Shown here one piece after another: positions 1 through 64,000 of a stretch of 64,000 nucleotides of DNA (position 1 is its first letter; every line of letters begins with the position of its first letter). The notes beneath the pieces are model-generated. The model saw only the letters and a list, made by a program, of their open reading frames with translations, did not search any database and was not told the origin of the DNA. This DNA is from Georgenia ruanii. Lineage in GTDB: Bacteria > Actinomycetota > Actinomycetes > Actinomycetales > Actinomycetaceae. The stretch is taken from the NCBI RefSeq assembly GCF_009193175.1, contig NZ_VUKE01000010.1, positions 1-64,000 of the forward strand. Reading direction: 5' to 3'. A program made the position numbers and the translations under genes.

Positions 1-453
1 CCCATCGACCCCGCCACCGCCCGCGCCCTGGCCCTGGGCGGGACCTGGAAACGCCTGGTCACCGACCCCCTCACCGGCACCGTCCTGGACCTCGGACGCA
101 CCCGCTACCGGCCCCCGCCCGACCTCGCCGAGCTCATCCGCCTGCGCGACAAGACCTGCTTCCGCCCCGGCTGCGGCGCCCGCGCCTCCGGCTGCCAGCT
201 CGACCACACCATCCCCTTCGCCCGCGGCGGCACCACCGCCTGGGAAAACCTCGGCGCCGCCTGCTCCGTCGACCACCCCCTCAAGACCGACGGCCACTTC
301 CACGTCCGCCAGACCACCCCCGGCATCTTCGAATGGACCTCCAAACGCACCGGCCGCACCTACCGCCGCGAGACCGACGGCACCACCACACCCCTCAACC
401 CCCGCACCGGCCAACCCCTCACACCACCCGAGGACGCCCCACCACCTTTCTGA
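1..453 (+). CDS. HNH endonuclease domain protein, C-terminal part (13E12/DUF222 type)
   Basis: The reading frame is open from the first base and stops at 451-453, so only the last 150 residues are present. It carries a Cys-rich HNH fold: CFRPGC, then a CxLDH motif, the loop FARGGTTAWENL, and a final C...DHxxKT. This order (zinc-binding cysteines around LDH...N...H) is that of the HNH domain at the end of actinobacterial DUF222/13E12-repeat proteins. These genes are multicopy in many actinobacteria and are thought to be mobile or selfish nucleases; the cellular role is unproven. The tail after the HNH motif is Pro/Thr-rich. The DUF222 half, expected upstream, lies outside the window, so the family name rests on the HNH part alone. 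Confidence 0.85.
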   Translation, partial: PIDPATARALALGGTWKRLVTDPLTGTVLDLGRTRYRPPPDLAELIRLRDKTCFRPGCGARASGCQLDHTIPFARGGTTAWENLGAACSVDHPLKTDGHFHVRQTTPGIFEWTSKRTGRTYRRETDGTTTPLNPRTGQPLTPPEDAPPPF

Positions 454-561
454 CCGCCACCACCTCTAACCAGGTCGTCCCCTTCTTCCCGTTCGCTTCC
501 GTTCCCTGAAGCGCCGAGCATTCGGGCGCCGCCAGGACGTCAACCGGGTCGGCGCCGACAC

Positions 562-1347
562 GTGGGGGAGGCGCGAAGTCCGTACCTGTCGGGTAAAGAT
601 GTCCGCGTGGGAGACGTCGTCACGGCCGCCAGCGAGTGGTGGGAGCAGGCGCGGATACGTTTGCAGCCCGACGCGGTACCTGCGGGTCTCGGAACCTGGG
701 CGCTGGTGGTGCTCGCCATCGTCGTCGCAGTGGTGCTCCTACCGCCGCTGTGGCGACAGGCGCGCGTGCTCGTCACCGTGGTCCACGAGCTCGGCCACGG
801 CCTCGTCGGGGTGCTGTGCGGGCGCCGCTTCACCGGCCTCGTGCTGCGCGGCGACATGTCCGGTCATGCGGTGACGGTGGGTCCGGTGCGCGGCGCCGGC
901 CGTGTCCTCTCGACCTGGGCCGGCTATCCCGCGCCGGCTGTCGTCGGTGCTGCCTCCGTCCAGGCCGCCGACGCGGGTTGGGCGGCGCCCCTCCTGGCGG
1001 TGACGGCGCTGGTGCTGCTGGTGTCCCTCGTGCGCGTGCGCTCCTGGTACACCGCCTTGGTCATGGTCGCGGTGACTGCGATCACCGGCGCGCTGTGGTG
1101 GTGGGGATCGGGCCATCTCCAGGCCGCACTGGTGCTGGGCACCGGCACGTTCCTCGTGGTCGGCGCGTGGCGCCACCTGGGCGCGGTGCTCTCGCGCCCG
1201 TCGCCGAGCTCGGACCCGTCGGTCCTCGCGCAGCTGACGTGGCTGCCGCGGTGGGGCTGGATCTTCTCGTTCGCCGTCGCCCTCGCCGGCGCCACCTGGT
1301 GGGCAGCCGGCCCGCTCCTCGAGCTCGCGGGCGGCGTCGCCGGCTGA
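562..1347 (+). CDS. M50-family (M50B-like) membrane metalloprotease
   Basis: A 261-residue polytopic membrane protein. A zinc-protease HELGH motif at residues 75-79 follows directly on the first hydrophobic segment (about 44-62), as in M50/site-2-type proteases that cut within the membrane. Four or five further hydrophobic segments follow to the C terminus. Length and layout fit the actinobacterial M50B-like family (peptidase_M50B), whose substrates are unknown. The start is uncertain: GTG at 562 gives the longest frame, GTG at 607 is an alternative, and neither has a strong ribosome binding site. It is a single gene; the next gene starts 265 bp downstream behind its own promoter-like region. 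Confidence 0.8.
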   Translation: MGEARSPYLSGKDVRVGDVVTAASEWWEQARIRLQPDAVPAGLGTWALVVLAIVVAVVLLPPLWRQARVLVTVVHELGHGLVGVLCGRRFTGLVLRGDMSGHAVTVGPVRGAGRVLSTWAGYPAPAVVGAASVQAADAGWAAPLLAVTALVLLVSLVRVRSWYTALVMVAVTAITGALWWWGSGHLQAALVLGTGTFLVVGAWRHLGAVLSRPSPSSDPSVLAQLTWLPRWGWIFSFAVALAGATWWAAGPLLELAGGVAG

Positions 1348-1441
1348 CTTGCGCCAGCGCGGGACGAAGGGGGGCGAGCCCCGCCGTGCGACGCCACCGG
1401 TGCGGGCAGGCCACGCCTCCACGAACGTCGCCACATGTCGG

Positions 1442-1468
1442 ATAGATAACGAGCGGAGCGTTATCTAT
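1442..1468. promoter_or_regulatory. AT-rich perfect inverted repeat (candidate operator)
   Basis: ATAGATAACG (1442-1451) and CGTTATCTAT (1459-1468) are perfect 10-bp inverted arms around a 7-base spacer. Such an AT-rich palindrome stands out in a region above 70% GC. It abuts the shared element TTTGTTACCTT, so it may be an operator over the promoter of the secreted protein gene at 1613. It could also act as a weak terminator for the upstream protease gene, but no T-run separate from the stem is seen. Confidence 0.5.
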
Positions 1469-1478
1469 TTGTTACCTT
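1468..1478 (+). promoter_or_regulatory. Shared upstream element TTTGTTAYCTT, copy 1
   Basis: TTTGTTACCTT lies 134 bp upstream of the secreted protein start at 1613. A copy with one change, TTTGTTATCTT, lies at 2706-2716 upstream of the paralogous secreted protein at 2770. The two genes also share the string ATCAACGAAA in their upstream regions (near 1591 and near 2620). Common regulation of the pair is inferred; which bases are contacted by polymerase or a regulator is not known. Confidence 0.4.
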
Positions 1479-1612
1479 GCCGGCGCGCACCGGACGCGGG
1501 CGGGTCGTCGTTCGTCCGCGCCCGATCGACCGCCCGTCCGCGGCCGCCATCGGCTGCCGCTTCGGTCGTCGCGCGCACGCCCCGGCGACCATCAACGAAA
1601 GAGCCCTCCGCC

Positions 1613-2542
1613 ATGCCACGCCTCCTCCGTCCGCTCGCCGCTGTCGCCATCGCCCTGCTGGGCGTCGTGACGGCGGCGCCCACCGCCTCGGCCGCCACAG
1701 AGGTGAGGACCGGCTTCATCACCGGCTACACGATTCACGACAACGACCCCGCGGGTCGTGCGATCGCCTACCCCGGGACCTTTCACGATCAGGCGGGTGG
1801 GACCGGCACGTACGACGACCCCATCACCCTTGCCGCGCAGGTGGGTGACTACGCTCCGGGCACCCGGATCTACATTCCCCATGTCGATCGGTACTTCGCC
1901 ATCGAGGACAGCTGTGCCAGCTGCGGCGGGCGCGACGAGTGGATCGACATGTGGATCGGTGGGGAGCTCTCCGACCCGGCTGGGGCCACCGCGGCCTGCG
2001 CCGCCGCCTTCACCGGCACCTTCGAGTTCGAGGTGAACCCGCCCCGGGGTCGCCACGTCGTCGCGGGACCGCTCTTCGACTCCGCCACCGACACGTGCTA
2101 CGTGCCCACGCCGGGCAGCCCTGCCAGGCGGGCCCCGCAGCCGCAGCCGGCCCCGCAGCCGCAGCCCCAGGCCGCCACCGGGTTGCCGACGGCGGCGCCG
2201 AGCGAGGCGGCGTCGGCACCCGCTCCCAAGCCCGCGGCGACCAGGGCGCCGGCGCAGTCCGCACCGTCCCAGCGGGCCTCGGCGTCTGCCCCCGAGACAC
2301 CCTCGGCCCGGCAGTTGACGCCGGCCCCCGAGGCGGAGGCCGCGGATACCGTGGATGGCGAGACCGGCGAGACGACATCCGCGGTGCCCGAGAAGGTCGC
2401 CAAGGCGCCGCTGCGCATCGACGCCTCGGACGTCGCTACCGAAGACGTCGCTACCGAAAACGCGGCGGCGCCTTCTCCCGACCTGTGGGCGCGCATCACG
2501 GCGTGGCTCGACTCGCTGGGCGAGTCCATATTCGGTCGCTGA
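1613..2542 (+). CDS. Secreted double-psi beta-barrel-like protein with Pro/Ala-rich linker and C-terminal tail
   Basis: A 309-residue exported protein. The start at ATG 1613 is chosen because it begins a clean signal peptide (MPRLLRPLAA, hydrophobic core, cleavage near ASA-AT at about 27-28). Residues 30-165 form the only folded domain: TGTYDDPIT (64-72), GTRIYIP (83-89), YFAIEDSC-x2-C (94-104), WIDMW (110-114) and further cysteines at 129 and 162. This resembles small double-psi barrel proteins (expansin, RlpA or 3D-like) that act on or bind cell-wall glycans; the assignment is by motif order only. Residues 165-280 are low-complexity Pro/Gln/Ala. The last 20 residues (PDLWARITAWLDSLGESIFG plus R) match the tail of the protein at 2770. 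Confidence 0.75.
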   Translation: MPRLLRPLAAVAIALLGVVTAAPTASAATEVRTGFITGYTIHDNDPAGRAIAYPGTFHDQAGGTGTYDDPITLAAQVGDYAPGTRIYIPHVDRYFAIEDSCASCGGRDEWIDMWIGGELSDPAGATAACAAAFTGTFEFEVNPPRGRHVVAGPLFDSATDTCYVPTPGSPARRAPQPQPAPQPQPQAATGLPTAAPSEAASAPAPKPAATRAPAQSAPSQRASASAPETPSARQLTPAPEAEAADTVDGETGETTSAVPEKVAKAPLRIDASDVATEDVATENAAAPSPDLWARITAWLDSLGESIFGR

Positions 2543-2562
2543 GGCACCTCCACCGACGCGGT

Positions 2563-2604
2563 GCCCGCCGAGGCGAGCCCGCCGAGGCGAGCCCGCCGAG
2601 GCGG
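2563..2604. repeat. 14-bp tandem repeat, three copies
   Basis: GCCCGCCGAGGCGA occurs at 2563-2576 and 2577-2590, and once more with a final G at 2591-2604. It lies between the two secreted protein genes, just after the first stop codon, and is not inside a credible reading frame. Confidence 0.85.
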
Positions 2605-2705
2605 CCGACACGCGCACTATCAACGAAAAACGCGCGCCGAGCCTCGTGCACGCGAGTGGCGCTCCCCACGCGGATCCCGACCGGAGTCGGGTGAGCAGTT
2701 ACGTC

Positions 2706-2716
2706 TTTGTTATCTT
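2706..2716 (+). promoter_or_regulatory. Shared upstream element TTTGTTAYCTT, copy 2
   Basis: TTTGTTATCTT, 53 bp upstream of the start codon at 2770, differs by one base from the copy at 1468-1478. It is the most AT-rich stretch of this intergenic region and may contain the minus-10 region. Confidence 0.4.
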
Positions 2717-2769
2717 CACCCCGAAGCACCAGGCCCTCCTGGTGCCCGCCCGAGGAGAGAATCGCACCA

Positions 2770-3438
2770 ATGCCCCGCCTGCTCCGGCCGCTGGCCGCCA
2801 CGACCGTCGCGCTCACCGGCGTGGCTTGGATGGCGCCCGCTGCCTCAGCCGCTGCCGACGAGGCGCCCCTGGCTGCCTCCCGGCCCGTGTCGGCCGACCT
2901 CAAGCCCGGAGCCGGGACGTCGACGGCGGATGCCGCGGACCCCCGGACCGAGGGCAGCGACAAGGCCCCGAGCCCCACGCCCCACCCTGCGGACACCCCG
3001 ACGAGCGGCTCCGCGGGCGAGAGTGGCAGCTCGGACAAGGGCACCACCGCCGACCCGAGCACCCCCGCTCCGGACGAGACGGCCACCGAGCGGCCGACCG
3101 ACAAGCCCACGCCGGGCAATCCCAGCCACGCCCCGGAGCGGAAACCGACCGACAAGCCGACCGCGGACGGTGAGGCGACCGGGGAGGGGCATGAGACCGA
3201 GTCCCCCAAGCCCGGCGAACCCAAGACCACCGAGCCCAGGACCGACGAGCAGACGCCACGTGACGGGCAGCGGGACACGCGGACGGACCGCGGCGAGACC
3301 GACCGGCGCGACGGCGGCGACTCGCGAACCGACCGCGAGGACAAGCAGGACGACGAGCCCGAGGTCGTCCGGGTGCCGGACGTGTGGGGCAAGATCACCT
3401 CCTGGTTCGACTCCGTGCGCGAGAAGCTCTTCGGCTGA
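2770..3438 (+). CDS. Secreted disordered Thr/Asp/Lys/Pro-rich protein, paralogue of the preceding secreted protein
   Basis: A 222-residue protein. ATG 2770 follows the ribosome binding site GAGGAGAG and starts a signal peptide (MPRLLRPLAATTVALTGVAW, cleavage near ASA) almost identical to that of the protein at 1613. The mature part, residues 30-200, is a highly charged low-complexity region with many short Thr-Asp-Lys-Pro and Arg-Asp runs, no cysteine and no recognisable domain. It ends with PDVWGKITSWFDSVREKLFG, which matches the tail of the upstream protein at 11 of 20 positions with conservative changes elsewhere. The shared ends and different middles suggest that export and the C-terminal tail are the conserved functions. 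The function itself is unknown. Confidence 0.75.
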   Translation: MPRLLRPLAATTVALTGVAWMAPAASAAADEAPLAASRPVSADLKPGAGTSTADAADPRTEGSDKAPSPTPHPADTPTSGSAGESGSSDKGTTADPSTPAPDETATERPTDKPTPGNPSHAPERKPTDKPTADGEATGEGHETESPKPGEPKTTEPRTDEQTPRDGQRDTRTDRGETDRRDGGDSRTDREDKQDDEPEVVRVPDVWGKITSWFDSVREKLFG

Positions 3439-3536
3439 CGCCGGCGCCGCAGCCCCTCTCGGTCGCGACCTCCCGCTCGCACCCGGCAGGCCCGGCGCTA
3501 CGATCCAGGTGCCGTGCGACGGCGCCGGGAGCCGCG

Positions 3537-3923
3537 ATGAACCTCGAGAAGGTGATCTTCGGGTTCTTCGTCGTGCTTGCCGCAACCCTGAACTTCGGCT
3601 TCTTCATCGGGGACATCGCCGACCCGGCCCTGCACAACATCTTCGAGCTCTTCGCGGCCGTCGTCGTCAACCTCATCGCCACGGTGCTGAAGTTCGGTGA
3701 CCGCACCCAGATCGGCGCCGTGCACCTGGCCACCAGCCTGGTCGCCGACCTGCAGCTGATCGCCGCGGCGACCGTCTGGGCCTACGCCGCCGCGGTCACG
3801 GCGGGCCCGCTGAGCCCGGCGGCGACGTCGAGCGTCGTCTCCCTCTCCGGGGGCGCGCTGCTCGCCAACCTCGTCTCCGTCACGCTCCTGCTCATCGAGA
3901 CCGTCTCGTTCCACCGTCGCTAG
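3537..3923 (+). CDS. Small membrane protein, DUF6394-like, next to a K+ channel
   Basis: A 128-residue protein with about four hydrophobic segments (5-25, 36-52, 66-88, 100-122). It begins MNLEKVIFGFFVVLAATLNF and has the conserved loop LKFGDRTQIGAVHLATSLVA, which I recall from the DUF6394 family of small membrane proteins found beside TrkA-type potassium channels. The ATG at 3537 is preferred over upstream in-frame codons because the MNLEK start matches the family and the upstream part is unlike protein. The channel gene starts 17 bp downstream on the same strand, so the two are probably co-transcribed and may work together. Its biochemical role is not known. Confidence 0.65.
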   Translation: MNLEKVIFGFFVVLAATLNFGFFIGDIADPALHNIFELFAAVVVNLIATVLKFGDRTQIGAVHLATSLVADLQLIAAATVWAYAAAVTAGPLSPAATSSVVSLSGGALLANLVSVTLLLIETVSFHRR

Positions 3924-3940
3924 CGCTCAGGGGGCGTGCC

Positions 3941-5746
3941 GTGGGCAACCCGCTGCTGGTCTTCTGGTACCGCCTCTTCGGCCCGACCGTGACGCCCCGC
4001 GCCGCGGGTCGCGAGCCGGCCGGGACGTCCACCGAGCAGGCCACCGCGACGGTGTTCCTGGTCCTGCGCCGGATGCGACCGCCGCTCATCGTGCTCGTCC
4101 TCATCTTCGCCGTCAGCGTCCTCGGGCTCATGCTCATCCCGGGCCGCGACGCTGCCGGCAACCCCGCGCCCCTCGGCCTGCTGCACGCCTTCTACGTCAT
4201 GGCCTACACCGCCACGACCATCGGCTTCGGCGAGCTGCCGCACCCGTTCACCGACGCCCAGCGCGTATGGGTGACGTTCTGCATCTTCCTCTCCGTGATC
4301 GGCTGGGCGTACGCCATCGGCACGCTCCTCGCGCTGCTGCAGGACCGGGCGTTCCGCCGGGCGGTGGCGCTGCAGCGCTTCGCCCGCAGCGTGCGACGCC
4401 TCCGCGAGCCGTTCTGGCTCATGGCCGGGCAGGGGCAGACGGGGCGGCTGCTCGGCGACTCCCTCGACGTGCTCCGTCGGCGCTTCGTCGTCGTCGACAC
4501 CTCGGAGACGCGGATCGCCGAGCTCGACACCCGCTCCTACCACTCCGACGTCCCCGGCCTGGCGGGCGACCCCCGCAACCCCGGGCACCTCCTTGCTGCC
4601 GGGCTCGCGCACCCGCGCTGCGCCGGCGTCCTCGCCCTGGCCGAGGACGACCGGACCAACCTCGCCGTCACCGTCACGGCCGCGCTCCTGCGCCCGGGCC
4701 TGCCCGTCGTGGCCCGTACCCTCTCGCGGCGGGTGGCCGAGCGCATGGCGGCCGTCGCGGGGCCCACGGTCATCAACCCCTTCGACGTCTTCGGCGAGCA
4801 GCTGCGCCTGGCCCTGCAGGCCCCGGCCGGGTACCAGCTCGTCCGCTGGCTCACCGCCCTGCCCGGCGAGCCGATGCCGGAGCGGGGCCACGGGGTGCCG
4901 CCGGGACGGTGGGTCCTCTACGGCTACGGCCGGTTCGGGCAGGAGCTCGCGGCCGACCTGCGCGGGGCCGGGCTCGAGGTCACCGTCGTCGACCAGGGCA
5001 CGACGACGAGCGCGGACCCGTCGGTCATCAGGACCGACGAGCCCGAGGACCAGGTCATGGAGCGTGCCGAGGTGCGCGGCGCCGTCGGGCTCATCGCCGC
5101 GACCGACGACGACGTCACGAACCTCGCGCTGGTCGCCGCCGCCCGGCGCGCCAACCCGCACCTGTTCCTCGTCGCCCGGCAGAACGCCGGGGCCAGCGAG
5201 CCGCTGTTCGCGGCGCTGGACGCCGACCTCGTCGTCGTGCCGGCCGAGGTCGTCGCGCACGAGGTGCTCGCCCACCTGGGCAGCCCGGTGCTCCTGCACT
5301 TCCTCAAGGAGGTGCCCCGCCGCGACGAGGCGTGGGCGGAGGACGTCGTCGGCCGGCTGGGGACCAGGTGCGGCCGGGCGCCCCTGGTGACCTGGGAGGT
5401 CGCACTCACCCGCGAGCGTGCCGGCGCGCTGCAGCCGTGGCTGGGCACCGGCGAGGCGCGGCTGGGTGACCTGCTGCGCAGCCCCGACGACCGCGACCGG
5501 GCCATCCCGGCCGTCCCGCTCGTCGTCGCCCGGGGCGAGGATCGCCTCGTCACCCCGGGCGACGACCTCGTGCTCGTGCCCGGGGACGCCCTGCTGCTCG
5601 CCGGGCTGCCGGGCGCGCGGCAGGACCTCGAGAACGTCCTGGTGGACGAGGCGACGCGGGAGTACGTCGTCCACGGCCGCGAGGTGCCCACCGGGTGGCT
5701 CTGGCGCACGCTCGCCCGGGAGCGGGCGGGGGCGCGGCGGGGCTGA
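3941..5746 (+). CDS. Potassium channel protein with two TrkA-N (RCK) domains
   Basis: A 601-residue protein starting at GTG 3941. Two membrane segments (about 47-67 and 108-132) flank a pore loop with the filter TTIGFGE at 93-98 (GFG variant rather than GYGD). A first Rossmann domain follows (about 155-300, WLMAGQGQTGRLL), then a second (about 326-460, WVLYGYGRFGQEL) and a C-terminal TrkA-C-like part ending near 575. RCK domains bind nucleotides or ions and gate the channel. The gene is in line with the DUF6394-like membrane protein 17 bp upstream, and convergent with arsR, whose stop lies 4 bp downstream. The atypical acidic residue after GFG may alter selectivity, but K+ is the family default. 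Confidence 0.85.
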   Translation: MGNPLLVFWYRLFGPTVTPRAAGREPAGTSTEQATATVFLVLRRMRPPLIVLVLIFAVSVLGLMLIPGRDAAGNPAPLGLLHAFYVMAYTATTIGFGELPHPFTDAQRVWVTFCIFLSVIGWAYAIGTLLALLQDRAFRRAVALQRFARSVRRLREPFWLMAGQGQTGRLLGDSLDVLRRRFVVVDTSETRIAELDTRSYHSDVPGLAGDPRNPGHLLAAGLAHPRCAGVLALAEDDRTNLAVTVTAALLRPGLPVVARTLSRRVAERMAAVAGPTVINPFDVFGEQLRLALQAPAGYQLVRWLTALPGEPMPERGHGVPPGRWVLYGYGRFGQELAADLRGAGLEVTVVDQGTTTSADPSVIRTDEPEDQVMERAEVRGAVGLIAATDDDVTNLALVAAARRANPHLFLVARQNAGASEPLFAALDADLVVVPAEVVAHEVLAHLGSPVLLHFLKEVPRRDEAWAEDVVGRLGTRCGRAPLVTWEVALTRERAGALQPWLGTGEARLGDLLRSPDDRDRAIPAVPLVVARGEDRLVTPGDDLVLVPGDALLLAGLPGARQDLENVLVDEATREYVVHGREVPTGWLWRTLARERAGARRG

Positions 5747-5749
5747 GGC

Positions 5750-6097
5750 TCAGCGGTCGGAGGTCAGCACCGTCGCGAGGCTGTCCAGCGCGCCGGGCAT
5801 CAGGCCGTAGTAGGCGTTCACGCCACGCTTCTCGCGGGTGAGGATGCCGGCGTCCACGAGGACCTTGAGGTGGTGGGAGACCGTGGGCTGGCTGAGCTCG
5901 ACGACGTCGGTGAGGTCGCAGACGCACATCTCGCCCGCCTGGTCCTGACCGATGAGGGAGAGCAGGCGCAGGCGAGTCGGATCCGCGATGGCCTTGAGGA
6001 TCGCGGCCAGCTCGATGGCGCTGGCCTCACCGAGGGGCTCGCGGGTGATCGGCGCGCAGCACTCGTCCGCCAGCGGCAGCGGGGTGCGGGACGTCAT
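5750..6097 (-). CDS. arsR: ArsR/SmtB-family arsenite-responsive repressor
   Basis: A 115-residue winged-helix repressor. The recognition helix segment LSQPTVSHHLKVLVDAGIL is typical of ArsR. The metalloid site is CVCDL (Cys58, Cys60), the same place as the arsenite site of E. coli-type ArsR, and a Cys pair at 13-14 could supply a third ligand. The family represses its own operon until As(III) or Sb(III) binds. It is divergent from arsM, and the 95-bp space between them holds several near-palindromic ATCGAT-type boxes, so ArsR very likely controls both directions. The gene is convergent with the K+ channel gene. Confidence 0.9.
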   Translation of the reverse strand: MTSRTPLPLADECCAPITREPLGEASAIELAAILKAIADPTRLRLLSLIGQDQAGEMCVCDLTDVVELSQPTVSHHLKVLVDAGILTREKRGVNAYYGLMPGALDSLATVLTSDR

Positions 6098-6116
6098 GGC
6101 GACATCCTACCCAGGT

Positions 6117-6183
6117 ATCGATGCACGTCGATATTGACCGGCGTCGATGCCGTCTGTCACAGTGTCCATCGACACGCATCGAT
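6117..6183. promoter_or_regulatory. Divergent arsR/arsM operator region with near-palindromic boxes
   Basis: Box 1 at 6117-6132 is ATCGATGCACGTCGAT and box 2 at 6168-6183 is ATCGACACGCATCGAT. Each is a near-palindrome, and box 2 in reverse complement matches box 1 at 14 of 16 positions. Further GTCGAT half-sites lie between them (near 6143). Box 1 is 20 bp from the arsR start and box 2 is 9 bp from the arsM start, overlapping its ribosome binding site, as expected for ArsR operators. Binding by the local ArsR is inferred. Confidence 0.7.
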
Positions 6184-6192
6184 GGAGGGCTG

Positions 6193-7029
6193 ATGGGGGC
6201 GACGGAAGAGCTCCGCGAGCAGGTCCGCCGGCATTACGTCGCGGCCGCGCGCAGGACGGGGGAGGCCGCGGCGTCCGCCTGCGGCTGCGAGGGTGCGGGC
6301 GGCGACGCCGGATGCCGCGGCGACATCGGACGCGACGCCGCGTGCTGCGGCGACAGGCGATCGGACGAGTCCTTCGGGCTCGCCCTGTACGACGCGACCA
6401 GCGCCGCGGCGCTCCCGCTCGAGGCCCGGCTGGCCTCGCTCGGGTGCGGCAACCCCGTTGCCGTCGCCGAGCTCCACCTGGGCGAGCGGGTGCTCGACCT
6501 GGGCGCCGGCGGCGGCATCGACGTCCTGCTCTCCGCCCGCCGGGCGGGACCGACCGGCTTCGCCTACGGCGTGGACATGACGCCGGAGATGCTCGAGCTG
6601 GCCCGGGCGAACGCGGCGCGCGCCGGCGCCACGAACGTCGAGTTCCTCGCCGGCACCATCGAGGACGTGCCGCTGCCGGACGGCGCCGTCGACGTCGTCA
6701 TCTCCAACTGCGTGGTCAACCTCTCGACGGACAAGCCCGCGGTGCTCGCGGAGATGTTCCGGGTGCTCGCGCCGGGCGGGCGGATCGGGATCAGCGACGT
6801 CGTGGCGGAGGACCGCCTCAGCCCGCGCGAACGGACCGAGCGCGGGTCGTACGTCGGCTGCGTGGCGGGCGCGCTCTCGCGCACCGAGTACCTGCAGGGC
6901 CTCGCGGCGGTCGGCTTCGCCGACGCAGAGGTGACCTTCACCCACCAGGTCGCGGACGGCATGCACGCGGCCATCGTCCGCGCCGGCAAGCCGGGAGACG
7001 CGCGGGCGGACGAGACGGGAGAGCTGTGA
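6193..7029 (+). CDS. arsM: Arsenite S-adenosylmethionine methyltransferase
   Basis: A 278-residue class I SAM methyltransferase. The SAM motif is [13 protein letters not shown] (about 101-113). The three cysteines that bind and methylate As(III) in ArsM are present: Cys85 in SLGCGNP, Cys173 in SNCVVNL and Cys223 in VGCVAG. The N-terminal segment adds a cluster of cysteines (30, 32, 41, 51, 52) beyond the core set, which may capture metalloid. ATG 6193 has the ribosome binding site GGAGG and is preferred over the longer frame, whose extra residues would be read from the operator. It is the first gene rightward from the arsR operator, and its stop overlaps the start of the next gene. Expected action: detoxification of arsenite by methylation in the cytosol. 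Confidence 0.92.
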
Positions 7030-7298
7030 TGGATTGGTGGCTGCAGCTGCACGAGTACCGGGCCGCGGACCTCGCCCGGGAGGCGCAGGACGCTCACCTG
7101 CGGCGGAGCCTGCCTCGTCCGGTCGGCACCCGCCGGACGGCCGCGGGGATCCTGCTGGGATGGCTGGCGCCCGGGCTGGCCCGGCTGGAGGGACCGCGGC
7201 GGACGGGGACCGCGATCGCCCAGCGGCAGGCAGCGGCGCCACGCGCGCCGAGGGTCGACGTGCGCCGGGGCGCCGCCGTGCCCTGCCCGGCCTGCTGA
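7029..7298 (+). CDS. Small hypothetical protein coupled to arsM, ends in CPAC
   Basis: An 89-residue protein whose ATG overlaps the arsM stop (TGATG), so it is translationally coupled. It starts [19 protein letters not shown], has one weakly hydrophobic segment ([16 protein letters not shown], about 40-55) and is Arg/Ala-rich. The last four residues are Cys-Pro-Ala-Cys, a CxxC pair at the very end that could bind metalloid or be redox active. I do not recognise the family. Position under the ArsR-type operator suggests a part in the arsenic response, but this is inference from context only. Confidence 0.55.
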
Positions 7299-7323
7299 TC
7301 GGGGTCTGAGCGGCGGGCGGCGA

Positions 7324-7704
7324 TCACCCGGACCCGGGCCGCGGCGTGGTCTGCTGCACCGCCCAGCGGTTGCCGTCGGGGTCCGCGAAGAACACGAACG
7401 ACCCCCACGGGAAGTCCTGGATCTCGCTGACCGCGACGCCGCGCCCGGCCAGCTCCTCGCGCGCGGCCTCGATGTCGGTGACCACCATCTGCAGGCCCTC
7501 GACCGAGCCCGGTGCCATCGAGCTGAGTCCGGTGCCGATGGCGATGGAGGCGGGGGAGCCCGGTGGCGTGAGCTGGACGAAGCGCACCCCGCCGCCCACC
7601 TCGTGGTCGTGGTCGAGGACGAAGCCGGCCTGCTCGGTGTAGAAGGCCTTGGCCCGGTCGACGTCGGCGACGGGCACCTGGACGAGCTCGAGGCGGAAGT
7701 CCAT
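7324..7704 (-). CDS. VOC (glyoxalase/bleomycin-resistance fold) family protein
   Basis: A 126-residue single vicinal-oxygen-chelate domain: [22 protein letters not shown] at the start and [17 protein letters not shown] at the end, the two beta-alpha-beta halves of the fold. Start at 7704 (ATG) is chosen because the family begins just before the first strand. The substrate is unknown; many such proteins in actinobacteria are dioxygenase- or resistance-like proteins without known function. It is convergent with the ars operon (25 bp gap). Confidence 0.85.
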
Positions 7705-7867
7705 GGCCGGACGGTACCGGCGCGCCGTCGGCGGCGGACGGGAAACGACGGACGCCGCCGTCCTCACCAGCTGGTCGGCTTCCCCGCGTGTGGAGCCAGG
7801 CGGCGAAGAAGCGGCCCAGGCCCTGGGTGAGGCCGGGCGCTCGGCCCCGGCACGACGAACGACGAAA

Positions 7868-7890
7868 CCCCTGCACCGAGGGTGCAGGGG
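7868..7890 (-). terminator. Intrinsic terminator downstream of tRNA-Gly
   Basis: A perfect 10-bp stem, CCCCTGCACC paired with GGTGCAGGGG around a GAG loop. Read leftward, the stem is followed by TTTCGTCGTTC, so it suits the tRNA gene that ends 18 bp before it. Confidence 0.8.
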
Positions 7891-7907
7891 CTGGCGTCCG
7901 TCCTGAG

Positions 7908-7978
7908 AGCGGGTGACGGGAATCGAACCCGCGCCGTCAGCTTGGGAAGCTGAAGTTCTACCATTGAACTACACCCGC
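7908..7978 (-). tRNA. tRNA-Gly (anticodon CCC)
   Basis: Reverse-complement reading gives a 71-nt cloverleaf. The acceptor stem GCGGGTG pairs with CACCCGC, the D-arm contains AGTTCAATGGTAGAA, the anticodon stem-loop is TCAGC-TTCCCAA-GCTGA (anticodon CCC, reads GGG), and the T-arm has GGGTTCGATTCCC. No CCA is encoded. It is flanked by a terminator on its 3' side. Confidence 0.95.
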
Positions 7979-8143
7979 GTGCGCCGGAGCGCGTCGCCAC
8001 TATACCTATCCGGGCGGGGTGCGTGGAAACCGTTCGGGGCCCGAAGGTCTCCCCGGGCGCATGAGATGCACCACGGTGCGCGACGCCGCGGCGGACGCGA
8101 CGGTGGACGAGGGGCGTCCGGGCCCGGTGGCACAATCGCACGC

Positions 8144-8722
8144 GTGCTGCTCTCCGACCGTGACATCCGCGTGCAGATCGACGCCGGGCGGGTCGTGCTC
8201 GACCCCTTCGAGCCGAACATGATCCAGCCCGCCAGCCTCGACGTGCGCCTGGACCGGTACTTCCGGCTCTTCGACAACCACAAGTACCCCGTCATCGACC
8301 CCTCGCAGGACCAGCCGGAGCTCACGCGCCTCGTCGACGCGGGACCCGACTCGCCGCTCGTGCTCCACCCCGGCGAGTTCGTGCTCGGCGCGACGTACGA
8401 GTCGGTGACCCTGCCCGACGACATCGCGGCCCGGCTCGAGGGCAAGTCCTCCCTCGGACGGCTGGGGCTGCTCACCCACTCCACGGCCGGGTTCATCGAC
8501 CCGGGGTTCACCGGCCATGTCACCCTCGAGCTGTCCAACACCGCGACGATGCCGATCATGCTCTGGCCGGGGATGAAGATCGGCCAGCTGTGCTTCTTCC
8601 AGCTCTCCTCCGCGGCCGAGGCGCCCTACGGCTCCGGCGCCCGCGGCTCGCGGTACCAGGGCCAGCGCGGGCCGACGGCCTCGCGCTCCTACCTCAACTT
8701 CACGCGCACGATCATCGAGTAG
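8144..8722 (+). CDS. dcd: dCTP deaminase (possibly bifunctional dCTP deaminase/dUTPase)
   Basis: A 192-residue protein with the dUTPase-like trimeric fold. The strongly conserved block [18 protein letters not shown] followed by [15 protein letters not shown] holds the active-site Ser, Arg and Glu of Dcd. It makes dUTP (or dUMP in the bifunctional type known from mycobacteria and archaea) from dCTP for dTMP synthesis. GTG 8144 is the start: MLLSDRDI is the usual N terminus. The C-terminal [11 protein letters not shown] loop, which closes over the triphosphate, is present. The next gene starts 7 bp downstream. Confidence 0.93.
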
Positions 8723-8729
8723 GTCGACG

Positions 8730-9620
8730 ATGCCGGACCTGACGCCCCTGGACCGCGCGCTGGCGACGGCGCACCACGTCCTCGTCCTCGCCGAGGACGT
8801 CGACCCCGACGAGCTCGAGGCCCTCGCGGTCTCGCGCAGCACCGAGGCCGGCTGGGCCGGCCCCGCCGAGCTGCAGCTCCTGCCCGGCGTGGTGCTCACC
8901 GGGCCGTGGGGCGTCGACGAGGAGCTGCGCGCCGCGTTCGACCTGCCCGCCTGGGCCCAGCAGGCCTTCGTCCTGCTCGCCCCGGTCCAGCGCGGCGGGC
9001 CGCTGCCGGCCGCGCTGCGCGGCGTCGACCCCGTGCTCGACGCCTTCCCGGACGGGGTGCCCGAGGGCGTGGAGTCCGAGGCGATCGGCCACCTCCGCGC
9101 CTTCGCCCGCCGGCTGCGCGGCGCCCTGCGCCTGGCCGGGACCGGCGCCGTCGTCGTCGCCGACCCCGACGCCGCCATCGACCTCACCGTTCTCGCGCCG
9201 GTCTGGCTCGAGCACGACGCCGGCCTCGAGGTCCTCCGCCCGGTGCTGCCCGGCCTGCGCTCCGCCCTCGACGACATCCCCGCCGAGCTCGTCGACAACG
9301 AGCTCGAGGGGTACATGCTCCTCGCCGACCTCGGCGAGGGCAGCCTCGTCGAGATCCACGTCACCGGGCTCGAGCAGGTCCCGCTCGTGCTGCGCGGGAC
9401 GGCGTGGGCGGCCGACGGCGTCGTCTCCTACGAGATCCGGTGGCGCCCGGCCCGTCCCGACCTCGCCCACAGCGGCCGCCCGCCCCTGGGCATCCGCCAG
9501 GAGCGGACCCGCGCGGCCGGGCTCATCGAGGCGGCCGCGTCAGCGCTGCACGCGGTGGTCGAGGGGGAGATCTGCGACGACGACGGCTTCCTCGTCGACC
9601 CGGAGGACCTCACGCACTAG
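8730..9620 (+). CDS. Conserved actinobacterial hypothetical protein
   Basis: A 296-residue soluble protein with no signal peptide or membrane segment. It is rich in acidic residues and has long hydrophobic-strand stretches (AVVVADPDAAIDLTVLAPVW, LVEIHVTGLEQVPLVL). I do not recognise a domain. The even codon usage and 7-bp spacing behind dcd argue for a real gene, probably co-transcribed with dcd. Its last 11 bp overlap the end of the convergent MFS gene. Confidence 0.7.
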   Translation: MPDLTPLDRALATAHHVLVLAEDVDPDELEALAVSRSTEAGWAGPAELQLLPGVVLTGPWGVDEELRAAFDLPAWAQQAFVLLAPVQRGGPLPAALRGVDPVLDAFPDGVPEGVESEAIGHLRAFARRLRGALRLAGTGAVVVADPDAAIDLTVLAPVWLEHDAGLEVLRPVLPGLRSALDDIPAELVDNELEGYMLLADLGEGSLVEIHVTGLEQVPLVLRGTAWAADGVVSYEIRWRPARPDLAHSGRPPLGIRQERTRAAGLIEAAASALHAVVEGEICDDDGFLVDPEDLTH

Positions 9621-10890
9621 CCGGGACCCGGTGGGCGCCGCGCCACACCAGCCACAGCACCGGCACGACGACGGCGCCGCCGAGCGCGGCGAGCGCGGGG
9701 AAGCCCAGCAGCGCCATGAGCGGCCCGGACATGATGGCGCCGAGGGCGGCGGCCGCGTTCATGGCCGTGTCGCCCAGGCCCTGCACGAGCGGCCGCGCCG
9801 GCGCCGGCACCGACTGCGACAACAGGGCCGACGCCGGCACCGTCACCACGGACCAGCCCAGCCCGAGCAGCGTCAGCGCGACCGCCACCGCCGCCGTCGA
9901 GCCCGCCCCCAGCGCGCCGACGACGGCGGCCGCGGCGAGGACGCCCTGGCCGACGACGATCACGGGCACCCGGCCGAACCGGTCCGCCGCGGCGCCGACC
10001 ACGGGGGCAAGGGCGAACATGCCGAGCACGTGCAGGCTGATGGCCAGGCCGATGACGGTGACGGTGTCGCCGTGGTGACTGAGGTGCACCGGCGTCATGG
10101 TCATCACCGAGACCATCGAGACGTGCGCGAGCACGAGCGCGAGCAGGGCGAACCGGCCCGTCGGGGCGGCGCGAACGAGCCGCAGCGCCGCGCCGAGGCC
10201 GGCGGACCGGTGGTGGGCGGCGGGCCCCGGCTCGGCGGCGGTGTGGCGCTGGGCGAGGCGCAGAGGGTCCGGCCGCAGCCCGGCGAGGACCACCGTGCCC
10301 GTGACCACGAGCAGCGCCGCGGCCAGGACGAACGCGCCGGACAGCGGCGGCAGGCCCACCCGGGCGGCCAGCGCCTCCCCGGGCACGCCCATGTTGGGCC
10401 CCAGCACCGCCCCGAACGTCCCCACCCACACCACGAGGGCGAGGCTGCGCGCCCGGTGCGCCGGCTCGGCCAGGTCGGTGGCGGCGAACCGCGCCTGCAG
10501 CTGGGCGGCGGCCCCGCCGCCCATGCCGAGCATGCCCAGGATCAGCAGCGCCACCGACCCGGTCACCGCCGCGAGCACGAGCAGCCCCGCCCCGGCCGCC
10601 GCGAGCCACCAGCCCAGGGCCAGCGCCCGGCCGCGCCCGCGCCGGGCCGCGAGCGCCGCCAGCGGCAGCGCGAGCAGGGCGGCGCCCACCGTCGAGCCGG
10701 CGCGGGCGACGCCGGCCCAGGTGTCCGAGTGCGCCACCGAGGCGGCGAGCAGGACGCCCACCGAGGGCGCGGCGCCGATCCCGAGGGACCCGAGCACCTG
10801 CCCGACCAGCAGCGTCGTCCTGGTGCGCCGGCGCACCGCCGCGACCTCGGGCAGCGCGAGCCAGGACCCCGGCTCCGCCGCATCGCTCAC
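9610..10890 (-). CDS. MFS transporter
   Basis: A 426-residue protein with about 12 hydrophobic segments and the major-facilitator layout. The loop after the second segment (AARRGRGRAL) fits the usual GxxxDRxGRR type, and the second half repeats it (AADRFGRVPVI). GTG 10890 (MSDAAEPGSW) is chosen as start, since residues further upstream would be Cys-rich and unlike a membrane protein N terminus. Substrate unknown; drug or metabolite efflux is the family default. The 3' end overlaps the end of the convergent hypothetical gene by 11 bp. Confidence 0.85.
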   Translation of the reverse strand: MSDAAEPGSWLALPEVAAVRRRTRTTLLVGQVLGSLGIGAAPSVGVLLAASVAHSDTWAGVARAGSTVGAALLALPLAALAARRGRGRALALGWWLAAAGAGLLVLAAVTGSVALLILGMLGMGGGAAAQLQARFAATDLAEPAHRARSLALVVWVGTFGAVLGPNMGVPGEALAARVGLPPLSGAFVLAAALLVVTGTVVLAGLRPDPLRLAQRHTAAEPGPAAHHRSAGLGAALRLVRAAPTGRFALLALVLAHVSMVSVMTMTPVHLSHHGDTVTVIGLAISLHVLGMFALAPVVGAAADRFGRVPVIVVGQGVLAAAAVVGALGAGSTAAVAVALTLLGLGWSVVTVPASALLSQSVPAPARPLVQGLGDTAMNAAAALGAIMSGPLMALLGFPALAALGGAVVVPVLWLVWRGAHRVPASA

Positions 10891-11345
10891 CTCAGCGCTC
10901 CTGACCCCGGCGCACGCCGGCGCGGAGCAGCTGGGTGAGAAGTGCCACGCCGGCACACGACGCCGAGGACGGCGGGGACGGCGGGGACGGCGCGGGCGGG
11001 GGATGCGGTCTGCGGCACTTCGGGTCCTCCCGCGGGGTCCAGGGCCCGCTCACGGTACCGCCGCGCCAGCGCGACGCCGCGAACCACGTGGCCGCGCCGC
11101 AGGTCCGCAGCCAGATTGCCCCTCTGGTCGCGACCAGAAGGGCGGCCTGGGCGCCGAGGGCCAGGGGAGCGATTCGACGCCGTCGCCGTCGGGAAGTAGT
11201 TGGGCCGATACGACCGTCGGGCGCCGTCTTGTTATGCTGAGGCCTCAGAACCCCATCCCTGCCACCGGCACGTGGCTGCCCCGCACGTTCACGCGCCCGG
11301 CGGATGTCCTTCTGGAGCCTGCCCGAACGACGTGACGGAGCCGCC
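10891..11345. other. Intergenic region between divergent MFS and mrp genes
   Basis: About 455 bp with no credible gene. It holds an interspersed palindromic repeat copy (11107-11147) and the perfect 12-bp palindrome CTGAGGCCTCAG (11237-11248), which directly follows the AT-richer stretch TTGTTATGCT. The latter pair may be promoter and operator for the mrp operon. Confidence 0.6.
11107..11147 (-). repeat. Interspersed palindromic intergenic repeat, copy 1
   Basis: TCTGGTCGCGACCAGA at 11123-11138 is a perfect 16-bp palindrome. With one mismatch it extends by GCCC/GGGC to 26 bp (11118-11143). On the minus strand it is followed by GGCAATCTGGCTGC, a 14-bp string found unchanged at 36012-36025. 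Confidence 0.75.
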
Positions 11346-14300
11346 TTGCTGCAACTGCTGATGATCCACGCCGTGGCGGCCCTGCTCGCGCCGGCGATCG
11401 TCGGCAGGTTCGGGCGCCGGGCGTTCCTCGCCCTCGCCGTCGCCCCGGCAGCGGCCGCCGTGTGGGCGGCGACGCAGACGAGCCAGGTCCTCGCCGGGAA
11501 CTACCCGGTGCAGGAGGTCGCCTGGGTCCCCACGCTGAGCATCGACCTGGCCTTCCGGCTCGACGTCCTCGCGTGGCTCATGGTGCTCATCGTCGGCGGC
11601 GTCGGCGCCCTGGTGCTGGTCTACTGCGCCGCCTACTTCTCACCGAGCGCCACCGCGCTGGGCCGCTTCGCCGGGGTGTTCGTCGCCTTCGCGGGCGCGA
11701 TGCTCGGCCTGGTCACCACGGACAACTCCCTCGCGCTGTACGTGTTCTGGGAGCTGACGACGATCTTCTCGTTCCTGCTCATCGGCCACTACCACGAGCG
11801 GCAAGTCTCCCGCCGGGCCGCGATGCAGGCGATCATCGTCACCACCTTCGGCGGCCTCGCCATGCTGGCCGGGGTGATCGCGCTCGGCGAGGTCGCCGGC
11901 GGCTCCTACCGCATCAGCGAGCTGGTCAGCTCCGCGGCCGCAGGCCAGCTCGGCGTCGGGGCGCCCCCCGCCCTCGTGCCCGTCGCCGTCTTCCTCGTGC
12001 TCCTCGGCGCCCTGAGCAAGTCCGCCCAGATCCCGTTCCACTTCTGGCTGCCTGCCGCCATGGCCGCGCCGACCCCGGTCAGCGCCTACCTGCACGCCGC
12101 CGCCATGGTCAAGGCCGGCGTGTACCTCGTGGCGCGGTTCGCCCCCGGCTTCGCCGACCTGCCGATCTGGCGCTGGACGGTGCTCGCCCTCGGGCTGGGC
12201 AGCATGCTCGTGGGCGGGTACCGGGCCCTGCGCCAGCACGACCTCAAGCTGCTCCTGGCCTTCGGGACCGTCTCCCAGCTGGGCCTCATCATCGTGCTCG
12301 TCGGCTACGGCACCGCCGCGGTCACCCTGGCCGGCCTGGCCCTGCTCGCCGCGCACGCCCTGTTCAAGGCCACCCTGTTCCTCGTCGTCGGCATCATCGA
12401 CTGGTCCGTGGGCACCCGTGACCTGCGCGAGCTGTCCGGGCTGGGCCGGCGCATGCCCGTCCTCGCCGGCGCCGCCGCGCTGGCCACCGCCTCGATGGCC
12501 GGCATCCCCCCGCTGGCCGGCTACGTCGCCAAGGAGGGGGCCCTGCAGGGCCTGGCCGACGGCGGCACCTCGCTGGACTGGGCGGTGTTCGCCGTCGTCG
12601 CGGTCGGCTCGGCGCTCACCGTCGCCTACGCGCTGCGGTTCTGGTGGGGCGCGTTCGGGAACCGGCCCGGGGTCGAGGTGCCGATGACGCAGCGCACCTC
12701 CCGGCTCATCATGGCCGCGCCCGTCACGCTCGCGGTGCTCAGCCTCGCCGTCGGGCTCACCCCGGGGCTGAGCGACCGGGCCTACGCGCCCTTCGCCGCG
12801 ACGCTGCCCGGCCCCCCGGGCCACCTGGCCCTGTGGGGCGGGGTCGGGCCGGCCCTGCTCACCACCGTGGCGGTGCTCGCCGTCGGCGTGGCGATGTTCG
12901 TGGGCCGCCGCGGCGTCGAGCGGGCCCAGGACGCGGTGTGGGAGGTCACCGGCGCGAAGGACCACTACCGCACCCTGCTGCGCGGCCTGGACAACCTCGC
13001 CGCCGACGTCACGGCGGTGACCCAGCGTGGTTCGCTGCCCGGCTACCTCTCGATCATCCTCGTCGCGGTGGTCGTCACCGCCGGCGGCGCGGGGCTGGTG
13101 CTGGGGGACACCTGGCCGGAGCGGCTGCGGCTGTGGGACAGCCCCATGCAGGGCACGGTGGCCCTCGTCGTCGCGGCGGCCGCGCTGCTCGTCGCCCGGG
13201 CGCGGCGGCGGCTCAAGGCCGTGCTGCTCCTCGGGGTCTCCGGCTACGGCGTCGCCCTGCTCTTCGAGCTGCACGGCGCCCCCGACCTGGCCCTCACCCA
13301 GGTGCTGGTCGAGACGGTCACCCTCGTCGTGTTCGTCCTCGTGCTGCGCCGCCTGCCGGCGTACTTCTCGAACCGGCCGCTGGCCGCCTCGCGCTGGTGG
13401 CGGGCCATCCTCGGCGCCGTCGTCGGCATCACCGTGGCGGTCCTCGGCGTGCTGGCCGCGGGGGCCCGCATCCACCTGCCCGTCTCGGTGAACTTCCCCG
13501 AGGAGGCCTACCAGTTCGGGTACGGCAAGAACGTCGTCAACGTCACCATCGTCGACATCCGCGCCTGGGACACGATGGGCGAGATCTCGGTGATCGTCGT
13601 GGCCGCCACCGGTGTCGCGTCCCTGATCTTCCTGCGCGCCCGCACCGGCCGGATCGACCGGGCGGCGCGCCTGGCCGAGGCCCGCGAGCGGCACCAGGTC
13701 TGGGGCGGCGGGCAGCCCGACCCCGCCGCGCGGCTGCGCCGGCCGCCCGGGTCGGAGACCCCGGCGGAGGGCATCCGGGTGCCCGGTCGGGGGCGCACCT
13801 GGCTGACCGGCCCGGTGACCCTCGCGCCGCAGCGCCGGTCGGTGATCTTCGAGATCGGCACCCGGCTGGTCTTCCACACCATGCTGGTGTTCTCGGTGTT
13901 CCTGCTCTTCGCCGGTCACAACGCCCCCGGCGGCGGGTTCGCCGGCGGCCTGGTCGCCGGCATCGCGCTGATCGTGCGCTACCTCGCGGGCGGTCGCTAC
14001 GAGCTCGGCGAGGCCGCCCCCATCCACCCCGGTGTGCTGCTCGGCTCCGGTCTGTTCCTCTCCGCCGGCTGGGGCCTGGTCTCGCTGCTGTTCGGCCGCA
14101 CGGTGCTGGAGAGCACGGTGGTCGACCTCCACCTGCCGATCTTCGGTGACGTGCACCTGGCCACCGCCCTGTTCTTCGACATCGGTGTCTACCTCGTGGT
14201 CATCGGGCTGGTGCTGGACATCCTGCGCTCCCTCGGCGCCGAGGTGGACCGCCAGGGCGAGCTCGAGGGCCACCAGGCCCCGGACATCGCCTTCGACGAC

Positions 14301-14405
14301 CCCCGCCCGGCGCCCGACGACGCCCTGCCCGCCGCGGACACCCGCGCGGACGCCCTGCCCGCCGCGGACGTCCGCGGCACCGACCGCCCCGGAGGTGACC
14401 GATGA
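11346..14405 (+). CDS. mrpA: Na+/H+ antiporter subunit A with fused MrpB domain
   Basis: A giant polytopic protein (1019 residues from TTG 11346). The first 500 residues are NuoL/ND5-like, with the conserved membrane Glu in [16 protein letters not shown] and Lys in [16 protein letters not shown], the residues that carry protons in this family. A DUF4040/MbhD-like section follows ([19 protein letters not shown]), then a C-terminal MnhB domain ([20 protein letters not shown]). No separate mrpB exists in the operon, so A and B are fused, as usual in actinobacteria. TTG 11346 is preferred because GGAG sits 5 bp before it and [16 protein letters not shown] is a normal MrpA start; ATG 11304 is the alternative. 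The complex exports Na+ in exchange for protons. Stop overlaps mrpC (ATGA). Confidence 0.92.
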
Positions 14406-14935
14406 TCGAGATGGCCCCCTCGCTGGTGCTCGTCGTGCTCGTGGCGGTGCTCGTCGGCACCGGCGTGTACCTCCTGCTGGAGCGCTCGCTCTCGCGCATC
14501 ATCATCGGCACCGCGCTGATCTCCAACGGCATCAACGTCCTCATGCTGGTGGCCGGCGGCCGCGCCGGCGGCGCGCCGATCCTCGGCGAGACCGCCCCCG
14601 GGGACATGTCCGACCCGCTGCCCCAGGCGATGGTGCTCACCGCCATCGTCATCACCCTGGGCATGACGGCGTTCCTGCTCGCCATGGCCTACCGCTCCTG
14701 GCAGCTCAACGGCCACGACGAGGTCCAGGACGACCTCGAGGACCGGCGCATCGCCCGGCGCGCGGCCCGCGACGAGCTCTCCGAGCGCGCCACCGACGAC
14801 GCCGGCACCACCCTGGCCCAGGACGCGGCCATCGCCCGCGACGAGACCTCCACCGCCGAGGAGGACTCGCTCGAGCACGCGGCCCACGGCCACCACCCAC
14901 CCGCGCTCGGCGCGGACGACAAGGAGGTCCGATGA
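14402..14935 (+). CDS. mrpC: Na+/H+ antiporter subunit C
   Basis: A 177-residue NuoK-like subunit with three membrane segments (8-28, 34-52, 78-100) and the conserved [18 protein letters not shown]. After residue 105 it has a long, highly charged cytosolic extension ([20 protein letters not shown] onward) that is not needed for the NuoK fold and makes it longer than Bacillus MrpC (about 110). It overlaps mrpA and mrpD by 4 bp each. Confidence 0.92.
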
Positions 14936-16527
14936 CCTGGCTCGTCGCCCTCCCCGTCGCCCTGCCGCTGGTCGGGGCCGGCTTCGCGCTGGCGCTGGCC
15001 CGCTACCGCCGCCTCCAGGGCATCGTCTCGGTCACCACCCTCTCGCTGGTGCTCGCCGTCGCCGTCGTCCTGCTCGTGGAGGTGGGCAACGGGCCGATCG
15101 TGCTCGACGTCGGCAACTGGGCCGCCCCGGTGGGCATCGCGCTCGTCGCGGACCGGCTCGCCGCGCTCATGCTCGTCATCTCCGTCACCGTCACCCTCGC
15201 CGTCCTGGTCTACTCCCTGGCCCAGGGCCTCGCGGACGGCGACCGCGGCGCGCCGCTGGCGATCTACCACCCGACGTTCCTCGTGCTCTCCGCCGGGGTG
15301 TCCAACGCGTTCCTCGCCGGCGACCTGTTCAACCTCTACGTCGGCTTCGAGATCCTCCTCGCCGCGAGCTTCGTGCTCATCACCCTCTCGGGCACCCGCG
15401 AGCGGGTGCGCTCGGGCACGATCTACGTCGTCGTCTCCCTCGTCAGCTCCATGGTGTTCCTCACCGCGCTGGCGCTGATCTACGCCGCGACCGGCACGGT
15501 GAACCTGGCGCAGCTGGCCGTGCGCCTGCCCGAGCTCGGCCAGGGCACCCAGCTGGTGCTGCAGCTCATGCTGCTCGTCGCGTTCGCGATCAAGGCGGCG
15601 ATCTTCCCGCTGTCCGCGTGGCTGCCGGACTCCTACCCGACGGCGCCCGCCCCGGTCACCGCCGTGTTCGCCGGCCTGCTGACCAAGGTCGGGGTCTACG
15701 CGATCATCCGCACCCAGGTGCTGCTCTTCCCCGACGGGCGGCTGGACACCCTGCTCATGTGGCTGGCGCTGGCGACCATGCTCGTCGGCATCCTCGGCGC
15801 GGTGGCGCAGGAGGACATCAAGCGGCTCCTGTCCTTCACGCTGGTCAGCCACATCGGTTACATGATCTGGGGCATCGCCACGGCCAGCGTCGCCGGGCTC
15901 TCCGCGGCGATCTTCTACGTGGCCCACCACATCACCGTGCAGACCTCCCTGTTCCTCGTCGCCGGGCTCATCGAGCGGCGCGGCGGGACGACGTCGCTGG
16001 TGCGCCTGGGCTCCCTCGCGCGGGTCGCGCCGCTGCTGGCGGTGCTGTTCTTCATCCCGGCCATGAACCTCGCCGGCATCCCGCCGATGACCGGCTTCCT
16101 GGGCAAGACGGGCCTCATCGAGGCCGCCGCCCAGGAGGGCACGGCGATGTCCTGGGCGCTCATCGCCGGCGGGCTCATCACCTCCCTGCTCACCCTGTAC
16201 GCCATCACCAAGACGTGGAACATGGCGTTCTGGCAGGAGGCCCCCGAGCCCCTGCCCGAGACGACGACGCCGCGGGCGATGGTCGGCTCGGCCGGCGCCC
16301 TCGTCGTGTTCTCCCTGGTGCTGATGGTCCTGGCCGGCCCGCTGTACGCCTACACCGACCGGGCCGCCGCCGACCTGCGCGCCCGCACCCCCTACATCAG
16401 CGCCGTCCTGCCCGAGGGGGGCCGGGGGACCGGGCAGTCCTCCAACATCGCCCAGCAGGGCGATCGCGGGCCGGTCGCGGCACCGACCGAGGCCCCGACC
16501 GAGGCCGCGACGGGAGGTGCGCGATGA
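14932..16527 (+). CDS. mrpD: Na+/H+ antiporter subunit D
   Basis: A 531-residue NuoN/NuoM-like subunit with about 14 membrane segments. The functional Glu140 lies in VGFEILLAASFVL, and the membrane Lys residues lie in AIKAAIFPLSAWLPDSYP and GLLTKVGVYAI. Start ATG 14932 has AAGGAGG before it and overlaps the mrpC stop. The last 60 residues are a Thr/Ala-rich non-membrane tail. Partner of MrpA in proton and cation translocation. Confidence 0.93.
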   Translation: MTWLVALPVALPLVGAGFALALARYRRLQGIVSVTTLSLVLAVAVVLLVEVGNGPIVLDVGNWAAPVGIALVADRLAALMLVISVTVTLAVLVYSLAQGLADGDRGAPLAIYHPTFLVLSAGVSNAFLAGDLFNLYVGFEILLAASFVLITLSGTRERVRSGTIYVVVSLVSSMVFLTALALIYAATGTVNLAQLAVRLPELGQGTQLVLQLMLLVAFAIKAAIFPLSAWLPDSYPTAPAPVTAVFAGLLTKVGVYAIIRTQVLLFPDGRLDTLLMWLALATMLVGILGAVAQEDIKRLLSFTLVSHIGYMIWGIATASVAGLSAAIFYVAHHITVQTSLFLVAGLIERRGGTTSLVRLGSLARVAPLLAVLFFIPAMNLAGIPPMTGFLGKTGLIEAAAQEGTAMSWALIAGGLITSLLTLYAITKTWNMAFWQEAPEPLPETTTPRAMVGSAGALVVFSLVLMVLAGPLYAYTDRAAADLRARTPYISAVLPEGGRGTGQSSNIAQQGDRGPVAAPTEAPTEAATGGAR

Positions 16528-17135
16528 CCGCCCCGACCCCCCGCCGGCGCCGCTGGCCCCGCGCGTCCTGGGGCATGCTCGTCTGGCTCACCGCCGTGTG
16601 GGTGCTGCTGTGGGGCGACATCACCCTCGGCAACGCCGTCGCCGGGCTCGCCGTGGCGCTGCTGGTCACCACCGTCGCCCCGCTCCCGCACGCCCCGTTC
16701 GACGGGCGCTTCCGGCCCTGGGGCGTGGTGCGCCTCGTGGTCCGCTTCGCCTGGGACGTCGTCGTGGCCTCCGCGCAGATCTCGTGGCTGGCGCTGCGCG
16801 GGCGCCAGCCCGAGGGCGCCGTCATCCGCGTGCGCCTGCGCGGACACTCCGACACCTACCTCGCCACGACCGCCGGCATGACGTCCCTGGTGCCGGGCTC
16901 GATCGTGGTCGAGGCGCACCGGCTGACCGGCACCTTGTACATCCACGTCTTCGACGTCGCCCTCGCCGGCGGGCTGGAGGCGGCGCACCGCACGGTCCTG
17001 GCGCAGGAGGAGCGCATCCTGCGGGCCTTCGCCTCCGACGACCAGCTGGTCGACGCCGGGTACGTGCCAGGGTCCTCGCCCCGCGCGGGGCACCTGCCGG
17101 CCGGCGCCCCGGGCGTCCAGGAGGGAACGCGATGA
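16524..17135 (+). CDS. mrpE: Na+/H+ antiporter subunit E
   Basis: A 203-residue protein of the MNHE family. Two or three N-terminal membrane segments are followed by a soluble domain with the family block TTAGMTSLVPGSIVVE and the segment LYIHVFDVA. It overlaps mrpD and mrpF by 4 bp each. The family is required for full antiport activity; its exact role is not known. A Pro/Gly-rich tail closes the protein. Confidence 0.92.
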   Translation: MTAPTPRRRRWPRASWGMLVWLTAVWVLLWGDITLGNAVAGLAVALLVTTVAPLPHAPFDGRFRPWGVVRLVVRFAWDVVVASAQISWLALRGRQPEGAVIRVRLRGHSDTYLATTAGMTSLVPGSIVVEAHRLTGTLYIHVFDVALAGGLEAAHRTVLAQEERILRAFASDDQLVDAGYVPGSSPRAGHLPAGAPGVQEGTR

Positions 17136-17617
17136 CCGCCGTCTACACGTTCTGCACCGTCGTCCTGGGCGTGGCCCTGATCGTCGCGCTGGTGCGCATG
17201 GAGCGCGGCCCGAGCATGCTCGACCGGGTCGTGGCGCTGGACGTCGTCACCGCCGCGGTGCTCGGGTCCATCGCCGTCATCACCGCCCGCACGAACCGGA
17301 CCGACCTGGTGCCGGTGCTCGTGGTGCTCTCGATCGTCGGGTTCGTCGGCTCCGTGGTGATCGCGCGGTTCGTCGCCGTCGAGCGGGCCGAGGACGCCCG
17401 CATCCTCACCCAGGAGGAGGTGCGCGAGGTGCTCGCCCAGCAGAACGCCATCGACGACGAGGCCGAGCCGGTCCACGACCCGGACGCCGCCCGCGCCCGG
17501 GAGGCCGGGATCGACTCCGCGGGTTCTCGCGGGCCGGTCCTGGGCCTGGAGGTCGAGCCCGAGGCGCCCCCGCGCGACGGCGAGATGGGCGAGGGCGCGC
17601 GGGGGGCGGACCGATGA
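17132..17617 (+). CDS. mrpF: Na+/H+ antiporter subunit F
   Basis: A 161-residue protein. The first 85 residues form the MrpF core, with three membrane segments and the motif GPSMLDRVVALDVV. The remaining 75 residues are a charged Glu/Arg/Asp-rich tail not found in Bacillus MrpF (about 90 residues). It overlaps mrpE and mrpG by 4 bp each. Confidence 0.92.
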   Translation: MTAVYTFCTVVLGVALIVALVRMERGPSMLDRVVALDVVTAAVLGSIAVITARTNRTDLVPVLVVLSIVGFVGSVVIARFVAVERAEDARILTQEEVREVLAQQNAIDDEAEPVHDPDAARAREAGIDSAGSRGPVLGLEVEPEAPPRDGEMGEGARGADR

Positions 17618-18012
17618 GCTGGACCACCGTGGCCGACGTCGTGGGGGCCGTGTGCCTCGTGGCGGGCTCCACCCTGACCCTGGTGACCGCCCTGGCGGTC
17701 AACATCTTCCGCGACCTGCTCTCCCGCATGCACGCCGCCACCAAGCCGCAGGTGCTCGGGCTGGTGCTCATGATGACCGGGGTCGCGCTGATCGTCCGGA
17801 ACCCGGTGGTGGACTGGACCCTCGTGCTGGTCGTCGCCTTCCAGCTCATCACCGCGCCGATCTCGGCGCACATGGTGGGTCGCGCGGGGTACCGCACCGG
17901 CAAGGTGGACCCCTCGCGGCTGGTCGTCGACGAGCTCACCGAGGACCTCGAGGCCTCCCAGCGCCAGGCCCGCGGGGAGCGGGCCGGGGCGGACGACGGC
18001 GCCGAGCGGTAG
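17614..18012 (+). CDS. mrpG: Na+/H+ antiporter subunit G
   Basis: A 132-residue PhaG/MnhG family protein with three membrane segments and the motif FRDLLSRMHAATKPQVLG, which is diagnostic. It is the last gene of the operon; the next gene is convergent, with its stop 58 bp downstream. The C-terminal tail is charged. Confidence 0.92.
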   Translation: MSWTTVADVVGAVCLVAGSTLTLVTALAVNIFRDLLSRMHAATKPQVLGLVLMMTGVALIVRNPVVDWTLVLVVAFQLITAPISAHMVGRAGYRTGKVDPSRLVVDELTEDLEASQRQARGERAGADDGAER

Positions 18013-18070
18013 CGCCGAGTCCTCCGGGCCCACCGGCGACGGGCGCGTCAGGACGCGCGTCGCCCCGCCC

Positions 18071-18499
18071 TCAGGACGCCCCGGCCGCCTTCGCCCGCAG
18101 CTGCGCCTCGCTCTGCCGCACCGACTCCGGGACGTCGTCGAAGTCCGCGAGCTCGGCGACCTGGCGCACCTCGATGACCATCTCGGGCCCGTACTCCTCG
18201 GTCGGCTCGAACGGCACCCGGCGGGCCCACTCGACCGCCTCCTCGCGGCTGGCGACCTGGATCATCCAGAACCCGGCGAGCAGCTCCTTGGACTCGGTGA
18301 ACGGCCCGTCGGAGACGTGCGCGCCGGAGGCGTCGTGGGTCACCCGGGCGCCGGTCGTGCTGGGCAGCAGGCCCTCGGCGACGAGCAGCGCGCCGGCGTC
18401 CGACAGCGCCCGGTTGTAGCGGTCCATCGCCTCGAAGATCTCCGGCGAGGGCATCTGGTCCGGCCGGGGGTCGCCCTTGAGCAGCAGCATGAAGCGCAT
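18071..18499 (-). CDS. YCII-related (DGPF-type) domain protein
   Basis: A 142-residue single-domain protein with the YCII features MRFMLLLKGD at the start and the hallmark DGPFTESKELLAGFWMI in the middle. These ferredoxin-like proteins often sit with ECF sigma factors as DGPF proteins, but no sigma gene is adjacent here. Function unknown. A GAAGGCC-TCGT-GGCCTTC hairpin lies at 18520-18537 in its upstream region. Confidence 0.85.
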   Translation of the reverse strand: MRFMLLLKGDPRPDQMPSPEIFEAMDRYNRALSDAGALLVAEGLLPSTTGARVTHDASGAHVSDGPFTESKELLAGFWMIQVASREEAVEWARRVPFEPTEEYGPEMVIEVRQVAELADFDDVPESVRQSEAQLRAKAAGAS

Positions 18500-18628
18500 C
18501 GTCGTCCTCCCTCGGGTGCGAAGGCCTCGTGGCCTTCACCGTCGCGTCGAACGGGCGGCGCGCGGATCGACAGGGCATGATCGGTCCCGGGCGCGAATGC
18601 GCGGACACGTCACGAGGGAGAGAGCCGG

Positions 18629-18898
18629 ATGGACATCGGCCAGAGGGTGGTCACGACGGGCGCGCTGCTCGTGTCGGGCCTGGTGGCCCGCAAGGTGCTG
18701 GACGTGGGCTGGAAGGCCGTCACCGGCCACCAGCCCCCGCAGGACCCCGACGACCCGGGCGTGAAGATGTGGGAGGTCGTCGTCTTCGCCGCCATCTCCG
18801 GCGCCCTGGTGGGTCTCTCGCGCCAGCTTGCCATGCGCGGCGCGGCCAAGTGGTACGGCGGCCCGGCCGCCAAGCAGGCGCAGCAGCAGGCGTCCTGA
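18629..18898 (+). CDS. DUF4235 small membrane protein
   Basis: An 89-residue protein with two hydrophobic segments (8-26 and 48-66) separated by the loop GHQPPQDPDDPGVKMWE, and the motif RQLAMRGAAKWYGG near the end. This matches actinobacterial DUF4235 proteins of similar length. A GAGGGAGAG ribosome binding site precedes the ATG. Function unknown. Confidence 0.85.
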   Translation: MDIGQRVVTTGALLVSGLVARKVLDVGWKAVTGHQPPQDPDDPGVKMWEVVVFAAISGALVGLSRQLAMRGAAKWYGGPAAKQAQQQAS

Positions 18899-18930
18899 CG
18901 CCTGCGCGGGCCGTGTAGGCTCGGCCTCGA

Positions 18931-19019
18931 ACGACAGGGGAGCGCCGCAGCGGCGCTGAGAGTGCGGACAGCCGCAGACCCTCGAACCTGCACCGGTTAG
19001 CACCGGCGAAGGAAGTCGG
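18931..19019 (+). promoter_or_regulatory. TPP riboswitch (THI element)
   Basis: The conserved TPP aptamer parts appear in order: GGGGAGC (18937-18943), the P3 hairpin GCGCC...GGCGC, CTGAGAG (18956-18962), a variable stem GCGG...CCGC, AGACCCTCGAACCTG (18976-18990), and the closing part CCGGTTAGCACCGGCGAAGG. It lies 70 bp upstream of thiB. In actinobacteria this riboswitch usually acts on translation or transcription to shut off thiamine uptake when thiamine pyrophosphate is plentiful. Confidence 0.95.
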
Positions 19020-19090
19020 GAACGTCTCTCCCTGCCGTCGCGGCCGCGGCGCGCGGGGCGGCGGCAGGCCCTCCTGAGCAGAGGAGAGCC

Positions 19091-20191
19091 TTGAGCACCA
19101 CCACCGCCCCGAACAGACCCGCGGGCCGCGGCCCCCGATCTCGCCGTCGGGCCGCCGCGGCCCTCGCCGGCGCCGCCCTCGCGCTGGCCGGCTGCAGCCT
19201 CACCGGCGGCGAGCCCGCCGCCACCGGCTCCGGCGGCGCCGCGGGCACGCTGACCGTGGTCACCCACGACTCCTTCCACCTCAGCGAGCCCCTCCTCGAC
19301 CGGTTCACCCAGGAGACCGGCTACCAGCTCAAGCTCGTGGCGCCCGGCGACGCCGGCGCCCTCGTCAACCAGCTGATCCTCACCAAGGACTCCCCGCTCG
19401 GCGACGTCGTCTACGGCATCGACAACTCCTTCGCCGCCCGCGCCGTCGACGCCGGGGTCCTCCAGCCCTACACCTCCGACGCCCTGCCCGCCTCGGCCGC
19501 GCCGTACGCCGACGGCGGCTCGCTCACCCCGGTGGACATGGGCGACGTGTGCGTCAACGTCGACCACACCTGGTTCGCCGAGCACGGGGTGGCCGAGCCG
19601 GCCAGCCTGCAGGACCTCGCCGAGCCGGCCTACAAGGACCTGCTCGTGGTGACCAACCCCGCCACGTCCTCGCCCGGGCTGGCCTTCCTGCTCGCCACCG
19701 TCGGCGCCTACGGCGCGGACGGCTTCGAGGGGTACTGGCAGCGGCTGCGGGACAACGGCGTCAAGGTGGTCGACAGCTGGTCGGACGCCTACTACGTCGA
19801 CTTCTCCGGCTCCGAGGGGGCCGGCCCGCGCCCGCTCGTGCTCTCCTACGCCTCCTCCCCGGCGGCGGAGGTGCCCGCGGACGGCTCGGCCCCGCGCACC
19901 GGGGCGCTGCTGGACACCTGCTTCCGGCAGGTGGAGTACGCCGGGGTCCTCGCCGGGACGACCAACGCCGACGGCGCGGAGAAGTTCGTCGACTTCCTGC
20001 TGTCCCGGGACGTCCAGGCCGACATCCCCGGCCAGATGTACATGTACCCGGTCGACGCGACCGTGCGGCTGCCCGACGCCTGGGCCGCCCACGCCCCGCT
20101 GGCCGACACGCCGTCCACCGTCGCCCCCGCGGACATCAGCGCCCACCGCGAGGAATGGATCGACGCCTGGACGCGGGTCGTGATCGGCTGA
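19091..20191 (+). CDS. thiB: Thiamine ABC transporter substrate-binding lipoprotein
   Basis: A 366-residue lipoprotein. TTG 19091 has GAGGAGAG before it and starts an Arg-rich signal peptide with lipobox LAGC (Cys35). The mature part has the ThiB/iron-type periplasmic-binding fold: TLTVVTHDSFHLSEPLLDRF at the start and TNPATSSPGLAFL in the middle. The TPP riboswitch upstream and the ThiP/ThiQ genes downstream fix the substrate as thiamine or its phosphates. The stop overlaps the thiP start by one base. Confidence 0.93.
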   Translation: MSTTTAPNRPAGRGPRSRRRAAAALAGAALALAGCSLTGGEPAATGSGGAAGTLTVVTHDSFHLSEPLLDRFTQETGYQLKLVAPGDAGALVNQLILTKDSPLGDVVYGIDNSFAARAVDAGVLQPYTSDALPASAAPYADGGSLTPVDMGDVCVNVDHTWFAEHGVAEPASLQDLAEPAYKDLLVVTNPATSSPGLAFLLATVGAYGADGFEGYWQRLRDNGVKVVDSWSDAYYVDFSGSEGAGPRPLVLSYASSPAAEVPADGSAPRTGALLDTCFRQVEYAGVLAGTTNADGAEKFVDFLLSRDVQADIPGQMYMYPVDATVRLPDAWAAHAPLADTPSTVAPADISAHREEWIDAWTRVVIG

Positions 20192-21957
20192 TGACCCAGA
20201 CCGCCCCGCCCCGCCCGGCCGGGCCGGCGCCCGGCCCCACCCGGACCCCGCCGGCGGCGCCGCCGCCCGCGCGCCGGGCCGCGGCGCCGCACCGCTGGCC
20301 CGGGTGGCTGGGCTGGGCGGTCGCGGCGGGGATCCCGCTGGCCTTCCTCGGGGTCTTCTTCGCCTGGCCGGTGCTCTCGCTGGTCGGCCGCGGCTTCGTC
20401 CCCGACGGCGCGCTCGACCTCTCGGGCGTCACCGACGTCCTGTCGCGCCCGCGCACCTGGCGCATCCTCGGCCAGACCCTCACCCAGGCGGTGCTGGGCA
20501 CCGCCGGCGCGGTGCTGCTCGGCCTGCCCGGCGCCTACGTGCTCTACCGGTGCCGCTTCCGCGGGCGCGGGCTGGTCCGCGCGATGGCGACGGTCCCGTT
20601 CGTGCTGCCCACCGTCGTCGTCGGCGTGGCGTTCCGCTCGCTGCTCGCCGAGGGCGGCCCGCTGGGCTTCCTCCGCCTGGACGGCACGCAGGCCGCCGTC
20701 GTGCTGGCGTTGGTGTTCTTCAACTACGCAGTGGTCGTGCGCACCGTGGGCGGCCTGTGGGCGCGGCTCGACCCGCGCGCCGAGCAGGCCGCCCGCGCCC
20801 TCGGCGCCTCGCCGTGGCGGGCGTTCCTCACCGTCACCCTGCCGGCCCTGGCCCCGGCGATCGCCTCGGCCGCCTCGATCGTCTTCCTGTTCTGCGCCAC
20901 CGCCTTCGGGGTGGTGCTCGTCCTGGGCGGGGCCCGCTACGGCACCGTGGAGACCGAGATCTGGGTGCAGACCACCCAGTTCCTCGACCTGCGCGCCGCC
21001 GCGGTGCTCTCGGTGGTCCAGGTGGTCCTCGTCGGCGCCGCGCTCGCCCTCGCCGGGCGCGCCCGGCGCCGCAGCGAGCGGGCGCTGCAGCTGGGCACCG
21101 CCGAGGCGGCCCACCCGCTGCGGCTGCGCCGCGGCGCCCGGCCGGGCCCGGACCTGGTGCCCGCCCTGGTGACCGCCGTCGTCGTCGGCCTGCTCCTCCT
21201 CCTGCCGCTGGCGGGACTGGTGGTCCGCTCGCTGCGCACCGCCGACGGGTGGGGGCCGGGCAACTACCTCGCGCTCGGCACCACCGGCGGGGACAACGCG
21301 CTGACCGTGACGGTGTGGGAGGCCACGGCCAACTCCCTGCGCATCGCGGTGGACGCCACGACCCTGGCCGTCGTCGTCGGGGTGCTCGTGGCCCTGGTGG
21401 CCTCCCGCCGGCCCCGCTCGGCGGCCGGGCGGCGCGCCGTCGGCCTGGTCGACGCGCTGTTCATGCTGCCGCTCGGGGTCTCCGCCGTCACCGTCGGGTT
21501 CGGGTTCCTCATCACCCTCGACCACCCGCCGCTGGACCTGCGCACCTCCCCGGTGCTCGTGCCCATCGCCCAGGCCGTGGTGGCGGTGCCGCTGGTGGTG
21601 CGCACCCTGCTGCCGGTGCTGCGCGCCATCGACCCGCGCCAGCGCGAGGTCGCCGCCATGCTGGGGGCCTCGCGCGGGCGGGTGCTGGCCACCGTGGACG
21701 GGCCGTACCTCGTGCGCGGGCTGGGGCTGGCGATCGGGTTCGCCTTCGCGGTCTCGCTGGGGGAGTTCGGGGCGACGACGTTCCTCGCCCGGCCCGACCG
21801 GCCCACCCTGCCGGTGGTGATCTTCCGGCTCCTCGGGCGCCCCGGCGCGGAGAACTACGGCATGGCCCTGGCCGCGTCCGTGGTGCTGGCGGTGCTCACC
21901 GCCGGCGTCATGGCCCTGGCCGAGCGGCTGCGCACGACGGAGGCCACGGCATGGTGA
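20191..21957 (+). CDS. thiP: Thiamine ABC transporter permease
   Basis: A 588-residue permease in which two ABC inner-membrane domains are fused, as in ThiP and iron permeases. Each half has an EAA loop: EQAARALGASPWRAFLTVTL in the first and QREVAAMLGASRGRVLATV in the second. The first 30 residues are Pro/Ala-rich and cytosolic. Twelve or so membrane segments are visible. It overlaps thiB by 1 bp and thiQ by 7 bp. Confidence 0.92.
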   Translation: MTQTAPPRPAGPAPGPTRTPPAAPPPARRAAAPHRWPGWLGWAVAAGIPLAFLGVFFAWPVLSLVGRGFVPDGALDLSGVTDVLSRPRTWRILGQTLTQAVLGTAGAVLLGLPGAYVLYRCRFRGRGLVRAMATVPFVLPTVVVGVAFRSLLAEGGPLGFLRLDGTQAAVVLALVFFNYAVVVRTVGGLWARLDPRAEQAARALGASPWRAFLTVTLPALAPAIASAASIVFLFCATAFGVVLVLGGARYGTVETEIWVQTTQFLDLRAAAVLSVVQVVLVGAALALAGRARRRSERALQLGTAEAAHPLRLRRGARPGPDLVPALVTAVVVGLLLLLPLAGLVVRSLRTADGWGPGNYLALGTTGGDNALTVTVWEATANSLRIAVDATTLAVVVGVLVALVASRRPRSAAGRRAVGLVDALFMLPLGVSAVTVGFGFLITLDHPPLDLRTSPVLVPIAQAVVAVPLVVRTLLPVLRAIDPRQREVAAMLGASRGRVLATVDGPYLVRGLGLAIGFAFAVSLGEFGATTFLARPDRPTLPVVIFRLLGRPGAENYGMALAASVVLAVLTAGVMALAERLRTTEATAW

Positions 21958-23018
21958 ACAACGAGGGCGCCGGGCTGGCGGTGCGCGACCTCGTCGCCAC
22001 CTACCCCGGCGCGGACGGGCCGGCGACGGCGGTGGCCGGCGTCGACCTCGACGTCCCGGTCGGCGAGGTGGTCGCCCTGCTCGGGGCCTCCGGCTCGGGC
22101 AAGTCCTCCCTGCTGCGCGCCGTCGCCGGCCTCGAGCCGGTGGCCGGGGGCACCGTGCGCTGGGCCGGGCGGGACCTGGCGGGCGTGCCCGTGCACCTGC
22201 GCGGCTTCGGGCTGATGTTCCAGGACGGCCAGCTCTTCCCGCACCGCTCCGTGGCCGGCAACGTCGGCTACGGCCTCGCCATGGCCCGGCTGCCGCGCGC
22301 GGAGCGGCGCCGCCGCGTCCAGCGGCTGCTCGACCTGGTCGGGCTGACCGGGTTCGGCCCGCGGGCGGTGCGCACGCTGTCCGGCGGGCAGGCCCAGCGG
22401 GTGGCGCTGGCCCGGGCGCTGGCCCCGCAGCCGGCGCTGCTGCTCCTCGACGAGCCCCTCTCGGCGCTCGACCGCGGCCTGCGCGAGCACCTGACCGGCG
22501 AGCTGCGCGACATCCTGCGCGCCACCGGCACCACCGCCCTGTACGTCACCCACGACCACGACGAGGCCTTCACCGTCGCCGACCGGGTGGCGGTGATGAT
22601 CGACGGCCGGCTCGCCCAGGTCGACGCCCCGGACCGGCTCTGGCGCGCCCCGGCGGGCCGGGAGGTGGCCGCCTTCCTCGGGTACGGGCCCTTCCTGCCC
22701 GCGCAGGTGACCGACGGTGCGGCCCGCACCGCCCTGGGCGAGGTGCCGCTGGGCCACGGCGGTGCCGGCGGGGCGGTGCCGCCCGGCCCGGCGCTGCTCG
22801 GGCTGGCCCCGACCGCGTTGCGCGTCAGCGGCGACGGCGGCATCCCGGTCGACGTCGCGGCCGTCCGGTTCCGGCGCGGGCGCAGCGAGCTCGACGTCGT
22901 CCTGCCCGACGGGCAGCGGGCCACCGCCGTCGCCGGGCCCCACCCGGTGGCGGCGCGACGGGTCCGGGTGCGGCTGGACCCGGCCGCCGCGGTGGTGGTG
23001 CCCACGGACCGTGGTTAG
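21951..23018 (+). CDS. thiQ: Thiamine ABC transporter ATP-binding protein
   Basis: A 355-residue ABC ATPase: Walker A GASGSGKSS, Q-loop FQDGQLFPH, signature LSGGQAQRVALARAL, Walker B LLLLDEP and H-loop YVTHDHDEA. It is longer than E. coli ThiQ (about 230) because of a C-terminal TOBE-like beta domain (about 245-350), as in other large importer ATPases. ATG 21951 overlaps thiP; GTG 21954 is possible. Last gene of the riboswitch-controlled operon. Confidence 0.9.
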   Translation: MVNNEGAGLAVRDLVATYPGADGPATAVAGVDLDVPVGEVVALLGASGSGKSSLLRAVAGLEPVAGGTVRWAGRDLAGVPVHLRGFGLMFQDGQLFPHRSVAGNVGYGLAMARLPRAERRRRVQRLLDLVGLTGFGPRAVRTLSGGQAQRVALARALAPQPALLLLDEPLSALDRGLREHLTGELRDILRATGTTALYVTHDHDEAFTVADRVAVMIDGRLAQVDAPDRLWRAPAGREVAAFLGYGPFLPAQVTDGAARTALGEVPLGHGGAGGAVPPGPALLGLAPTALRVSGDGGIPVDVAAVRFRRGRSELDVVLPDGQRATAVAGPHPVAARRVRVRLDPAAAVVVPTDRG

Positions 23019-23027
23019 CCTGCCGCC

Positions 23028-23618
23028 GTGCCGAACGTGCGGATCAAGCTGCTGGAGGACGTGCCTCGGTCCGAGGCGGGCCCACTGGCCACCCAGCTCG
23101 CGGCCCTGGACGTGCTGCCCGAGCAGCGGGACTTCTCCGGCTCCCCCGCCTCGGTGGTCAAGCGCGGGGTCGACGACCCCACCCGCCGCACCTTCGTCAT
23201 CCTGCTCGAGCCGCCCGACGGCCCGCCGGTGCCCGTGGGGGTGGGGGCGCTGCACCCCGACGCGGCCGGCCGGTCCGTCTGCCCGGAGCCGCACGTGCTG
23301 CTGCGCGGGCTGTCGATCGACGCGCGCCACCAGGGCCGGGGCATCGGCACCGCCGCGGTGACCCAGGCCGTCGAGCTCGCCGCCCGGCTGGCGCCGGACG
23401 CCCGGGCGGTGGTCCTGCGGGTCCACCGCCGCAACGCCGCGGCCCGCCGGGCCTACGCCCGCGCCGGGTTCGCCCCCACCGGCCAGCGCATCGACGGGCC
23501 GACCGGGGTCGAGGAGGTCATGGTCCGCCGCCTGGACGGCCGGGCTGCGGCGCCCGCCGGTCAGGGGACCGCCGGGGTCCTCGGCGGGGCCGGCGCCGGG
23601 AGCCAGGCGGCCAGGTAG
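23028..23618 (+). CDS. GNAT-family N-acetyltransferase
   Basis: A 196-residue protein with the acetyl-CoA motif A LSIDARHQGRGIGTAAVTQA (the Q/RxxGxG/A loop) and motif B RRNAAARRAYARAGF. The substrate is unknown. GTG 23028 starts 10 bp after thiQ, so it may be read through from that operon. Its last 58 bp overlap the end of the convergent FAD monooxygenase gene, which is a long overlap for convergent genes; the Gly/Ala-rich tail may be dispensable. Confidence 0.8.
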   Translation: MPNVRIKLLEDVPRSEAGPLATQLAALDVLPEQRDFSGSPASVVKRGVDDPTRRTFVILLEPPDGPPVPVGVGALHPDAAGRSVCPEPHVLLRGLSIDARHQGRGIGTAAVTQAVELAARLAPDARAVVLRVHRRNAAARRAYARAGFAPTGQRIDGPTGVEEVMVRRLDGRAAAPAGQGTAGVLGGAGAGSQAAR

Positions 23619-25321
23619 CCGCGCACCGCCGCCAGATCGGTCCCGCCGCGGCACGCGACGTAGCCGTCGGGGCGCACGAGCAGGTGCCCGCCGCCGCCCA
23701 GGCGGCGCCAAGTGTCCGGCGGGACGGTGCACGCCCCGGGCGTCGGCCGGCGGGCGAGGCGGTGCACGGTCAGGTGCGGCCCGGCGAGGTCGGCGACGGC
23801 GTCCGCGTCCCACTCCCCGCACAGGAGCAGATGGAACCCGGGGGTGGTGAGCAGCCCGTGGAGCGTGCGCGGCGCGGCAGGGCCGGGCGCGAGCGGGCCG
23901 TCCGGGAGCCGGTCGCCGGGCCGCGGCCCGCCGCGCCGGTCACCGCCGCGCACCGTCAGCGGGCTGCGCCGGTAGGCGATGGCGAGCTCGGTGACGGTGC
24001 GCACCGGCCGCCCGCGGGCCAGGCGCAGCACGACCGGGGCGAGCCGGGGCGCCGCGCGCTGGCGGAGCAGCCGCAGCACGGGGTTTCCGGACACGGCGAC
24101 GGCGAAGGCCAGGTCCGTCATGCGGCGCACCCGGCGGCCCACCGGGGCCCGCTCGCGCTCGTACGTGGCCAGCAGCGCCTCGGGCGCGCCGGCGGTGACC
24201 AGGGCGAGCTTCCAGCCCAGGTTCGCGGCGTCCTGGATGCCGGTGTTCATCCCCTGCGCGCCCGCCGGGCTGTGGATGTGCGCGGCATCCCCGGCCAGGA
24301 CCACGCGCCCGGCCCGGTAGCGGGCGGCGCCGCGGTTGTGCAGCCGGAACCGCGTCATCCACACCGGGTCGTGCAGGCTCGCGCCCGTGCCGTAGGCGTC
24401 CGCCACGGCCTGCACCTGGGCGAGGGTGAGCGGCGCGTCGGCGGTGACGGCCTGTGGCGAGCGGTGCTCACCGCGCCCTCGCCGCGTGCCCCCCGGGCGG
24501 TGCCAGGCGTGCCCGCGCGTGCCGGCCGGGCGGCGCCCCCGGTCGAGCTCGTGCGGCCACATGGCGACCACCCGCCACGGGGCCGGGCGCGCGAGCGGGA
24601 AGAGGAAGAAGATGCCCCGCGGCGCGAGGAACATGTGCGCGGCACCGGGCGCGACGCCGTCGGCGCCGAGGTCGGCGAGGAGGAAGTCCTGCGGGTAGGC
24701 GCTGCCGCGGAAGGCGATGCCGGCCAGGCTACGCACCGCGCTGTGCGCGCCGTCGCAGCCGACGACGAACCGCGCCCGCACCGGCTCCATGGGCGTCGCC
24801 CCGCCGCCGGGGCCGCGGTCGTCCGCGACACCGCCGACGCGGCGCAGCCGACAGGTCACGCCCGCGGCGCCCTCCGCCAGCCCGGCCAGCTCGACGCCGC
24901 GCTCGACCGTGACCCCGCGGGCGGCGAGGTGCGCCGTGAGGATCCGCTCGGTCTCGGCCTGGGAGAGGAACAGCAGGAAGGGGTAGTCGGTGTCGGCCAG
25001 GCCGAGGTCGAACAGCGGGACGCGGGTGACCCGCCCGCCGGCGTGCAGCTCCAGCCGCACGGCGCGGTTGCCCGCCGCCACCAGCTCCTCGGCCAGGCCC
25101 AGGCGAGCGAGCACCTCCACGGTGCGCGGCTGGACACCCAGCGCCCGGGACTCGTGCACCCGGTCGAGCTGGCGGTCGACGAGCCGGACCCGGGTGCCGG
25201 CGGCCACCAGCTCGGCGGCCAGGGCGAGGCCGGTGGGCCCGGCGCCGACGACGAGGACGTCGACGTCCGCGCCCGGCGGGACGCCCGCCGGGCCGGGCAC
25301 GGGAGGGGCCGCCTCGCCCAC
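23561..25321 (-). CDS. FAD-dependent aromatic monooxygenase (PheA/TfdB/RdmE-like)
   Basis: A 586-residue flavoprotein. The dinucleotide fold is VLVVGAGPTGLALAAEL (about 22-38), the DG motif is VVGCDGAHSAVRSLAG, and the GD motif is LAGDAAHIHSPAGAQGMNTG followed by IQDAANLGWKLA. A thioredoxin-like C-terminal domain (about 480-580) is typical of phenol hydroxylase and polyketide hydroxylases such as RdmE. The substrate is likely an aromatic ring; no pathway genes adjoin to tell which. A basic insert GRGEHRSPQ near 285 is unusual. GTG 25321 is the start, with AGGGTGGG before it. Confidence 0.87.
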   Translation of the reverse strand: MGEAAPPVPGPAGVPPGADVDVLVVGAGPTGLALAAELVAAGTRVRLVDRQLDRVHESRALGVQPRTVEVLARLGLAEELVAAGNRAVRLELHAGGRVTRVPLFDLGLADTDYPFLLFLSQAETERILTAHLAARGVTVERGVELAGLAEGAAGVTCRLRRVGGVADDRGPGGGATPMEPVRARFVVGCDGAHSAVRSLAGIAFRGSAYPQDFLLADLGADGVAPGAAHMFLAPRGIFFLFPLARPAPWRVVAMWPHELDRGRRPAGTRGHAWHRPGGTRRGRGEHRSPQAVTADAPLTLAQVQAVADAYGTGASLHDPVWMTRFRLHNRGAARYRAGRVVLAGDAAHIHSPAGAQGMNTGIQDAANLGWKLALVTAGAPEALLATYERERAPVGRRVRRMTDLAFAVAVSGNPVLRLLRQRAAPRLAPVVLRLARGRPVRTVTELAIAYRRSPLTVRGGDRRGGPRPGDRLPDGPLAPGPAAPRTLHGLLTTPGFHLLLCGEWDADAVADLAGPHLTVHRLARRPTPGACTVPPDTWRRLGGGGHLLVRPDGYVACRGGTDLAAVRGYLAAWLPAPAPPRTPAVP

Positions 25322-25381
25322 GTGCCCACCCTAGGCGCGGCCGGGCACAGCGGGCGCGTCCGGCGCCGTGGTCGGCCGGGC

Positions 25382-27085
25382 TCAGCCGGCCTCGGCGTAG
25401 CTGTCGACGACGGCGACGTCGAGCGGGAAGTCCACCGGGAAGCTCCCGAAGAGCAGCCGGCCCGCCTCGGCCGCGGCCGCGCGGACGGCGGCGGCGACGT
25501 CGTCGGCGAGGTGGGCGGGGGAGTGGACGATGACCTCGTCGTGCAGGAAGAACACCAGGTGCGGGCCGCGGGCCCGCCCGGAATCCCCCGCGGGGGCGTC
25601 GCCGACGGGCGCGGGGGCGCCGTCGCCGACCATGGCCCGCAGCCGGACCCGCAGGTCGGCCAGCCAGCACAGGGCCCACTCGGCGGCGGTGCCCTGCACG
25701 ACGAAGTTGCGGGTGAAGCGGCCCCAGTCGCGGGCCTGCTGGCGCGCGCGGCGCCGGTCGGCCTCCCCGGCGTCCGGCTCGCTGGCCCGCCGCTGGGCGC
25801 GGTGCCAGGACTCGGGCGGGGGCGGCGACGTCCGGCCGAGCCACGTGCTGACCACCCCGCCCGCCTCGCCGGCGCGGGCGGCCCGCTCGACGACGCCGGT
25901 GGCGCGGGGGAAGGTGCGCGTCAGGCGCGGCACGAGCTGGCCGGCCTCGCCGGTGGTGGCCCCGTACAGCGCGCCGAGCATGGCGACCTTGGCGTGCGCC
26001 CGGGTCTCCACCACGCCGCGGTCCACGAGCCCCTGGTAGAGGTCGGCCCCGCGCCCGGCGCGGGCCATCTCCGCGTCGCGGGCCATGGCCGCCAGCACCC
26101 GCGGCTCGACCTGGGCGACGTCGGCGACGACGAGCCTCCAGCCCGGGTCGGCGACGACGGCGCCGCGGACCTGCTTGGGCAGCTGCAGCGCGCCGCCGCC
26201 GCGGGTGGCCCACCGGCCGGTGACCACGCCGCCGGGGACGTAGTCGGGGTGGAACCGGCCGCGGTGCCCGTCCCTGCCCGGGCGCACCCACTCGTCCATC
26301 CAGGCCCAGCCGTTGGCGGCGACGAGCCGGGCCAGCCGCTTGTACTCGAGCAGCGGCGCGATGGCCGGGTGGTCGAGCTCGCGGAGCTCCCACTTGCGGG
26401 TGGTGCGGGCCTCCACGCCGGCGGCGTGCAGGGCGCGCAGCAGCTCGGGCGGGGAGTCGGGGTTGAGCCCGGGGGCGCCGAGGAGGCTGCGGACCGTCTC
26501 GGCGAGCGCCTCGAGCCGGGCGGGCCGGGCGCCGCGCGGCGGGCGGGGGCCGAGCAGGTCGGTGAGCAGCCGGTCGTGCGCCGCCGGGTCCCACGGCAGC
26601 CCGTCGTGGCGCATCTCCGCGGCGACCAGGGCGCCCGCGGACTCGGCGGCGAGCAGCAGCCGCAGCCGGCCGGGGTCCGGTGCCGCGGCGACCGCCGCGT
26701 GCTGGCGTGCCAGCTCGGCGCCGACCTCGGCGGGGTCCAGCGCGCCGAGGTCGTCCAGGAGGGTGGGGGCGTGGTCGGCCGCGTCGCACGCCCCGGCCGC
26801 GTCCCAGGGCCCGGCGGGCGCGGCGGCCAGCGGCGAGGTCGCCGTCGCCGCCGCGTGCCGGAGGATGGCGTGGCACAGGCGCAGGTCGTGGCAGCGCTCC
26901 ACGCGCACCCCGGCCGCCAGGAGGGCGGGGTAGACCTCCGCCGTGTCGGCCCAGACCCAGCGCGGGCGGTGCCGCTCGAGCGCGCGCACCCGGTCCGGCA
27001 GCTCCTCGGCGGGCACGACGGCGGGGGGCTCGCCGTCAGGCATCAGGTGCGCGCGACCAGCGCCCAGCGCGACGACGACCTCCAC
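25382..27085 (-). CDS. Stand-alone family A DNA polymerase (bifunctional 3'-5' exonuclease/polymerase family)
   Basis: A 567-residue polymerase-only relative of Pol I. Motif A is DVAQVEPRVLAAM (catalytic Asp and the steric-gate Glu kept, Tyr-Ser replaced by Val-Ala), motif B is HAKVAMLGALYG (the usual Phe-Gly is Leu-Gly), and motif C is FFLHDEVIVHSP with the second catalytic Asp. The first 190 residues are a degenerate exonuclease-like domain without the DxE metal motif. It lacks the 5' nuclease domain. Actinobacteria carry this protein beside a full PolA; a role in repair or damage tolerance is likely but unproven. GTG 27085 is the start. Confidence 0.85.
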   Translation of the reverse strand: MEVVVALGAGRAHLMPDGEPPAVVPAEELPDRVRALERHRPRWVWADTAEVYPALLAAGVRVERCHDLRLCHAILRHAAATATSPLAAAPAGPWDAAGACDAADHAPTLLDDLGALDPAEVGAELARQHAAVAAAPDPGRLRLLLAAESAGALVAAEMRHDGLPWDPAAHDRLLTDLLGPRPPRGARPARLEALAETVRSLLGAPGLNPDSPPELLRALHAAGVEARTTRKWELRELDHPAIAPLLEYKRLARLVAANGWAWMDEWVRPGRDGHRGRFHPDYVPGGVVTGRWATRGGGALQLPKQVRGAVVADPGWRLVVADVAQVEPRVLAAMARDAEMARAGRGADLYQGLVDRGVVETRAHAKVAMLGALYGATTGEAGQLVPRLTRTFPRATGVVERAARAGEAGGVVSTWLGRTSPPPPESWHRAQRRASEPDAGEADRRRARQQARDWGRFTRNFVVQGTAAEWALCWLADLRVRLRAMVGDGAPAPVGDAPAGDSGRARGPHLVFFLHDEVIVHSPAHLADDVAAAVRAAAAEAGRLLFGSFPVDFPLDVAVVDSYAEAG

Positions 27086-27106
27086 GCCCCGAGCGTAGGC
27101 CGCCGG

Positions 27107-27421
27107 TCAGCCGTCGGCGGGCAGGCCCTTGCCGCCGCGCAGGCGCACCGGGGTCTGGCCGGCCGAGCCGGCGAGCAGCGGGCGGGCGCGGGCGATCGCC
27201 GCGCGCGCCTCGGGCGGCTCGAGCGCGGCGTCGTGCGCGCCCCGATCGGTCCAGGCCTCCCACACCCACACGGCGTCGGGGTCGTCCTCGCCGGCGCCCA
27301 CGACGTAGTGCAGGCACGCCGGGTCCGCGCGGAGGGCGTCCGCCGCGGCCAGCAGCGCGTCGAGCAGCTCCGCGCCCCGGCCGCGACGGGCGGTGAAGCC
27401 GGTGAACAACCCGTAGGTCAT
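27107..27421 (-). CDS. Antibiotic biosynthesis monooxygenase (ABM) domain protein
   Basis: A 104-residue ferredoxin-like protein: MTYGLFTGFTARRGRGAELL at the start, then ADPACLHYVVGAGEDDPDAV and WVWEAWTDRGAHDAAL, the pattern of ABM/YgiN-type quinol monooxygenases. These small dimers oxidise quinols or polyketides without cofactor; the substrate here is unknown. Its ATG overlaps the stop of the TspO gene (ATGA), so the two are co-translated. Confidence 0.82.
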   Translation of the reverse strand: MTYGLFTGFTARRGRGAELLDALLAAADALRADPACLHYVVGAGEDDPDAVWVWEAWTDRGAHDAALEPPEARAAIARARPLLAGSAGQTPVRLRGGKGLPADG

Positions 27422-27900
27422 GCGCCGGGGTTCCGGCGGGCGAGGGCGGCCGACAGCGCCGTGGCGAAGCCGCACCAGGCGGCGTACGGCGCCAGCGCCG
27501 CGGCGGCGCCCGGGCGGGCGCGTGCGGCGCGCCGGACGAGCCCGGCGCTGCTGGCGGCGAGCACCGCGCACTCGGCCGCCGCCAGCCACGGCCGCCGCGC
27601 CCGCCAGAACAGCCAGCTCCAGGACGCGTTGAGGACGAGGTTGGCCGCCAGCGCGCGCCGGTACGCCCGCGCCTCGCCGGGGCGGCCGGCCGCCGCCAGC
27701 TCGTCGAGCGCCGCCGCCGAGGCGAGGGCGAGGTCCGCGTACAGGGCGGTCCACACCACCGGGAAGGCTGCGGGCGGCGGCTGACAGGCGGGCTTGTCCA
27801 GGGCGAGGTACCAGGGGCTCTGCGGCTCGGTCGCGACCGAGCCGGCCACCGCCGTCGCGACGACCGCGGTGGCGGTGCGGGCCAGGGTGCCGGCGCGCAT
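27418..27900 (-). CDS. TspO/MBR-family membrane protein
   Basis: A 160-residue protein with five hydrophobic segments. It has the TspO hallmarks: a Pro-rich loop KPACQPPPAAFPVVWTALY after the first segment, NASWSWLFWRARRPWLA in the middle, and APYAAWCGFATALS at the end. The family binds porphyrins, and in bacteria it links to tetrapyrrole or oxidative stress control. It is coupled by 1 bp to the upstream VOC gene and by 4 bp to the downstream ABM gene, forming a three-gene unit. Confidence 0.87.
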   Translation of the reverse strand: MRAGTLARTATAVVATAVAGSVATEPQSPWYLALDKPACQPPPAAFPVVWTALYADLALASAAALDELAAAGRPGEARAYRRALAANLVLNASWSWLFWRARRPWLAAAECAVLAASSAGLVRRAARARPGAAAALAPYAAWCGFATALSAALARRNPGA

Positions 27901-28280
27901 CAGCCGGCCGCCTCGACGTCTTGGACCGACCGGGCGAGCACGCAGAACTCGTTGCCCTCGGGGTCGGCGAGGACCACCCAGGTGACCTCCGGCCCCTGCC
28001 CTACGTCGGCCCGGGTCGCGCCGAGGGCCAGGAGACGGTCCACCTCCTCGGTCTGGGTGCCGCCGTCCGCGCGCAGGTCCAGGTGCAGCCGGTTCTTCAC
28101 CGTCTTCGCCTCGGGCACCGGGAGGACGTCGATGCCGGGCGCGGAACGGTCCGCCGGGCCGATGCTCACGCCGTCGTCCCCCGCCTCGTAGACCTCCCAG
28201 CCGAGGGCGGCCGCCCAGAAGTCCGCGACGCGGCGGGGGTCGTGGGCGTCGATGGCGAGGACGGCGATCGCACTGGGCAT
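27900..28280 (-). CDS. VOC-family protein (glyoxalase-like domain)
   Basis: A 126-residue protein of the Glyoxalase_6-like type: IAVLAIDAHDPRRVADFWAAALGW at the start, KNRLHLDLRADGG in the middle and VVLADPEGNEFCVLA at the end. First gene of a VOC-TspO-ABM unit. Substrate unknown. Confidence 0.85.
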   Translation of the reverse strand: MPSAIAVLAIDAHDPRRVADFWAAALGWEVYEAGDDGVSIGPADRSAPGIDVLPVPEAKTVKNRLHLDLRADGGTQTEEVDRLLALGATRADVGQGPEVTWVVLADPEGNEFCVLARSVQDVEAAG

Positions 28281-28359
28281 GCGCCGTTCCTACCGCACCC
28301 GCCCCAGCCCGGCACGCCCACTGGCCCCCGCCTTCTCGGGGAGGCGTCATCGTCTGCCC

Positions 28360-28411
28360 GTGCCGAACGGGGGCGACCGTGCCGAACGGGGCCCGCTCGT
28401 GCCGAACGGGG
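28360..28411. repeat. GTGCCGAACGGGG direct repeat, three copies phased at 19-20 bp
   Basis: GTGCCGAACGGGG starts at 28360, 28379 and 28399, with all 13 bases identical. The spacing is close to two helical turns. The array lies 76 bp upstream of the cupin start and 80 bp from the divergent VOC start, where a regulator could bind one face of the DNA. It is outside any credible gene. Confidence 0.85.
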
Positions 28412-28487
28412 CCGCTCGGGCCAGACTTGACCTCTCACCGAGCAGACGACGTCTCACCCCATGGGTGAGGAGGAACGGAGGGGACCG

Positions 28488-28811
28488 ATGCCCGAGCTGG
28501 CTGCCCTGGTCAGCGAGCACCTCGCCGCCGCGACGGCCTCGCCGCGGGGGCGCAGCGCCCTGAAGATCATCCACGACGGGCCGCTGCGGCAGACCGTCAT
28601 CGCCCTCGCCGGCGGGCAGAAGCTCGAGGAGCACAACACCCCGCCGGCGGCGACCCTGCAGGTGCTGCACGGGCGGGTCCGGCTCACCAGCCCGGGCGGC
28701 GACGTCGTCCTCTCCGCCGGCTCCCTCGAGCCGATCCCGCACCAGCGCCACGGCCTGACGGCCGTGGAGGACTCGGTGGTCCTGCTCACCGCCGTCAACC
28801 GGGAGCCGTGA
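28488..28811 (+). CDS. Cupin-domain protein
   Basis: A 107-residue single cupin. The barrel is seen in QTVIALAGGQKLEEHNTPPA (motif 1, with Glu and His metal ligands) and LVLHGRVRLTSPGGDVVLSAGSLEPIPHQRHGL (motif 2 region, given in parts: GRVRLTS, PIPHQRH). ATG 28488 is chosen for its GGAGGGG ribosome binding site; ATG 28461 is the alternative. Short cupins of this kind are often stress or redox sensors; the function here is unknown. Confidence 0.8.
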   Translation: MPELAALVSEHLAAATASPRGRSALKIIHDGPLRQTVIALAGGQKLEEHNTPPAATLQVLHGRVRLTSPGGDVVLSAGSLEPIPHQRHGLTAVEDSVVLLTAVNREP

Positions 28812-28896
28812 CCCCGCGCCCGGGACCGGCGCCCGGATGCGGCGCGCCGCCCGGCCGGAAACACTGACGCCAGAGCCGAGCGGGAGGGAGGGCCCG

Positions 28897-29625
28897 GTGC
28901 TGGGACTGCCGGACGACGTGCGGGCGTGCCTGTTCGACCTCGACGGGGTGCTCACGGGCACCGCCGCGGTGCACCGCGCCGCCTGGGCGGAGACCTTCGA
29001 CGACTTCCTCCGCGAGCGCTCCCGGCGCACCGGCGAGCCCTTCGCGCCCTTCACCGAGGAGGACTACCTCCGCCACGTCGACGGCAAGCCCCGGGACGAC
29101 GGCGTGCGGGACTTCCTCGCCAGCCGGCGCATCCGCCTGCCCGAGGGCGGCCCGCAGGACCCGCCCGGCACCGGCAGCGTCCACGGGCTGGCCCACCGCA
29201 AGAACGAGGTGCTGCTGAGCCGGCTGAGCGACGGGGTGGAGGTCTTCGCGGGCAGCCGCCGCTACGTCGAGGCCGCCCGCGGGGCCGGGCTGGCCTGCGC
29301 CGTCGTCTCCAGCAGCGCGAACACCCGCCTGGTCCTGGACGTCACCGGGCTCGCGGGCCTGTTCGACGTGGTGGTCGACGGCGCCGTCGCCGACGCGTTG
29401 TCGCTGCCCGGCAAGCCGGCCCCCGACACCTTCCTCGAGGCCGCGAACCGGCTCGACGTCCCGCCCGCGCGCGCCGCGGTCTTCGAGGACGCCCTCGCCG
29501 GCGTGGCCGCCGGCCGGGCCGGCGGCTTCGGGTTCGTCGTCGGGGTGGACCGCGACTCCCAGGGCGACGCGCTGCGCGGCGCGGGCGCCGACGTCGTCGT
29601 CTCCGACCTGGAGGAGCTGTTGTGA
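28897..29625 (+). CDS. pgmB: Beta-phosphoglucomutase-family HAD hydrolase
   Basis: A 242-residue HAD protein. The nucleophile motif is CLFDLDGVLTGTAAVH, motif 2 is AVVSSSANT, the Lys of motif 3 is in GKPAPDTFLEAA, and motif 4 is VFEDALAGVAAG. The cap domain (about 25-110) contains FTEEDYLRHVDGKPRDDGV, a beta-phosphoglucomutase trait. It converts beta-glucose 1-phosphate to glucose 6-phosphate. GTG 28897 is the start, since GGAGGGAGG lies 7 bp before it. It overlaps the GH65 phosphorylase gene by 4 bp (GTGA), the expected partner that makes beta-glucose 1-phosphate. Confidence 0.9.
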   Translation: MLGLPDDVRACLFDLDGVLTGTAAVHRAAWAETFDDFLRERSRRTGEPFAPFTEEDYLRHVDGKPRDDGVRDFLASRRIRLPEGGPQDPPGTGSVHGLAHRKNEVLLSRLSDGVEVFAGSRRYVEAARGAGLACAVVSSSANTRLVLDVTGLAGLFDVVVDGAVADALSLPGKPAPDTFLEAANRLDVPPARAAVFEDALAGVAAGRAGGFGFVVGVDRDSQGDALRGAGADVVVSDLEELL

Positions 29626-31982
29626 GCGCGGCGCTGCCGGTGGACCCGTGGTCGCTGCGGGAGCCGTCCCTCGACCTGGGCCGGCTCGGGCAGACCGAGT
29701 CGCTCTTCGCCCTGTCCAACGGCCACATCGGGCTGCGCGGCAACCTCGACGAGGGCGAGCCGAACGAGACCCCCGGCACCTACGTCAGCGGGGTCTTCGA
29801 GCGCCACCCGCTGCCCTACCCCGAGGGCGGCTACGGCTACCCCGAGGCCGGCCAGACGATGGTCAACGTCACCAACGGCAAGCTGCTGCGCCTGCTCGTC
29901 GACGACGAGCCGTTCGACGTGCGCTACGGCCGCCTCCTCAGCCACGAGCGGGAGCTGAACCTGCAGGAGGGGACGCTGCACCGGCAGGTCGAGTGGGTCT
30001 CGCCGTCGGGCAAGCCGATCCGGATCAAGTCCACCCGGCTGGTCTCCTTCGTCCAGCGGGCGATCGCCGCGGTGTCCTACGTGGTGGAGGCCGTGGAGGA
30101 GACCCGGGTGATCCTCCAGTCCGAGCTCGTCGCCAACGAGGCGCCGCCCGAGGTGGACAGCCGGGACCCGCGGGTCGCCGCCGCCCTGGAGGACCCGTTC
30201 ATCGCCGTCGGGCAGGACCTCGAGCAGAGCGGGGCCGTGCTCGTGCACCGCACCCGCAAGAGCGGCCAGCAGCTGGCCGCCGGCATGGACCACGACATCG
30301 AGTGCGACGCCCAGTTCGAGATCGAGAACGACGCCCGCAGCGACTGGGCGCGCACCACGATCGTCACCCTGCTGCGCCCGGGCGAGAAGCTCAAGGTCGT
30401 GAAGTTCCTCGGGTACGGGTGGTCGACCACCCGCTCGGCCCCGGCGCTGCGCGACCAGGTGGCCGCGGCGCTGACGGCCGCCCGCCACACCGGCTGGAAC
30501 CTGCTGCGGCTGAGCCAGCGCGAGTACCTCGACGAGTTCTGGGGCGGGGCGGACGTGGAGGTGGAGGGCGACCCGGTCATCCAGCAGGCGGTGCGCTACG
30601 CCCTGTTCCAGGTGCTGCAGTCCGGGGCCCGCACCGAGGGGCGCGCCATCGGCGCCAAGGGGCTGACCGGCACCGGCTACAACGGCCACACCTTCTGGGA
30701 CATCGAGGGCTTCGTGCTGCCCGTGCTCACCCTCACCGCCCCCAAGGCCGCCGCCGACGCGCTGCGCTGGCGCGCCTCCACGCTGGGCAAGGCCCGCGAC
30801 CGGGCCCACACCCTCGGCCTCGAGGGGGCGGCCTTCCCGTGGCGCACCGTCGACGGGGAGGAGACCTCGGCGTACTGGCCGGCCGGGACCGCGGCCTTCC
30901 ACATCGGCGCCGACATCGCCCGGGCGTTCGAGGAGTACCGGCTGGGCACCGGCGACGAGGAGCTCGAGCGCGACACGGGGCTGGAGGTCCTCGTCGAGAC
31001 CGCCCGGCTCTGGCACTCCCTGGGCCACCACGACCGTCACGGCCGCTGGCACGTGGACGGCGTCACCGGCCCGGACGAGTACACCGCCCTGGTGGACGAC
31101 AACGTCTTCACCAACCTCATGGCCGCGAACAACCTGCGCGCCGCCGCGGACGCGTGCGTGCGCCAGCCGCTGGGCGCCGAGAACGCGCACGTGACCACGG
31201 AGGAGATCGCCGCCTGGCGGGACGCGGCCGAGGCGGTCCACCTGCCCTACGACGTCGAGCTGGGCGTGCACCCCCAGTGCGAGAGCTTCACCCGGTTCGC
31301 CGAGTGGGACTTCGAGGCGGCGGCCGACCGGTACCCGCTCATGCTCCACGAGCCGTACTTCCAGCTCTACCGCAAGCAGGTGGTCAAGCAGGCCGACCTC
31401 GTGCTGGCGATGCACTGGTTCCCCGACGCCTTCACCGACGAGGAGAAGGCCCGCAACTTCGACTACTACGAGCGGCGCACCGTGCGCGACTCCTCGCTCT
31501 CGGCCAGCTCGCAGGCCGTCGTGGCCGCGGACGTGGGCCAGCTCGACCTCGCCCACGAGTACCTTCACGAGGCCGCGCTGGTCGACCTGCACGACCTGCA
31601 CCACAACAGCGCCAACGGGCTGCACATCGCGTCCCTGGCCGGGGCGTGGATCGTCATCGTCGAGGGCTTCGGCGGGCTGCGCCGCGCCGACGGCGTGCTT
31701 CACCTCGACCCCGTGCTGCCCGACCAGATCAGCCGGCTCTCCTTCCGGCTGCGCTGGCGCGGGGCGCGGGTGCAGGTGGAGATCACCCGGCAGGAGGTGA
31801 CCTGCCGGGTCCTCGGCGAGCAGGACGCCGCGATCCCGCTCGTCGTCTACGGGGAGCGGGTCCAGGTGACCCCGCTACAGGCCGTGGTCCGGCCGCTGCG
31901 CCGCCGCGAGCCGCTGCTGCCCCGCCCGCCGCAGCCGCCGGGGCGCCCGCCCCGGGTGGGCCCCGACGAGGAGCGCCGCTGA
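29622..31982 (+). CDS. Glycoside hydrolase family 65 disaccharide phosphorylase (maltose/trehalose/kojibiose type)
   Basis: A 786-residue GH65 protein. The N-terminal beta-sandwich (about 1-270) starts with ESLFALSNGHIGLRGNLDEG. The (alpha/alpha)6 barrel contains the conserved GTGYNGHTFWDIEGF and the general acid Glu486 in VTGPDEYTALVDDN. The C-terminal region has NGLHIASLAGAW and a small beta domain. The enzyme splits an alpha-glucosidic disaccharide with phosphate into glucose and beta-glucose 1-phosphate; motifs do not tell maltose from trehalose or kojibiose. The coupling to the phosphoglucomutase gene supports a phosphorylase rather than a hydrolase. The last 35 residues are Pro/Arg-rich and probably disordered. 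Confidence 0.9.
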   Translation: MSAALPVDPWSLREPSLDLGRLGQTESLFALSNGHIGLRGNLDEGEPNETPGTYVSGVFERHPLPYPEGGYGYPEAGQTMVNVTNGKLLRLLVDDEPFDVRYGRLLSHERELNLQEGTLHRQVEWVSPSGKPIRIKSTRLVSFVQRAIAAVSYVVEAVEETRVILQSELVANEAPPEVDSRDPRVAAALEDPFIAVGQDLEQSGAVLVHRTRKSGQQLAAGMDHDIECDAQFEIENDARSDWARTTIVTLLRPGEKLKVVKFLGYGWSTTRSAPALRDQVAAALTAARHTGWNLLRLSQREYLDEFWGGADVEVEGDPVIQQAVRYALFQVLQSGARTEGRAIGAKGLTGTGYNGHTFWDIEGFVLPVLTLTAPKAAADALRWRASTLGKARDRAHTLGLEGAAFPWRTVDGEETSAYWPAGTAAFHIGADIARAFEEYRLGTGDEELERDTGLEVLVETARLWHSLGHHDRHGRWHVDGVTGPDEYTALVDDNVFTNLMAANNLRAAADACVRQPLGAENAHVTTEEIAAWRDAAEAVHLPYDVELGVHPQCESFTRFAEWDFEAAADRYPLMLHEPYFQLYRKQVVKQADLVLAMHWFPDAFTDEEKARNFDYYERRTVRDSSLSASSQAVVAADVGQLDLAHEYLHEAALVDLHDLHHNSANGLHIASLAGAWIVIVEGFGGLRRADGVLHLDPVLPDQISRLSFRLRWRGARVQVEITRQEVTCRVLGEQDAAIPLVVYGERVQVTPLQAVVRPLRRREPLLPRPPQPPGRPPRVGPDEERR

Positions 31983-31989
31983 GGCGCGC

Positions 31990-32820
31990 TCACCGCACCG
32001 GGGCCCACTCTCCGCGGGCGACGAGCACGTCGCGGAGCACGTCCGGCCGGTCGGTGATGACCCCGTCCACGCCGTCGTCGAGCAGGCGCCCGATCGAGGC
32101 GGGCTCGTCGATGGTCCAGGTGATCACCCGCAGCCCGAGGTCGTGGGCCATCTGCACCAGCCGGGCGGCCACCCGCGGTCGCGCCATGACGCTCAGGCGG
32201 CCCAGCCGCCAGGCGACGTGGGCGAAGGCGCCGGAGGCGACGGCGGCGGGCGGGCGGGTGCCGGTGCGGGCGCAGGCGATGAGCGCGGTGAGGGAGCGCC
32301 AGCCCAGCGCCGTCGTCAGCTGCGGTCCGCACTCGTGGCGGATGGCCGCCAGCCAGGTGTCCCAGCCGCCCGCGACGCACACCCGGGCGGCGGAGCCGGT
32401 GCGCCGGATGGCGGCGATGGTCGGGCGGATCGCGCGCTCCTCCTTGACGTCGATCATGACGCAGGCGTCCGGCCACGCGGCGAGCAGGTTCTCCAGCGGC
32501 AGCACCGGCTCGCGGCCGAGCACGCGGGTGTGCCGCACCTCGGCCCAGGTCCGCCCGGCCAGGGCGCCGCGCAGCGAGGTGACGCGGTCGAGCGTGGCGT
32601 CGTGGAAGGCGAGCGGGACGCCGTCGGCGGTGGTTCGCACGTCGGTCTCGAGGTAGGTCAGCCCGAGGCCGCGGGCCAGCCCGAACGCCGCGAGGGTGTT
32701 CTCCGGCGCCAGCGCGGCGCCCCCGCGGTGGGCGGCGGCGAGGAAACCCGGGTGGGAGCCGTAGAGGCCGTGCAGGGCCGGTGCGGACGGTCGGACGCGG
32801 GGGAGCGCGAGCGTGGCCAC
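31990..32820 (-). CDS. Glycerophosphodiester phosphodiesterase family protein
   Basis: A 276-residue TIM-barrel protein. The GDPD motifs are present: AAHRGGAALAPENTLAAF, YLETDVRTTADGVPLAFHD, and the C-terminal LRVITWTIDEPASIGRLLDDG followed by VDGVITDRPDVL. The metal-binding Glu/Asp and two catalytic His are all seen. It hydrolyses glycerophosphodiesters to glycerol 3-phosphate and an alcohol. No signal peptide is visible, so the protein is probably cytosolic. GTG 32820 is the start. The gene is convergent with the GH65 gene, 7 bp apart. Confidence 0.9.
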   Translation of the reverse strand: MATLALPRVRPSAPALHGLYGSHPGFLAAAHRGGAALAPENTLAAFGLARGLGLTYLETDVRTTADGVPLAFHDATLDRVTSLRGALAGRTWAEVRHTRVLGREPVLPLENLLAAWPDACVMIDVKEERAIRPTIAAIRRTGSAARVCVAGGWDTWLAAIRHECGPQLTTALGWRSLTALIACARTGTRPPAAVASGAFAHVAWRLGRLSVMARPRVAARLVQMAHDLGLRVITWTIDEPASIGRLLDDGVDGVITDRPDVLRDVLVARGEWAPVR

Positions 32821-32929
32821 GGGACCCAGGGTGGCGGCGGCCGGGCACGAGCGCGCGCGGCGCGGCGCCCCGTCGCCAACTCTTCATCTGGCCGCCACCG
32901 TCCGGTCGGTGTGGCCGGCCGGGCGGCGC

Positions 32930-32965
32930 GGGCCTCGGTCCCGGCGAGGGCCTCGGTCCCGGCGA
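32930..32965. repeat. 18-bp tandem repeat, two copies
   Basis: GGGCCTCGGTCCCGGCGA is repeated without change at 32930-32947 and 32948-32965, in the space between the GDPD and GntP genes. No gene is seen there. Confidence 0.85.
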
Positions 32966-33006
32966 GGCAGTCGGGCGGCCCAGGCCGTCGACCCGCGGGA
33001 CGGCTC

Positions 33007-34449
33007 TCACACCGCCAGGCTCAGCAGCACGGCGAAGACGAGCCCGCACACCGAGATGACCGTCTCCATGAGCGACCAGCTGAGGATGGTCTGCTTGACG
33101 GTCATGCCGAAGTACTGCTTGACCATCCAGAACCCCACGTCGTTGACGTGGGAGAAGAACAGCGAGCCCGAGCCGACCGCGATGACCAGCAGCGCCAGGT
33201 GCGCCGGCGTCAGCTGCGCGGCGAGCGGGGCGACGATGCCGGCGGCGGTGATGGTGGCGACGGTCGCCGACCCGGTGGCCAGGCGGATGAGGACCGCCAC
33301 CGCCCAGCCCAGCAGCAGCACGCTGAGGTGGGCCCCGGTGGCGTAGCTCGCGATGAGCTTGCCCACGCCCGAGTCGACGAGGGTCTGCTTGAACCCGCCG
33401 CCCGCGGCGATGATGAGCAGCGTGCCGGCCATCGGCGGCAGGGAGGCGTTGATGGTGTCCCCCACCCCGCCGCGGCCGGCGCCCACGCTGTACCCCATGG
33501 TGAACATCGCCACCAGCGTGGCCAGGAGGAGCGCGACGACGGGCTCGCCGAGCACGAAGAGCGCGTCGTGGACCGGGTTGCCCTTGGCCGAGACGATCTC
33601 GGCGACGGCGCGGGCGAGCATGAGGACCACGGGCAGCAGGACGGTGCCCACGGTGACCCAGAAGCTCGGGGTGCGGCGCAGCCGCTCCTCGCTGCCCGGC
33701 GCCTCCCGGGTGCCGGCCGCCGCCTGCAGCTCGGCGAACATCGGGCTGTCCGGGGTGATCTCGCGCGGGCCCACGTGGGCGACGACCCGCCCGAACAGCG
33801 GGCCGGCGATGATGACGGTGGGGATCGCGCAGATGAGGCCGAAGGCGAGGGTGAGGCCGAGGTCGGCCTTCAGGGCGCTGATCGCCACCAGCGGACCCGG
33901 GTGCGGCGGGACCATGCCGTGCAGCACCGACAGGCCGGCCAGGGCGGGGATGCCGACGAGCAGGACCGGCACCCGCGCCCGCCGGGCGACCATGAGCACG
34001 ATCGGGATGAGCAGGACGACGCCGATCTCGAAGAACATCGGCAGCCCGACCAGGGCCGCCGCCCCGGCCATCGCCCAGGGCAGCGCCCCGCCGGTGAACC
34101 TCGAGACGATCCGGTCGACCACCTGGGCCGCGCCGCCGGAGTCGATCAGCAGCTTGCCGATGATCGCACCGAGGGCGACGAGGACGCCGACGCTGCCGAA
34201 GGTGTCGCCCACGCCCTTGGCGAAGCTGGTGACGGCGTCGTCGAGGTTGAAGCCCGAGGCGATCGCCAGGACCGCCGAGCCGATCATCAGGGCGAGGAAC
34301 GGGTTGATCTTCGCCCACGTGATGAGGACGACGACGGCGGCGATGGCCAGCACCGTGGCGAGGATGAGCCGGCTGCTGCCGGCGGTGGCCGCGCCGCCGG
34401 CCGCGCCGCCGGCCGCTAGGACGACGCCGGGTGCGCTCGATGGCACCAT
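33007..34449 (-). CDS. Gluconate permease (GntP family)
   Basis: A 480-residue transporter with about 12 membrane segments. GntP features include the loop GMVPPHPGPLVAIS and FFSHVNDVGFWMVKQYFGM near the C terminus. The family imports gluconate or related sugar acids with protons. No gluconate kinase or dehydratase gene is nearby, so the exact substrate is open. It lies 24 bp after the lipase-maturation-factor-like gene on the same strand and could be read with it, though no functional link is obvious. Confidence 0.9.
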   Translation of the reverse strand: MVPSSAPGVVLAAGGAAGGAATAGSSRLILATVLAIAAVVVLITWAKINPFLALMIGSAVLAIASGFNLDDAVTSFAKGVGDTFGSVGVLVALGAIIGKLLIDSGGAAQVVDRIVSRFTGGALPWAMAGAAALVGLPMFFEIGVVLLIPIVLMVARRARVPVLLVGIPALAGLSVLHGMVPPHPGPLVAISALKADLGLTLAFGLICAIPTVIIAGPLFGRVVAHVGPREITPDSPMFAELQAAAGTREAPGSEERLRRTPSFWVTVGTVLLPVVLMLARAVAEIVSAKGNPVHDALFVLGEPVVALLLATLVAMFTMGYSVGAGRGGVGDTINASLPPMAGTLLIIAAGGGFKQTLVDSGVGKLIASYATGAHLSVLLLGWAVAVLIRLATGSATVATITAAGIVAPLAAQLTPAHLALLVIAVGSGSLFFSHVNDVGFWMVKQYFGMTVKQTILSWSLMETVISVCGLVFAVLLSLAV

Positions 34450-34473
34450 GACGAACCCTCCCTCCGAGGGGTC

Positions 34474-35928
34474 TCAGAACAGCTGGTGCATGTTCTGCAG
34501 GTTCTGCGGGGCCACGAGGAGGGCCCGCTCCTGCCGGACCCACCACTGGCGGGTGCGGCGGAGCTCCTCCCAGGTGGAGTAGCGGTAGCGGAACACCCGG
34601 GCGCGGACGTACCGCGGGCGGCGCCCGGCGAACGGGTCGCGGCGCAGCAGCGTGAGGGTGGGGCGGTCCCCCTCGAGCAGGCGCAGGAGGAACACGGTGA
34701 ACCAGCGGTGCTGGGAGGGGGAGCCGAGCGCGAGGAACCACATGCCCCAGTCGAGCCGGAGGTGGTACGGGGCCCACTGGCGCGGGATCTGACCGGTGCG
34801 TCCCGGCTTGCCCTTGAACTCGTACTCGTGCCAGTCGGTGGTGAACGGGTCGTCGTCCTCGGTGCCCTCGACGACCACCTCGTCGCGCCGACGGGTGATG
34901 GAGCCGAACGCGCCGTACGCCCCGGCCAGGTGCCAGCGGTTGAACGAGGCGTTCATCTTCTGGTGCCGGTCGACGAGGTTGCGGGCCGGCCAGTAGCTGA
35001 GCACGACCATCAGCGCCGTCACCGCCAGCACGACGACGGCGAACCACCCCGGCGTCGGCCCGTGCGCCTGGGTGCCTACCGACCAGGGCAGCAGCCGGTC
35101 GAGAACGCCGTCGCCGACCGCGGAGAACGCCAGCAGCATGGTCAGGAAGTTCAGCCAGGCGAAGTTGCCCGAGAGCATGAGCCAGCCCTGGGTGACGACG
35201 ACGACGGCGGCGGCCACCGTCGCGACGGGCTGCGGCGCGAAGAGCAGGAACGGGACGACGAGCTGGGTGGCGTGGTTGGCGGCCACCTCCACCTTGTGCA
35301 GCGGCCGGGGCAGGTGGTGGAAGAACCAGCTGCCCGGGTTGGGCATGGGCTGGGTCTCGTGGTGGTAGTACAGGCAGGTCAGGTCCCGCCAGCACGGGTC
35401 GCCGCGCATCTTGATCATCCCGGCGCCGAACTCCACGCGGAAGACCAGCCACCGGAAGAGCACGACGACGGTGACCGGCGGCGCGACCCGGTCCGAACCG
35501 AGGAAGGCGGCGAGGAAGCCGGCCTCGAGCAGCAGCGACTCCCAGCCGAAGCTGTAGAAGACCTGCCCGACGTTGACGACGGACAGGTACAGCGCCCACA
35601 GGAGGAGGAACGCCAGCAGCGGCACCCACGGCGGCCCGGCCTGCGGCAGCCCGAGCACCAGGGCGGCGGCCACGAGCGCGCCGAGGGCGGCGACGGCGAC
35701 CAGCAGCCGGTCGGAGTAGCGCCAGTGAAACAGGCTGGGGGCGAGCCGGCTGGGCACCCGGGCGACGAACTGCGGCACCGGCAGCAGCCCGTGCTCGCCG
35801 AGCAGGGGACGGAACTGGCGCAGCGCGGCGACGAAGGCGAGGACGTAGACCAGGGCGATGCCCCGCTGCAGCACGAACCGCGCGGCGTCGTAGTTCTCCG
35901 CGGCGAACCAGCCGCCGGCCCAGTCCAC
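34474..35928 (-). CDS. Lipase maturation factor family membrane protein
   Basis: A 484-residue membrane protein of the LMF1 family. It has the family traits VEFGAGMIKMRGDPCWRDLT followed by CLYYHHETQPMPNPGSWFFH, then a C-terminal soluble part with YEFKGKPG and DWGMWFLAL. Start at GTG 35928 (MDWAGGWFAAENYD) is chosen for the AAGGGGG site 6 bp before it and because homologues begin near this point. In vertebrates LMF1 helps lipases fold in the ER; the bacterial members are uncharacterised. Upstream lies an interspersed repeat copy. Confidence 0.85.
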   Translation of the reverse strand: MDWAGGWFAAENYDAARFVLQRGIALVYVLAFVAALRQFRPLLGEHGLLPVPQFVARVPSRLAPSLFHWRYSDRLLVAVAALGALVAAALVLGLPQAGPPWVPLLAFLLLWALYLSVVNVGQVFYSFGWESLLLEAGFLAAFLGSDRVAPPVTVVVLFRWLVFRVEFGAGMIKMRGDPCWRDLTCLYYHHETQPMPNPGSWFFHHLPRPLHKVEVAANHATQLVVPFLLFAPQPVATVAAAVVVVTQGWLMLSGNFAWLNFLTMLLAFSAVGDGVLDRLLPWSVGTQAHGPTPGWFAVVVLAVTALMVVLSYWPARNLVDRHQKMNASFNRWHLAGAYGAFGSITRRRDEVVVEGTEDDDPFTTDWHEYEFKGKPGRTGQIPRQWAPYHLRLDWGMWFLALGSPSQHRWFTVFLLRLLEGDRPTLTLLRRDPFAGRRPRYVRARVFRYRYSTWEELRRTRQWWVRQERALLVAPQNLQNMHQLF

Positions 35929-36011
35929 GGCGGACCCCCTTCCGTGTGCGCGTCCATTGCACACCCGGCCCCGCGGTGCTGCAGCCCAGCGCCCCCGTCC
36001 CCGACCACCGT

Positions 36012-36052
36012 GGCAATCTGGCTGCGACCACCATCGCGTTCTGGCCGCGACC
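36012..36052 (+). repeat. Interspersed palindromic intergenic repeat, copy 2
   Basis: GGCAATCTGGCTGC (36012-36025) is identical to the minus strand of 11107-11120. TTCTGGCCGCGACC (36039-36052) differs by one base from TTCTGGTCGCGACC of copy 1. Between them is GACCACCATCGCG, which resembles GACCACATCGCGG at the copy near 59886. It lies between the DUF4921 and LMF-like genes. Confidence 0.75.
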
Positions 36053-36057
36053 GGGGG

Positions 36058-37383
36058 TCAGCGGGCGTAGCGCAGGCAGTCCGAGCGGGCGGCGCACTCG
36101 GGGCCGACGGCCATCGGCGCGATGCGGCCCGCGGCGCGCAGCTCCCCCAGCCGGGGGACGACCAGGTCGCGCAGCGCCCACGGGTCGAGGGTGTTGAGGT
36201 AGATCTTCGTGCCCCCCTCGAAGCCGGCGATGGTCGACACCCGCCACTTGAGCATCACCCGCCACGGCATCGGGGCCGTGACGTCGGCGGGGCGGTGGTG
36301 CCACTCCTCGTTGGTCGGCACCGCCGCGCCGGTGGCGGCGTGGCAGGCGTGCAGGAGGTCGGCGACGGCGGCGAGCTCGTCGTCGTCGTGCTCCCACGGC
36401 AGGCTGCGCGGGCTCGTGGAGTAGACCTCGAGGGTGGGGTAGCGGTGCCCGAAGCCGGCGAAGGCGATGGCGTGGTCGTTCTCGGCGACGACGAGGCCGG
36501 CCGCGGCGGCGGGGTTGACCGCCGCGTCGTTGAACAGGTTGGGGTTGAGGGCCAGCTGGGCCAGCTCGCGGTCGGTCTGGCCGCCGTGCGCGTCGATGGC
36601 GACGACCTGCTTGTGAAGGTGGTCGAAGGAGGCGCCGGCCGGGCGCAGCCAGTTCTGGAAAACGGCCACGTACCGGGCGAACCGGTTGGCCGCGTACAGG
36701 CGCCGGGCGGCCTCGACGGTGAAGGCCACGAAGCGCCGGTGCTCCGCCACGGTCAGCGTGCCCGAGCCGGCGAGCTGGTCGTCCGTGGTCGCGCCGTCGA
36801 CAAAGTGGCGGCGCGCGATGACGACGTCGTGGCCGGAGGCGAACAGGGCGGTGGCGGGGGCGAGGCGCTCGGCCTCGCTCATGGCGGCCCATGCCGCCTC
36901 GCTCACGCCGGCGGCGCGCAGCCGGGCGTGGACGACGCCGAGCACGTGCGCCCGCCCGGCGGGGGCGGCGAGGTAGGCGCGCTCGTGGGCCAGAGCCTCG
37001 GCCGGGGCGGTGTAGCCGTAGTTGGTGCGCCAGTAGTCGTAGCCGAGGATGGCGAAGAGGTTGGGGACCAGCCGCAGCTCGGCCGGCTCCGCCAGCCGCT
37101 CGGCGGGGAGGTGCTCGACCAGGCGGGCCGCGCCCTCGCCCGTGCGCACCAGGCGCGCCTTCTCCGGCGGGGTCTGCAGGAAGTTGCCCGGGCAGAACGC
37201 GCAGTAGTGCCCGGCGCCGGCCGGGTCGACGGGGCCGGGTGCGTGCGCGGCGGCGTGCCAGGGCCGCTGGGCCCGCCCGGGCACGGTCCACACCTCGGTG
37301 CCGGTGAGGGGGTTGACCTGCTTGACGGTGCCGTCCGCCAACCGGGTCAGCGGCCCGTCCGCGGGCCCGTGCGGCGGGCGCAT
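36058..37383 (-). CDS. DUF4921 family protein (HIT/GalT-like fold)
   Basis: A 441-residue protein. CAFCPGN near residue 62 looks like the zinc-site cysteine pair of galactose-1-phosphate uridylyltransferases, LVPNLFAILGYD recalls the FPNKFPAV-type strand, and SFDHLHKQVVAID holds a HxH active-site-like motif of the HIT superfamily. A nucleotidyl transfer or hydrolysis reaction is likely; the substrate is unknown. The length fits actinobacterial DUF4921. It is divergent from the PPOX gene. Confidence 0.78.
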   Translation of the reverse strand: MRPPHGPADGPLTRLADGTVKQVNPLTGTEVWTVPGRAQRPWHAAAHAPGPVDPAGAGHYCAFCPGNFLQTPPEKARLVRTGEGAARLVEHLPAERLAEPAELRLVPNLFAILGYDYWRTNYGYTAPAEALAHERAYLAAPAGRAHVLGVVHARLRAAGVSEAAWAAMSEAERLAPATALFASGHDVVIARRHFVDGATTDDQLAGSGTLTVAEHRRFVAFTVEAARRLYAANRFARYVAVFQNWLRPAGASFDHLHKQVVAIDAHGGQTDRELAQLALNPNLFNDAAVNPAAAAGLVVAENDHAIAFAGFGHRYPTLEVYSTSPRSLPWEHDDDELAAVADLLHACHAATGAAVPTNEEWHHRPADVTAPMPWRVMLKWRVSTIAGFEGGTKIYLNTLDPWALRDLVVPRLGELRAAGRIAPMAVGPECAARSDCLRYAR

Positions 37384-37454
37384 GGCTGCACGGTATCCCG
37401 CCCGGCGCGGCGCCAGGGCTGACAGACTGGTGGGGGACGAGGGGAGGGAGGGCG

Positions 37455-37874
37455 ATGGCGGCCACCCTCGAGCGGCTCGAGCGGGCGGAGTGCCTGCGCC
37501 TCCTGGCCACGGCCCCCGTGGCGTGGCTGGCCTACTGCGGCGCCGGCCGGCCCGAGATGACGCCGGTCAACTTCGCCGTCGGCGAGGGCGAGGTGGTCGT
37601 GCGCACCGGGTACGGCGGCAAGCTCGGCGCCGCGGCGGCGGACGCCGTGATGACCCTGGGGGTGCTCGGGACCGACCCGGCGACGCGCACGGGCTGGTCG
37701 GTCACCGTCAGCGGGCACACGCGGCTGGCCGGCGATCCCCTCGTCGACGCCGACCTGCCCCAGCCTGGCTCCTGGGTCGACGGCCGGGTGATCACCATCG
37801 CCGTGGCGATCGAGCGGGTCTCGGGCCGCCGGATCGTGCGCCCCGACGGGCCCACCTCGCGACCCGGCGGCTAG
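37455..37874 (+). CDS. Pyridoxamine 5'-phosphate oxidase (PPOX) fold protein
   Basis: A 139-residue split-barrel flavin-binding protein: LATAPVAWLAYCGAGRPEMTP followed by VNFAVGEGEVVVRT, and GWSVTVSGHTRLA in the second half. Such small actinobacterial PPOX proteins bind FMN or F420 and reduce or bind various small molecules. Substrate unknown. The GGAGGGAGGG ribosome binding site is strong. Confidence 0.82.
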   Translation: MAATLERLERAECLRLLATAPVAWLAYCGAGRPEMTPVNFAVGEGEVVVRTGYGGKLGAAAADAVMTLGVLGTDPATRTGWSVTVSGHTRLAGDPLVDADLPQPGSWVDGRVITIAVAIERVSGRRIVRPDGPTSRPGG

Positions 37875-37911
37875 CGCCGGCGAGCCCAGGCGCTCCCTCG
37901 CGCTCGCGGCG

Positions 37912-38289
37912 TCAGGCCTCGTCGGCCGCCCGGGCCTTGAGCCGGTTGTTCTCGGCGCGCACCCGCGCCTGGGTCTCCCGCTCGGCCACCAGCCACGCCG
38001 GTGGCTCGTCGAGCAGCGCGCGGATCTGCTCGGTCGTCAGCGGCTCGGTGACCCCGCCGCGGGCCAGCCCGGAGGCGGAGACGCCGAGACGCCGGGCCAC
38101 CTCCTGACGCGGGTGCGGGCCGTTGCGGCGCAGGTCCGCCAGCCACTGCGGCGGGTTGGCCTGCAGGTCGTTGAGCTCGTCGCGGCTGACCATGCCCGCC
38201 TGGAACTCCGCCGGGGTGGCGGACAGGAGCACGCCGAGCTTCCGCGCGGCGGTCTGCGGCTTCATCATCTGGGGCTTGGGGGAGCTCAT
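37912..38289 (-). CDS. DUF5997 family protein
   Basis: A 125-residue protein. It begins MSSPKPQMMKPQTAARKLGV, then FQAGMVSRDELNDLQANPPQ, and contains HPRQEVARRLGVSASGLARG, which has the spacing of a helix-turn-helix. The family is found in actinobacteria, usually beside and divergent from a LysR-type effector-binding protein, as here (83 bp between starts). ATG 38289 is chosen because MSSPKPQ is the usual start. DNA binding is inferred from the helix pattern only. Confidence 0.75.
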   Translation of the reverse strand: MSSPKPQMMKPQTAARKLGVLLSATPAEFQAGMVSRDELNDLQANPPQWLADLRRNGPHPRQEVARRLGVSASGLARGGVTEPLTTEQIRALLDEPPAWLVAERETQARVRAENNRLKARAADEA

Positions 38290-38372
38290 GGCACGGAAGC
38301 CTATGCGCTGTCGGCGCGGGCCCACGGTGGCGCTGCACTAGCCTGGGGTGCCGCACAGGAGGAGGTGCCGTC

Positions 38373-39161
38373 ATGGCGGACCCGTTCCGGATCCGGTTCG
38401 TCCCCGGCGTGACGCCCGACAAGTGGCTGCGCAGGTGGGACGAGCGCTACCCGGACGCGCCGCTCGAGGCGAGCCCGGTGGACGAGGCGGAGCAGGTCGA
38501 CGTCCTCCACGACGGCGCGGCCGCGATGTGCTTCGTGCGCCTGCCCGTCGACCGCGCGGGCCTGCACCTCATCCCGCTCTACCGGGAGGCCCCGGTCGTC
38601 GTCGCCGCGAAGGATCACCCCGTGGCCGCGTTCGACGAGGTGGACGTGGCGGACCTCGCCGACGAGCACCTGCTCCAGGACCCCGCCGCGGTGCCCGAGT
38701 GGGCCGCGCTGGCCACCGAGGTGCGCGCCGGCACCCGGGTGCCCGTGCCGCCGATGACCGCCAAGCAGGCGATCGAGGTCGCCGCGTCCGGGGCCGGCGT
38801 CGTCATCCTCCCGCTGTCCGTCGCGCGCCTGCACCACCGCAAGGACGTGGTGCACCGGGCGGTGCGCGGGGTCGCCGAGTCCCAGGTGGGCCTCGCCTGG
38901 CGCGAGGACGACGACGATCCGCGCCTCGAGGCCTTCATCGGTGTGGTGCGCGGCCGCACCGCGCGCAGCACCCGCGGGGGCGGCGTCGACCCCGCGGAGA
39001 GCCCCGCGGGGAAGGGCCGAGGCAGCGCCGCCCGCGGGGGCCGCGAGGGGGCGAGCCGCGCCGGCCGGGGGCGCTCAGCCGGGGCCGGCCGCGGCGGGAA
39101 CCCGCGGGGAAAGGGCCAGGCCGGGCGCCGTCGCGGAGGTCCGGGCCGGCGCGGGCGCTGA
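38373..39161 (+). CDS. LysR-type substrate-binding domain protein without DNA-binding domain
   Basis: A 262-residue protein. Residues 5-190 are a type 2 periplasmic-like fold, as in the effector domain of LysR regulators (LIPLYREAPVVVAAKDHPVA, then GAGVVILPLSVARLHHRKDV). The N-terminal winged helix is missing, and the start with GGAGG before ATG 38373 shows no truncation. The last 65 residues are a Gly/Arg/Lys-rich basic tail (GRGSAARGGREGASRAGRGR and similar), which could bind nucleic acid. With the divergent DUF5997 protein, it may form a split regulator. Confidence 0.8.
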   Translation: MADPFRIRFVPGVTPDKWLRRWDERYPDAPLEASPVDEAEQVDVLHDGAAAMCFVRLPVDRAGLHLIPLYREAPVVVAAKDHPVAAFDEVDVADLADEHLLQDPAAVPEWAALATEVRAGTRVPVPPMTAKQAIEVAASGAGVVILPLSVARLHHRKDVVHRAVRGVAESQVGLAWREDDDDPRLEAFIGVVRGRTARSTRGGGVDPAESPAGKGRGSAARGGREGASRAGRGRSAGAGRGGNPRGKGQAGRRRGGPGRRGR

Positions 39162-39188
39162 CCCGCGCGAGCCCTTAGCGTGGGTGGC

Positions 39189-39962
39189 ATGACGCGCCCC
39201 ATCCGCATCGCGTGCCAGGTCCAGCCCCAGCACGCCGACTACGCGCAGATTCGTGACGTCGTCGCCCGGGCGGAGGACGCCGGGGCGGACGTCGTCTTCA
39301 CCTGGGACCACTTCTTCCCGCTCCGCGGCGACCAGGACGGCAAGCACTTCGAGTGCTGGACCACGCTGGGCGCCTGGGCCGAGGCCACCAACCGGGTCGA
39401 GATCGGCGCGCTGGTCACGTGCAACAGCTACCGCAACCCCGACCTGCTGGCGGACATGGCCCGCACGGTCGACCACATCAGCGACGGACGGCTCATCCTC
39501 GGCATCGGGGCCGGCTGGTTCGAGAAGGACTACGACGAGTACGGCTACGACTTCGGCACGCCGGGCACCCGCCTGCGCGCCCTCGCCGAGGCCCTGCCGC
39601 GCATCCGCCGCCGGTGGGGCCGGCTCAACCCGCCGCCCACGCGGGACATCCCGATCCTCGTGGGCGGCGGCGGGGAGAAGAAGACGCTGCGCTACACCGC
39701 CGAGCACGCGAACATCTGGCACAGCTTCGGCGACGTCGCGACGCTGCGGCACAAGAGCGCCGTCCTCGACGGCCACTGCGCCGACATCGGGCGCGACCCC
39801 GGGGAGATCGAGCGGTCGATCGGCGTCTCCCGGCCGCCGGAGGAGGTCGGCGAGGAGCTCGTGGCCGCCGGGGCGTCCCTGTTCACGGTGGGCACGAGCG
39901 GCCCGGACTACGACCTCACGCTGCTCGGGCGCTGGCTCGCCTGGCGCGACGCCCGCTCCTGA
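39189..39962 (+). CDS. LLM-class F420-dependent oxidoreductase
   Basis: A 257-residue luciferase-like TIM barrel: VVARAEDAGADVVFTWDHFF at the start, TWDHFF as the cofactor-side motif, then LGIGAGWFEKDYDEYGYDFG and PILVGGGGEKKTLRYTAEHA. It fits the short actinobacterial subfamily that uses F420. Substrate unknown. ATG 39189 is chosen; GTG 39180 would add only three residues. Confidence 0.88.
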   Translation: MTRPIRIACQVQPQHADYAQIRDVVARAEDAGADVVFTWDHFFPLRGDQDGKHFECWTTLGAWAEATNRVEIGALVTCNSYRNPDLLADMARTVDHISDGRLILGIGAGWFEKDYDEYGYDFGTPGTRLRALAEALPRIRRRWGRLNPPPTRDIPILVGGGGEKKTLRYTAEHANIWHSFGDVATLRHKSAVLDGHCADIGRDPGEIERSIGVSRPPEEVGEELVAAGASLFTVGTSGPDYDLTLLGRWLAWRDARS

Positions 39963-39994
39963 GTCCGGGCGCCGGGTGCGACGTCAGGCGGCCA

Positions 39995-40295
39995 CGGTTC
40001 GCAGATGTGCTCCAGCTGGGCCCGCAGCGCCGAGGCGGGGCGTCGGCCTCGGGCACGAGGTCGGGGTCGACGATGACGGTGACCGAGAGGCGCCCCGCGT
40101 AGGACAGGGCCGCGAAGGCGACGGCGACGTTGCCGGAGGTGGTCGTGATCGGGACGAGGCGGAGGATGGCGGCACCCGCCAGGGAGAGCCGCTCGGCGGG
40201 GCCGGTCATGGTGGTCAGGAAGGAGTTGACCAGGCGCTGCCGGTCGACGAGGACGAGGTCGCCGGGACCGAGGCGTTCCACCGGCCGGAGGGCCG
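39995..40295 (-). pseudogene. Remnant of a WS/DGAT-type acyltransferase (C-terminal, DUF1298 part)
   Basis: On the minus strand one frame reads RQRLVNSFLTTMTGPAERLS, then LAGAAILRLVPITTTSGNVA and VAFAALSYAGRLSVTVIVDP followed by DLVPEADA. This is the end of wax ester synthase/diacylglycerol acyltransferases, where a NxxGP segment is followed by P(I/V)xxxGN and a LSYxGxL strand. Near 40031-40043 the match moves to another frame, which continues ALRAQLEHI. No start codon with homology is found: the N-terminal HHxxxDG catalytic domain is missing. The fragment is thus truncated and frameshifted, a dead gene or the residue of a deletion. Confidence 0.7.
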
Positions 40296-40421
40296 CCCGC
40301 GCGGCGAGGCCGGGGCGGCGCGGCCCCATCGCCCCACGGGCCCGGACCGCGCCCGCGCGCGGTGCCCCACCCCCGGGGCGGTTGCTGGGCGGCGTCACGC
40401 CATCGGGAGCGGCTTTCCCTC

Positions 40422-40455
40422 GCGGCTGTCTCGAGACCGCGGCTGCCCCGAGACC
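40422..40455. repeat. 17-bp tandem repeat, two copies
   Basis: GCGGCTGTCTCGAGACC (40422-40438) is followed directly by GCGGCTGCCCCGAGACC (40439-40455), 15 of 17 identical. The first copy includes the palindrome GTCTCGAGAC. Confidence 0.8.
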
Positions 40456-40579
40456 TCCACGATCCCGCCGGTCGGGGGCGGGCGCGAGCGACGAAGGTCC
40501 CTTTCCCCACCCCGTCCACCGGCGTAGGCACGAGCCCGTCAGGCGGGTGGTGGTCGACCGCTTTGGCGGCCCGGAGGTT

Positions 40580-41209
40580 CTACCCGCCGTCGGCGGCGGC
40601 GACCGGCTGCCGGAGGATGGTGCGCTGCCGCTCCGGCGCGACCTTGCGGAAGTCGCTGAGGTAGATCTCGTGATGCTTGCCGGTCAGGCGCATCCCGCGG
40701 CCGGGGATGACCTCGTGGTGCAGGTGCGCGAGGACGTCGGCCTCGTCGTCGAAGGCGCCGACGTGCAGCGTCTGCACGCACCGGCCCTCCGACAGCGTCT
40801 CGAGGCGGACGTCGTCGAGGCGCGCGGGCCGGTTCTTGGCCGCGGCGCGCTCGACGGCCGCGGCGACCATCGCCCCGTCGAGCCAGTCCGGGGCCAGGAT
40901 CATCAGGGTCCAGCTCCACCGCGACTTGTCGCGCGCCGTCGTGAACGCGTCCATGTCCTCGGCCCACCACAGGCCCTCCAGCGGAGGGACGACGTAGTCG
41001 CGTCCGAGCTCTCCCTTGCTGGTGAACTTCAGCGTGTAGGCCACGGGGTAGAGCGCCTCCACCGCCTCGGTGAACGCCGGGGAGGTGTTCGGGTCGCCGC
41101 GGCCGTCGATCATGAGGTACTGCAGGTCGGGCACGTCCACCACCCGGACCTCGCCCGCCACGGCCCGGTAGGCGTCGAGCGTCTTCTTGAAGTCGGTCTT
41201 GTCGGTCAT
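40580..41209 (-). CDS. GyrI-like small-molecule-binding domain protein
   Basis: A 209-residue protein of the GyrI-like/SOUL-type fold: VVDVPDLQYLMIDGRGDPNT, then AVEALYPVAYTLKF, GLWWAEDMDAF and a C-terminal KHHEIYLSDFRKVAPER. The family (also seen in AraC-type regulators such as Rob and SbmC) binds hydrophobic small molecules; this member has no DNA-binding part. ATG 41209 (MTDKTDFKKTLD) is chosen for the GAGGGG site before it. It is divergent from dnaK. Confidence 0.83.
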   Translation of the reverse strand: MTDKTDFKKTLDAYRAVAGEVRVVDVPDLQYLMIDGRGDPNTSPAFTEAVEALYPVAYTLKFTSKGELGRDYVVPPLEGLWWAEDMDAFTTARDKSRWSWTLMILAPDWLDGAMVAAAVERAAAKNRPARLDDVRLETLSEGRCVQTLHVGAFDDEADVLAHLHHEVIPGRGMRLTGKHHEIYLSDFRKVAPERQRTILRQPVAAADGG

Positions 41210-41486
41210 CGAGCCCCTCGACCCGGGGGAGCCACGCCCGGCACCGAGCGCCTGCGCTCGCGGGAACCGCTCCAAGCCTGCCTGCGGGAAGCCCGCACGA
41301 TACAGGCCCCACCGGCCCGCGGGGCAGGGCGCGTGAGCAACCGATTCACCCGGGTCTGGCCGGGGCGGTTCGACCCCGCCGGAGAAACCTCGAACTTGCC
41401 GCCGAAACTCGAACTCGCCGCCGTCGACGCGCCGCGTACCGAGCCAGCGGCAGCCCGGCGAAGCAGGAGCGCCGCGCTCGCGACCG

Positions 41487-41512
41487 GGAACAAACCCGCG
41501 CCGCAGAAGGTT
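41487..41512 (+). promoter_or_regulatory. SigR/SigH-type promoter of the dnaK operon
   Basis: GGAAC at 41487-41491, an 18-base spacer, then GTT at 41510-41512. This fits the GGAAT-N18-GTT pattern of the actinobacterial oxidative/heat stress sigma factors SigR (Streptomyces) and SigH (mycobacteria). The GTT is also the first part of a HAIR-like box. Use in this organism is inferred. A possible vegetative minus-35, TTGAAC, lies at 41546-41551. Confidence 0.55.
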
Positions 41513-41530
41513 GAGCCGAACAGACTCAAG
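41510..41530. promoter_or_regulatory. HAIR-like operator (HspR), distal copy
   Basis: GTTGAGC-N7-ACTCAAG: the right arm is perfect and the left arm matches CTTGAGT at 5 of 7 bases. It overlaps the minus-10 part of the SigR-type promoter. Confidence 0.65.
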
Positions 41531-41572
41531 TTTGGGACCGTCGGGTTGAACATCTCCCGGTCAAGGCACAGA

Positions 41573-41593
41573 CTTGAGTGCATACGACTCAAG
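41573..41593. promoter_or_regulatory. HAIR operator (HspR), proximal copy
   Basis: CTTGAGT-N7-ACTCAAG, an exact copy of the consensus HAIR element, ends 47 bp before the dnaK start. HspR, encoded by the last gene of this operon, is expected to bind here and repress until heat shock. Confidence 0.93.
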
Positions 41594-41640
41594 ATGACGC
41601 CGTGACCCGGATCGGCGCCCGAGATCGAAGGAGCACAAGC

Positions 41641-43505
<1,865 letters not shown>

Positions 43506-43509
<4 letters not shown>

Positions 43510-44159
43510 CGGACGAGACCCGAGCGCGCGAGGAGGACGTCGGCGCCGAGAAGCCGGTCGTGACCGACAAGCGGCGCATCGACCCCGAGACCGGCAAGCT
43601 GCGCGATCACGCGGAGGGGGCGGCCGACCCGGCCGCCGCCCCGGCGGGGGTCGCGAGCGAGGCCCCTGCCGAGGCGGGCGCCGCGGCCGAGCCCGGCGAG
43701 GCGGACGCCGTCGCCGAGGCCCAGGCGGAGGCCCTGGACCTGGCCGACCAGCTGGCCCGGCGCAACGCCGACCTCTACAACGTCCAGCAGGAGTACAACG
43801 CCTACGTGCGCCGGTCCAAGGCGGACGCCGCGAACCAGCGCCAGGCCGGGGTGCACGACGTCGTCGAGGCGCTGCTCGGCGTCCTCGACGAGATCGAGCT
43901 CGCCCGCCAGCACGGGGACCTCACCGGGCCGTTCGCCGCCATCGCGGAGAAGCTCGAGGGCACCCTGGGCCAGCGCTTCGGCGTGGTGCGCTACGGCACC
44001 GAGGGTGAGGAGTTCGACCCGGAGATCCACGACGCCCTCATGCACCAGGCGGACCCCGCGGCCACGGCGACCACCGTCACGCAGGTCCTCCAGCCCGGCT
44101 ACCGTGCCGGGGAGAAGGTCCTGCGCGCGGCGCGCGTGGGCGTCACCGGCCCTCAATGA
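43506..44159 (+). CDS. grpE: Nucleotide exchange factor GrpE
   Basis: A 217-residue protein. The N-terminal 75 residues are disordered Ala/Glu-rich, then come the long helix ([20 protein letters not shown]) and the beta-wing domain ending [20 protein letters not shown], the GrpE signature. It releases ADP from DnaK. GTG 43506 overlaps the dnaK stop. Confidence 0.96.
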
Positions 44160-44180
44160 GGGGCGAGACCACAGTAGGCA

Positions 44181-44211
44181 GGTGCCGCGGCGGGATTCCC
44201 GCCGCGGCACC
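44181..44211. promoter_or_regulatory. Very stable 14-bp hairpin between grpE and dnaJ
   Basis: GGTGCCGCGGCGGG (44181-44194) and CCCGCCGCGGCACC (44198-44211) are perfect inverted arms around a 3-base loop. No T-run follows. It sits 21 bp after the grpE stop and 21 bp before dnaJ, so it could act as a partial terminator, an RNA processing barrier or a 3'-end stabiliser that separates dnaK-grpE from dnaJ-hspR output. Confidence 0.7.
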
Positions 44212-44232
44212 GCACGATCGAGGAGGTGAGGC

Positions 44233-45234
44233 GTGATGACCGGCCAGGACTGGCTCGAGAAGGACTTCTACGCCACCCTCGGCGTCGCGAAGGACGCCGA
44301 CGCCGACGCGATCAAGAAGGCCTACCGCAAGCTCGCCCGCAAGTACCACCCGGACCAGAACCCCGGGAACGCCGCGGCCGAGGAGAGGTTCAAGTCGGTC
44401 GGCGAGGCCTACGCCGTGCTCTCCGACCCCGAGCAGCGCAAGCAGTACGACGCGCTGCGCGCGATGGCCGGCGGCGGGGCGCGGTTCTCGGCCGGCACCG
44501 GCGCCGGCGGCGCCGGGTTCGAGGACCTGTTCGGCGGGATGTTCGGCCAGGGCGCGCCGGGCGGCGCGCGGGTGCGGTACTCCACGACCGCCCCCTCGGG
44601 CACGGGCACCGGCACCGGCGGCTTCGAGGACATCCTCTCCGGCATGTTCGGCGGCGGGGGCTTCGGCTCGCGGCGCCGGGCGCAGCGCGGCGCGGACATC
44701 ACCGCCACCACCCGCCTGCCCTTCCGGCAGGCGGTCACCGGGGCGACGGTCCAGCTCACCGTGGACGGCCGGACGATGACCACCCGCATCCCGCCGGGGG
44801 TGCACGACGGGCAGAAGATCCGTCTGCGCGGCAAGGGCCAGCCCGGGGCCGGCGGCGGGGAGCCCGGCGACCTCATCGTCACCGTGCACGTCGACCCGCA
44901 CCCGGTGTTCTCCCTGGACGGGAAGAACCTGCGCCTCACCGTGCCGATCACGTTCGACGAGGCGGCGCTGGGCGCCACCATCGAGGTGCCGACGCTGGAC
45001 GGGCGCGCGGTCAAGGTGAAGGTGCCGGCCGGCACCCCGTCGGGCCGCACGCTCCGGGTGCGGCACAAGGGGCTGGACCTGCCCGCGACGCCCGACGGCG
45101 ACCTGCTCGTCACCGTGAACGTCGTCGTGCCGAGCCGGCTGAGCAGCGCGGCCAAGGCGGCGGTGAAGGCCTTCGCCGAGGCGAACGAGGGGGCCAACCC
45201 CCGGGCGGGGCTCACCGAGCTCGCCGGCCAGTAG
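44233..45234 (+). CDS. dnaJ: J-domain chaperone DnaJ (without zinc finger)
   Basis: A 333-residue J-protein. The J-domain (about 9-73) has [14 protein letters not shown] with the HPD motif. A Gly/Phe-rich part follows (about 80-150), then the two C-terminal beta domains ([20 protein letters not shown] and [20 protein letters not shown]). There is no CxxCxGxG zinc finger, so it is of the CbpA/type II kind. It stimulates DnaK ATPase and delivers clients. GTG 44233 (6 bp after AGGAGG) is used; ATG 44236 is equally possible. Confidence 0.93.
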
Positions 45235-45243
45235 GAGCGACCT

Positions 45244-45302
45244 GACGGCGGGCCCCCGCCCGCCGTCGGCGGTCGCCGCACCGGCCCGCCGCCGGGCCGG
45301 TG
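45244..45302. promoter_or_regulatory. Two tandem hairpins between dnaJ and hspR
   Basis: Hairpin 1: GACGGCGGGC / GCCCGCCGTC with a CCCC loop (45244-45267). Hairpin 2: CACCGGCCC / GGGCCGGTG with a 6-base loop (45279-45302). They start 10 bp after the dnaJ stop and end 25 bp before hspR. Without a T-run, they are more likely to tune the amount of downstream message than to end it fully. Confidence 0.65.
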
Positions 45303-45326
45303 GGCGGCGAGGCGGAAGGAGGAGAC

Positions 45327-45758
45327 ATGGCACTGCAGGCCGGGGGACGTGAGGACGCACCCATCCTGACCGTCTCCGCCGCAGCCGAGCTGGCCGGGAT
45401 GCACCCGCAGACCCTGCGCCAGTACGATCGCCTGGGCATCGTGGAGCCGCAGCGCACCCGCGGTCGGGGGCGGCGCTACACCCTGCGCGACGTCGCGCTG
45501 CTGCGCGAGGTCCAGCGGCTCAGCCAGGAGGAGGGCATCAACCTCGCCGGCATCAAGCGCATCCTGGACCTCCAGCGCGAGCTGGCGCAGGTGCGCTCCG
45601 AGCTGGACAACCTGCGCTCGGTGGTCGACCCCGGTCACCGGGTCTTCGCGGCGGGCCCGACCGGCGACGTCGTCGCCCTGCCGCGTGGCACCCGCGTGCG
45701 GCGGGTGACCACGACCAACGGCGGGGCGCTCGTGCTGTGGCGCCCCCGCGAGTACTGA
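45327..45758 (+). CDS. hspR: Heat-shock repressor HspR (MerR family)
   Basis: A 143-residue MerR-type regulator: ILTVSAAAELAGMHPQTLRQ followed by YDRLGIVEPQRTRGRGRRYT, then a coiled-coil helix (DLQRELAQVRSELDNLRSVV). The MHPQTLRQYDRLGIV string is the HspR signature. It binds HAIR boxes with DnaK as co-repressor and is the last gene of the operon it controls. ATG 45327 has AGGAGGAG before it. The C-terminal part is hydrophobic and ends LVLWRPREY. Confidence 0.95.
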   Translation: MALQAGGREDAPILTVSAAAELAGMHPQTLRQYDRLGIVEPQRTRGRGRRYTLRDVALLREVQRLSQEEGINLAGIKRILDLQRELAQVRSELDNLRSVVDPGHRVFAAGPTGDVVALPRGTRVRRVTTTNGGALVLWRPREY

Positions 45759-45863
45759 CACCCACGGCCGGACACCGCCCGGTATAGGAGTTTCGGGCGG
45801 TACAGGCTTACGCTTGCCGACAGCCGGACCTGACCGGTGTCGCCCCGAAGAGAGATCCGGCTC

Positions 45864-46256
45864 ATGACTGACATGGTGGAGACCCACTCCGAGGAACGCT
45901 CGGGCAGCGAGGGATCGACGGCGCTGCTGACCTCCGCCACCCACAACCGCCTCGTCCTGTCCGGCGAGGTCGACATCAGCATGAACGAGGAGCTGGGCCA
46001 GGCCGCCGTCACCATCGAGCGCTCCGGCCTGCCCCTGGAGGTCGACGCGCGCAACGTCACCTTCATGGACTCCTCGGTCATCGCCGTGCTCGCCCGGCTC
46101 GCCTACCGGCTCCCGGACCGGCTGCGCATCATCCAGCCACCGGACGTCGTGCGGTTCCTGCTCGAGGTCACCAAGATCGGGGAGATCGTCGACATCGTCG
46201 ACGTCGACCCCGGCTTCCCCGACCCCGAGCCGGCTCGGGGCGAGATGCTGGCCTGA
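45864..46256 (+). CDS. STAS-domain anti-sigma factor antagonist
   Basis: A 130-residue STAS protein: RLVLSGEVDISMNEELGQAA at the start, then VDARNVTFMDSSVIAVLARL with the Ser pair 70-71 in the place where SpoIIAA/RsbV-type antagonists are phosphorylated. The residue after DSS is Val rather than the usual Gly. Such proteins bind anti-sigma kinases and free a sigma factor. No kinase gene is adjacent. ATG 45864 is chosen; GTG 45837 is possible. A CCGCCCG/CGGGCGG hairpin (45775-45800) lies upstream. Confidence 0.85.
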   Translation: MTDMVETHSEERSGSEGSTALLTSATHNRLVLSGEVDISMNEELGQAAVTIERSGLPLEVDARNVTFMDSSVIAVLARLAYRLPDRLRIIQPPDVVRFLLEVTKIGEIVDIVDVDPGFPDPEPARGEMLA

Positions 46257-46265
46257 TCTCGCTCC

Positions 46266-46685
46266 CTACCCGCCCAGGGCCGCGCGCAGCCGCACCGCGA
46301 CGTCGTCGAGCTCGACGCGCGACGGCGGCTCGTGCCGCGCGTCGGTGATCCGCAGCCCGTCCTCGGCGAAGCGCGGGATCACGTGCAGGTGCACGTGATC
46401 GACGTGCTGGCCCGCCGCCGCGCCGTCGGACAGGTGCAGGTTCACACCCTCGGCCCAGGCCGCGTCCCGCCGCAGCGCCACGGCCAGCTCCCGCGCCAGG
46501 CGCCATATGGCCGCGCCCGTGTCCGCCGGCAAGTCCGCCAGCCCGGTCGCGTGGGCACGGGGCACCACCAGGGCATGGCCGGGATTCACCGGGGCGGTGC
46601 TGAGGAAGGCCAGGACCTCGCCGTCGTCGCGGACCACGCTGGCCGGCTCGGCGCCGGCGGCGATGCCGCAGAAGACGCAGCTCAC
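46266..46685 (-). CDS. HIT-family protein
   Basis: A 139-residue histidine-triad protein. CVFCGIAAG near the start has the zinc-type Cys pair, NPGHALVVPRAHATGLADLP is the family core, and the triad is HVDHVHLHVIPRF. It hydrolyses nucleoside phosphoramidates or similar dinucleotides; substrate unknown. GTG 46685 overlaps the stop of the S9 peptidase gene (GTGA), so it is translated after it. Confidence 0.9.
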   Translation of the reverse strand: MSCVFCGIAAGAEPASVVRDDGEVLAFLSTAPVNPGHALVVPRAHATGLADLPADTGAAIWRLARELAVALRRDAAWAEGVNLHLSDGAAAGQHVDHVHLHVIPRFAEDGLRITDARHEPPSRVELDDVAVRLRAALGG

Positions 46686-48799
46686 CCCAGCCGCTGCCAC
46701 AGGAACTCGAAGGCGAGGGCCTGCATGAACGCCGCCTGCGCGTTGGTGGCCGCCCCGCCGTGGCCGCCCTCGAGGTTCTCGAAGGAGGTGACGTCCTTGC
46801 CTGCCGCGAGCATCTTCGCGGCCATCTTGCGGGCGTGGCCCGGGTGCACGCGGTCGTCGCGGGTGGAGGTGGTGAACAGGACCGGCGGGTAGGCGGCGGC
46901 CGGGTCGACCAGGTGATAGGGCGAGAAGGTCTGGATGTACTCCCACTGCCGGGGGTCGTCGGGGTCGCCGTACTCGGCCATCCACGACGCGCCGGCGAGC
47001 AGGTGCGAGTAGCGGCGCATGTCCAGCAGCGGCACCTGGCACACGATCGCCCCGAACAGCTCGGGGTAGCCGGTGAGCATGTTGCCCACCAGCAGGCCGC
47101 CGTTGGAGCCGCCCTGCGCGCCCAGGTGGGCGGGGTCGGTCACCCCGCGCGCGACCAGGTCGCGCGCCACGGCCGCGAAGTCCTCGTAGGCCCGGTGGCG
47201 GTGCTCGCGCAGCGCGGCCTGGTGCCAACGTGGCCCGTACTCCCCGCCCCCGCGGATGTTCGCCACCACGTACACCCCGCCCCGGGCCAGCCACGAGCGC
47301 CCCACGCCCCCGGAGTAGCCGGGCAGCCGGGAGACCTCGAAGCCGCCGTAGCCGGCCAGCAGGGTCGGGGCGGGCCCGCCGGGCGCGACCGGCTCCCGGG
47401 AGACCTGGAAGTACGGCACCCGGGTGCCGTCGTCGGACCGGACGAAGTGCTGCTCCACGTGCAGGCCGGTGGCGTCGAAGAACGCGGGTAGGGACTTGAG
47501 CCGCTCGACCCCCACGGTGGCGCCGTCGGCGTCGAGGTCGAGGCGGGAGAGGGTGGTGGGGGAGAGGAACCCCGAGGTGGTCAGCCACAGGGCGTCCTCC
47601 TCGTCGGGGTCGACCGCGCCGACGGCGATGGTGGCCAGCGCCGGGACCGCGCCGTGGGTGGCCTCGCCCAGGTCCAGCGGGCGGCGCCGCCACGGGCCGG
47701 GGGCGGCGCCGGCCGGCGGGGTGAGCACCTCGAGCCGGTTGGTCACGTCGTCGAGGATGTTGAGCACCAGGTGGTGGCGCGTCCAGGAGGCGCCGGCGAG
47801 CGACGTCGTGGCGGTGGGGGCGTAGAGCACCTCGAAGTCGCGGTCGCCGGCGAGGAAGTCGGCGAAGCGGGTGGCCAGCAGGGCGCCGCCCGGGTAGGTG
47901 CGGCCCGCCACCTCCCAGTCCTCGCGCAGCTCGACGGTGAGCCACTCGCGCTGCACCCCCGGCTCGGCCGAGCGCGGCACGTCGAGCCGGGTGAGCGCGC
48001 CCCCCGCGCCCAGCAGGTACGTGTCGGAGTCGTAGAACGCCCGGGACCGCACGACGAAGTCGCGCTCGAAGCCCGGCGTGGTGTCGCGCACGGCGACCAC
48101 TGACAGGTCCGTGCGTTCCCCGCCGAAGACCTCCGGCGCCTCGGCCAGCGGCGTCCCGCGCCGCCACCGCCGCACGGTGCGGGGGTAGCCGGAGGTGGTC
48201 ATCGACCCGTCGCCGACGTCGGTGTAGACGAAGACCTCCTCGCCCGCGCCGTCCGCCCAGCCCATGCCGCCCTTGGACTCGGGCCGGCGGAAGCCGTCGG
48301 CGACGAAGGTCTTCGTCACCAGGTCGAACTCGCGGGTCTCGTCCGCGTCCGAGCCCCCGCGGGACAGGGACACCAGCGCCCGGGTGAAGGACGGGCGCAG
48401 CACGCGGGCGCCGTGCCACACCCAGCCGACGCCCTCGGCCGCGGCGAGCGCGTCGACGTCCATGAGCACCTCCCACTCCGGCTCGGCGGTGCGGTAGGAC
48501 GCCCAGGTGGTGCGCCGCCAGACGCCGCGGACGTGGTCGGCGTCGGTCCAGAAGTTGTAGAGGTGCGCCCCGCGCTGGACCACGCCCGGGATCTTCGCGG
48601 TGGAGTCGAGGACCTCGAGGATGCCGGTGCGCAGCGCCTCGAAGCGGGGGGACGTGGTCAGCGCGGACTCTGCCTCGGCGTTGCGGGCCCGGACCCACGC
48701 CAGGGCCTCCTCGCCCTCGACGTCCTCGAGCCAGCCGTACGGGTCCGCGGCCACCGTGACGGTGGCCGCGGACCGGTCGGGGTCGGTGGTGCTCGTCAT
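46682..48799 (-). CDS. Prolyl oligopeptidase (S9A family)
   Basis: A 705-residue enzyme. It starts with ADPYGWLEDVEGEEALAWVR, typical of S9A, followed by a seven-bladed beta-propeller (about 75-420) and the alpha/beta-hydrolase domain. The nucleophile is in LGAQGGSNGGLLVG, the Asp in TSTRDDRVHPGHA and the His in LEGGHGGAA. It cleaves short peptides after proline; no signal peptide is seen, so it is cytosolic. ATG 48799 is the start. Confidence 0.92.
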   Translation of the reverse strand: MTSTTDPDRSAATVTVAADPYGWLEDVEGEEALAWVRARNAEAESALTTSPRFEALRTGILEVLDSTAKIPGVVQRGAHLYNFWTDADHVRGVWRRTTWASYRTAEPEWEVLMDVDALAAAEGVGWVWHGARVLRPSFTRALVSLSRGGSDADETREFDLVTKTFVADGFRRPESKGGMGWADGAGEEVFVYTDVGDGSMTTSGYPRTVRRWRRGTPLAEAPEVFGGERTDLSVVAVRDTTPGFERDFVVRSRAFYDSDTYLLGAGGALTRLDVPRSAEPGVQREWLTVELREDWEVAGRTYPGGALLATRFADFLAGDRDFEVLYAPTATTSLAGASWTRHHLVLNILDDVTNRLEVLTPPAGAAPGPWRRRPLDLGEATHGAVPALATIAVGAVDPDEEDALWLTTSGFLSPTTLSRLDLDADGATVGVERLKSLPAFFDATGLHVEQHFVRSDDGTRVPYFQVSREPVAPGGPAPTLLAGYGGFEVSRLPGYSGGVGRSWLARGGVYVVANIRGGGEYGPRWHQAALREHRHRAYEDFAAVARDLVARGVTDPAHLGAQGGSNGGLLVGNMLTGYPELFGAIVCQVPLLDMRRYSHLLAGASWMAEYGDPDDPRQWEYIQTFSPYHLVDPAAAYPPVLFTTSTRDDRVHPGHARKMAAKMLAAGKDVTSFENLEGGHGGAATNAQAAFMQALAFEFLWQRLG

Positions 48800-49000
48800 G
48801 CCTGCTATCACACCACGCCGCGGCGACGGGCGGGGCGCCGGTGAACCCGGCGGGGCGCCCGCGGGCCGACGGCGCGTTCCTGGCGGCCCCGCTTCCGTCC
48901 CGCGCGCCGCCGAGCAGCGGAAACGCGCCGGCGGGCCGCGCGGGCGGCCTACCCTGCTTCCCGGGGGCGGCGACGGGGCCGCCCGGAGCGGAGGGGACCC

Positions 49001-50128
49001 ATGAGCCAGGTGCACGAGTTCGACGTGGCGACGGATCGGTTGCGGGTGCACGTGCGCGCCGCGGAGACGCCGGTCGCGGACGGCGGCGACGGCGTGGACG
49101 GGTGGGCACGGCGCACCGCCGGGCAGCCCGCCGTCGTCCTCGTCCACGGCAACTGCTCCTCCTCGGCCTTCTTCCACCGGCTGCTCGAGCAGCTCCCCGC
49201 CGGCTACCGGGGCGTCGCACCCGACCTGCGCGGCTTCGGCGACACCGAGCCGCTACCGGTCGACGCCACGCGCGGCATGCGGGACTTCGCCGACGACGTG
49301 CTCGCCGTCATGACCGCGCTGGGCATCGACCGGGCCGACTTCGTGGCCCACTCCGCCGGCGCTGGGGTGGTCATGCAGCTGGCGATCGACCATCCCGAGC
49401 GGGTGGGCGCGATCGTCCTCGAGGCGCCGATGTCGCCCTACGGCTTCGGCGGCACCCGCGGCGCGGAGGGGGCGCCGGTGTGGGACGACCACGCCGGCTC
49501 TGGCGGGGGCACCGCCAACCGGGACTTCGCCGCCGCCATCGCCGCCGGCGACCGCGGCACCGAGCAGCCGCACTCGCCCCGCAACGTCTTCCGCGCCTTC
49601 TACGTCGCGCCCGGCTTCGTCCCGCAGGACGAGGAGATGCTCCTCGACTCGGTCCTCTCGACCCGGATCGGCGACGGGCACTACCCGGGCCCGTCGGTGC
49701 CGAGCGAGCACTGGCCCGGCGTCGCGCCGGGCACGACCGGCATGAACAACGCCATCTCGCCGGCCTTCTTCGACGTCAGCGATTTCGCTGAGGTCCGCGG
49801 CGTGGGACCGGTGACCTGGGTGCGGGGCAACCGGGACGCCATCGTCTCCGACGCCTCGCTGTTCGACCTCGGCAACCTCGGCGCCCTCGGCGCGATCCCG
49901 GGCTGGCCCGGCGAGGAGGCTTACCCCGCCCAGCCGATGGTCGCCCAGATGCGCGCCGTGCTCGACCGCTTCGCCGCGAACGGCGGGGCATACGAGGAGG
50001 TGGTGCTCGAGGGGGTGGGGCACAGCCCGCACCTGGAGGTGCCGGGCCGCTTCCGCGACCTGCTCGCCGATGCCCTCGCGGCGCGCCGGGCGGCCGAGCC
50101 GCAGGCCGCGCCCGACCCGGCGGGCTGA
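49001..50128 (+). CDS. Alpha/beta hydrolase
   Basis: A 375-residue hydrolase. The oxyanion segment is VLVHGNCSSSAFFHRLL, the nucleophile Ser118 is in FVAHSAGAGVVMQ, and the His is in GVGHSPHLEVPGRF. The lid between is long (about 145-250). The substrate is unknown. ATG 49001 follows GGAGGGGA. Divergent from the S9 peptidase, 200 bp apart; a palindromic repeat lies after its stop. Confidence 0.88.
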   Translation: MSQVHEFDVATDRLRVHVRAAETPVADGGDGVDGWARRTAGQPAVVLVHGNCSSSAFFHRLLEQLPAGYRGVAPDLRGFGDTEPLPVDATRGMRDFADDVLAVMTALGIDRADFVAHSAGAGVVMQLAIDHPERVGAIVLEAPMSPYGFGGTRGAEGAPVWDDHAGSGGGTANRDFAAAIAAGDRGTEQPHSPRNVFRAFYVAPGFVPQDEEMLLDSVLSTRIGDGHYPGPSVPSEHWPGVAPGTTGMNNAISPAFFDVSDFAEVRGVGPVTWVRGNRDAIVSDASLFDLGNLGALGAIPGWPGEEAYPAQPMVAQMRAVLDRFAANGGAYEEVVLEGVGHSPHLEVPGRFRDLLADALAARRAAEPQAAPDPAG

Positions 50129-50142
50129 CCGGCAACGAGGCC

Positions 50143-50174
50143 GAGGTTCTGGTCGCTGTGCCGACCAGAACCTC
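50143..50174. repeat. Interspersed palindromic intergenic repeat, copy 3 / terminator-like hairpin
   Basis: GAGGTTCTGGTCG (50143-50155) and CGACCAGAACCTC (50162-50174) are perfect 13-bp arms around a 6-base loop. The core TTCTGGTCG/CGACCAGAA is that of copy 1. It sits between convergent genes and could end both transcripts, although no T-run is present. Confidence 0.75.
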
Positions 50175-50232
50175 GACCGCGTTGGCGCAGCTCTGACGCG
50201 AGCGCGCCTGGTCGAGGCCCCCTTCCTCGTGG

Positions 50233-51453
50233 TCAGGCCTCGAGGAGCAGGGCCTCGCCCTGGCCGCCGCCGCCGCACAAGCCCACGGCGGCGCGGCGGA
50301 CGTGGTCGGTGGCGAGCTGGTGGGCGGCGTGGACGACGAGGCGGGCGCCGGAGGCGCCGATGGGGTGGCCGATGGCGATGCCGCCGCCGTGCGGGTTGAC
50401 GACGGCGGGGTCGGCGCCGAGCTCGGCGACGGACTGGGCGACCACGGCGCCGAAGGCCTCGTTGATCTCGATGAGGTCCAGGTCGCCCGTGTCCCAGCCC
50501 TGCCGCTTCAGCGCCGCCTGGATGGCGCGGGCGGGCTGGGCGTGCAGGGAGGTGTCCGGGCCGGCGACCTGCCCGGCGGCCCGGATCGTGGCCATCACCT
50601 TCCAGCCCCGCTCCTCGGCGTGCGCGCGGGTGGTCAGGACCACGGCGGCGGCGCCGTCGGAGATCGGCGAGGCGTTGCCGGCGGTGATCGACCCGCCCTC
50701 GACGAACGCCGGGCGCAGCCTGGCGAGGGTCTGAGGCGTGGTGTCGGGGCGGATGCCCTCGTCGCGGTCGACGACCGTCTCGCCCTTCCGCGTGCTCACG
50801 GTCAGCGGCACGACCTCGCCGGCGAAGACCCCGGCCTCCCAGGCGGCGGCGGCGCGCTGGTGGGAGGCGGCGGCGACGGCGTCCTGCTGCTCCCGCGTCA
50901 GCGGGTACTTCTCGGTGGTGTACCGCTCGGTGGCGGTGCCCATGGCCTCGTGGTCGAAGGCGTCGGTGAGCCCGTCGTGGGCGGTGTGGTCCAGCAGCGT
51001 GACCGGCCCGTAGGCGTACCCGGCCCGCGAGCCCGGGAGGAGGTGCGGGGCGTTGGTCATGGACTCCATGCCGCCGGCGACGACGACGTCGGCCTCCCCG
51101 GACCGCAGCAGCCGGGCGGCGTCGATGACCGCGGTCAGCCCGGACAGGCACACCTTGTTCACCGTCGCGGTGTGCGCCGACCAGCCGATGCCGGCGCCGA
51201 TGGCGGCCTGCCGAGCCGGGTTCTGCCCGACCCCGGCCTGCAGCACCTGACCGAGGACGACCGCCTCGACCTCGCCGGGGTCGAGGCCGGCCCGCTCCAA
51301 CGCGCCCTTGATGGCGGCGGCGCCGAGCTGGACGGCGGTGAAGGAGGCGAGCTGGCCGCGCAGCTTGCCCTGCGGGGTCCGGGCCGCGCCGACGATGACC
51401 ACGTCGGTAGGCGCCTGGTCGGTGGGAGTGGTGGTGGGATCGTTGATGCTCAT
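50233..51453 (-). CDS. Thiolase (acetyl-CoA acetyltransferase/acyltransferase)
   Basis: A 406-residue thiolase. The acyl-accepting Cys102 is in [11 protein letters not shown], the His is in [17 protein letters not shown] and the second Cys is in [12 protein letters not shown]. It cleaves 3-oxoacyl-CoA or joins acetyl-CoA units. Its start overlaps the stop of the CoA-transferase B gene (ATGA), so in this cluster it most likely cleaves the acyl-CoA that the transferase makes, for example acetoacetyl-CoA or 3-oxoadipyl-CoA. Confidence 0.93.
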
Positions 51454-52112
51454 GCCTGCACCTCCACGGCGGTCAGCTCCTCGGACACGGCCAGCTCCGG
51501 CTCGGTCCGGTCGCGGACCTCCTCCACCGACACGCCGGGGGCGGTCTCGACGAGCACCAGCCCGCCGGGCGTGACGTCGATGACGGCCAGGTCGGTGATG
51601 ATCCGGTCCACCACGCCGCGGCCGGTCAGCGGCAGCGAGCACTCGCGCACGATCTTCGCGGCGCCGTTCTTCGCGTTGTGCTCCATCAGGACGATGACCT
51701 TCCCGGCGCCGTGGACGAGGTCCATCGCCCCGCCCGGGCCCTTGACCATCTTGCCCGGGATCATCCAGTTGGCCAGGTCCCCGGCCTCCGAGACCTGCAT
51801 GCCGCCGAGGATCGCGACGTCGATCTTCCCGCCCCGGATCATCCCGAAGGACAGCGCGGAGTCGAAGAACGCCGCCCCCGGCAGGGTGGTGACGGTCTCC
51901 TTGCCGGCGTTGATCAGGTCCGCGTCCACCGCCTCGTCCACCGGGTAGGGGCCCACCCCGAGGATGCCGTTCTCCGACTGCAGCACCACCTGACGGCCCT
52001 CCGGGACGTAGTTGGGCACCAGGGTGGGCAGCCCGATGCCGAGGTTGACGTACGCGCCGTCGGGCAGCTCCAGGGCCGCCCGGGCGGCCATCTGCTGGCG
52101 GGTCAGTGCCAT
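51450..52112 (-). CDS. 3-oxoacid CoA-transferase subunit B
   Basis: A 220-residue family I CoA-transferase beta subunit: [20 protein letters not shown], then the catalytic Glu in [14 protein letters not shown], and [20 protein letters not shown]. It forms a covalent CoA thioester on the Glu. The gene follows the A subunit by 1 bp and overlaps the thiolase. Both acetoacetate:succinyl-CoA (ScoB) and 3-oxoadipate (PcaJ) roles are possible. Confidence 0.92.
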
Positions 52113-52113
52113 C

Positions 52114-52959
52114 TCAGGCCTCCTTGCCTGTGCTCGCGCCGGCCGCGGTGGTGGCGCCGTCGCTGCCGGCCCCGGCACCGATGGTGCCGCCTTCGCGCAC
52201 GGTGCGCTTCTCGATCCGCTTCTCGATGTCGGTGCCGACGTGGACCACGCGGTGGACGTAGATGCCGGGCAGGTGGATCTCGTCGGGGTCGAGCGCGCCG
52301 GGCTCGAGCAGTTCCTCGACCTGGGCGATGCACACCCGCCCGGCCATCGCGGCCAGCGGGGAGAAGTTCCGCGCCGCCTTGGTGAACACCAGATTCCCGT
52401 GCCGGTCACCCTTCGCGGCGTGGACCAGGGCGAAGTCGGTCGTGATCGCCTCCTCCAGGACGAACTCCCGCACCTGCCCGGCGACGGCGAACGTGCGGGT
52501 CTCCTTGCGCTCCGAGGCCACCGCCACCCCGCCGGCCCCGTCGTAGCGGCGCGGCAGGCCGCCCTCGGCGACCTGGGTGCCCACCCCGGTGGGGGTGAAG
52601 AACGCCGCGATCCCGGACCCGCCCGCGCGCAGCCTCTCCGCCAGCGTGCCCTGCGGGGTCAGCTCCACCTCGAGCTCGCCGGAGAGGAACTGCCGCTCGA
52701 ACTCCTTGTTCTCCCCCACGTAGGAGGCGGTCATCTTCGCCAGCCGGCCCGCCCCCAACAACAGCCCCAGGCCCCAGTCGTCCACCCCGCAGTTGTTCGA
52801 GACCACCTTCAGGTTCCCCACCCCGGTGGCCAGCAGCGCCTCGATCAGCGCCATCGGGTTGCCCGACAACCCGAACCCGCCCACCGCCAGCGACGCGCCG
52901 TCGCCGACGTCCGCGACCGCCTCCGCGGCCGAACCCACCACCTTGTCCAACCCGTTCAC
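52114..52959 (-). CDS. 3-oxoacid CoA-transferase subunit A
   Basis: A 281-residue alpha subunit: [20 protein letters not shown], then [17 protein letters not shown] and [18 protein letters not shown] 52959 is chosen for its GAGGAGG site; homologues begin near this point. It lies 85 bp after the alpha/beta hydrolase gene. A Gly/Ala/Thr-rich tail of about 30 residues extends beyond the usual family end. Confidence 0.91.
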
Positions 52960-53044
52960 GCCGGGACCTCCTCGTCGCTCATGCCTCTGGGTACTGTGCA
53001 CGCCCCGCCTCGTCCGGGGAATCGTGATGTGTCGATAGCGGCTA

Positions 53045-54004
53045 TCACCCGCGTCGATCCTGTGGCCTCATGACCTCGGCGTCGGCTCCGGCGCCGCGGC
53101 CTCTCGCCAGCTCCGCGGTGACCTCCCGGACGACGGCCGCCGCGCCGGCCGGGGTCATGACGATCGTGTAGTGGTTCACCTCCGGGACCTCGACCACGCG
53201 CAGCGTCGGCAGCCGCCCGGCCCACTCGCGCACCACCGGCGACGGGTAGAGCGGGGCGTCGGCGAGCAGGCCCGCGGGGGCGCGCAGGAACGTGGCGGGC
53301 ACGGCGAGCGCGCGCAGCGCCGGCAGCAGGGACTCCCCGCTGAACAGCTCCCGCTGGTCGCCCGTCATCGCCTCCAGGCGCGCGGAGGACCGGTAGGCGC
53401 CGTCGGCCGGCTCGAGGTCGTAGTCGAAGTACTGTCCCAGGTCCTCGCCCCAGTGCCCGGCGAAGGCCGGGTGCGCCTGCCAGAAGGCGCGGTAGGCGTC
53501 GGCGTCGGCGAAGGTCATGGCCAGGCGCTGGGCGGCCGGGCCGAGCACCGCGGCCATGGCGGCGTCGGGGTCCAGGCCGGCCGGCAGGGCCAGCGGCAGC
53601 CCGCCGTCGACGAGGACGAGGGAGCGGACGAGGGCGGGGTGGCGGTGCGCGAGGACGACGGCGACGAACCCGCCCATCGAGTGCCCGGCGACGACGAGAT
53701 CGCTCAGCCCGAGGTGCCGGGCGAGGGCGGCGACGTCGTCGGCGTGCCGGGCCATGCCGTACGGGCCGGGCAGGGCGTTGGAGCGGCCGCGGCCGCGCAG
53801 GTCGGGCGCGACCACCCGGACCCCGGGCAGCGCGGGGGCGACCCAGCTCCAGGCCCGGTGGGTGGCGGTGATGCCGTGGACGGCCAGGACCGTCGGCGCG
53901 TCGGCGGGGCCGCCCGGGGGTTCCCAGACCCCGGCGTGCAGGGTGCCGCCGTCGACGGCGACGTCCACCTCGGAGTAGGCGTGCGTGGCGAGGCTGGTGC
54001 TCAT
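53045..54004 (-). CDS. Alpha/beta hydrolase
   Basis: A 319-residue hydrolase with VLAVHGITATHRAWSWVAPA, the RGRGRS loop, nucleophile Ser109 in VAGHSMGGFVAVV and His in EVNHYTIVMTPAG. It overlaps tetR by 4 bp, so it is part of the catabolic cluster. A role in ester or ring-product hydrolysis is likely; substrate unknown. Confidence 0.88.
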   Translation of the reverse strand: MSTSLATHAYSEVDVAVDGGTLHAGVWEPPGGPADAPTVLAVHGITATHRAWSWVAPALPGVRVVAPDLRGRGRSNALPGPYGMARHADDVAALARHLGLSDLVVAGHSMGGFVAVVLAHRHPALVRSLVLVDGGLPLALPAGLDPDAAMAAVLGPAAQRLAMTFADADAYRAFWQAHPAFAGHWGEDLGQYFDYDLEPADGAYRSSARLEAMTGDQRELFSGESLLPALRALAVPATFLRAPAGLLADAPLYPSPVVREWAGRLPTLRVVEVPEVNHYTIVMTPAGAAAVVREVTAELARGRGAGADAEVMRPQDRRG

Positions 54005-54696
54005 GCGGTCGGTCCTTCCGTCGGGGTCCCCGGGGCGGGGGAGAGGGCGCGCTCGACCAGGCGCATGGTGGCGTCGAAGACCTCGGGCGGGAGGCCGGGC
54101 CGCTCGGCCAGGGTGGCCGTCCCGTCGGTGGAGCCCGAGCCTGCGCCGGCCGTGCCGGGGGCCGGGCCGTCGGGCTGCGCCCACAGCACCCACCGCATGC
54201 CGGCCATCTCCCCGATGCCCATGAGGGCCCAGGCGGCCACCTCGGGGTCGATCTCCTCGGCGAGCTCTCCGTGCGCGCGGGCCGCGCGGAGGCCGGCCAC
54301 GTACCCGTCGGCGATGCGCTCGTAGTGCTCGCGCAGCACGTGCGGGGCGACGATCTCGGCCTGCCGCATGATCCGGTACAGCGCCGGGTTGGCGGCGGTG
54401 AAGCGGAAGTAGGCGGCGAAGCCGGCCCGCTCGGCGGCGAGGCGGCCGGTCTCGGCGCTGGAGGCGGCGACCATGGCCCGGCGCACCCGCTGGTTGAGGT
54501 CGCGCACCACCTCCTCGAACACCTCCTGCTTGGAGGCGAAGTAGAGGTAGAAGGTGCCCTGGCCGACCTCGGCGGCGGCGGTGATCTTGACGATGGAGGC
54601 GTCGTGGTAGCCCCGCTCGGCGAAGACCTGGGTGGCGACCTCGAGGATCCGGGCCCTGGTACGGCCGCCGCGCTCGGTGCGCGGCTGGGCGCTCAC
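54001..54696 (-). CDS. TetR-family transcriptional regulator
   Basis: A 231-residue regulator. The N-terminal helix-turn-helix is ARILEVATQVFAERGYHDAS, then IVKITAAAEVGQGTFYLYFA followed by SKQEVFEEVV. The ligand domain (about 70-190) is helical. Flanked by 4-bp overlaps with the acyl-CoA ligase and hydrolase genes, it most likely represses this cluster until the imported acid or its CoA ester binds. GTG 54696 is the start. Confidence 0.9.
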   Translation of the reverse strand: MSAQPRTERGGRTRARILEVATQVFAERGYHDASIVKITAAAEVGQGTFYLYFASKQEVFEEVVRDLNQRVRRAMVAASSAETGRLAAERAGFAAYFRFTAANPALYRIMRQAEIVAPHVLREHYERIADGYVAGLRAARAHGELAEEIDPEVAAWALMGIGEMAGMRWVLWAQPDGPAPGTAGAGSGSTDGTATLAERPGLPPEVFDATMRLVERALSPAPGTPTEGPTA

Positions 54697-56303
54697 CGGG
54701 CCTCCTCGGCGGGCCGTGGGGCCGTCGGCGGCACCAGGCGCAGCGGTGCGGCCGGCGGCGCCGCGGTCTCGGGCCGGCCCAGGGCGCCGCGGCGCAGCTT
54801 GTGCAGCGCGGTGCGGGGCAGCTCGTCGACGAAGCCGACGGTGCGCGGGGCCTTGAACGCCGCCAGCCGGGTGCGCGCGTGGGCGATGACGCCCTCGGCG
54901 GTCAGCCGGGCACCCGGCCGGGCCACGACGTACGCGTGGCCGACCTCGCCCCAGCGCGGGTGGGGCACGCCGACGACGGCGGCCTCGCGGATGTCCGGGT
55001 GCGCGGTCAGGGCGGCCTCGACCTCGGCGGGGGAGATGTTCTCCCCGCCGGAGATGTACATGTCGGTGAGGCGGTCGACGACGCTGAAGTACCCGTCGCC
55101 GTCGCGCTCGACGAGGTCGCCGGTGCGCAGCCACCCGTCGCGCACGGCCGCGGCGGTGGCCTCGGCGTCGCGCAGGTAGCCGGCGAAGACGGCCGGCCCG
55201 CGCACGAGCAGCTCGCCGCGGCCCGGGCCGGCCATCAGCTCACCGGTGGTCGGGTCGGCCACGGCCACCTCGACGTGGGGGTAGGGCTTGCCGACCGAGC
55301 CGAGGTGGGTGACGGCGTCGGCCGCGGGCAGCGCGAGCACGTTGGGGCCGGCCTCGGTCAGCCCGTAGCCCTGGGTGATGCGCACCCCGCGCGCGTGCCA
55401 GGTGCGCAGCAGCTCCTCGGGCATGGTCGCGCCGCCGACGACGGCGTGGGTGAGGGTGGACAGGTCGGCGGTGGCGAAGTCCGGGTGCTCGGCCAGGAGC
55501 CGGTAGTTCGTCGGCACCCCCATCATCGTGGTGACGCCGTGCGCGGCGACGGCGGCCAGCGCCCGGCCGGCGTCGAAGTCCGGCTCGAGGATGACGGTGG
55601 CGCCGGTCCACCAGGCCAGCAGCGGCTGGATGTTCCACCCGCCCACGTGGAACTGGGGCAGCACGGCGAGCACGACGTCCTCGGCCGTCAGCCCGGTGGC
55701 CCCGGCCAGGGAGAGGTTGGTCCAGAAGCAGTTGCCGTGGGTGAGCACCACGCCCTTGGGCGCCGTGGCGGTGCCGGAGGTGTAGACGACGAGCAGCGGG
55801 TCGTCGTCGGCCACCGGGCGGGGGCCGGCCGGCGGGGCCGGGTCGGTGCGCACGGGGTGCGGCACGTGCGCCTCGACGCCGTCGGGCCCGAGCAGCTCCA
55901 CGGCCGGGGCCGGGTCCGTCCCAACGAGCGCGGCCCGGGCGGCCTCGGCCAGCGGCGCCTGGACCAGCACGAGCGCGGGGCGGGCGTGCCGCAGCTGGTA
56001 GGCGAGCTCCTCGCCGGCCAGCCGCCAGGACAGCGGGACGAGCACGAGCCCGGCCTTGGCGCAGGCGAAGAAGAGCACGACGTGGTCGGTGCTGTTGCGG
56101 GTCAGGGTGGCGACCCGGTCGCCGTGGCCGTACCCGGCCCGCAGGAGCCGCTCGGCCAGCGCGGTGGCCCGGGCGTCGAGCTCGGCGTACGTGGTTTGCC
56201 GGCCGCGCTCGTCGACGGCGACCGTGGCCGGGGTGAGCCGGGCCCGGTCGGTGGTCCACCGGCCCAGGGTGTGCCGGTCCGCCGCCGGGGGCAGGGCGCT
56301 CAC
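54693..56303 (-). CDS. AMP-dependent acyl-CoA synthetase/ligase
   Basis: A 536-residue adenylate-forming enzyme. The P-loop motif is LVVYTSGTATAPKGVVLTHG, the core A5 motif is ITQGYGLTEAGPNVL, and DGWLRTGDLVERDGDGYFS, then SGGENISPAEVEAAL, are motifs A7-A8. The A10 Lys lies in LPRTALHKLRRGAL. It activates a carboxylic acid with ATP and CoA. Homologues act on fatty or aromatic acids; which is used here is unknown. Linked by 4-bp overlaps to livM and tetR. Confidence 0.92.
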   Translation of the reverse strand: MSALPPAADRHTLGRWTTDRARLTPATVAVDERGRQTTYAELDARATALAERLLRAGYGHGDRVATLTRNSTDHVVLFFACAKAGLVLVPLSWRLAGEELAYQLRHARPALVLVQAPLAEAARAALVGTDPAPAVELLGPDGVEAHVPHPVRTDPAPPAGPRPVADDDPLLVVYTSGTATAPKGVVLTHGNCFWTNLSLAGATGLTAEDVVLAVLPQFHVGGWNIQPLLAWWTGATVILEPDFDAGRALAAVAAHGVTTMMGVPTNYRLLAEHPDFATADLSTLTHAVVGGATMPEELLRTWHARGVRITQGYGLTEAGPNVLALPAADAVTHLGSVGKPYPHVEVAVADPTTGELMAGPGRGELLVRGPAVFAGYLRDAEATAAAVRDGWLRTGDLVERDGDGYFSVVDRLTDMYISGGENISPAEVEAALTAHPDIREAAVVGVPHPRWGEVGHAYVVARPGARLTAEGVIAHARTRLAAFKAPRTVGFVDELPRTALHKLRRGALGRPETAAPPAAPLRLVPPTAPRPAEEAR

Positions 56304-57460
56304 GCGAGCTCCTCGAGCCGGCGGCGCTGGGCGGTCGTCGTCGACTCCCGCGCGCCGGACGCCCGGCGCGGGCCACCCCGGGTGCGCAGCCGCTCGACGG
56401 CGCCGGCGATGCCGCCTGGGAGGAACAGCACCACGAGGATGAACAGCACCCCGAGGATGAAGAGCGGCTCGCTCAGCGGCACGCGGAGCACCGCGGGCAG
56501 CCCGGCGACGAGGTCCGAGGAGGCGAAGACGCCGAGGCGCTGGTCGAGCAGGGTGTAGACGACCGCGCCAACGACGGCGCCCCACCGTGAGCCGACGCCG
56601 CCGAGCACCACCATGACCAGCACCGTGATGGTGAAGTCCGCGGAGGAGATCTGCGGGACCGCCTGGGACTGCAGGACCAGGTACGCCATGCCGATGACGG
56701 CGGCGAGGCCGGCGGCGATGACGAACGTGAGCAGCCGGATCAGGTAGGGCTGCTGCCCGATGACCCGCACGCGCATCTCGTTCTCGCGGGTCGCCTCGAC
56801 CACGTGCCCGGCACGGGAACGCTGCACCCAGGTGACCACGACGTAGACGAGCACCAGGACGCCGAGGGCGACCCAGTAGATGGTGCGGGTGTTGACCACC
56901 CCGACCAGGGCGTCCGGCACGTTGGTGGTGCGCAGCCCTACGCCCTCCTCCCCGCCGGTGAGCCCCCAGGTGTTGCGTCGCGCGAGCACGTTGCCGGCCT
57001 GGGCGAAGGCGAGGGTGACCATGGCGAAGGAGACGCCGGTGACCCGCAGCGAGACGGCCCCGACGACGTGGGCGAGCACGATCGCGCCCACCAGCACGAG
57101 CGCGGCGGCCTGCAGCAGACCGAGCTCGGTGTGCTTGAGGAGGATGCCCAGCCCGTACGCGCCGGCGGCGAAGTACAGGGCGTGGCCGAAGCTGAGCATG
57201 CCGGCGACGCCGTAGAGCAGGTGGTAGCTCAGGGCCAGGGCCGCGAACAGCAGGCACAGCGCCATGAGGTGGAGGCTGCCGGGGGTGTAGGTGGGCCCGG
57301 GCAGCACCCCGGGCAGCGGGATGTTGAGCAGCGGCAGGCTGAACAGGACGACGACGGCGACGGCGCCGCCCACCCACGGAGCCAGCCGGCGGCGGGGCCG
57401 TGCCGGCGGGGCCGGGGCGCGGACGGCGGCGGCCTCGGGGGCCCGCGTGGAGGTGGTCAT
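56300..57460 (-). CDS. livM: Branched-chain amino acid-type ABC permease LivM
   Basis: A 386-residue permease with about ten membrane segments. The family motif is LSYHLLYGVAGMLSFGHALY near the N terminus, and the EAA-like loop is HVVEATRENEMRVRVIGQQP. It pairs with LivH. Gene overlaps with livH and the ligase by 4 bp each. LivFGHMK systems also carry amides, urea and carboxylic acids, and the context favours an organic acid. Confidence 0.92.
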   Translation of the reverse strand: MTTSTRAPEAAAVRAPAPPARPRRRLAPWVGGAVAVVVLFSLPLLNIPLPGVLPGPTYTPGSLHLMALCLLFAALALSYHLLYGVAGMLSFGHALYFAAGAYGLGILLKHTELGLLQAAALVLVGAIVLAHVVGAVSLRVTGVSFAMVTLAFAQAGNVLARRNTWGLTGGEEGVGLRTTNVPDALVGVVNTRTIYWVALGVLVLVYVVVTWVQRSRAGHVVEATRENEMRVRVIGQQPYLIRLLTFVIAAGLAAVIGMAYLVLQSQAVPQISSADFTITVLVMVVLGGVGSRWGAVVGAVVYTLLDQRLGVFASSDLVAGLPAVLRVPLSEPLFILGVLFILVVLFLPGGIAGAVERLRTRGGPRRASGARESTTTAQRRRLEELA

Positions 57461-58329
57461 GCCTTCGCTCCCAGGAGTCCGGAGGGCCGCAGCAGCAGGA
57501 CGACGGCGAGGGCGAGCACCGCGATGAGATCGCCGACGCCCCAGTAGAAGTTGGCCAGCTGCTGCGGGATGGCCACGAGCACGGCCGCGACCGCCGCCCC
57601 GCTGAGCGAGCCGAGGCCGCCGATGACCGTGACGATGAAGGCGAAGATCAGCAGGGTGGCGCCCAGGTGCGCGGAGACGTAGTTGAAGGACTGCGAGGCC
57701 AGCACCCCGGCCAGCCCGGCCGCCGCGCCGCCGATCGAGAAGACCAGGGTGAACGAGCGGCGCACGTCGATGCCCAGCGCGGTGACCATCGCGCGGTTCT
57801 CCACCCCGGCCCGGATGATGAGGCCGTAGCGGGTGTGCTTGAGGAAGAGCACGAGCGCGGCGAGCACGGCGACGGCGACGGCGACGGCCAGGAAGTTGTC
57901 GTTGGAGATCCGCGCGCCGAGCACCGTGGTGGTCGAGCCGAGCCAGGCCGGGCCGGCGATGGTGATCGCGTCGGTGCCCCACACGCCCTCGAAGAGCGCC
58001 ACGGTGGCCAGGCCCAGCCCGACGGTCACGAGGACCTGCTCGATGTGCCGGTTGTACAGGGGCCGGATGAGCAGCAGCTCGGTGACCGCGGCGATGGCCG
58101 CGCCGGCGACGGCGCCGACCAGCAGGGCCAGCAGGAACCCGGTCCACGTCGTGGCGCCGACCCGGCGGGCCACCTCCCACCCGGCGAAGGCGCCGAGGGT
58201 GAGGAAGGAGCCGTGGGCGAAGTTGAGCACGCCCATGAGCCCGTAGATGAGGGACAGGCCGGATGCGACGAGGAAGTACAGGGCGCCCAGGCCCAGGCCG
58301 GTGATCAGCAGCAGGACGATGGTGCTCAC
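57457..58329 (-). CDS. livH: Branched-chain amino acid-type ABC permease LivH
   Basis: A 290-residue permease: SLIYGLMGVLNFAHGSFLTL near the start, IIRAGVENRAMVTALGIDVR as the EAA-like loop and VTVIGGLGSLSGAAVAAVLV near the end. GTG 58329 overlaps the livF end by 4 bp. Confidence 0.93.
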   Translation of the reverse strand: MSTIVLLLITGLGLGALYFLVASGLSLIYGLMGVLNFAHGSFLTLGAFAGWEVARRVGATTWTGFLLALLVGAVAGAAIAAVTELLLIRPLYNRHIEQVLVTVGLGLATVALFEGVWGTDAITIAGPAWLGSTTTVLGARISNDNFLAVAVAVAVLAALVLFLKHTRYGLIIRAGVENRAMVTALGIDVRRSFTLVFSIGGAAAGLAGVLASQSFNYVSAHLGATLLIFAFIVTVIGGLGSLSGAAVAAVLVAIPQQLANFYWGVGDLIAVLALAVVLLLRPSGLLGAKA

Positions 58330-59101
58330 TTCGCGCCCTCCGGTGCGGTGGCGGCGGGGCCGCCGGGGGTCGGCACGGTCGCCGCGGCGGCGACCGTGCC
58401 GGCGGTCTCGGAGTGCACGCCGAGCAGCCGCTGGACGGCGTCGGGGTCGGCGAGCAGCTCGCGGGCCGGGCCGGTGTGGACCACCCGGCCGGAGTCGATG
58501 ACGACGGCACCCTCGGCGAGCCGCTCGATGACGGGCAGGTTCTGCTCGACGAGGAGGATCGGCACGGTGCGCGCGGCCTCCGCGAGGGCCTCGGCGACCT
58601 CGGCGACGATCTTGGGCGCCAGGCCCTTGGTCGGCTCGTCCACGAGGAGCAGCCGGTTGTCGTTGAGCAGCGCCCGGGCCAGGGAGAGCATCTGCTGCTG
58701 CCGCCGGAAAGGGTGCCGGCGCGCTGGCCGGACCGCTTGACCAGGTCGGGGAAGAGCGCGGCGACGAGGTCGCGGCGCGGGGCGGCGTCGCGCTCGGCCA
58801 GGCGCAGGTTCTCCGCGACGGTGAGGGAGCCGAAGACCTCCCGGTCCTCGGGCACGTAGCCGATGCCGCGGCGGACGATGCGGTGGGGGTCCTCCCGGTC
58901 GATGCGCACGCCGTCGAGCACCACCTTCCCGGACCGGCTGATCAGGCCGAGGACCGCCTTCATGGTGGAGGTCTTGCCGACCCCGTTGCGGCCCAGGACG
59001 GCGGTGACGCCGGTGGCCGGGACGGTGAAGGTGATGTCCTCGATGACCTGCTGGCCACCGATGGCGGCGGAGAGGTGCTCGACCTCGAGGATGGCGCTCA
59101 T
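58326..59101 (-). pseudogene. livF: Branched-chain amino acid-type ABC ATP-binding protein LivF, frameshifted
   Basis: From ATG 59101 the frame reads normally through Walker A (LGRNGVGKTSTMKAVLGL) and the Q-loop region to TLSGG in the ABC signature. There it leaves frame. The next frame then carries QQQMLSLARALLNDNRLLLV, DEPTKGLAPKIVAEVAEALA and the correct C terminus, with a stop at 58326. The sequence at 58695-58706 lacks one C compared with GGC-GGC-CAG-CAG-CAG (Gly-Gly-Gln-Gln-Gln). The total of 776 bp is one short of 777. Either this is a real inactivating deletion beside a CAG run, a sequencing error, or a slippage site. If real, the transporter would have to use LivG twice or another ATPase. 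Confidence 0.85.
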
Positions 59102-59856
59102 ACGGCGGCTCCCAGGTAGGCGCTCTGCACGAGCGGGTCGGCCATGATGGCGCCGGGCGCGTCCAGCGCGAGGATGGTGCCCTGGTGCAGCACCGCGACC
59201 CGCTCGACCAGTCCGAGGACGACGTCGATGTGGTGTTCGACCATGAGGACGGTGCACCCGTGGCCGCGGTGCAGGCGGCGGATGACCTCGGACAGGCCCG
59301 GCACGTCCGCGCGGGCGACGCCGGCCATCGGCTCGTCCAGGAGGATGACAGCGGGCTCCATGGCGAGCAGGACGGCGATCTCGAGCTTGCGCTTGTCGCC
59401 GTGGGACAGCCCACCCGCCGGGACGTCGGCCAGCTCGCTCAGGCCCACCTCCTCCAGGTGGGCCAGGGCCTCCCGGGAGGCGTCGTCGCCGCGCCGGGGG
59501 AAGCGCAGCACCGAGAGGTTGCCGCCGAGGCGGCGCTGCGCGGCGAGGCGGACGTTCTCCGCCGCGCTCAGCCCGGGGAAGAGGTTGGAGGTCTGGAAGG
59601 TCCGGCCCAGGCCCGCCTTGGCGCGGCGGTGGACCGGCTCGTGGGTGATGTCGGTGCCACCGAGGCGGATCCGGCCCGCGGTGGGGGCGTGGATCCCCGA
59701 GATCATGTTGAACAGGGTCGTCTTGCCCGCCCCGTTGGGGCCGATGACGCCGATCATCTCGCCGGGCGTGACCTCGAGGTTGACGTCGGTGAGGATCCGC
59801 GCGCCGCCGACCTGAAAGCTCAGGGACTCGACGGCGAGCGCGGGGGTGCTGGGCAT
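59098..59856 (-). CDS. livG: Branched-chain amino acid-type ABC ATP-binding protein LivG
   Basis: A 252-residue ATPase: Walker A GPNGAGKTTLFNMISG, Q-loop GLGRTFQTSNLFP, signature LSHGDKRKLEIAVLLA (the LivG form of LSGG), Walker B VILLDEPMAGV and H-loop VLMVEHHIDVV. It overlaps livF by 4 bp (ATGA). The gap to livK upstream is 180 bp and holds a repeat and a hairpin. Confidence 0.93.
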   Translation of the reverse strand: MPSTPALAVESLSFQVGGARILTDVNLEVTPGEMIGVIGPNGAGKTTLFNMISGIHAPTAGRIRLGGTDITHEPVHRRAKAGLGRTFQTSNLFPGLSAAENVRLAAQRRLGGNLSVLRFPRRGDDASREALAHLEEVGLSELADVPAGGLSHGDKRKLEIAVLLAMEPAVILLDEPMAGVARADVPGLSEVIRRLHRGHGCTVLMVEHHIDVVLGLVERVAVLHQGTILALDAPGAIMADPLVQSAYLGAAV

Positions 59857-59883
59857 GCTGGTCCTCTCGGGCCTCGACGATGC

Positions 59884-59940
59884 GCGACCACATCGCGGTT
59901 CTGGCTGCAGCGAGAATGCCGTTCTGGCTGCAGCCGCGGT
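59884..59940 (+). repeat. Interspersed palindromic intergenic repeat, copy 4
   Basis: GCGACCACATCGCGGTTCTG and a following GCTGCAGC at 59884-59911, then a second GTTCTGGCTGCAGC at 59921-59934. GCGACCACATCGCG-GTTCTGG closely resembles GCGACCACCATCGCG-TTCTGG at 36024-36043. It lies between livG and livK. Confidence 0.65.
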
Positions 59941-59994
59941 CGCGGCTTGGCTGTGAGCGCGGGTGCTTCGCGGGACTGCGGTCACGGGCTGGGC

Positions 59995-60029
59995 CGCCCG
60001 GCAGCCTCGTGGACGACGGCTGCCGGGCG
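59995..60029 (-). terminator. Hairpin after livK (possible attenuating terminator)
   Basis: CGCCCGGCAGCC (59995-60006) and GGCTGCCGGGCG (60018-60029) are perfect 12-bp arms with an 11-base loop, 7 bp after the livK stop in the leftward sense. There is no T-run. In such clusters a hairpin after the binding-protein gene often keeps its message at a higher level than the downstream genes. Confidence 0.55.
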
Positions 60030-60035
60030 ACCGGC

Positions 60036-61265
60036 TCAGCCGGCCTCGGGCGGGGCCACGTCGTCGGCGGTGGCGGTGGAGACGAGCTCGGGCTTCCACC
60101 CGCCGTTGCCGTCGGAGACGAGCCGGGCCTGGAACATCGGCTGGATGAGCGCGTGGTCGCCGGCGCGGATGGTGTAGCTGCCCTTGGGGCCGTCGAAGCT
60201 CCAGCCCTCGAGGGCGGTGATCATGGCGTCGACGTCGTCGGCGCCGCCCGCCTTCTCCACGGCGCGGACGATCATCTGCGCGGCCGTGAACCCGTCCGGG
60301 GTGAACAGGTCCGGGGTGCCGCCGGCCTTCTCGACGTGGTCGATCATCGCCGCGTTGATCTCGTTGTCCGCCGCGCCGGGGAAGTAGTGGTTGAGGAAGT
60401 CGATCTTCTCCGACGCCGCGCCGTAGGCGTTGTAGGTGGAGGCGTCGCCCAGGCCCGTGACGACGGTGACGTCGTCGAGCACGCCCTGCTGGTCCAGGGC
60501 CTGCCACATGGCGCCGGAGGTGGCGCCGGCCCAGGCGACGAACACCATCGTCGGCCTGGCCTGGAGGACCTGCGCCGCGAACGGGGTGAACTCCGTGACG
60601 TCCTCGGGCACCATCACCGAGGTGACCTCGGCGCCCTGCCCGCCCAGCACCGCCTGCACGGCGGCGAGGTTGCCCTGGCCGAAGGCGTTGTCCTGCGCGA
60701 AGACGAGCACCTGCTGGCCCTTGACGTCCGCGAAGGAGCCGGCGGTGGCGACGTCCTGGAGGGACTGACGACCAGAGCGGAACGTGTAGTCGTTGATCCC
60801 CGTGAGCGCGTCGGTCGCCGCGGGTCCGGAGACGTACAGGACCTTGTTCTGCTCGGCCTGCTCGGCGAGGGACAGCGCGATGCCGGAGGACGCGGTGCCC
60901 CCCAGGATGGTGTATCCCTGGCCGATGAGGTCGCGGGCGAGAGTGACGGCCCGGTCGGTGTCGCCGCCGTCGTCCTCGAAGGTGACCTTGAGCTCGCGCC
61001 CGTTCACCTCGCCGGTGCCGTCGGTGGCGTAGTCCAGGCCGGCCTCGAACCCCTCGGTGAAGGTCTTGCCGTAGGCGGCCAGCGGGCCGGTGGTCGAGGT
61101 GATGATGCCGACGTTGATCGGCTCTCCTCCCTGGCTGGCCCCCTGGGAGGAGCCGGTGCCGGCGCTGGCGCTGTCGCCGCCGCTGCTCGAGGGGGCGCAC
61201 GCGGCGACGGCCAGCATGGTGGCGACGCCGAGGGTCAGAGCGAGTGACTTCCTTGTGGCTCGCAT
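60036..61265 (-). CDS. livK: Branched-chain amino acid-type ABC substrate-binding lipoprotein LivK
   Basis: A 409-residue lipoprotein with signal peptide and lipobox AVAAC (Cys23), a Ser/Gly linker, then the periplasmic-binding fold: INVGIITSTTGPLAAYGKTF, GGTASSGIALSLAEQAEQNK, FAQDNAFGQGNLAAVQAVLG and DGFTAAQMIVRAVEKAGG. It captures the substrate outside the membrane for LivHMGF. ATG 61265 has AAGGAAGG before it. First gene of the leftward catabolic cluster. Confidence 0.93.
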   Translation of the reverse strand: MRATRKSLALTLGVATMLAVAACAPSSSGGDSASAGTGSSQGASQGGEPINVGIITSTTGPLAAYGKTFTEGFEAGLDYATDGTGEVNGRELKVTFEDDGGDTDRAVTLARDLIGQGYTILGGTASSGIALSLAEQAEQNKVLYVSGPAATDALTGINDYTFRSGRQSLQDVATAGSFADVKGQQVLVFAQDNAFGQGNLAAVQAVLGGQGAEVTSVMVPEDVTEFTPFAAQVLQARPTMVFVAWAGATSGAMWQALDQQGVLDDVTVVTGLGDASTYNAYGAASEKIDFLNHYFPGAADNEINAAMIDHVEKAGGTPDLFTPDGFTAAQMIVRAVEKAGGADDVDAMITALEGWSFDGPKGSYTIRAGDHALIQPMFQARLVSDGNGGWKPELVSTATADDVAPPEAG

Positions 61266-61295
61266 GAGACCGCCTTCCTTGGTGGTGCACCTCCC

Positions 61296-61317
61296 AACCT
61301 GAGAGGTGATTCAGGTT
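61296..61317. promoter_or_regulatory. Inverted repeat upstream of livK (candidate TetR operator)
   Basis: AACCTGA (61296-61302) and TCAGGTT (61311-61317) are perfect arms around an 8-base spacer, 31 bp before the livK start. Size and place fit a repressor site; the TetR protein of the same cluster is the natural candidate. Confidence 0.5.
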
Positions 61318-61414
61318 GCATCTTCTGGGGCGCACCCGGCGGAAACAACGTGCCTGCACACATATCTGCGGGCCGGCACCCTGAGGCTGCCCACATATGC
61401 CACCTCGCACGCGC

Positions 61415-61448
61415 GAGGGCGGCCGACCCCCTCGGGTCGGCCGCCCTC
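61415..61448 (-). terminator. 15-bp perfect hairpin after the GRFDEG repeat gene
   Basis: GAGGGCGGCCGACCC (61415-61429) and GGGTCGGCCGCCCTC (61434-61448) are perfect arms with a 4-base loop, 22 bp after the stop of the leftward gene ending at 61471. No T-run follows, as is common for actinobacterial terminators. It should keep that gene apart from livK. Confidence 0.7.
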
Positions 61449-61470
61449 GGTGCGGGAACGGGCGGGAAGA

Positions 61471-61773
61471 TCAGGTCAGCGGCTGCCCGGGTACGTCATC
61501 GGTCGCCTGCCCCTCGTCGAAGCGCCCCCGGACGTCCTCCTCGGCGTCGAGGGTGGCGTCGGTCGCCTGCCCCTCGTCGAAGCGGCCGTGGATCCCCTCC
61601 TCCGCGTCGAGGGTCACGTCGGCGGCCACGCCCTCGTCGAAGCGGCCGTGCACCGCCTCCTCGGCGTCGAGAGTGGCGTCGGCCGCCTCGCCCTCGTCGT
61701 ACCGGCCGTGGAGGCCCTCCTCGGTCTCGCGGTCCACCGGGTCCTGCCCGCCGGTCATGGGAGATTCGCTCAT
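61471..61773 (-). CDS. Small acidic protein of tandem 20-residue GRFDEG repeats
   Basis: A 100-residue, very acidic protein without cysteine, signal peptide or membrane segment. After a 21-residue lead it consists of 3.5 repeats of the form (H/R)GR(F/Y)DEGxA(A/T)D(A/V)TLDAEExx: HGRYDEGEAADATLDAEEAV, HGRFDEGVAADVTLDAEEGI, HGRFDEGQATDATLDAEEDV and RGRFDEGQATD. The repeats are also clear in the DNA, period 60 bp. I know no assigned function. The gene lies 125 bp from a second protein with the same core motif. The GAAGGGC site before ATG 61773 is moderate. Confidence 0.75.
   Translation of the reverse strand: MSESPMTGGQDPVDRETEEGLHGRYDEGEAADATLDAEEAVHGRFDEGVAADVTLDAEEGIHGRFDEGQATDATLDAEEDVRGRFDEGQATDDVPGQPLT
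61501..61740. repeat. 60-bp in-frame tandem DNA repeat, four units
   Basis: Units at 61501-61560, 61561-61620, 61621-61680 and 61681-61740 (the last weaker) align without gaps and encode the 20-residue repeats. Changes fall mostly in third codon positions and at a few variable residues, so the array is kept at protein level. Confidence 0.9.
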
Positions 61774-61898
61774 CGCGCGCCCTTCGCCGTCACCTCGTCG
61801 TGGGCTCCGAGTGTCGCGGGCACCGGTGGTCGCCGCAACCGTTTCCGGCGCGCGCCGTCGCGCGGCACGCGGCGAAGCGGTCAGAGCTCTGGGGCCGA

Positions 61899-62225
61899 TC
61901 AGAAGTCCGTCCGGCCGACGTCGGGCTCCTCGGTGGGGGTGGCGCGCTCGCCGTCGTCGAACCGCCCGTGCGGCTGGCGGACCTCCTCGGCGAGCTCGGC
62001 GTCGCTGATCTGGCCCTCGTCGAAGCGGCCCCGGATGGGCTCGTCCGGCGTGGGGGCGCTGGTCCCCGAGCGCTCGCCCTCGTCGAACCGCCCGTGCGGC
62101 TGGCGGACCTCCTCGGCGAGCTCGGCGTCGCTGGCCTGGCCCTCGTCGAAGCGGCCCCGAGAGAGCGTGACGGGGGGCTCGGGTTCGTCAGCGGGAACAG
62201 AGCGGGGGGTGGTGTCGTCACTCAT
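61899..62225 (-). CDS. Small acidic GRFDEGQ-repeat protein, relative of the neighbour
   Basis: A 108-residue acidic protein. Four 21-residue units alternate in two types: RGRFDEGQASDAELAEEV-RQP, then HGRFDEGERSGTSAPTPDEP-I, then RGRFDEGQISDAELAEEV-RQP, and HGRFDDGERATPTEEPD. At DNA level this is a 126-bp repeat (offset between 61945 and 62071). The GR(F)DEG core is that of the gene at 61471, while the rest differs, so the two come from a common repeat with different spacers. ATG 62225 has GGAGGG before it. Function unknown. Confidence 0.75.
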   Translation of the reverse strand: MSDDTTPRSVPADEPEPPVTLSRGRFDEGQASDAELAEEVRQPHGRFDEGERSGTSAPTPDEPIRGRFDEGQISDAELAEEVRQPHGRFDDGERATPTEEPDVGRTDF

Positions 62226-62303
62226 GGCGTCCCTCCGGTCGATCGGAGTGTGCGACTCGCCGTCCCGCCAAGTCTCCCGCTGGTGGCGCCCAGCGGCAAG
62301 ATT

Positions 62304-62345
62304 CGGCGGACGGCGGACGGCGGACGGCGGACGGCGGACGGCGGA
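62304..62345. repeat. Heptanucleotide tandem repeat (CGGCGGA)6
   Basis: Six perfect copies of CGGCGGA in the space between the antitoxin-like gene and the repeat protein gene. It is noncoding and a likely length-variable site. Confidence 0.92.
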
Positions 62346-62397
62346 GACAGGACGACGGCGTGGCCGGAACCCCGACCACGCCGTCGCCGAATGGCGG

Positions 62398-62592
62398 TCA
62401 CTCGTCGCCGATGTGCTGGTCCGCGGCCGTCTGTCCCTTCTCGAGCTGCTCCTCGTACTTGCCGCCGGTGCGCTCGTTGAGGGCGTCCGTGCCGCGCTGC
62501 AGCGCGTCGTCGCTCTTCTCCTCGCCCTTGTCGGTGTTGAGGAAGTCCTTGGCCTTCTCGCCGAGGTCCTTGGCCTTGTCGCCGATGCCCAT
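62398..62592 (-). CDS. MT0933/Rv0909-like antitoxin family protein
   Basis: A 64-residue helical, charged protein: MGIGDKAKDLGEKAKDFLNT, then ALNERTGGKYEEQLEKGQTA. The start MGxxDKAKDL and the block (E/K)RTGGKYxxQLxKxQ recall the MT0933-like antitoxins (Rv0909 type). The Rv0910-type toxin partner is not adjacent, so the protein may not act as an antitoxin here. ATG 62592 has GAAGGGACGAGG before it. Confidence 0.7.
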   Translation of the reverse strand: MGIGDKAKDLGEKAKDFLNTDKGEEKSDDALQRGTDALNERTGGKYEEQLEKGQTAADQHIGDE

Positions 62593-62805
62593 GTCCTCGT
62601 CCCTTCGTCGGCTGCGCACGCCGGCCGGCGCGGCCCTTCCAGGCTCCGTCCGGCCGAGCGGGCCCCGCAACCGCAGGGGAGGGGCCGGGGACCGGCCCTG
62701 GCCCTGGCCGTAGCCCTGGCCCTCCGGCTGCGGGGCTCGCTCCGTTGTCCCGGCCCGTCCGCCGTCGTCCCATCGGCCCCTGCCCGCCCTGGTTAGCCTC
62801 GGGGC

Positions 62806-64000
<1,195 letters not shown>

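Follow-up and report, generated by a model that had tools for sequence, protein, structure and literature searches.

Gene Content of the Locus

Near the end of the window, that is, the whole stretch of 64,000 nucleotides that was analyzed, two neighboring minus-strand genes encode small acidic proteins built from short tandem repeats, here called P1 and P2, next to a gene for a member of the PF14013 family. The genes and the associated hairpins are:

61474..61773 (with the stop codon from 61471), minus strand: P1, acidic repeat protein of 100 residues, defined by its open reading frame, Tandem Repeats Finder and core positions
61902..62225 (with the stop codon from 61899), minus strand: P2, acidic A-B-A-B repeat protein of 108 residues, defined in the same way
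62401..62592, minus strand: MT0933_antitox (PF14013) protein of 64 residues, defined by its Pfam match (E 1.8e-11) and synteny
61415..61448, minus strand: strong hairpin 3′ of P1, terminator-like without a U-tract (z -5.75)
62353..62386, minus strand: strong hairpin 3′ of the PF14013 gene, terminator-like without a U-tract (z -3.65), which separates this gene from P2

The flanking genes presumably code for a LivK-like solute-binding protein and an amidase, as recognized from their sequences, and no T-tract terminators were found at the locus.

The P1 array consists of four 20-residue units with the core (H/R)GR(F/Y)DEG at a spacing of 20/20/20, and the cores read, in order, HGRYDEGE, HGRFDEGV, HGRFDEGQ and RGRFDEGQ. 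P2 is arranged in 21-residue units of the AB-AB type, with a core spacing of 21/21/21 and the cores RGRFDEGQ, HGRFDEGE, RGRFDEGQ and HGRFDDGE, the second type being written PHGRFDEGE. At the DNA level, Tandem Repeats Finder located a 60-bp array in P1 (61499-61724, score 284) and one of about 63 bp in P2 (61950-62150, score 212). Open reading frames, core spacing and repeat detection thus confirm the layout described in an earlier note on this DNA, namely two same-strand genes for acidic repeat proteins of 100 and 108 residues, one with a homogeneous 20-residue (60-bp) array and the other with an AB-AB array; cysteine is absent from both proteins, as the note had stated, and so is tryptophan. 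The pI is 4.05 for P1 and 4.25 for P2, with net charges of -17 and -24, respectively. Between the PF14013 gene and P2 lies a perfect 7-bp tandem repeat, CGGCGGA in six copies (62304-62345), across part of which three other Georgenia genomes (G126, G094 and G022) are gapped in the upstream alignment.

The small neighbor, which had been described as antitoxin-like, indeed belongs to PF14013, and its gene is syntenic with the locus in all nine Georgenia species. In two of them the repeat gene starts only 13 nt (G052) or 12 nt (G076) 3′ of the PF14013 stop codon, an operon-like spacing, and the PF14013 gene is likely to be co-regulated with P1 and P2, or to be their partner. The PF14013 protein and the repeat proteins are adjacent, small and acidic and have a promoter-like element in common, and the PF14013 tail, GGK(Y/F)DE, loosely recalls the GR(F/Y)DE of the repeats; however, P1 and P2 have no profile match and the similarity is not significant. 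The idea that the repeat arose from the C-terminal part of the PF14013 protein (GGKYDEQL-KGQ-AADQ) was unsupported (shuffle p 0.25), and hhalign of A1 against the PF14013 orthologs gave a probability of 0.4%. A second PF14013 gene, without the promoter-like element, lies across the amidase and outside the window (G000:C1:64326-64454, minus strand; G000 is the genome of the window).

Coding Capacity and Selection

GC content at the three codon positions is 0.83/0.45/0.95 in P1 and 0.79/0.53/0.94 in P2, as against 0.65/0.84/0.78 in the overlapping plus-strand open reading frame, which indicates coding on the minus strand; a purine-rich stretch resembling a ribosome-binding site precedes each gene (GAAGGG for P1, GGAGGG for P2). 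The orthologs in G. thermotolerans (G126) have 86% (P1) and 89% (P2) identity, and comparison with them yields dN/dS values of 0.27 and 0.24, respectively (Fisher p 9e-4 and 3e-4). As judged from the sequences, both are genuine genes and under purifying selection.

Units 1-3 of P1 differ among themselves with a synonymous divergence of 0.47-0.54 and a dN/dS of 0.24-0.43; thus, this array did not arise recently and its protein sequence is under constraint. Synonymous differences are absent between the two AB copies of P2 (dS = 0), and the P2 array was therefore homogenized recently. A comparison of repeat number between relatives, as proposed in the earlier note, showed that each of the 11 members (six P1, four P2 and one extra P2-type protein) has exactly four cores, with a core defined as [RS][FY]D[EDKQ]G, a pattern set after the sequences had been inspected. 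In these members the cores lie 18 to 25 residues apart, and the N-terminal parts vary from short and acidic to His-rich. A constant core number in a recently homogenized tandem array suggests that selection on valence has held it, in members that share ancestry.

Distribution and History of the Family

The arrays of P1 and P2 share a common origin (hhalign 99%, E 2.5e-19 over 69 columns; protein search 4e-12), and neither protein matched a family in Pfam, NCBIfam or PADLOC, which fits the earlier proposal that proteins with this conserved core make up a family not described before. In PHROGs, phrog_19391 matched P2 weakly (E 5e-4), with no single stretch significant; Rfam gave no match, and a literature search for the motif yielded one paper, on Plasmodium PfEMP1, that contains RFDEGQ. 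TPR repeats ending in GRFDEA (seen in L034 and L043) resemble the GRFDEG of P1 and P2; however, a TPR is a 34-residue helix-turn-helix, while the units here have 20-21 residues, with cores 18-25 apart, almost no predicted helix and no Pfam match.

Repeat genes were found in six of nine Georgenia species and not beyond the genus; the idea that the motif is general in actinobacteria was therefore not upheld. Both genes are present in four genomes (G000, G126, G094 and G022), a single P1-type gene in two (G052 and G076) and none in three; P1 orthologs thus occur in five further Georgenia, and P2 orthologs in G126, G094 and G022. Gene order is reversed in G022, with P1 before P2. The amidase gene is present in all nine genomes, and in the three non-carriers it is adjoined by the PF14013 gene and LivK, the repeat genes being missing. 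In the amidase tree a strongly supported branch separates all carriers from the three non-carriers, so that a single gain or a single loss suffices, in a history drawn from this one gene tree and not from a species tree.

The order sample (396 genomes) contained no family member outside Georgenia, with the own genome as the only carrier. The phylum sample (396 genomes) gave 23 weak matches besides the own genome; those that were translated resemble chance hits or hits to the motif only, and were rejected as relatives, a judgment that leaves out L041, L049, L050, L052 and L054, which are cut by contig ends. The weak family-level matches L011-L013 were likewise set aside, as they look like chance. 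Plasmids (searched with P1), phages (searched with P2) and viral contigs gave no match, and degenerate peptide patterns run against an 84,980-species genome collection led to two confirmed loci, both in Georgenia. P1 and P2 are apparently paralogs in a new, genus-restricted orphan family, as seen by searches that are best for close relatives and that very divergent ones could escape.

G094 carries an extra P2-type paralog at a second locus (L058:9581-9883), between the end of an aconitase gene (L058:9453) and the start of a gene for an NAD-binding oxidoreductase (9902), which begins 18 nt after the repeat gene. Hemerythrin, a GAPDH-like open reading frame and COX1 are found nearby; aconitase and the GAPDH-like frame are what we take them to be from sequence recognition, not from profile search. 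The neighborhood is redox/stress-like. The wider region, L058:1450-13664, comprises COX1, hemerythrin, the GAPDH-like frame, aconitase, the repeat protein, the NAD oxidoreductase and GH15, and is possibly a redox-stress island.

A Conserved Promoter-Like Element

The aligned upstream regions share an element with the pattern GTTGC-N19/20-GANRCT, which occurs three times at the locus:

61807..61840, minus strand: promoter-like element of P1, GGTTGC-N19-GACACTCGG (upstream alignment and genome pattern scan)
62268..62299, minus strand: promoter-like element of P2, TTGC-N19-GAGACTTGG (upstream alignment)
62638..62672, minus strand: promoter-like element of the PF14013 gene, GGTTGC-N20-GAGCCTGGA (upstream alignment; N19 form in other species)

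In each of the nine Georgenia species the element precedes the PF14013 gene; it also precedes P1 in G000, G126 and G022, and P2 in G000, G126 and G094. Some species show slight deviations from it, among them CATGCT in G052 and G076, and GAGCCT with N20 in G000 and G126. The strict pattern GGTTGC-N19-GASACT has six matches in the nine genomes (about 38 Mb), five of them at this locus, with one match for the control. A looser form lies 5′ of the genes for dodecin and for a zinc-type dehydrogenase (both in G000 and G126), of a pyridine-nucleotide disulphide oxidoreductase-like gene (G052, G076 and G022), and of genes for small acidic proteins (G107 and G022). In the dehydrogenase and the disulphide oxidoreductase the ATG follows the CT of the element by 6-7 nt, as in leaderless transcripts. 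Two similar small acidic proteins behind the element (L138 and L152; MSSPNPDEAVG... and MSEQDSGDLTD...) have no Pfam match.

Genome-wide counts of the loose element were not above the reversed control, and the case for a regulon is therefore one of position and conservation, not of counts. Of the 19 sites that lie elsewhere than at the locus, automatic classification placed six in intergenic DNA 5′ of a gene; the background is 5.3% (p ~3e-4), a comparison made with rough gene calls, non-independent orthologous sites and patterns refined on the sites seen. A search for consensus sigma-70 promoters found none. The element may be a sigma-70-type promoter in which GANRCT replaces TANANT, and P1 and P2 seem to be expressed jointly with genes of the stress type.

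Predicted Disorder and Similarity to Hydrophilins

AlphaFold models of P1 and P2 have a mean pLDDT of 58 and 52 and a pTM of 0.12 and 0.10, respectively, with almost no secondary structure, a low confidence that could also stem from alignments only three sequences deep. Charge-hydropathy analysis places both proteins on the disordered side, and the P2 profile matched no PDB chain; P1 and P2 are predicted to be intrinsically disordered.

KGG-repeat proteins of the YciG/Con-10 type are small, hydrophilic, built from repeats and associated with stress; P1 and P2 are like them in size, hydrophilicity, repeats and a putative stress link, but they have a different motif and charge and no Pfam match. 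Hydrophilins are defined by Gly above 6%, GRAVY below -1 and a mean hydrophilicity above 1 (PMC4190154). The repeat proteins contain 9.3-15% Gly, above that limit, with 9-13% in P1 and P2 of the window; GRAVY is -1.28 for P2 and -0.93 for P1, a narrow miss, with -1.09 for the P1 ortholog in G126. Mean hydrophilicity is 0.67 and 0.81 in the window and 1.0 in P2 of G022, and so does not exceed 1, on the Hopp-Woods scale, which may differ from that of PMC4190154. Since one of the three numerical values falls short, the proteins are not filed as hydrophilins. They resemble hydrophilins and LEA-like proteins in being small, above 6% in Gly, very hydrophilic, predicted to be disordered, made of short repeats and placed in a stress-type context, and they differ in matching no Pfam family and in their Hopp-Woods means; hydrophilins are induced by osmotic or dehydration stress, a response that P1 and P2 may or may not have.

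Possible Function

The explanation that we prefer, to which a somewhat less than even chance is given, is that of a stress-linked, tetravalent disordered protein acting in a hydrophilin-like manner. P1 and P2 are probably expressed from the same stress-type promoter class as their PF14013 neighbor and most likely act in the cytoplasm under desiccation, osmotic or redox stress. They would be flexible tetravalent chains, kept soluble and hydrated by the acidic linkers, whose four Arg/Phe(Tyr) cores may bind client proteins or a partner weakly and at several points, so that in action they would be akin to small disordered chaperones or to hydrophilins. That the proteins are induced by stress, bind clients and protect them is what we infer here from sequence and context. 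The earlier hint of a stress link gained independent support from the shared promoter-like element, from the operon-like spacing between the PF14013 and repeat genes of two species, and from the redox/stress context of the third copy in G094; against a stress protein, three of the nine Georgenia species live without the repeat genes.

The main rival, which we regard as unlikely, is a specific tetravalent scaffold whose cores would be short linear motifs, each of them docked to a single folded protein, for which the PF14013 product is a candidate. It would account for a four-fold valence that is constant in 11 of 11 members despite varying linkers and flanks, and for the adjacent PF14013 gene with its operon-like spacing in two species; the same gene, however, persists in the three species without repeat genes. 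A more specific version, rather improbable in our estimate, has the four fixed cores specifically docking a partner (perhaps PF14013) in a stress-induced assembly, under an undescribed, sometimes leaderless, stress sigma-factor regulon that has GTTGC-N19-GANRCT as its promoter. Next after the scaffold, and doubtful, comes a metal buffer, in which acidic repeats and histidines would bind divalent metals for delivery or detoxification. Histidine precedes many cores (HGRFDEG), the N-terminus of the member in G052 and G076 is rich in His (13 and 11 His in the whole protein), and Asp and Glu are abundant, with net charges of -17 to -24 in the window. Yet the pre-core histidine is not conserved, being absent from the P1 cores of G022, G052 and G076, there is no cysteine, and the adjacent LivK-like and amidase genes are not metal genes; the binding of a cation or of nucleic acid by the core, proposed in the earlier note, is unsupported as stated.

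That P1 and P2 are young orphans that have hardly any function or none, are retained by chance and owe their repeats to slippage, is highly improbable: the family is limited to one genus and missing from three of its nine species, and the P2 copies were recently homogenized, but dN/dS is about 0.25, core number is fixed, synteny is kept across divergent species and the promoter-like element is conserved. Hardly to be expected is a toxin-antitoxin unit with the PF14013 protein, in which P1 and P2 would be the toxin or an accessory antitoxin. This idea comes from the family name MT0933_antitox, MT0933 being, as we take it, the CDC1551 name for Rv0909. Rv0909-Rv0910 is a tested toxin-antitoxin pair, and the mycobacterial toxin Rv0910 is a START-type folded protein (PMC2781298). 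A toxin-antitoxin role is unlikely because this tested partner is of the START type, which P1 and P2, predicted to be disordered, do not resemble; moreover, the repeat genes are absent from some species, and a terminator-like hairpin separates the PF14013 gene from P2 here.

Known mechanisms stand, and as small disordered proteins P1 and P2 are ordinary; the interest of the family lies in the four fixed cores and in a possible stress promoter class. It offers a clean case of a disordered repeat family that is confined to one lineage, has a constant number of motifs and can be explained by one gain or loss, and may provide a handle on the roles of PF14013 proteins outside toxin-antitoxin pairs and on the sigma factor behind a possible stress regulon in this group.
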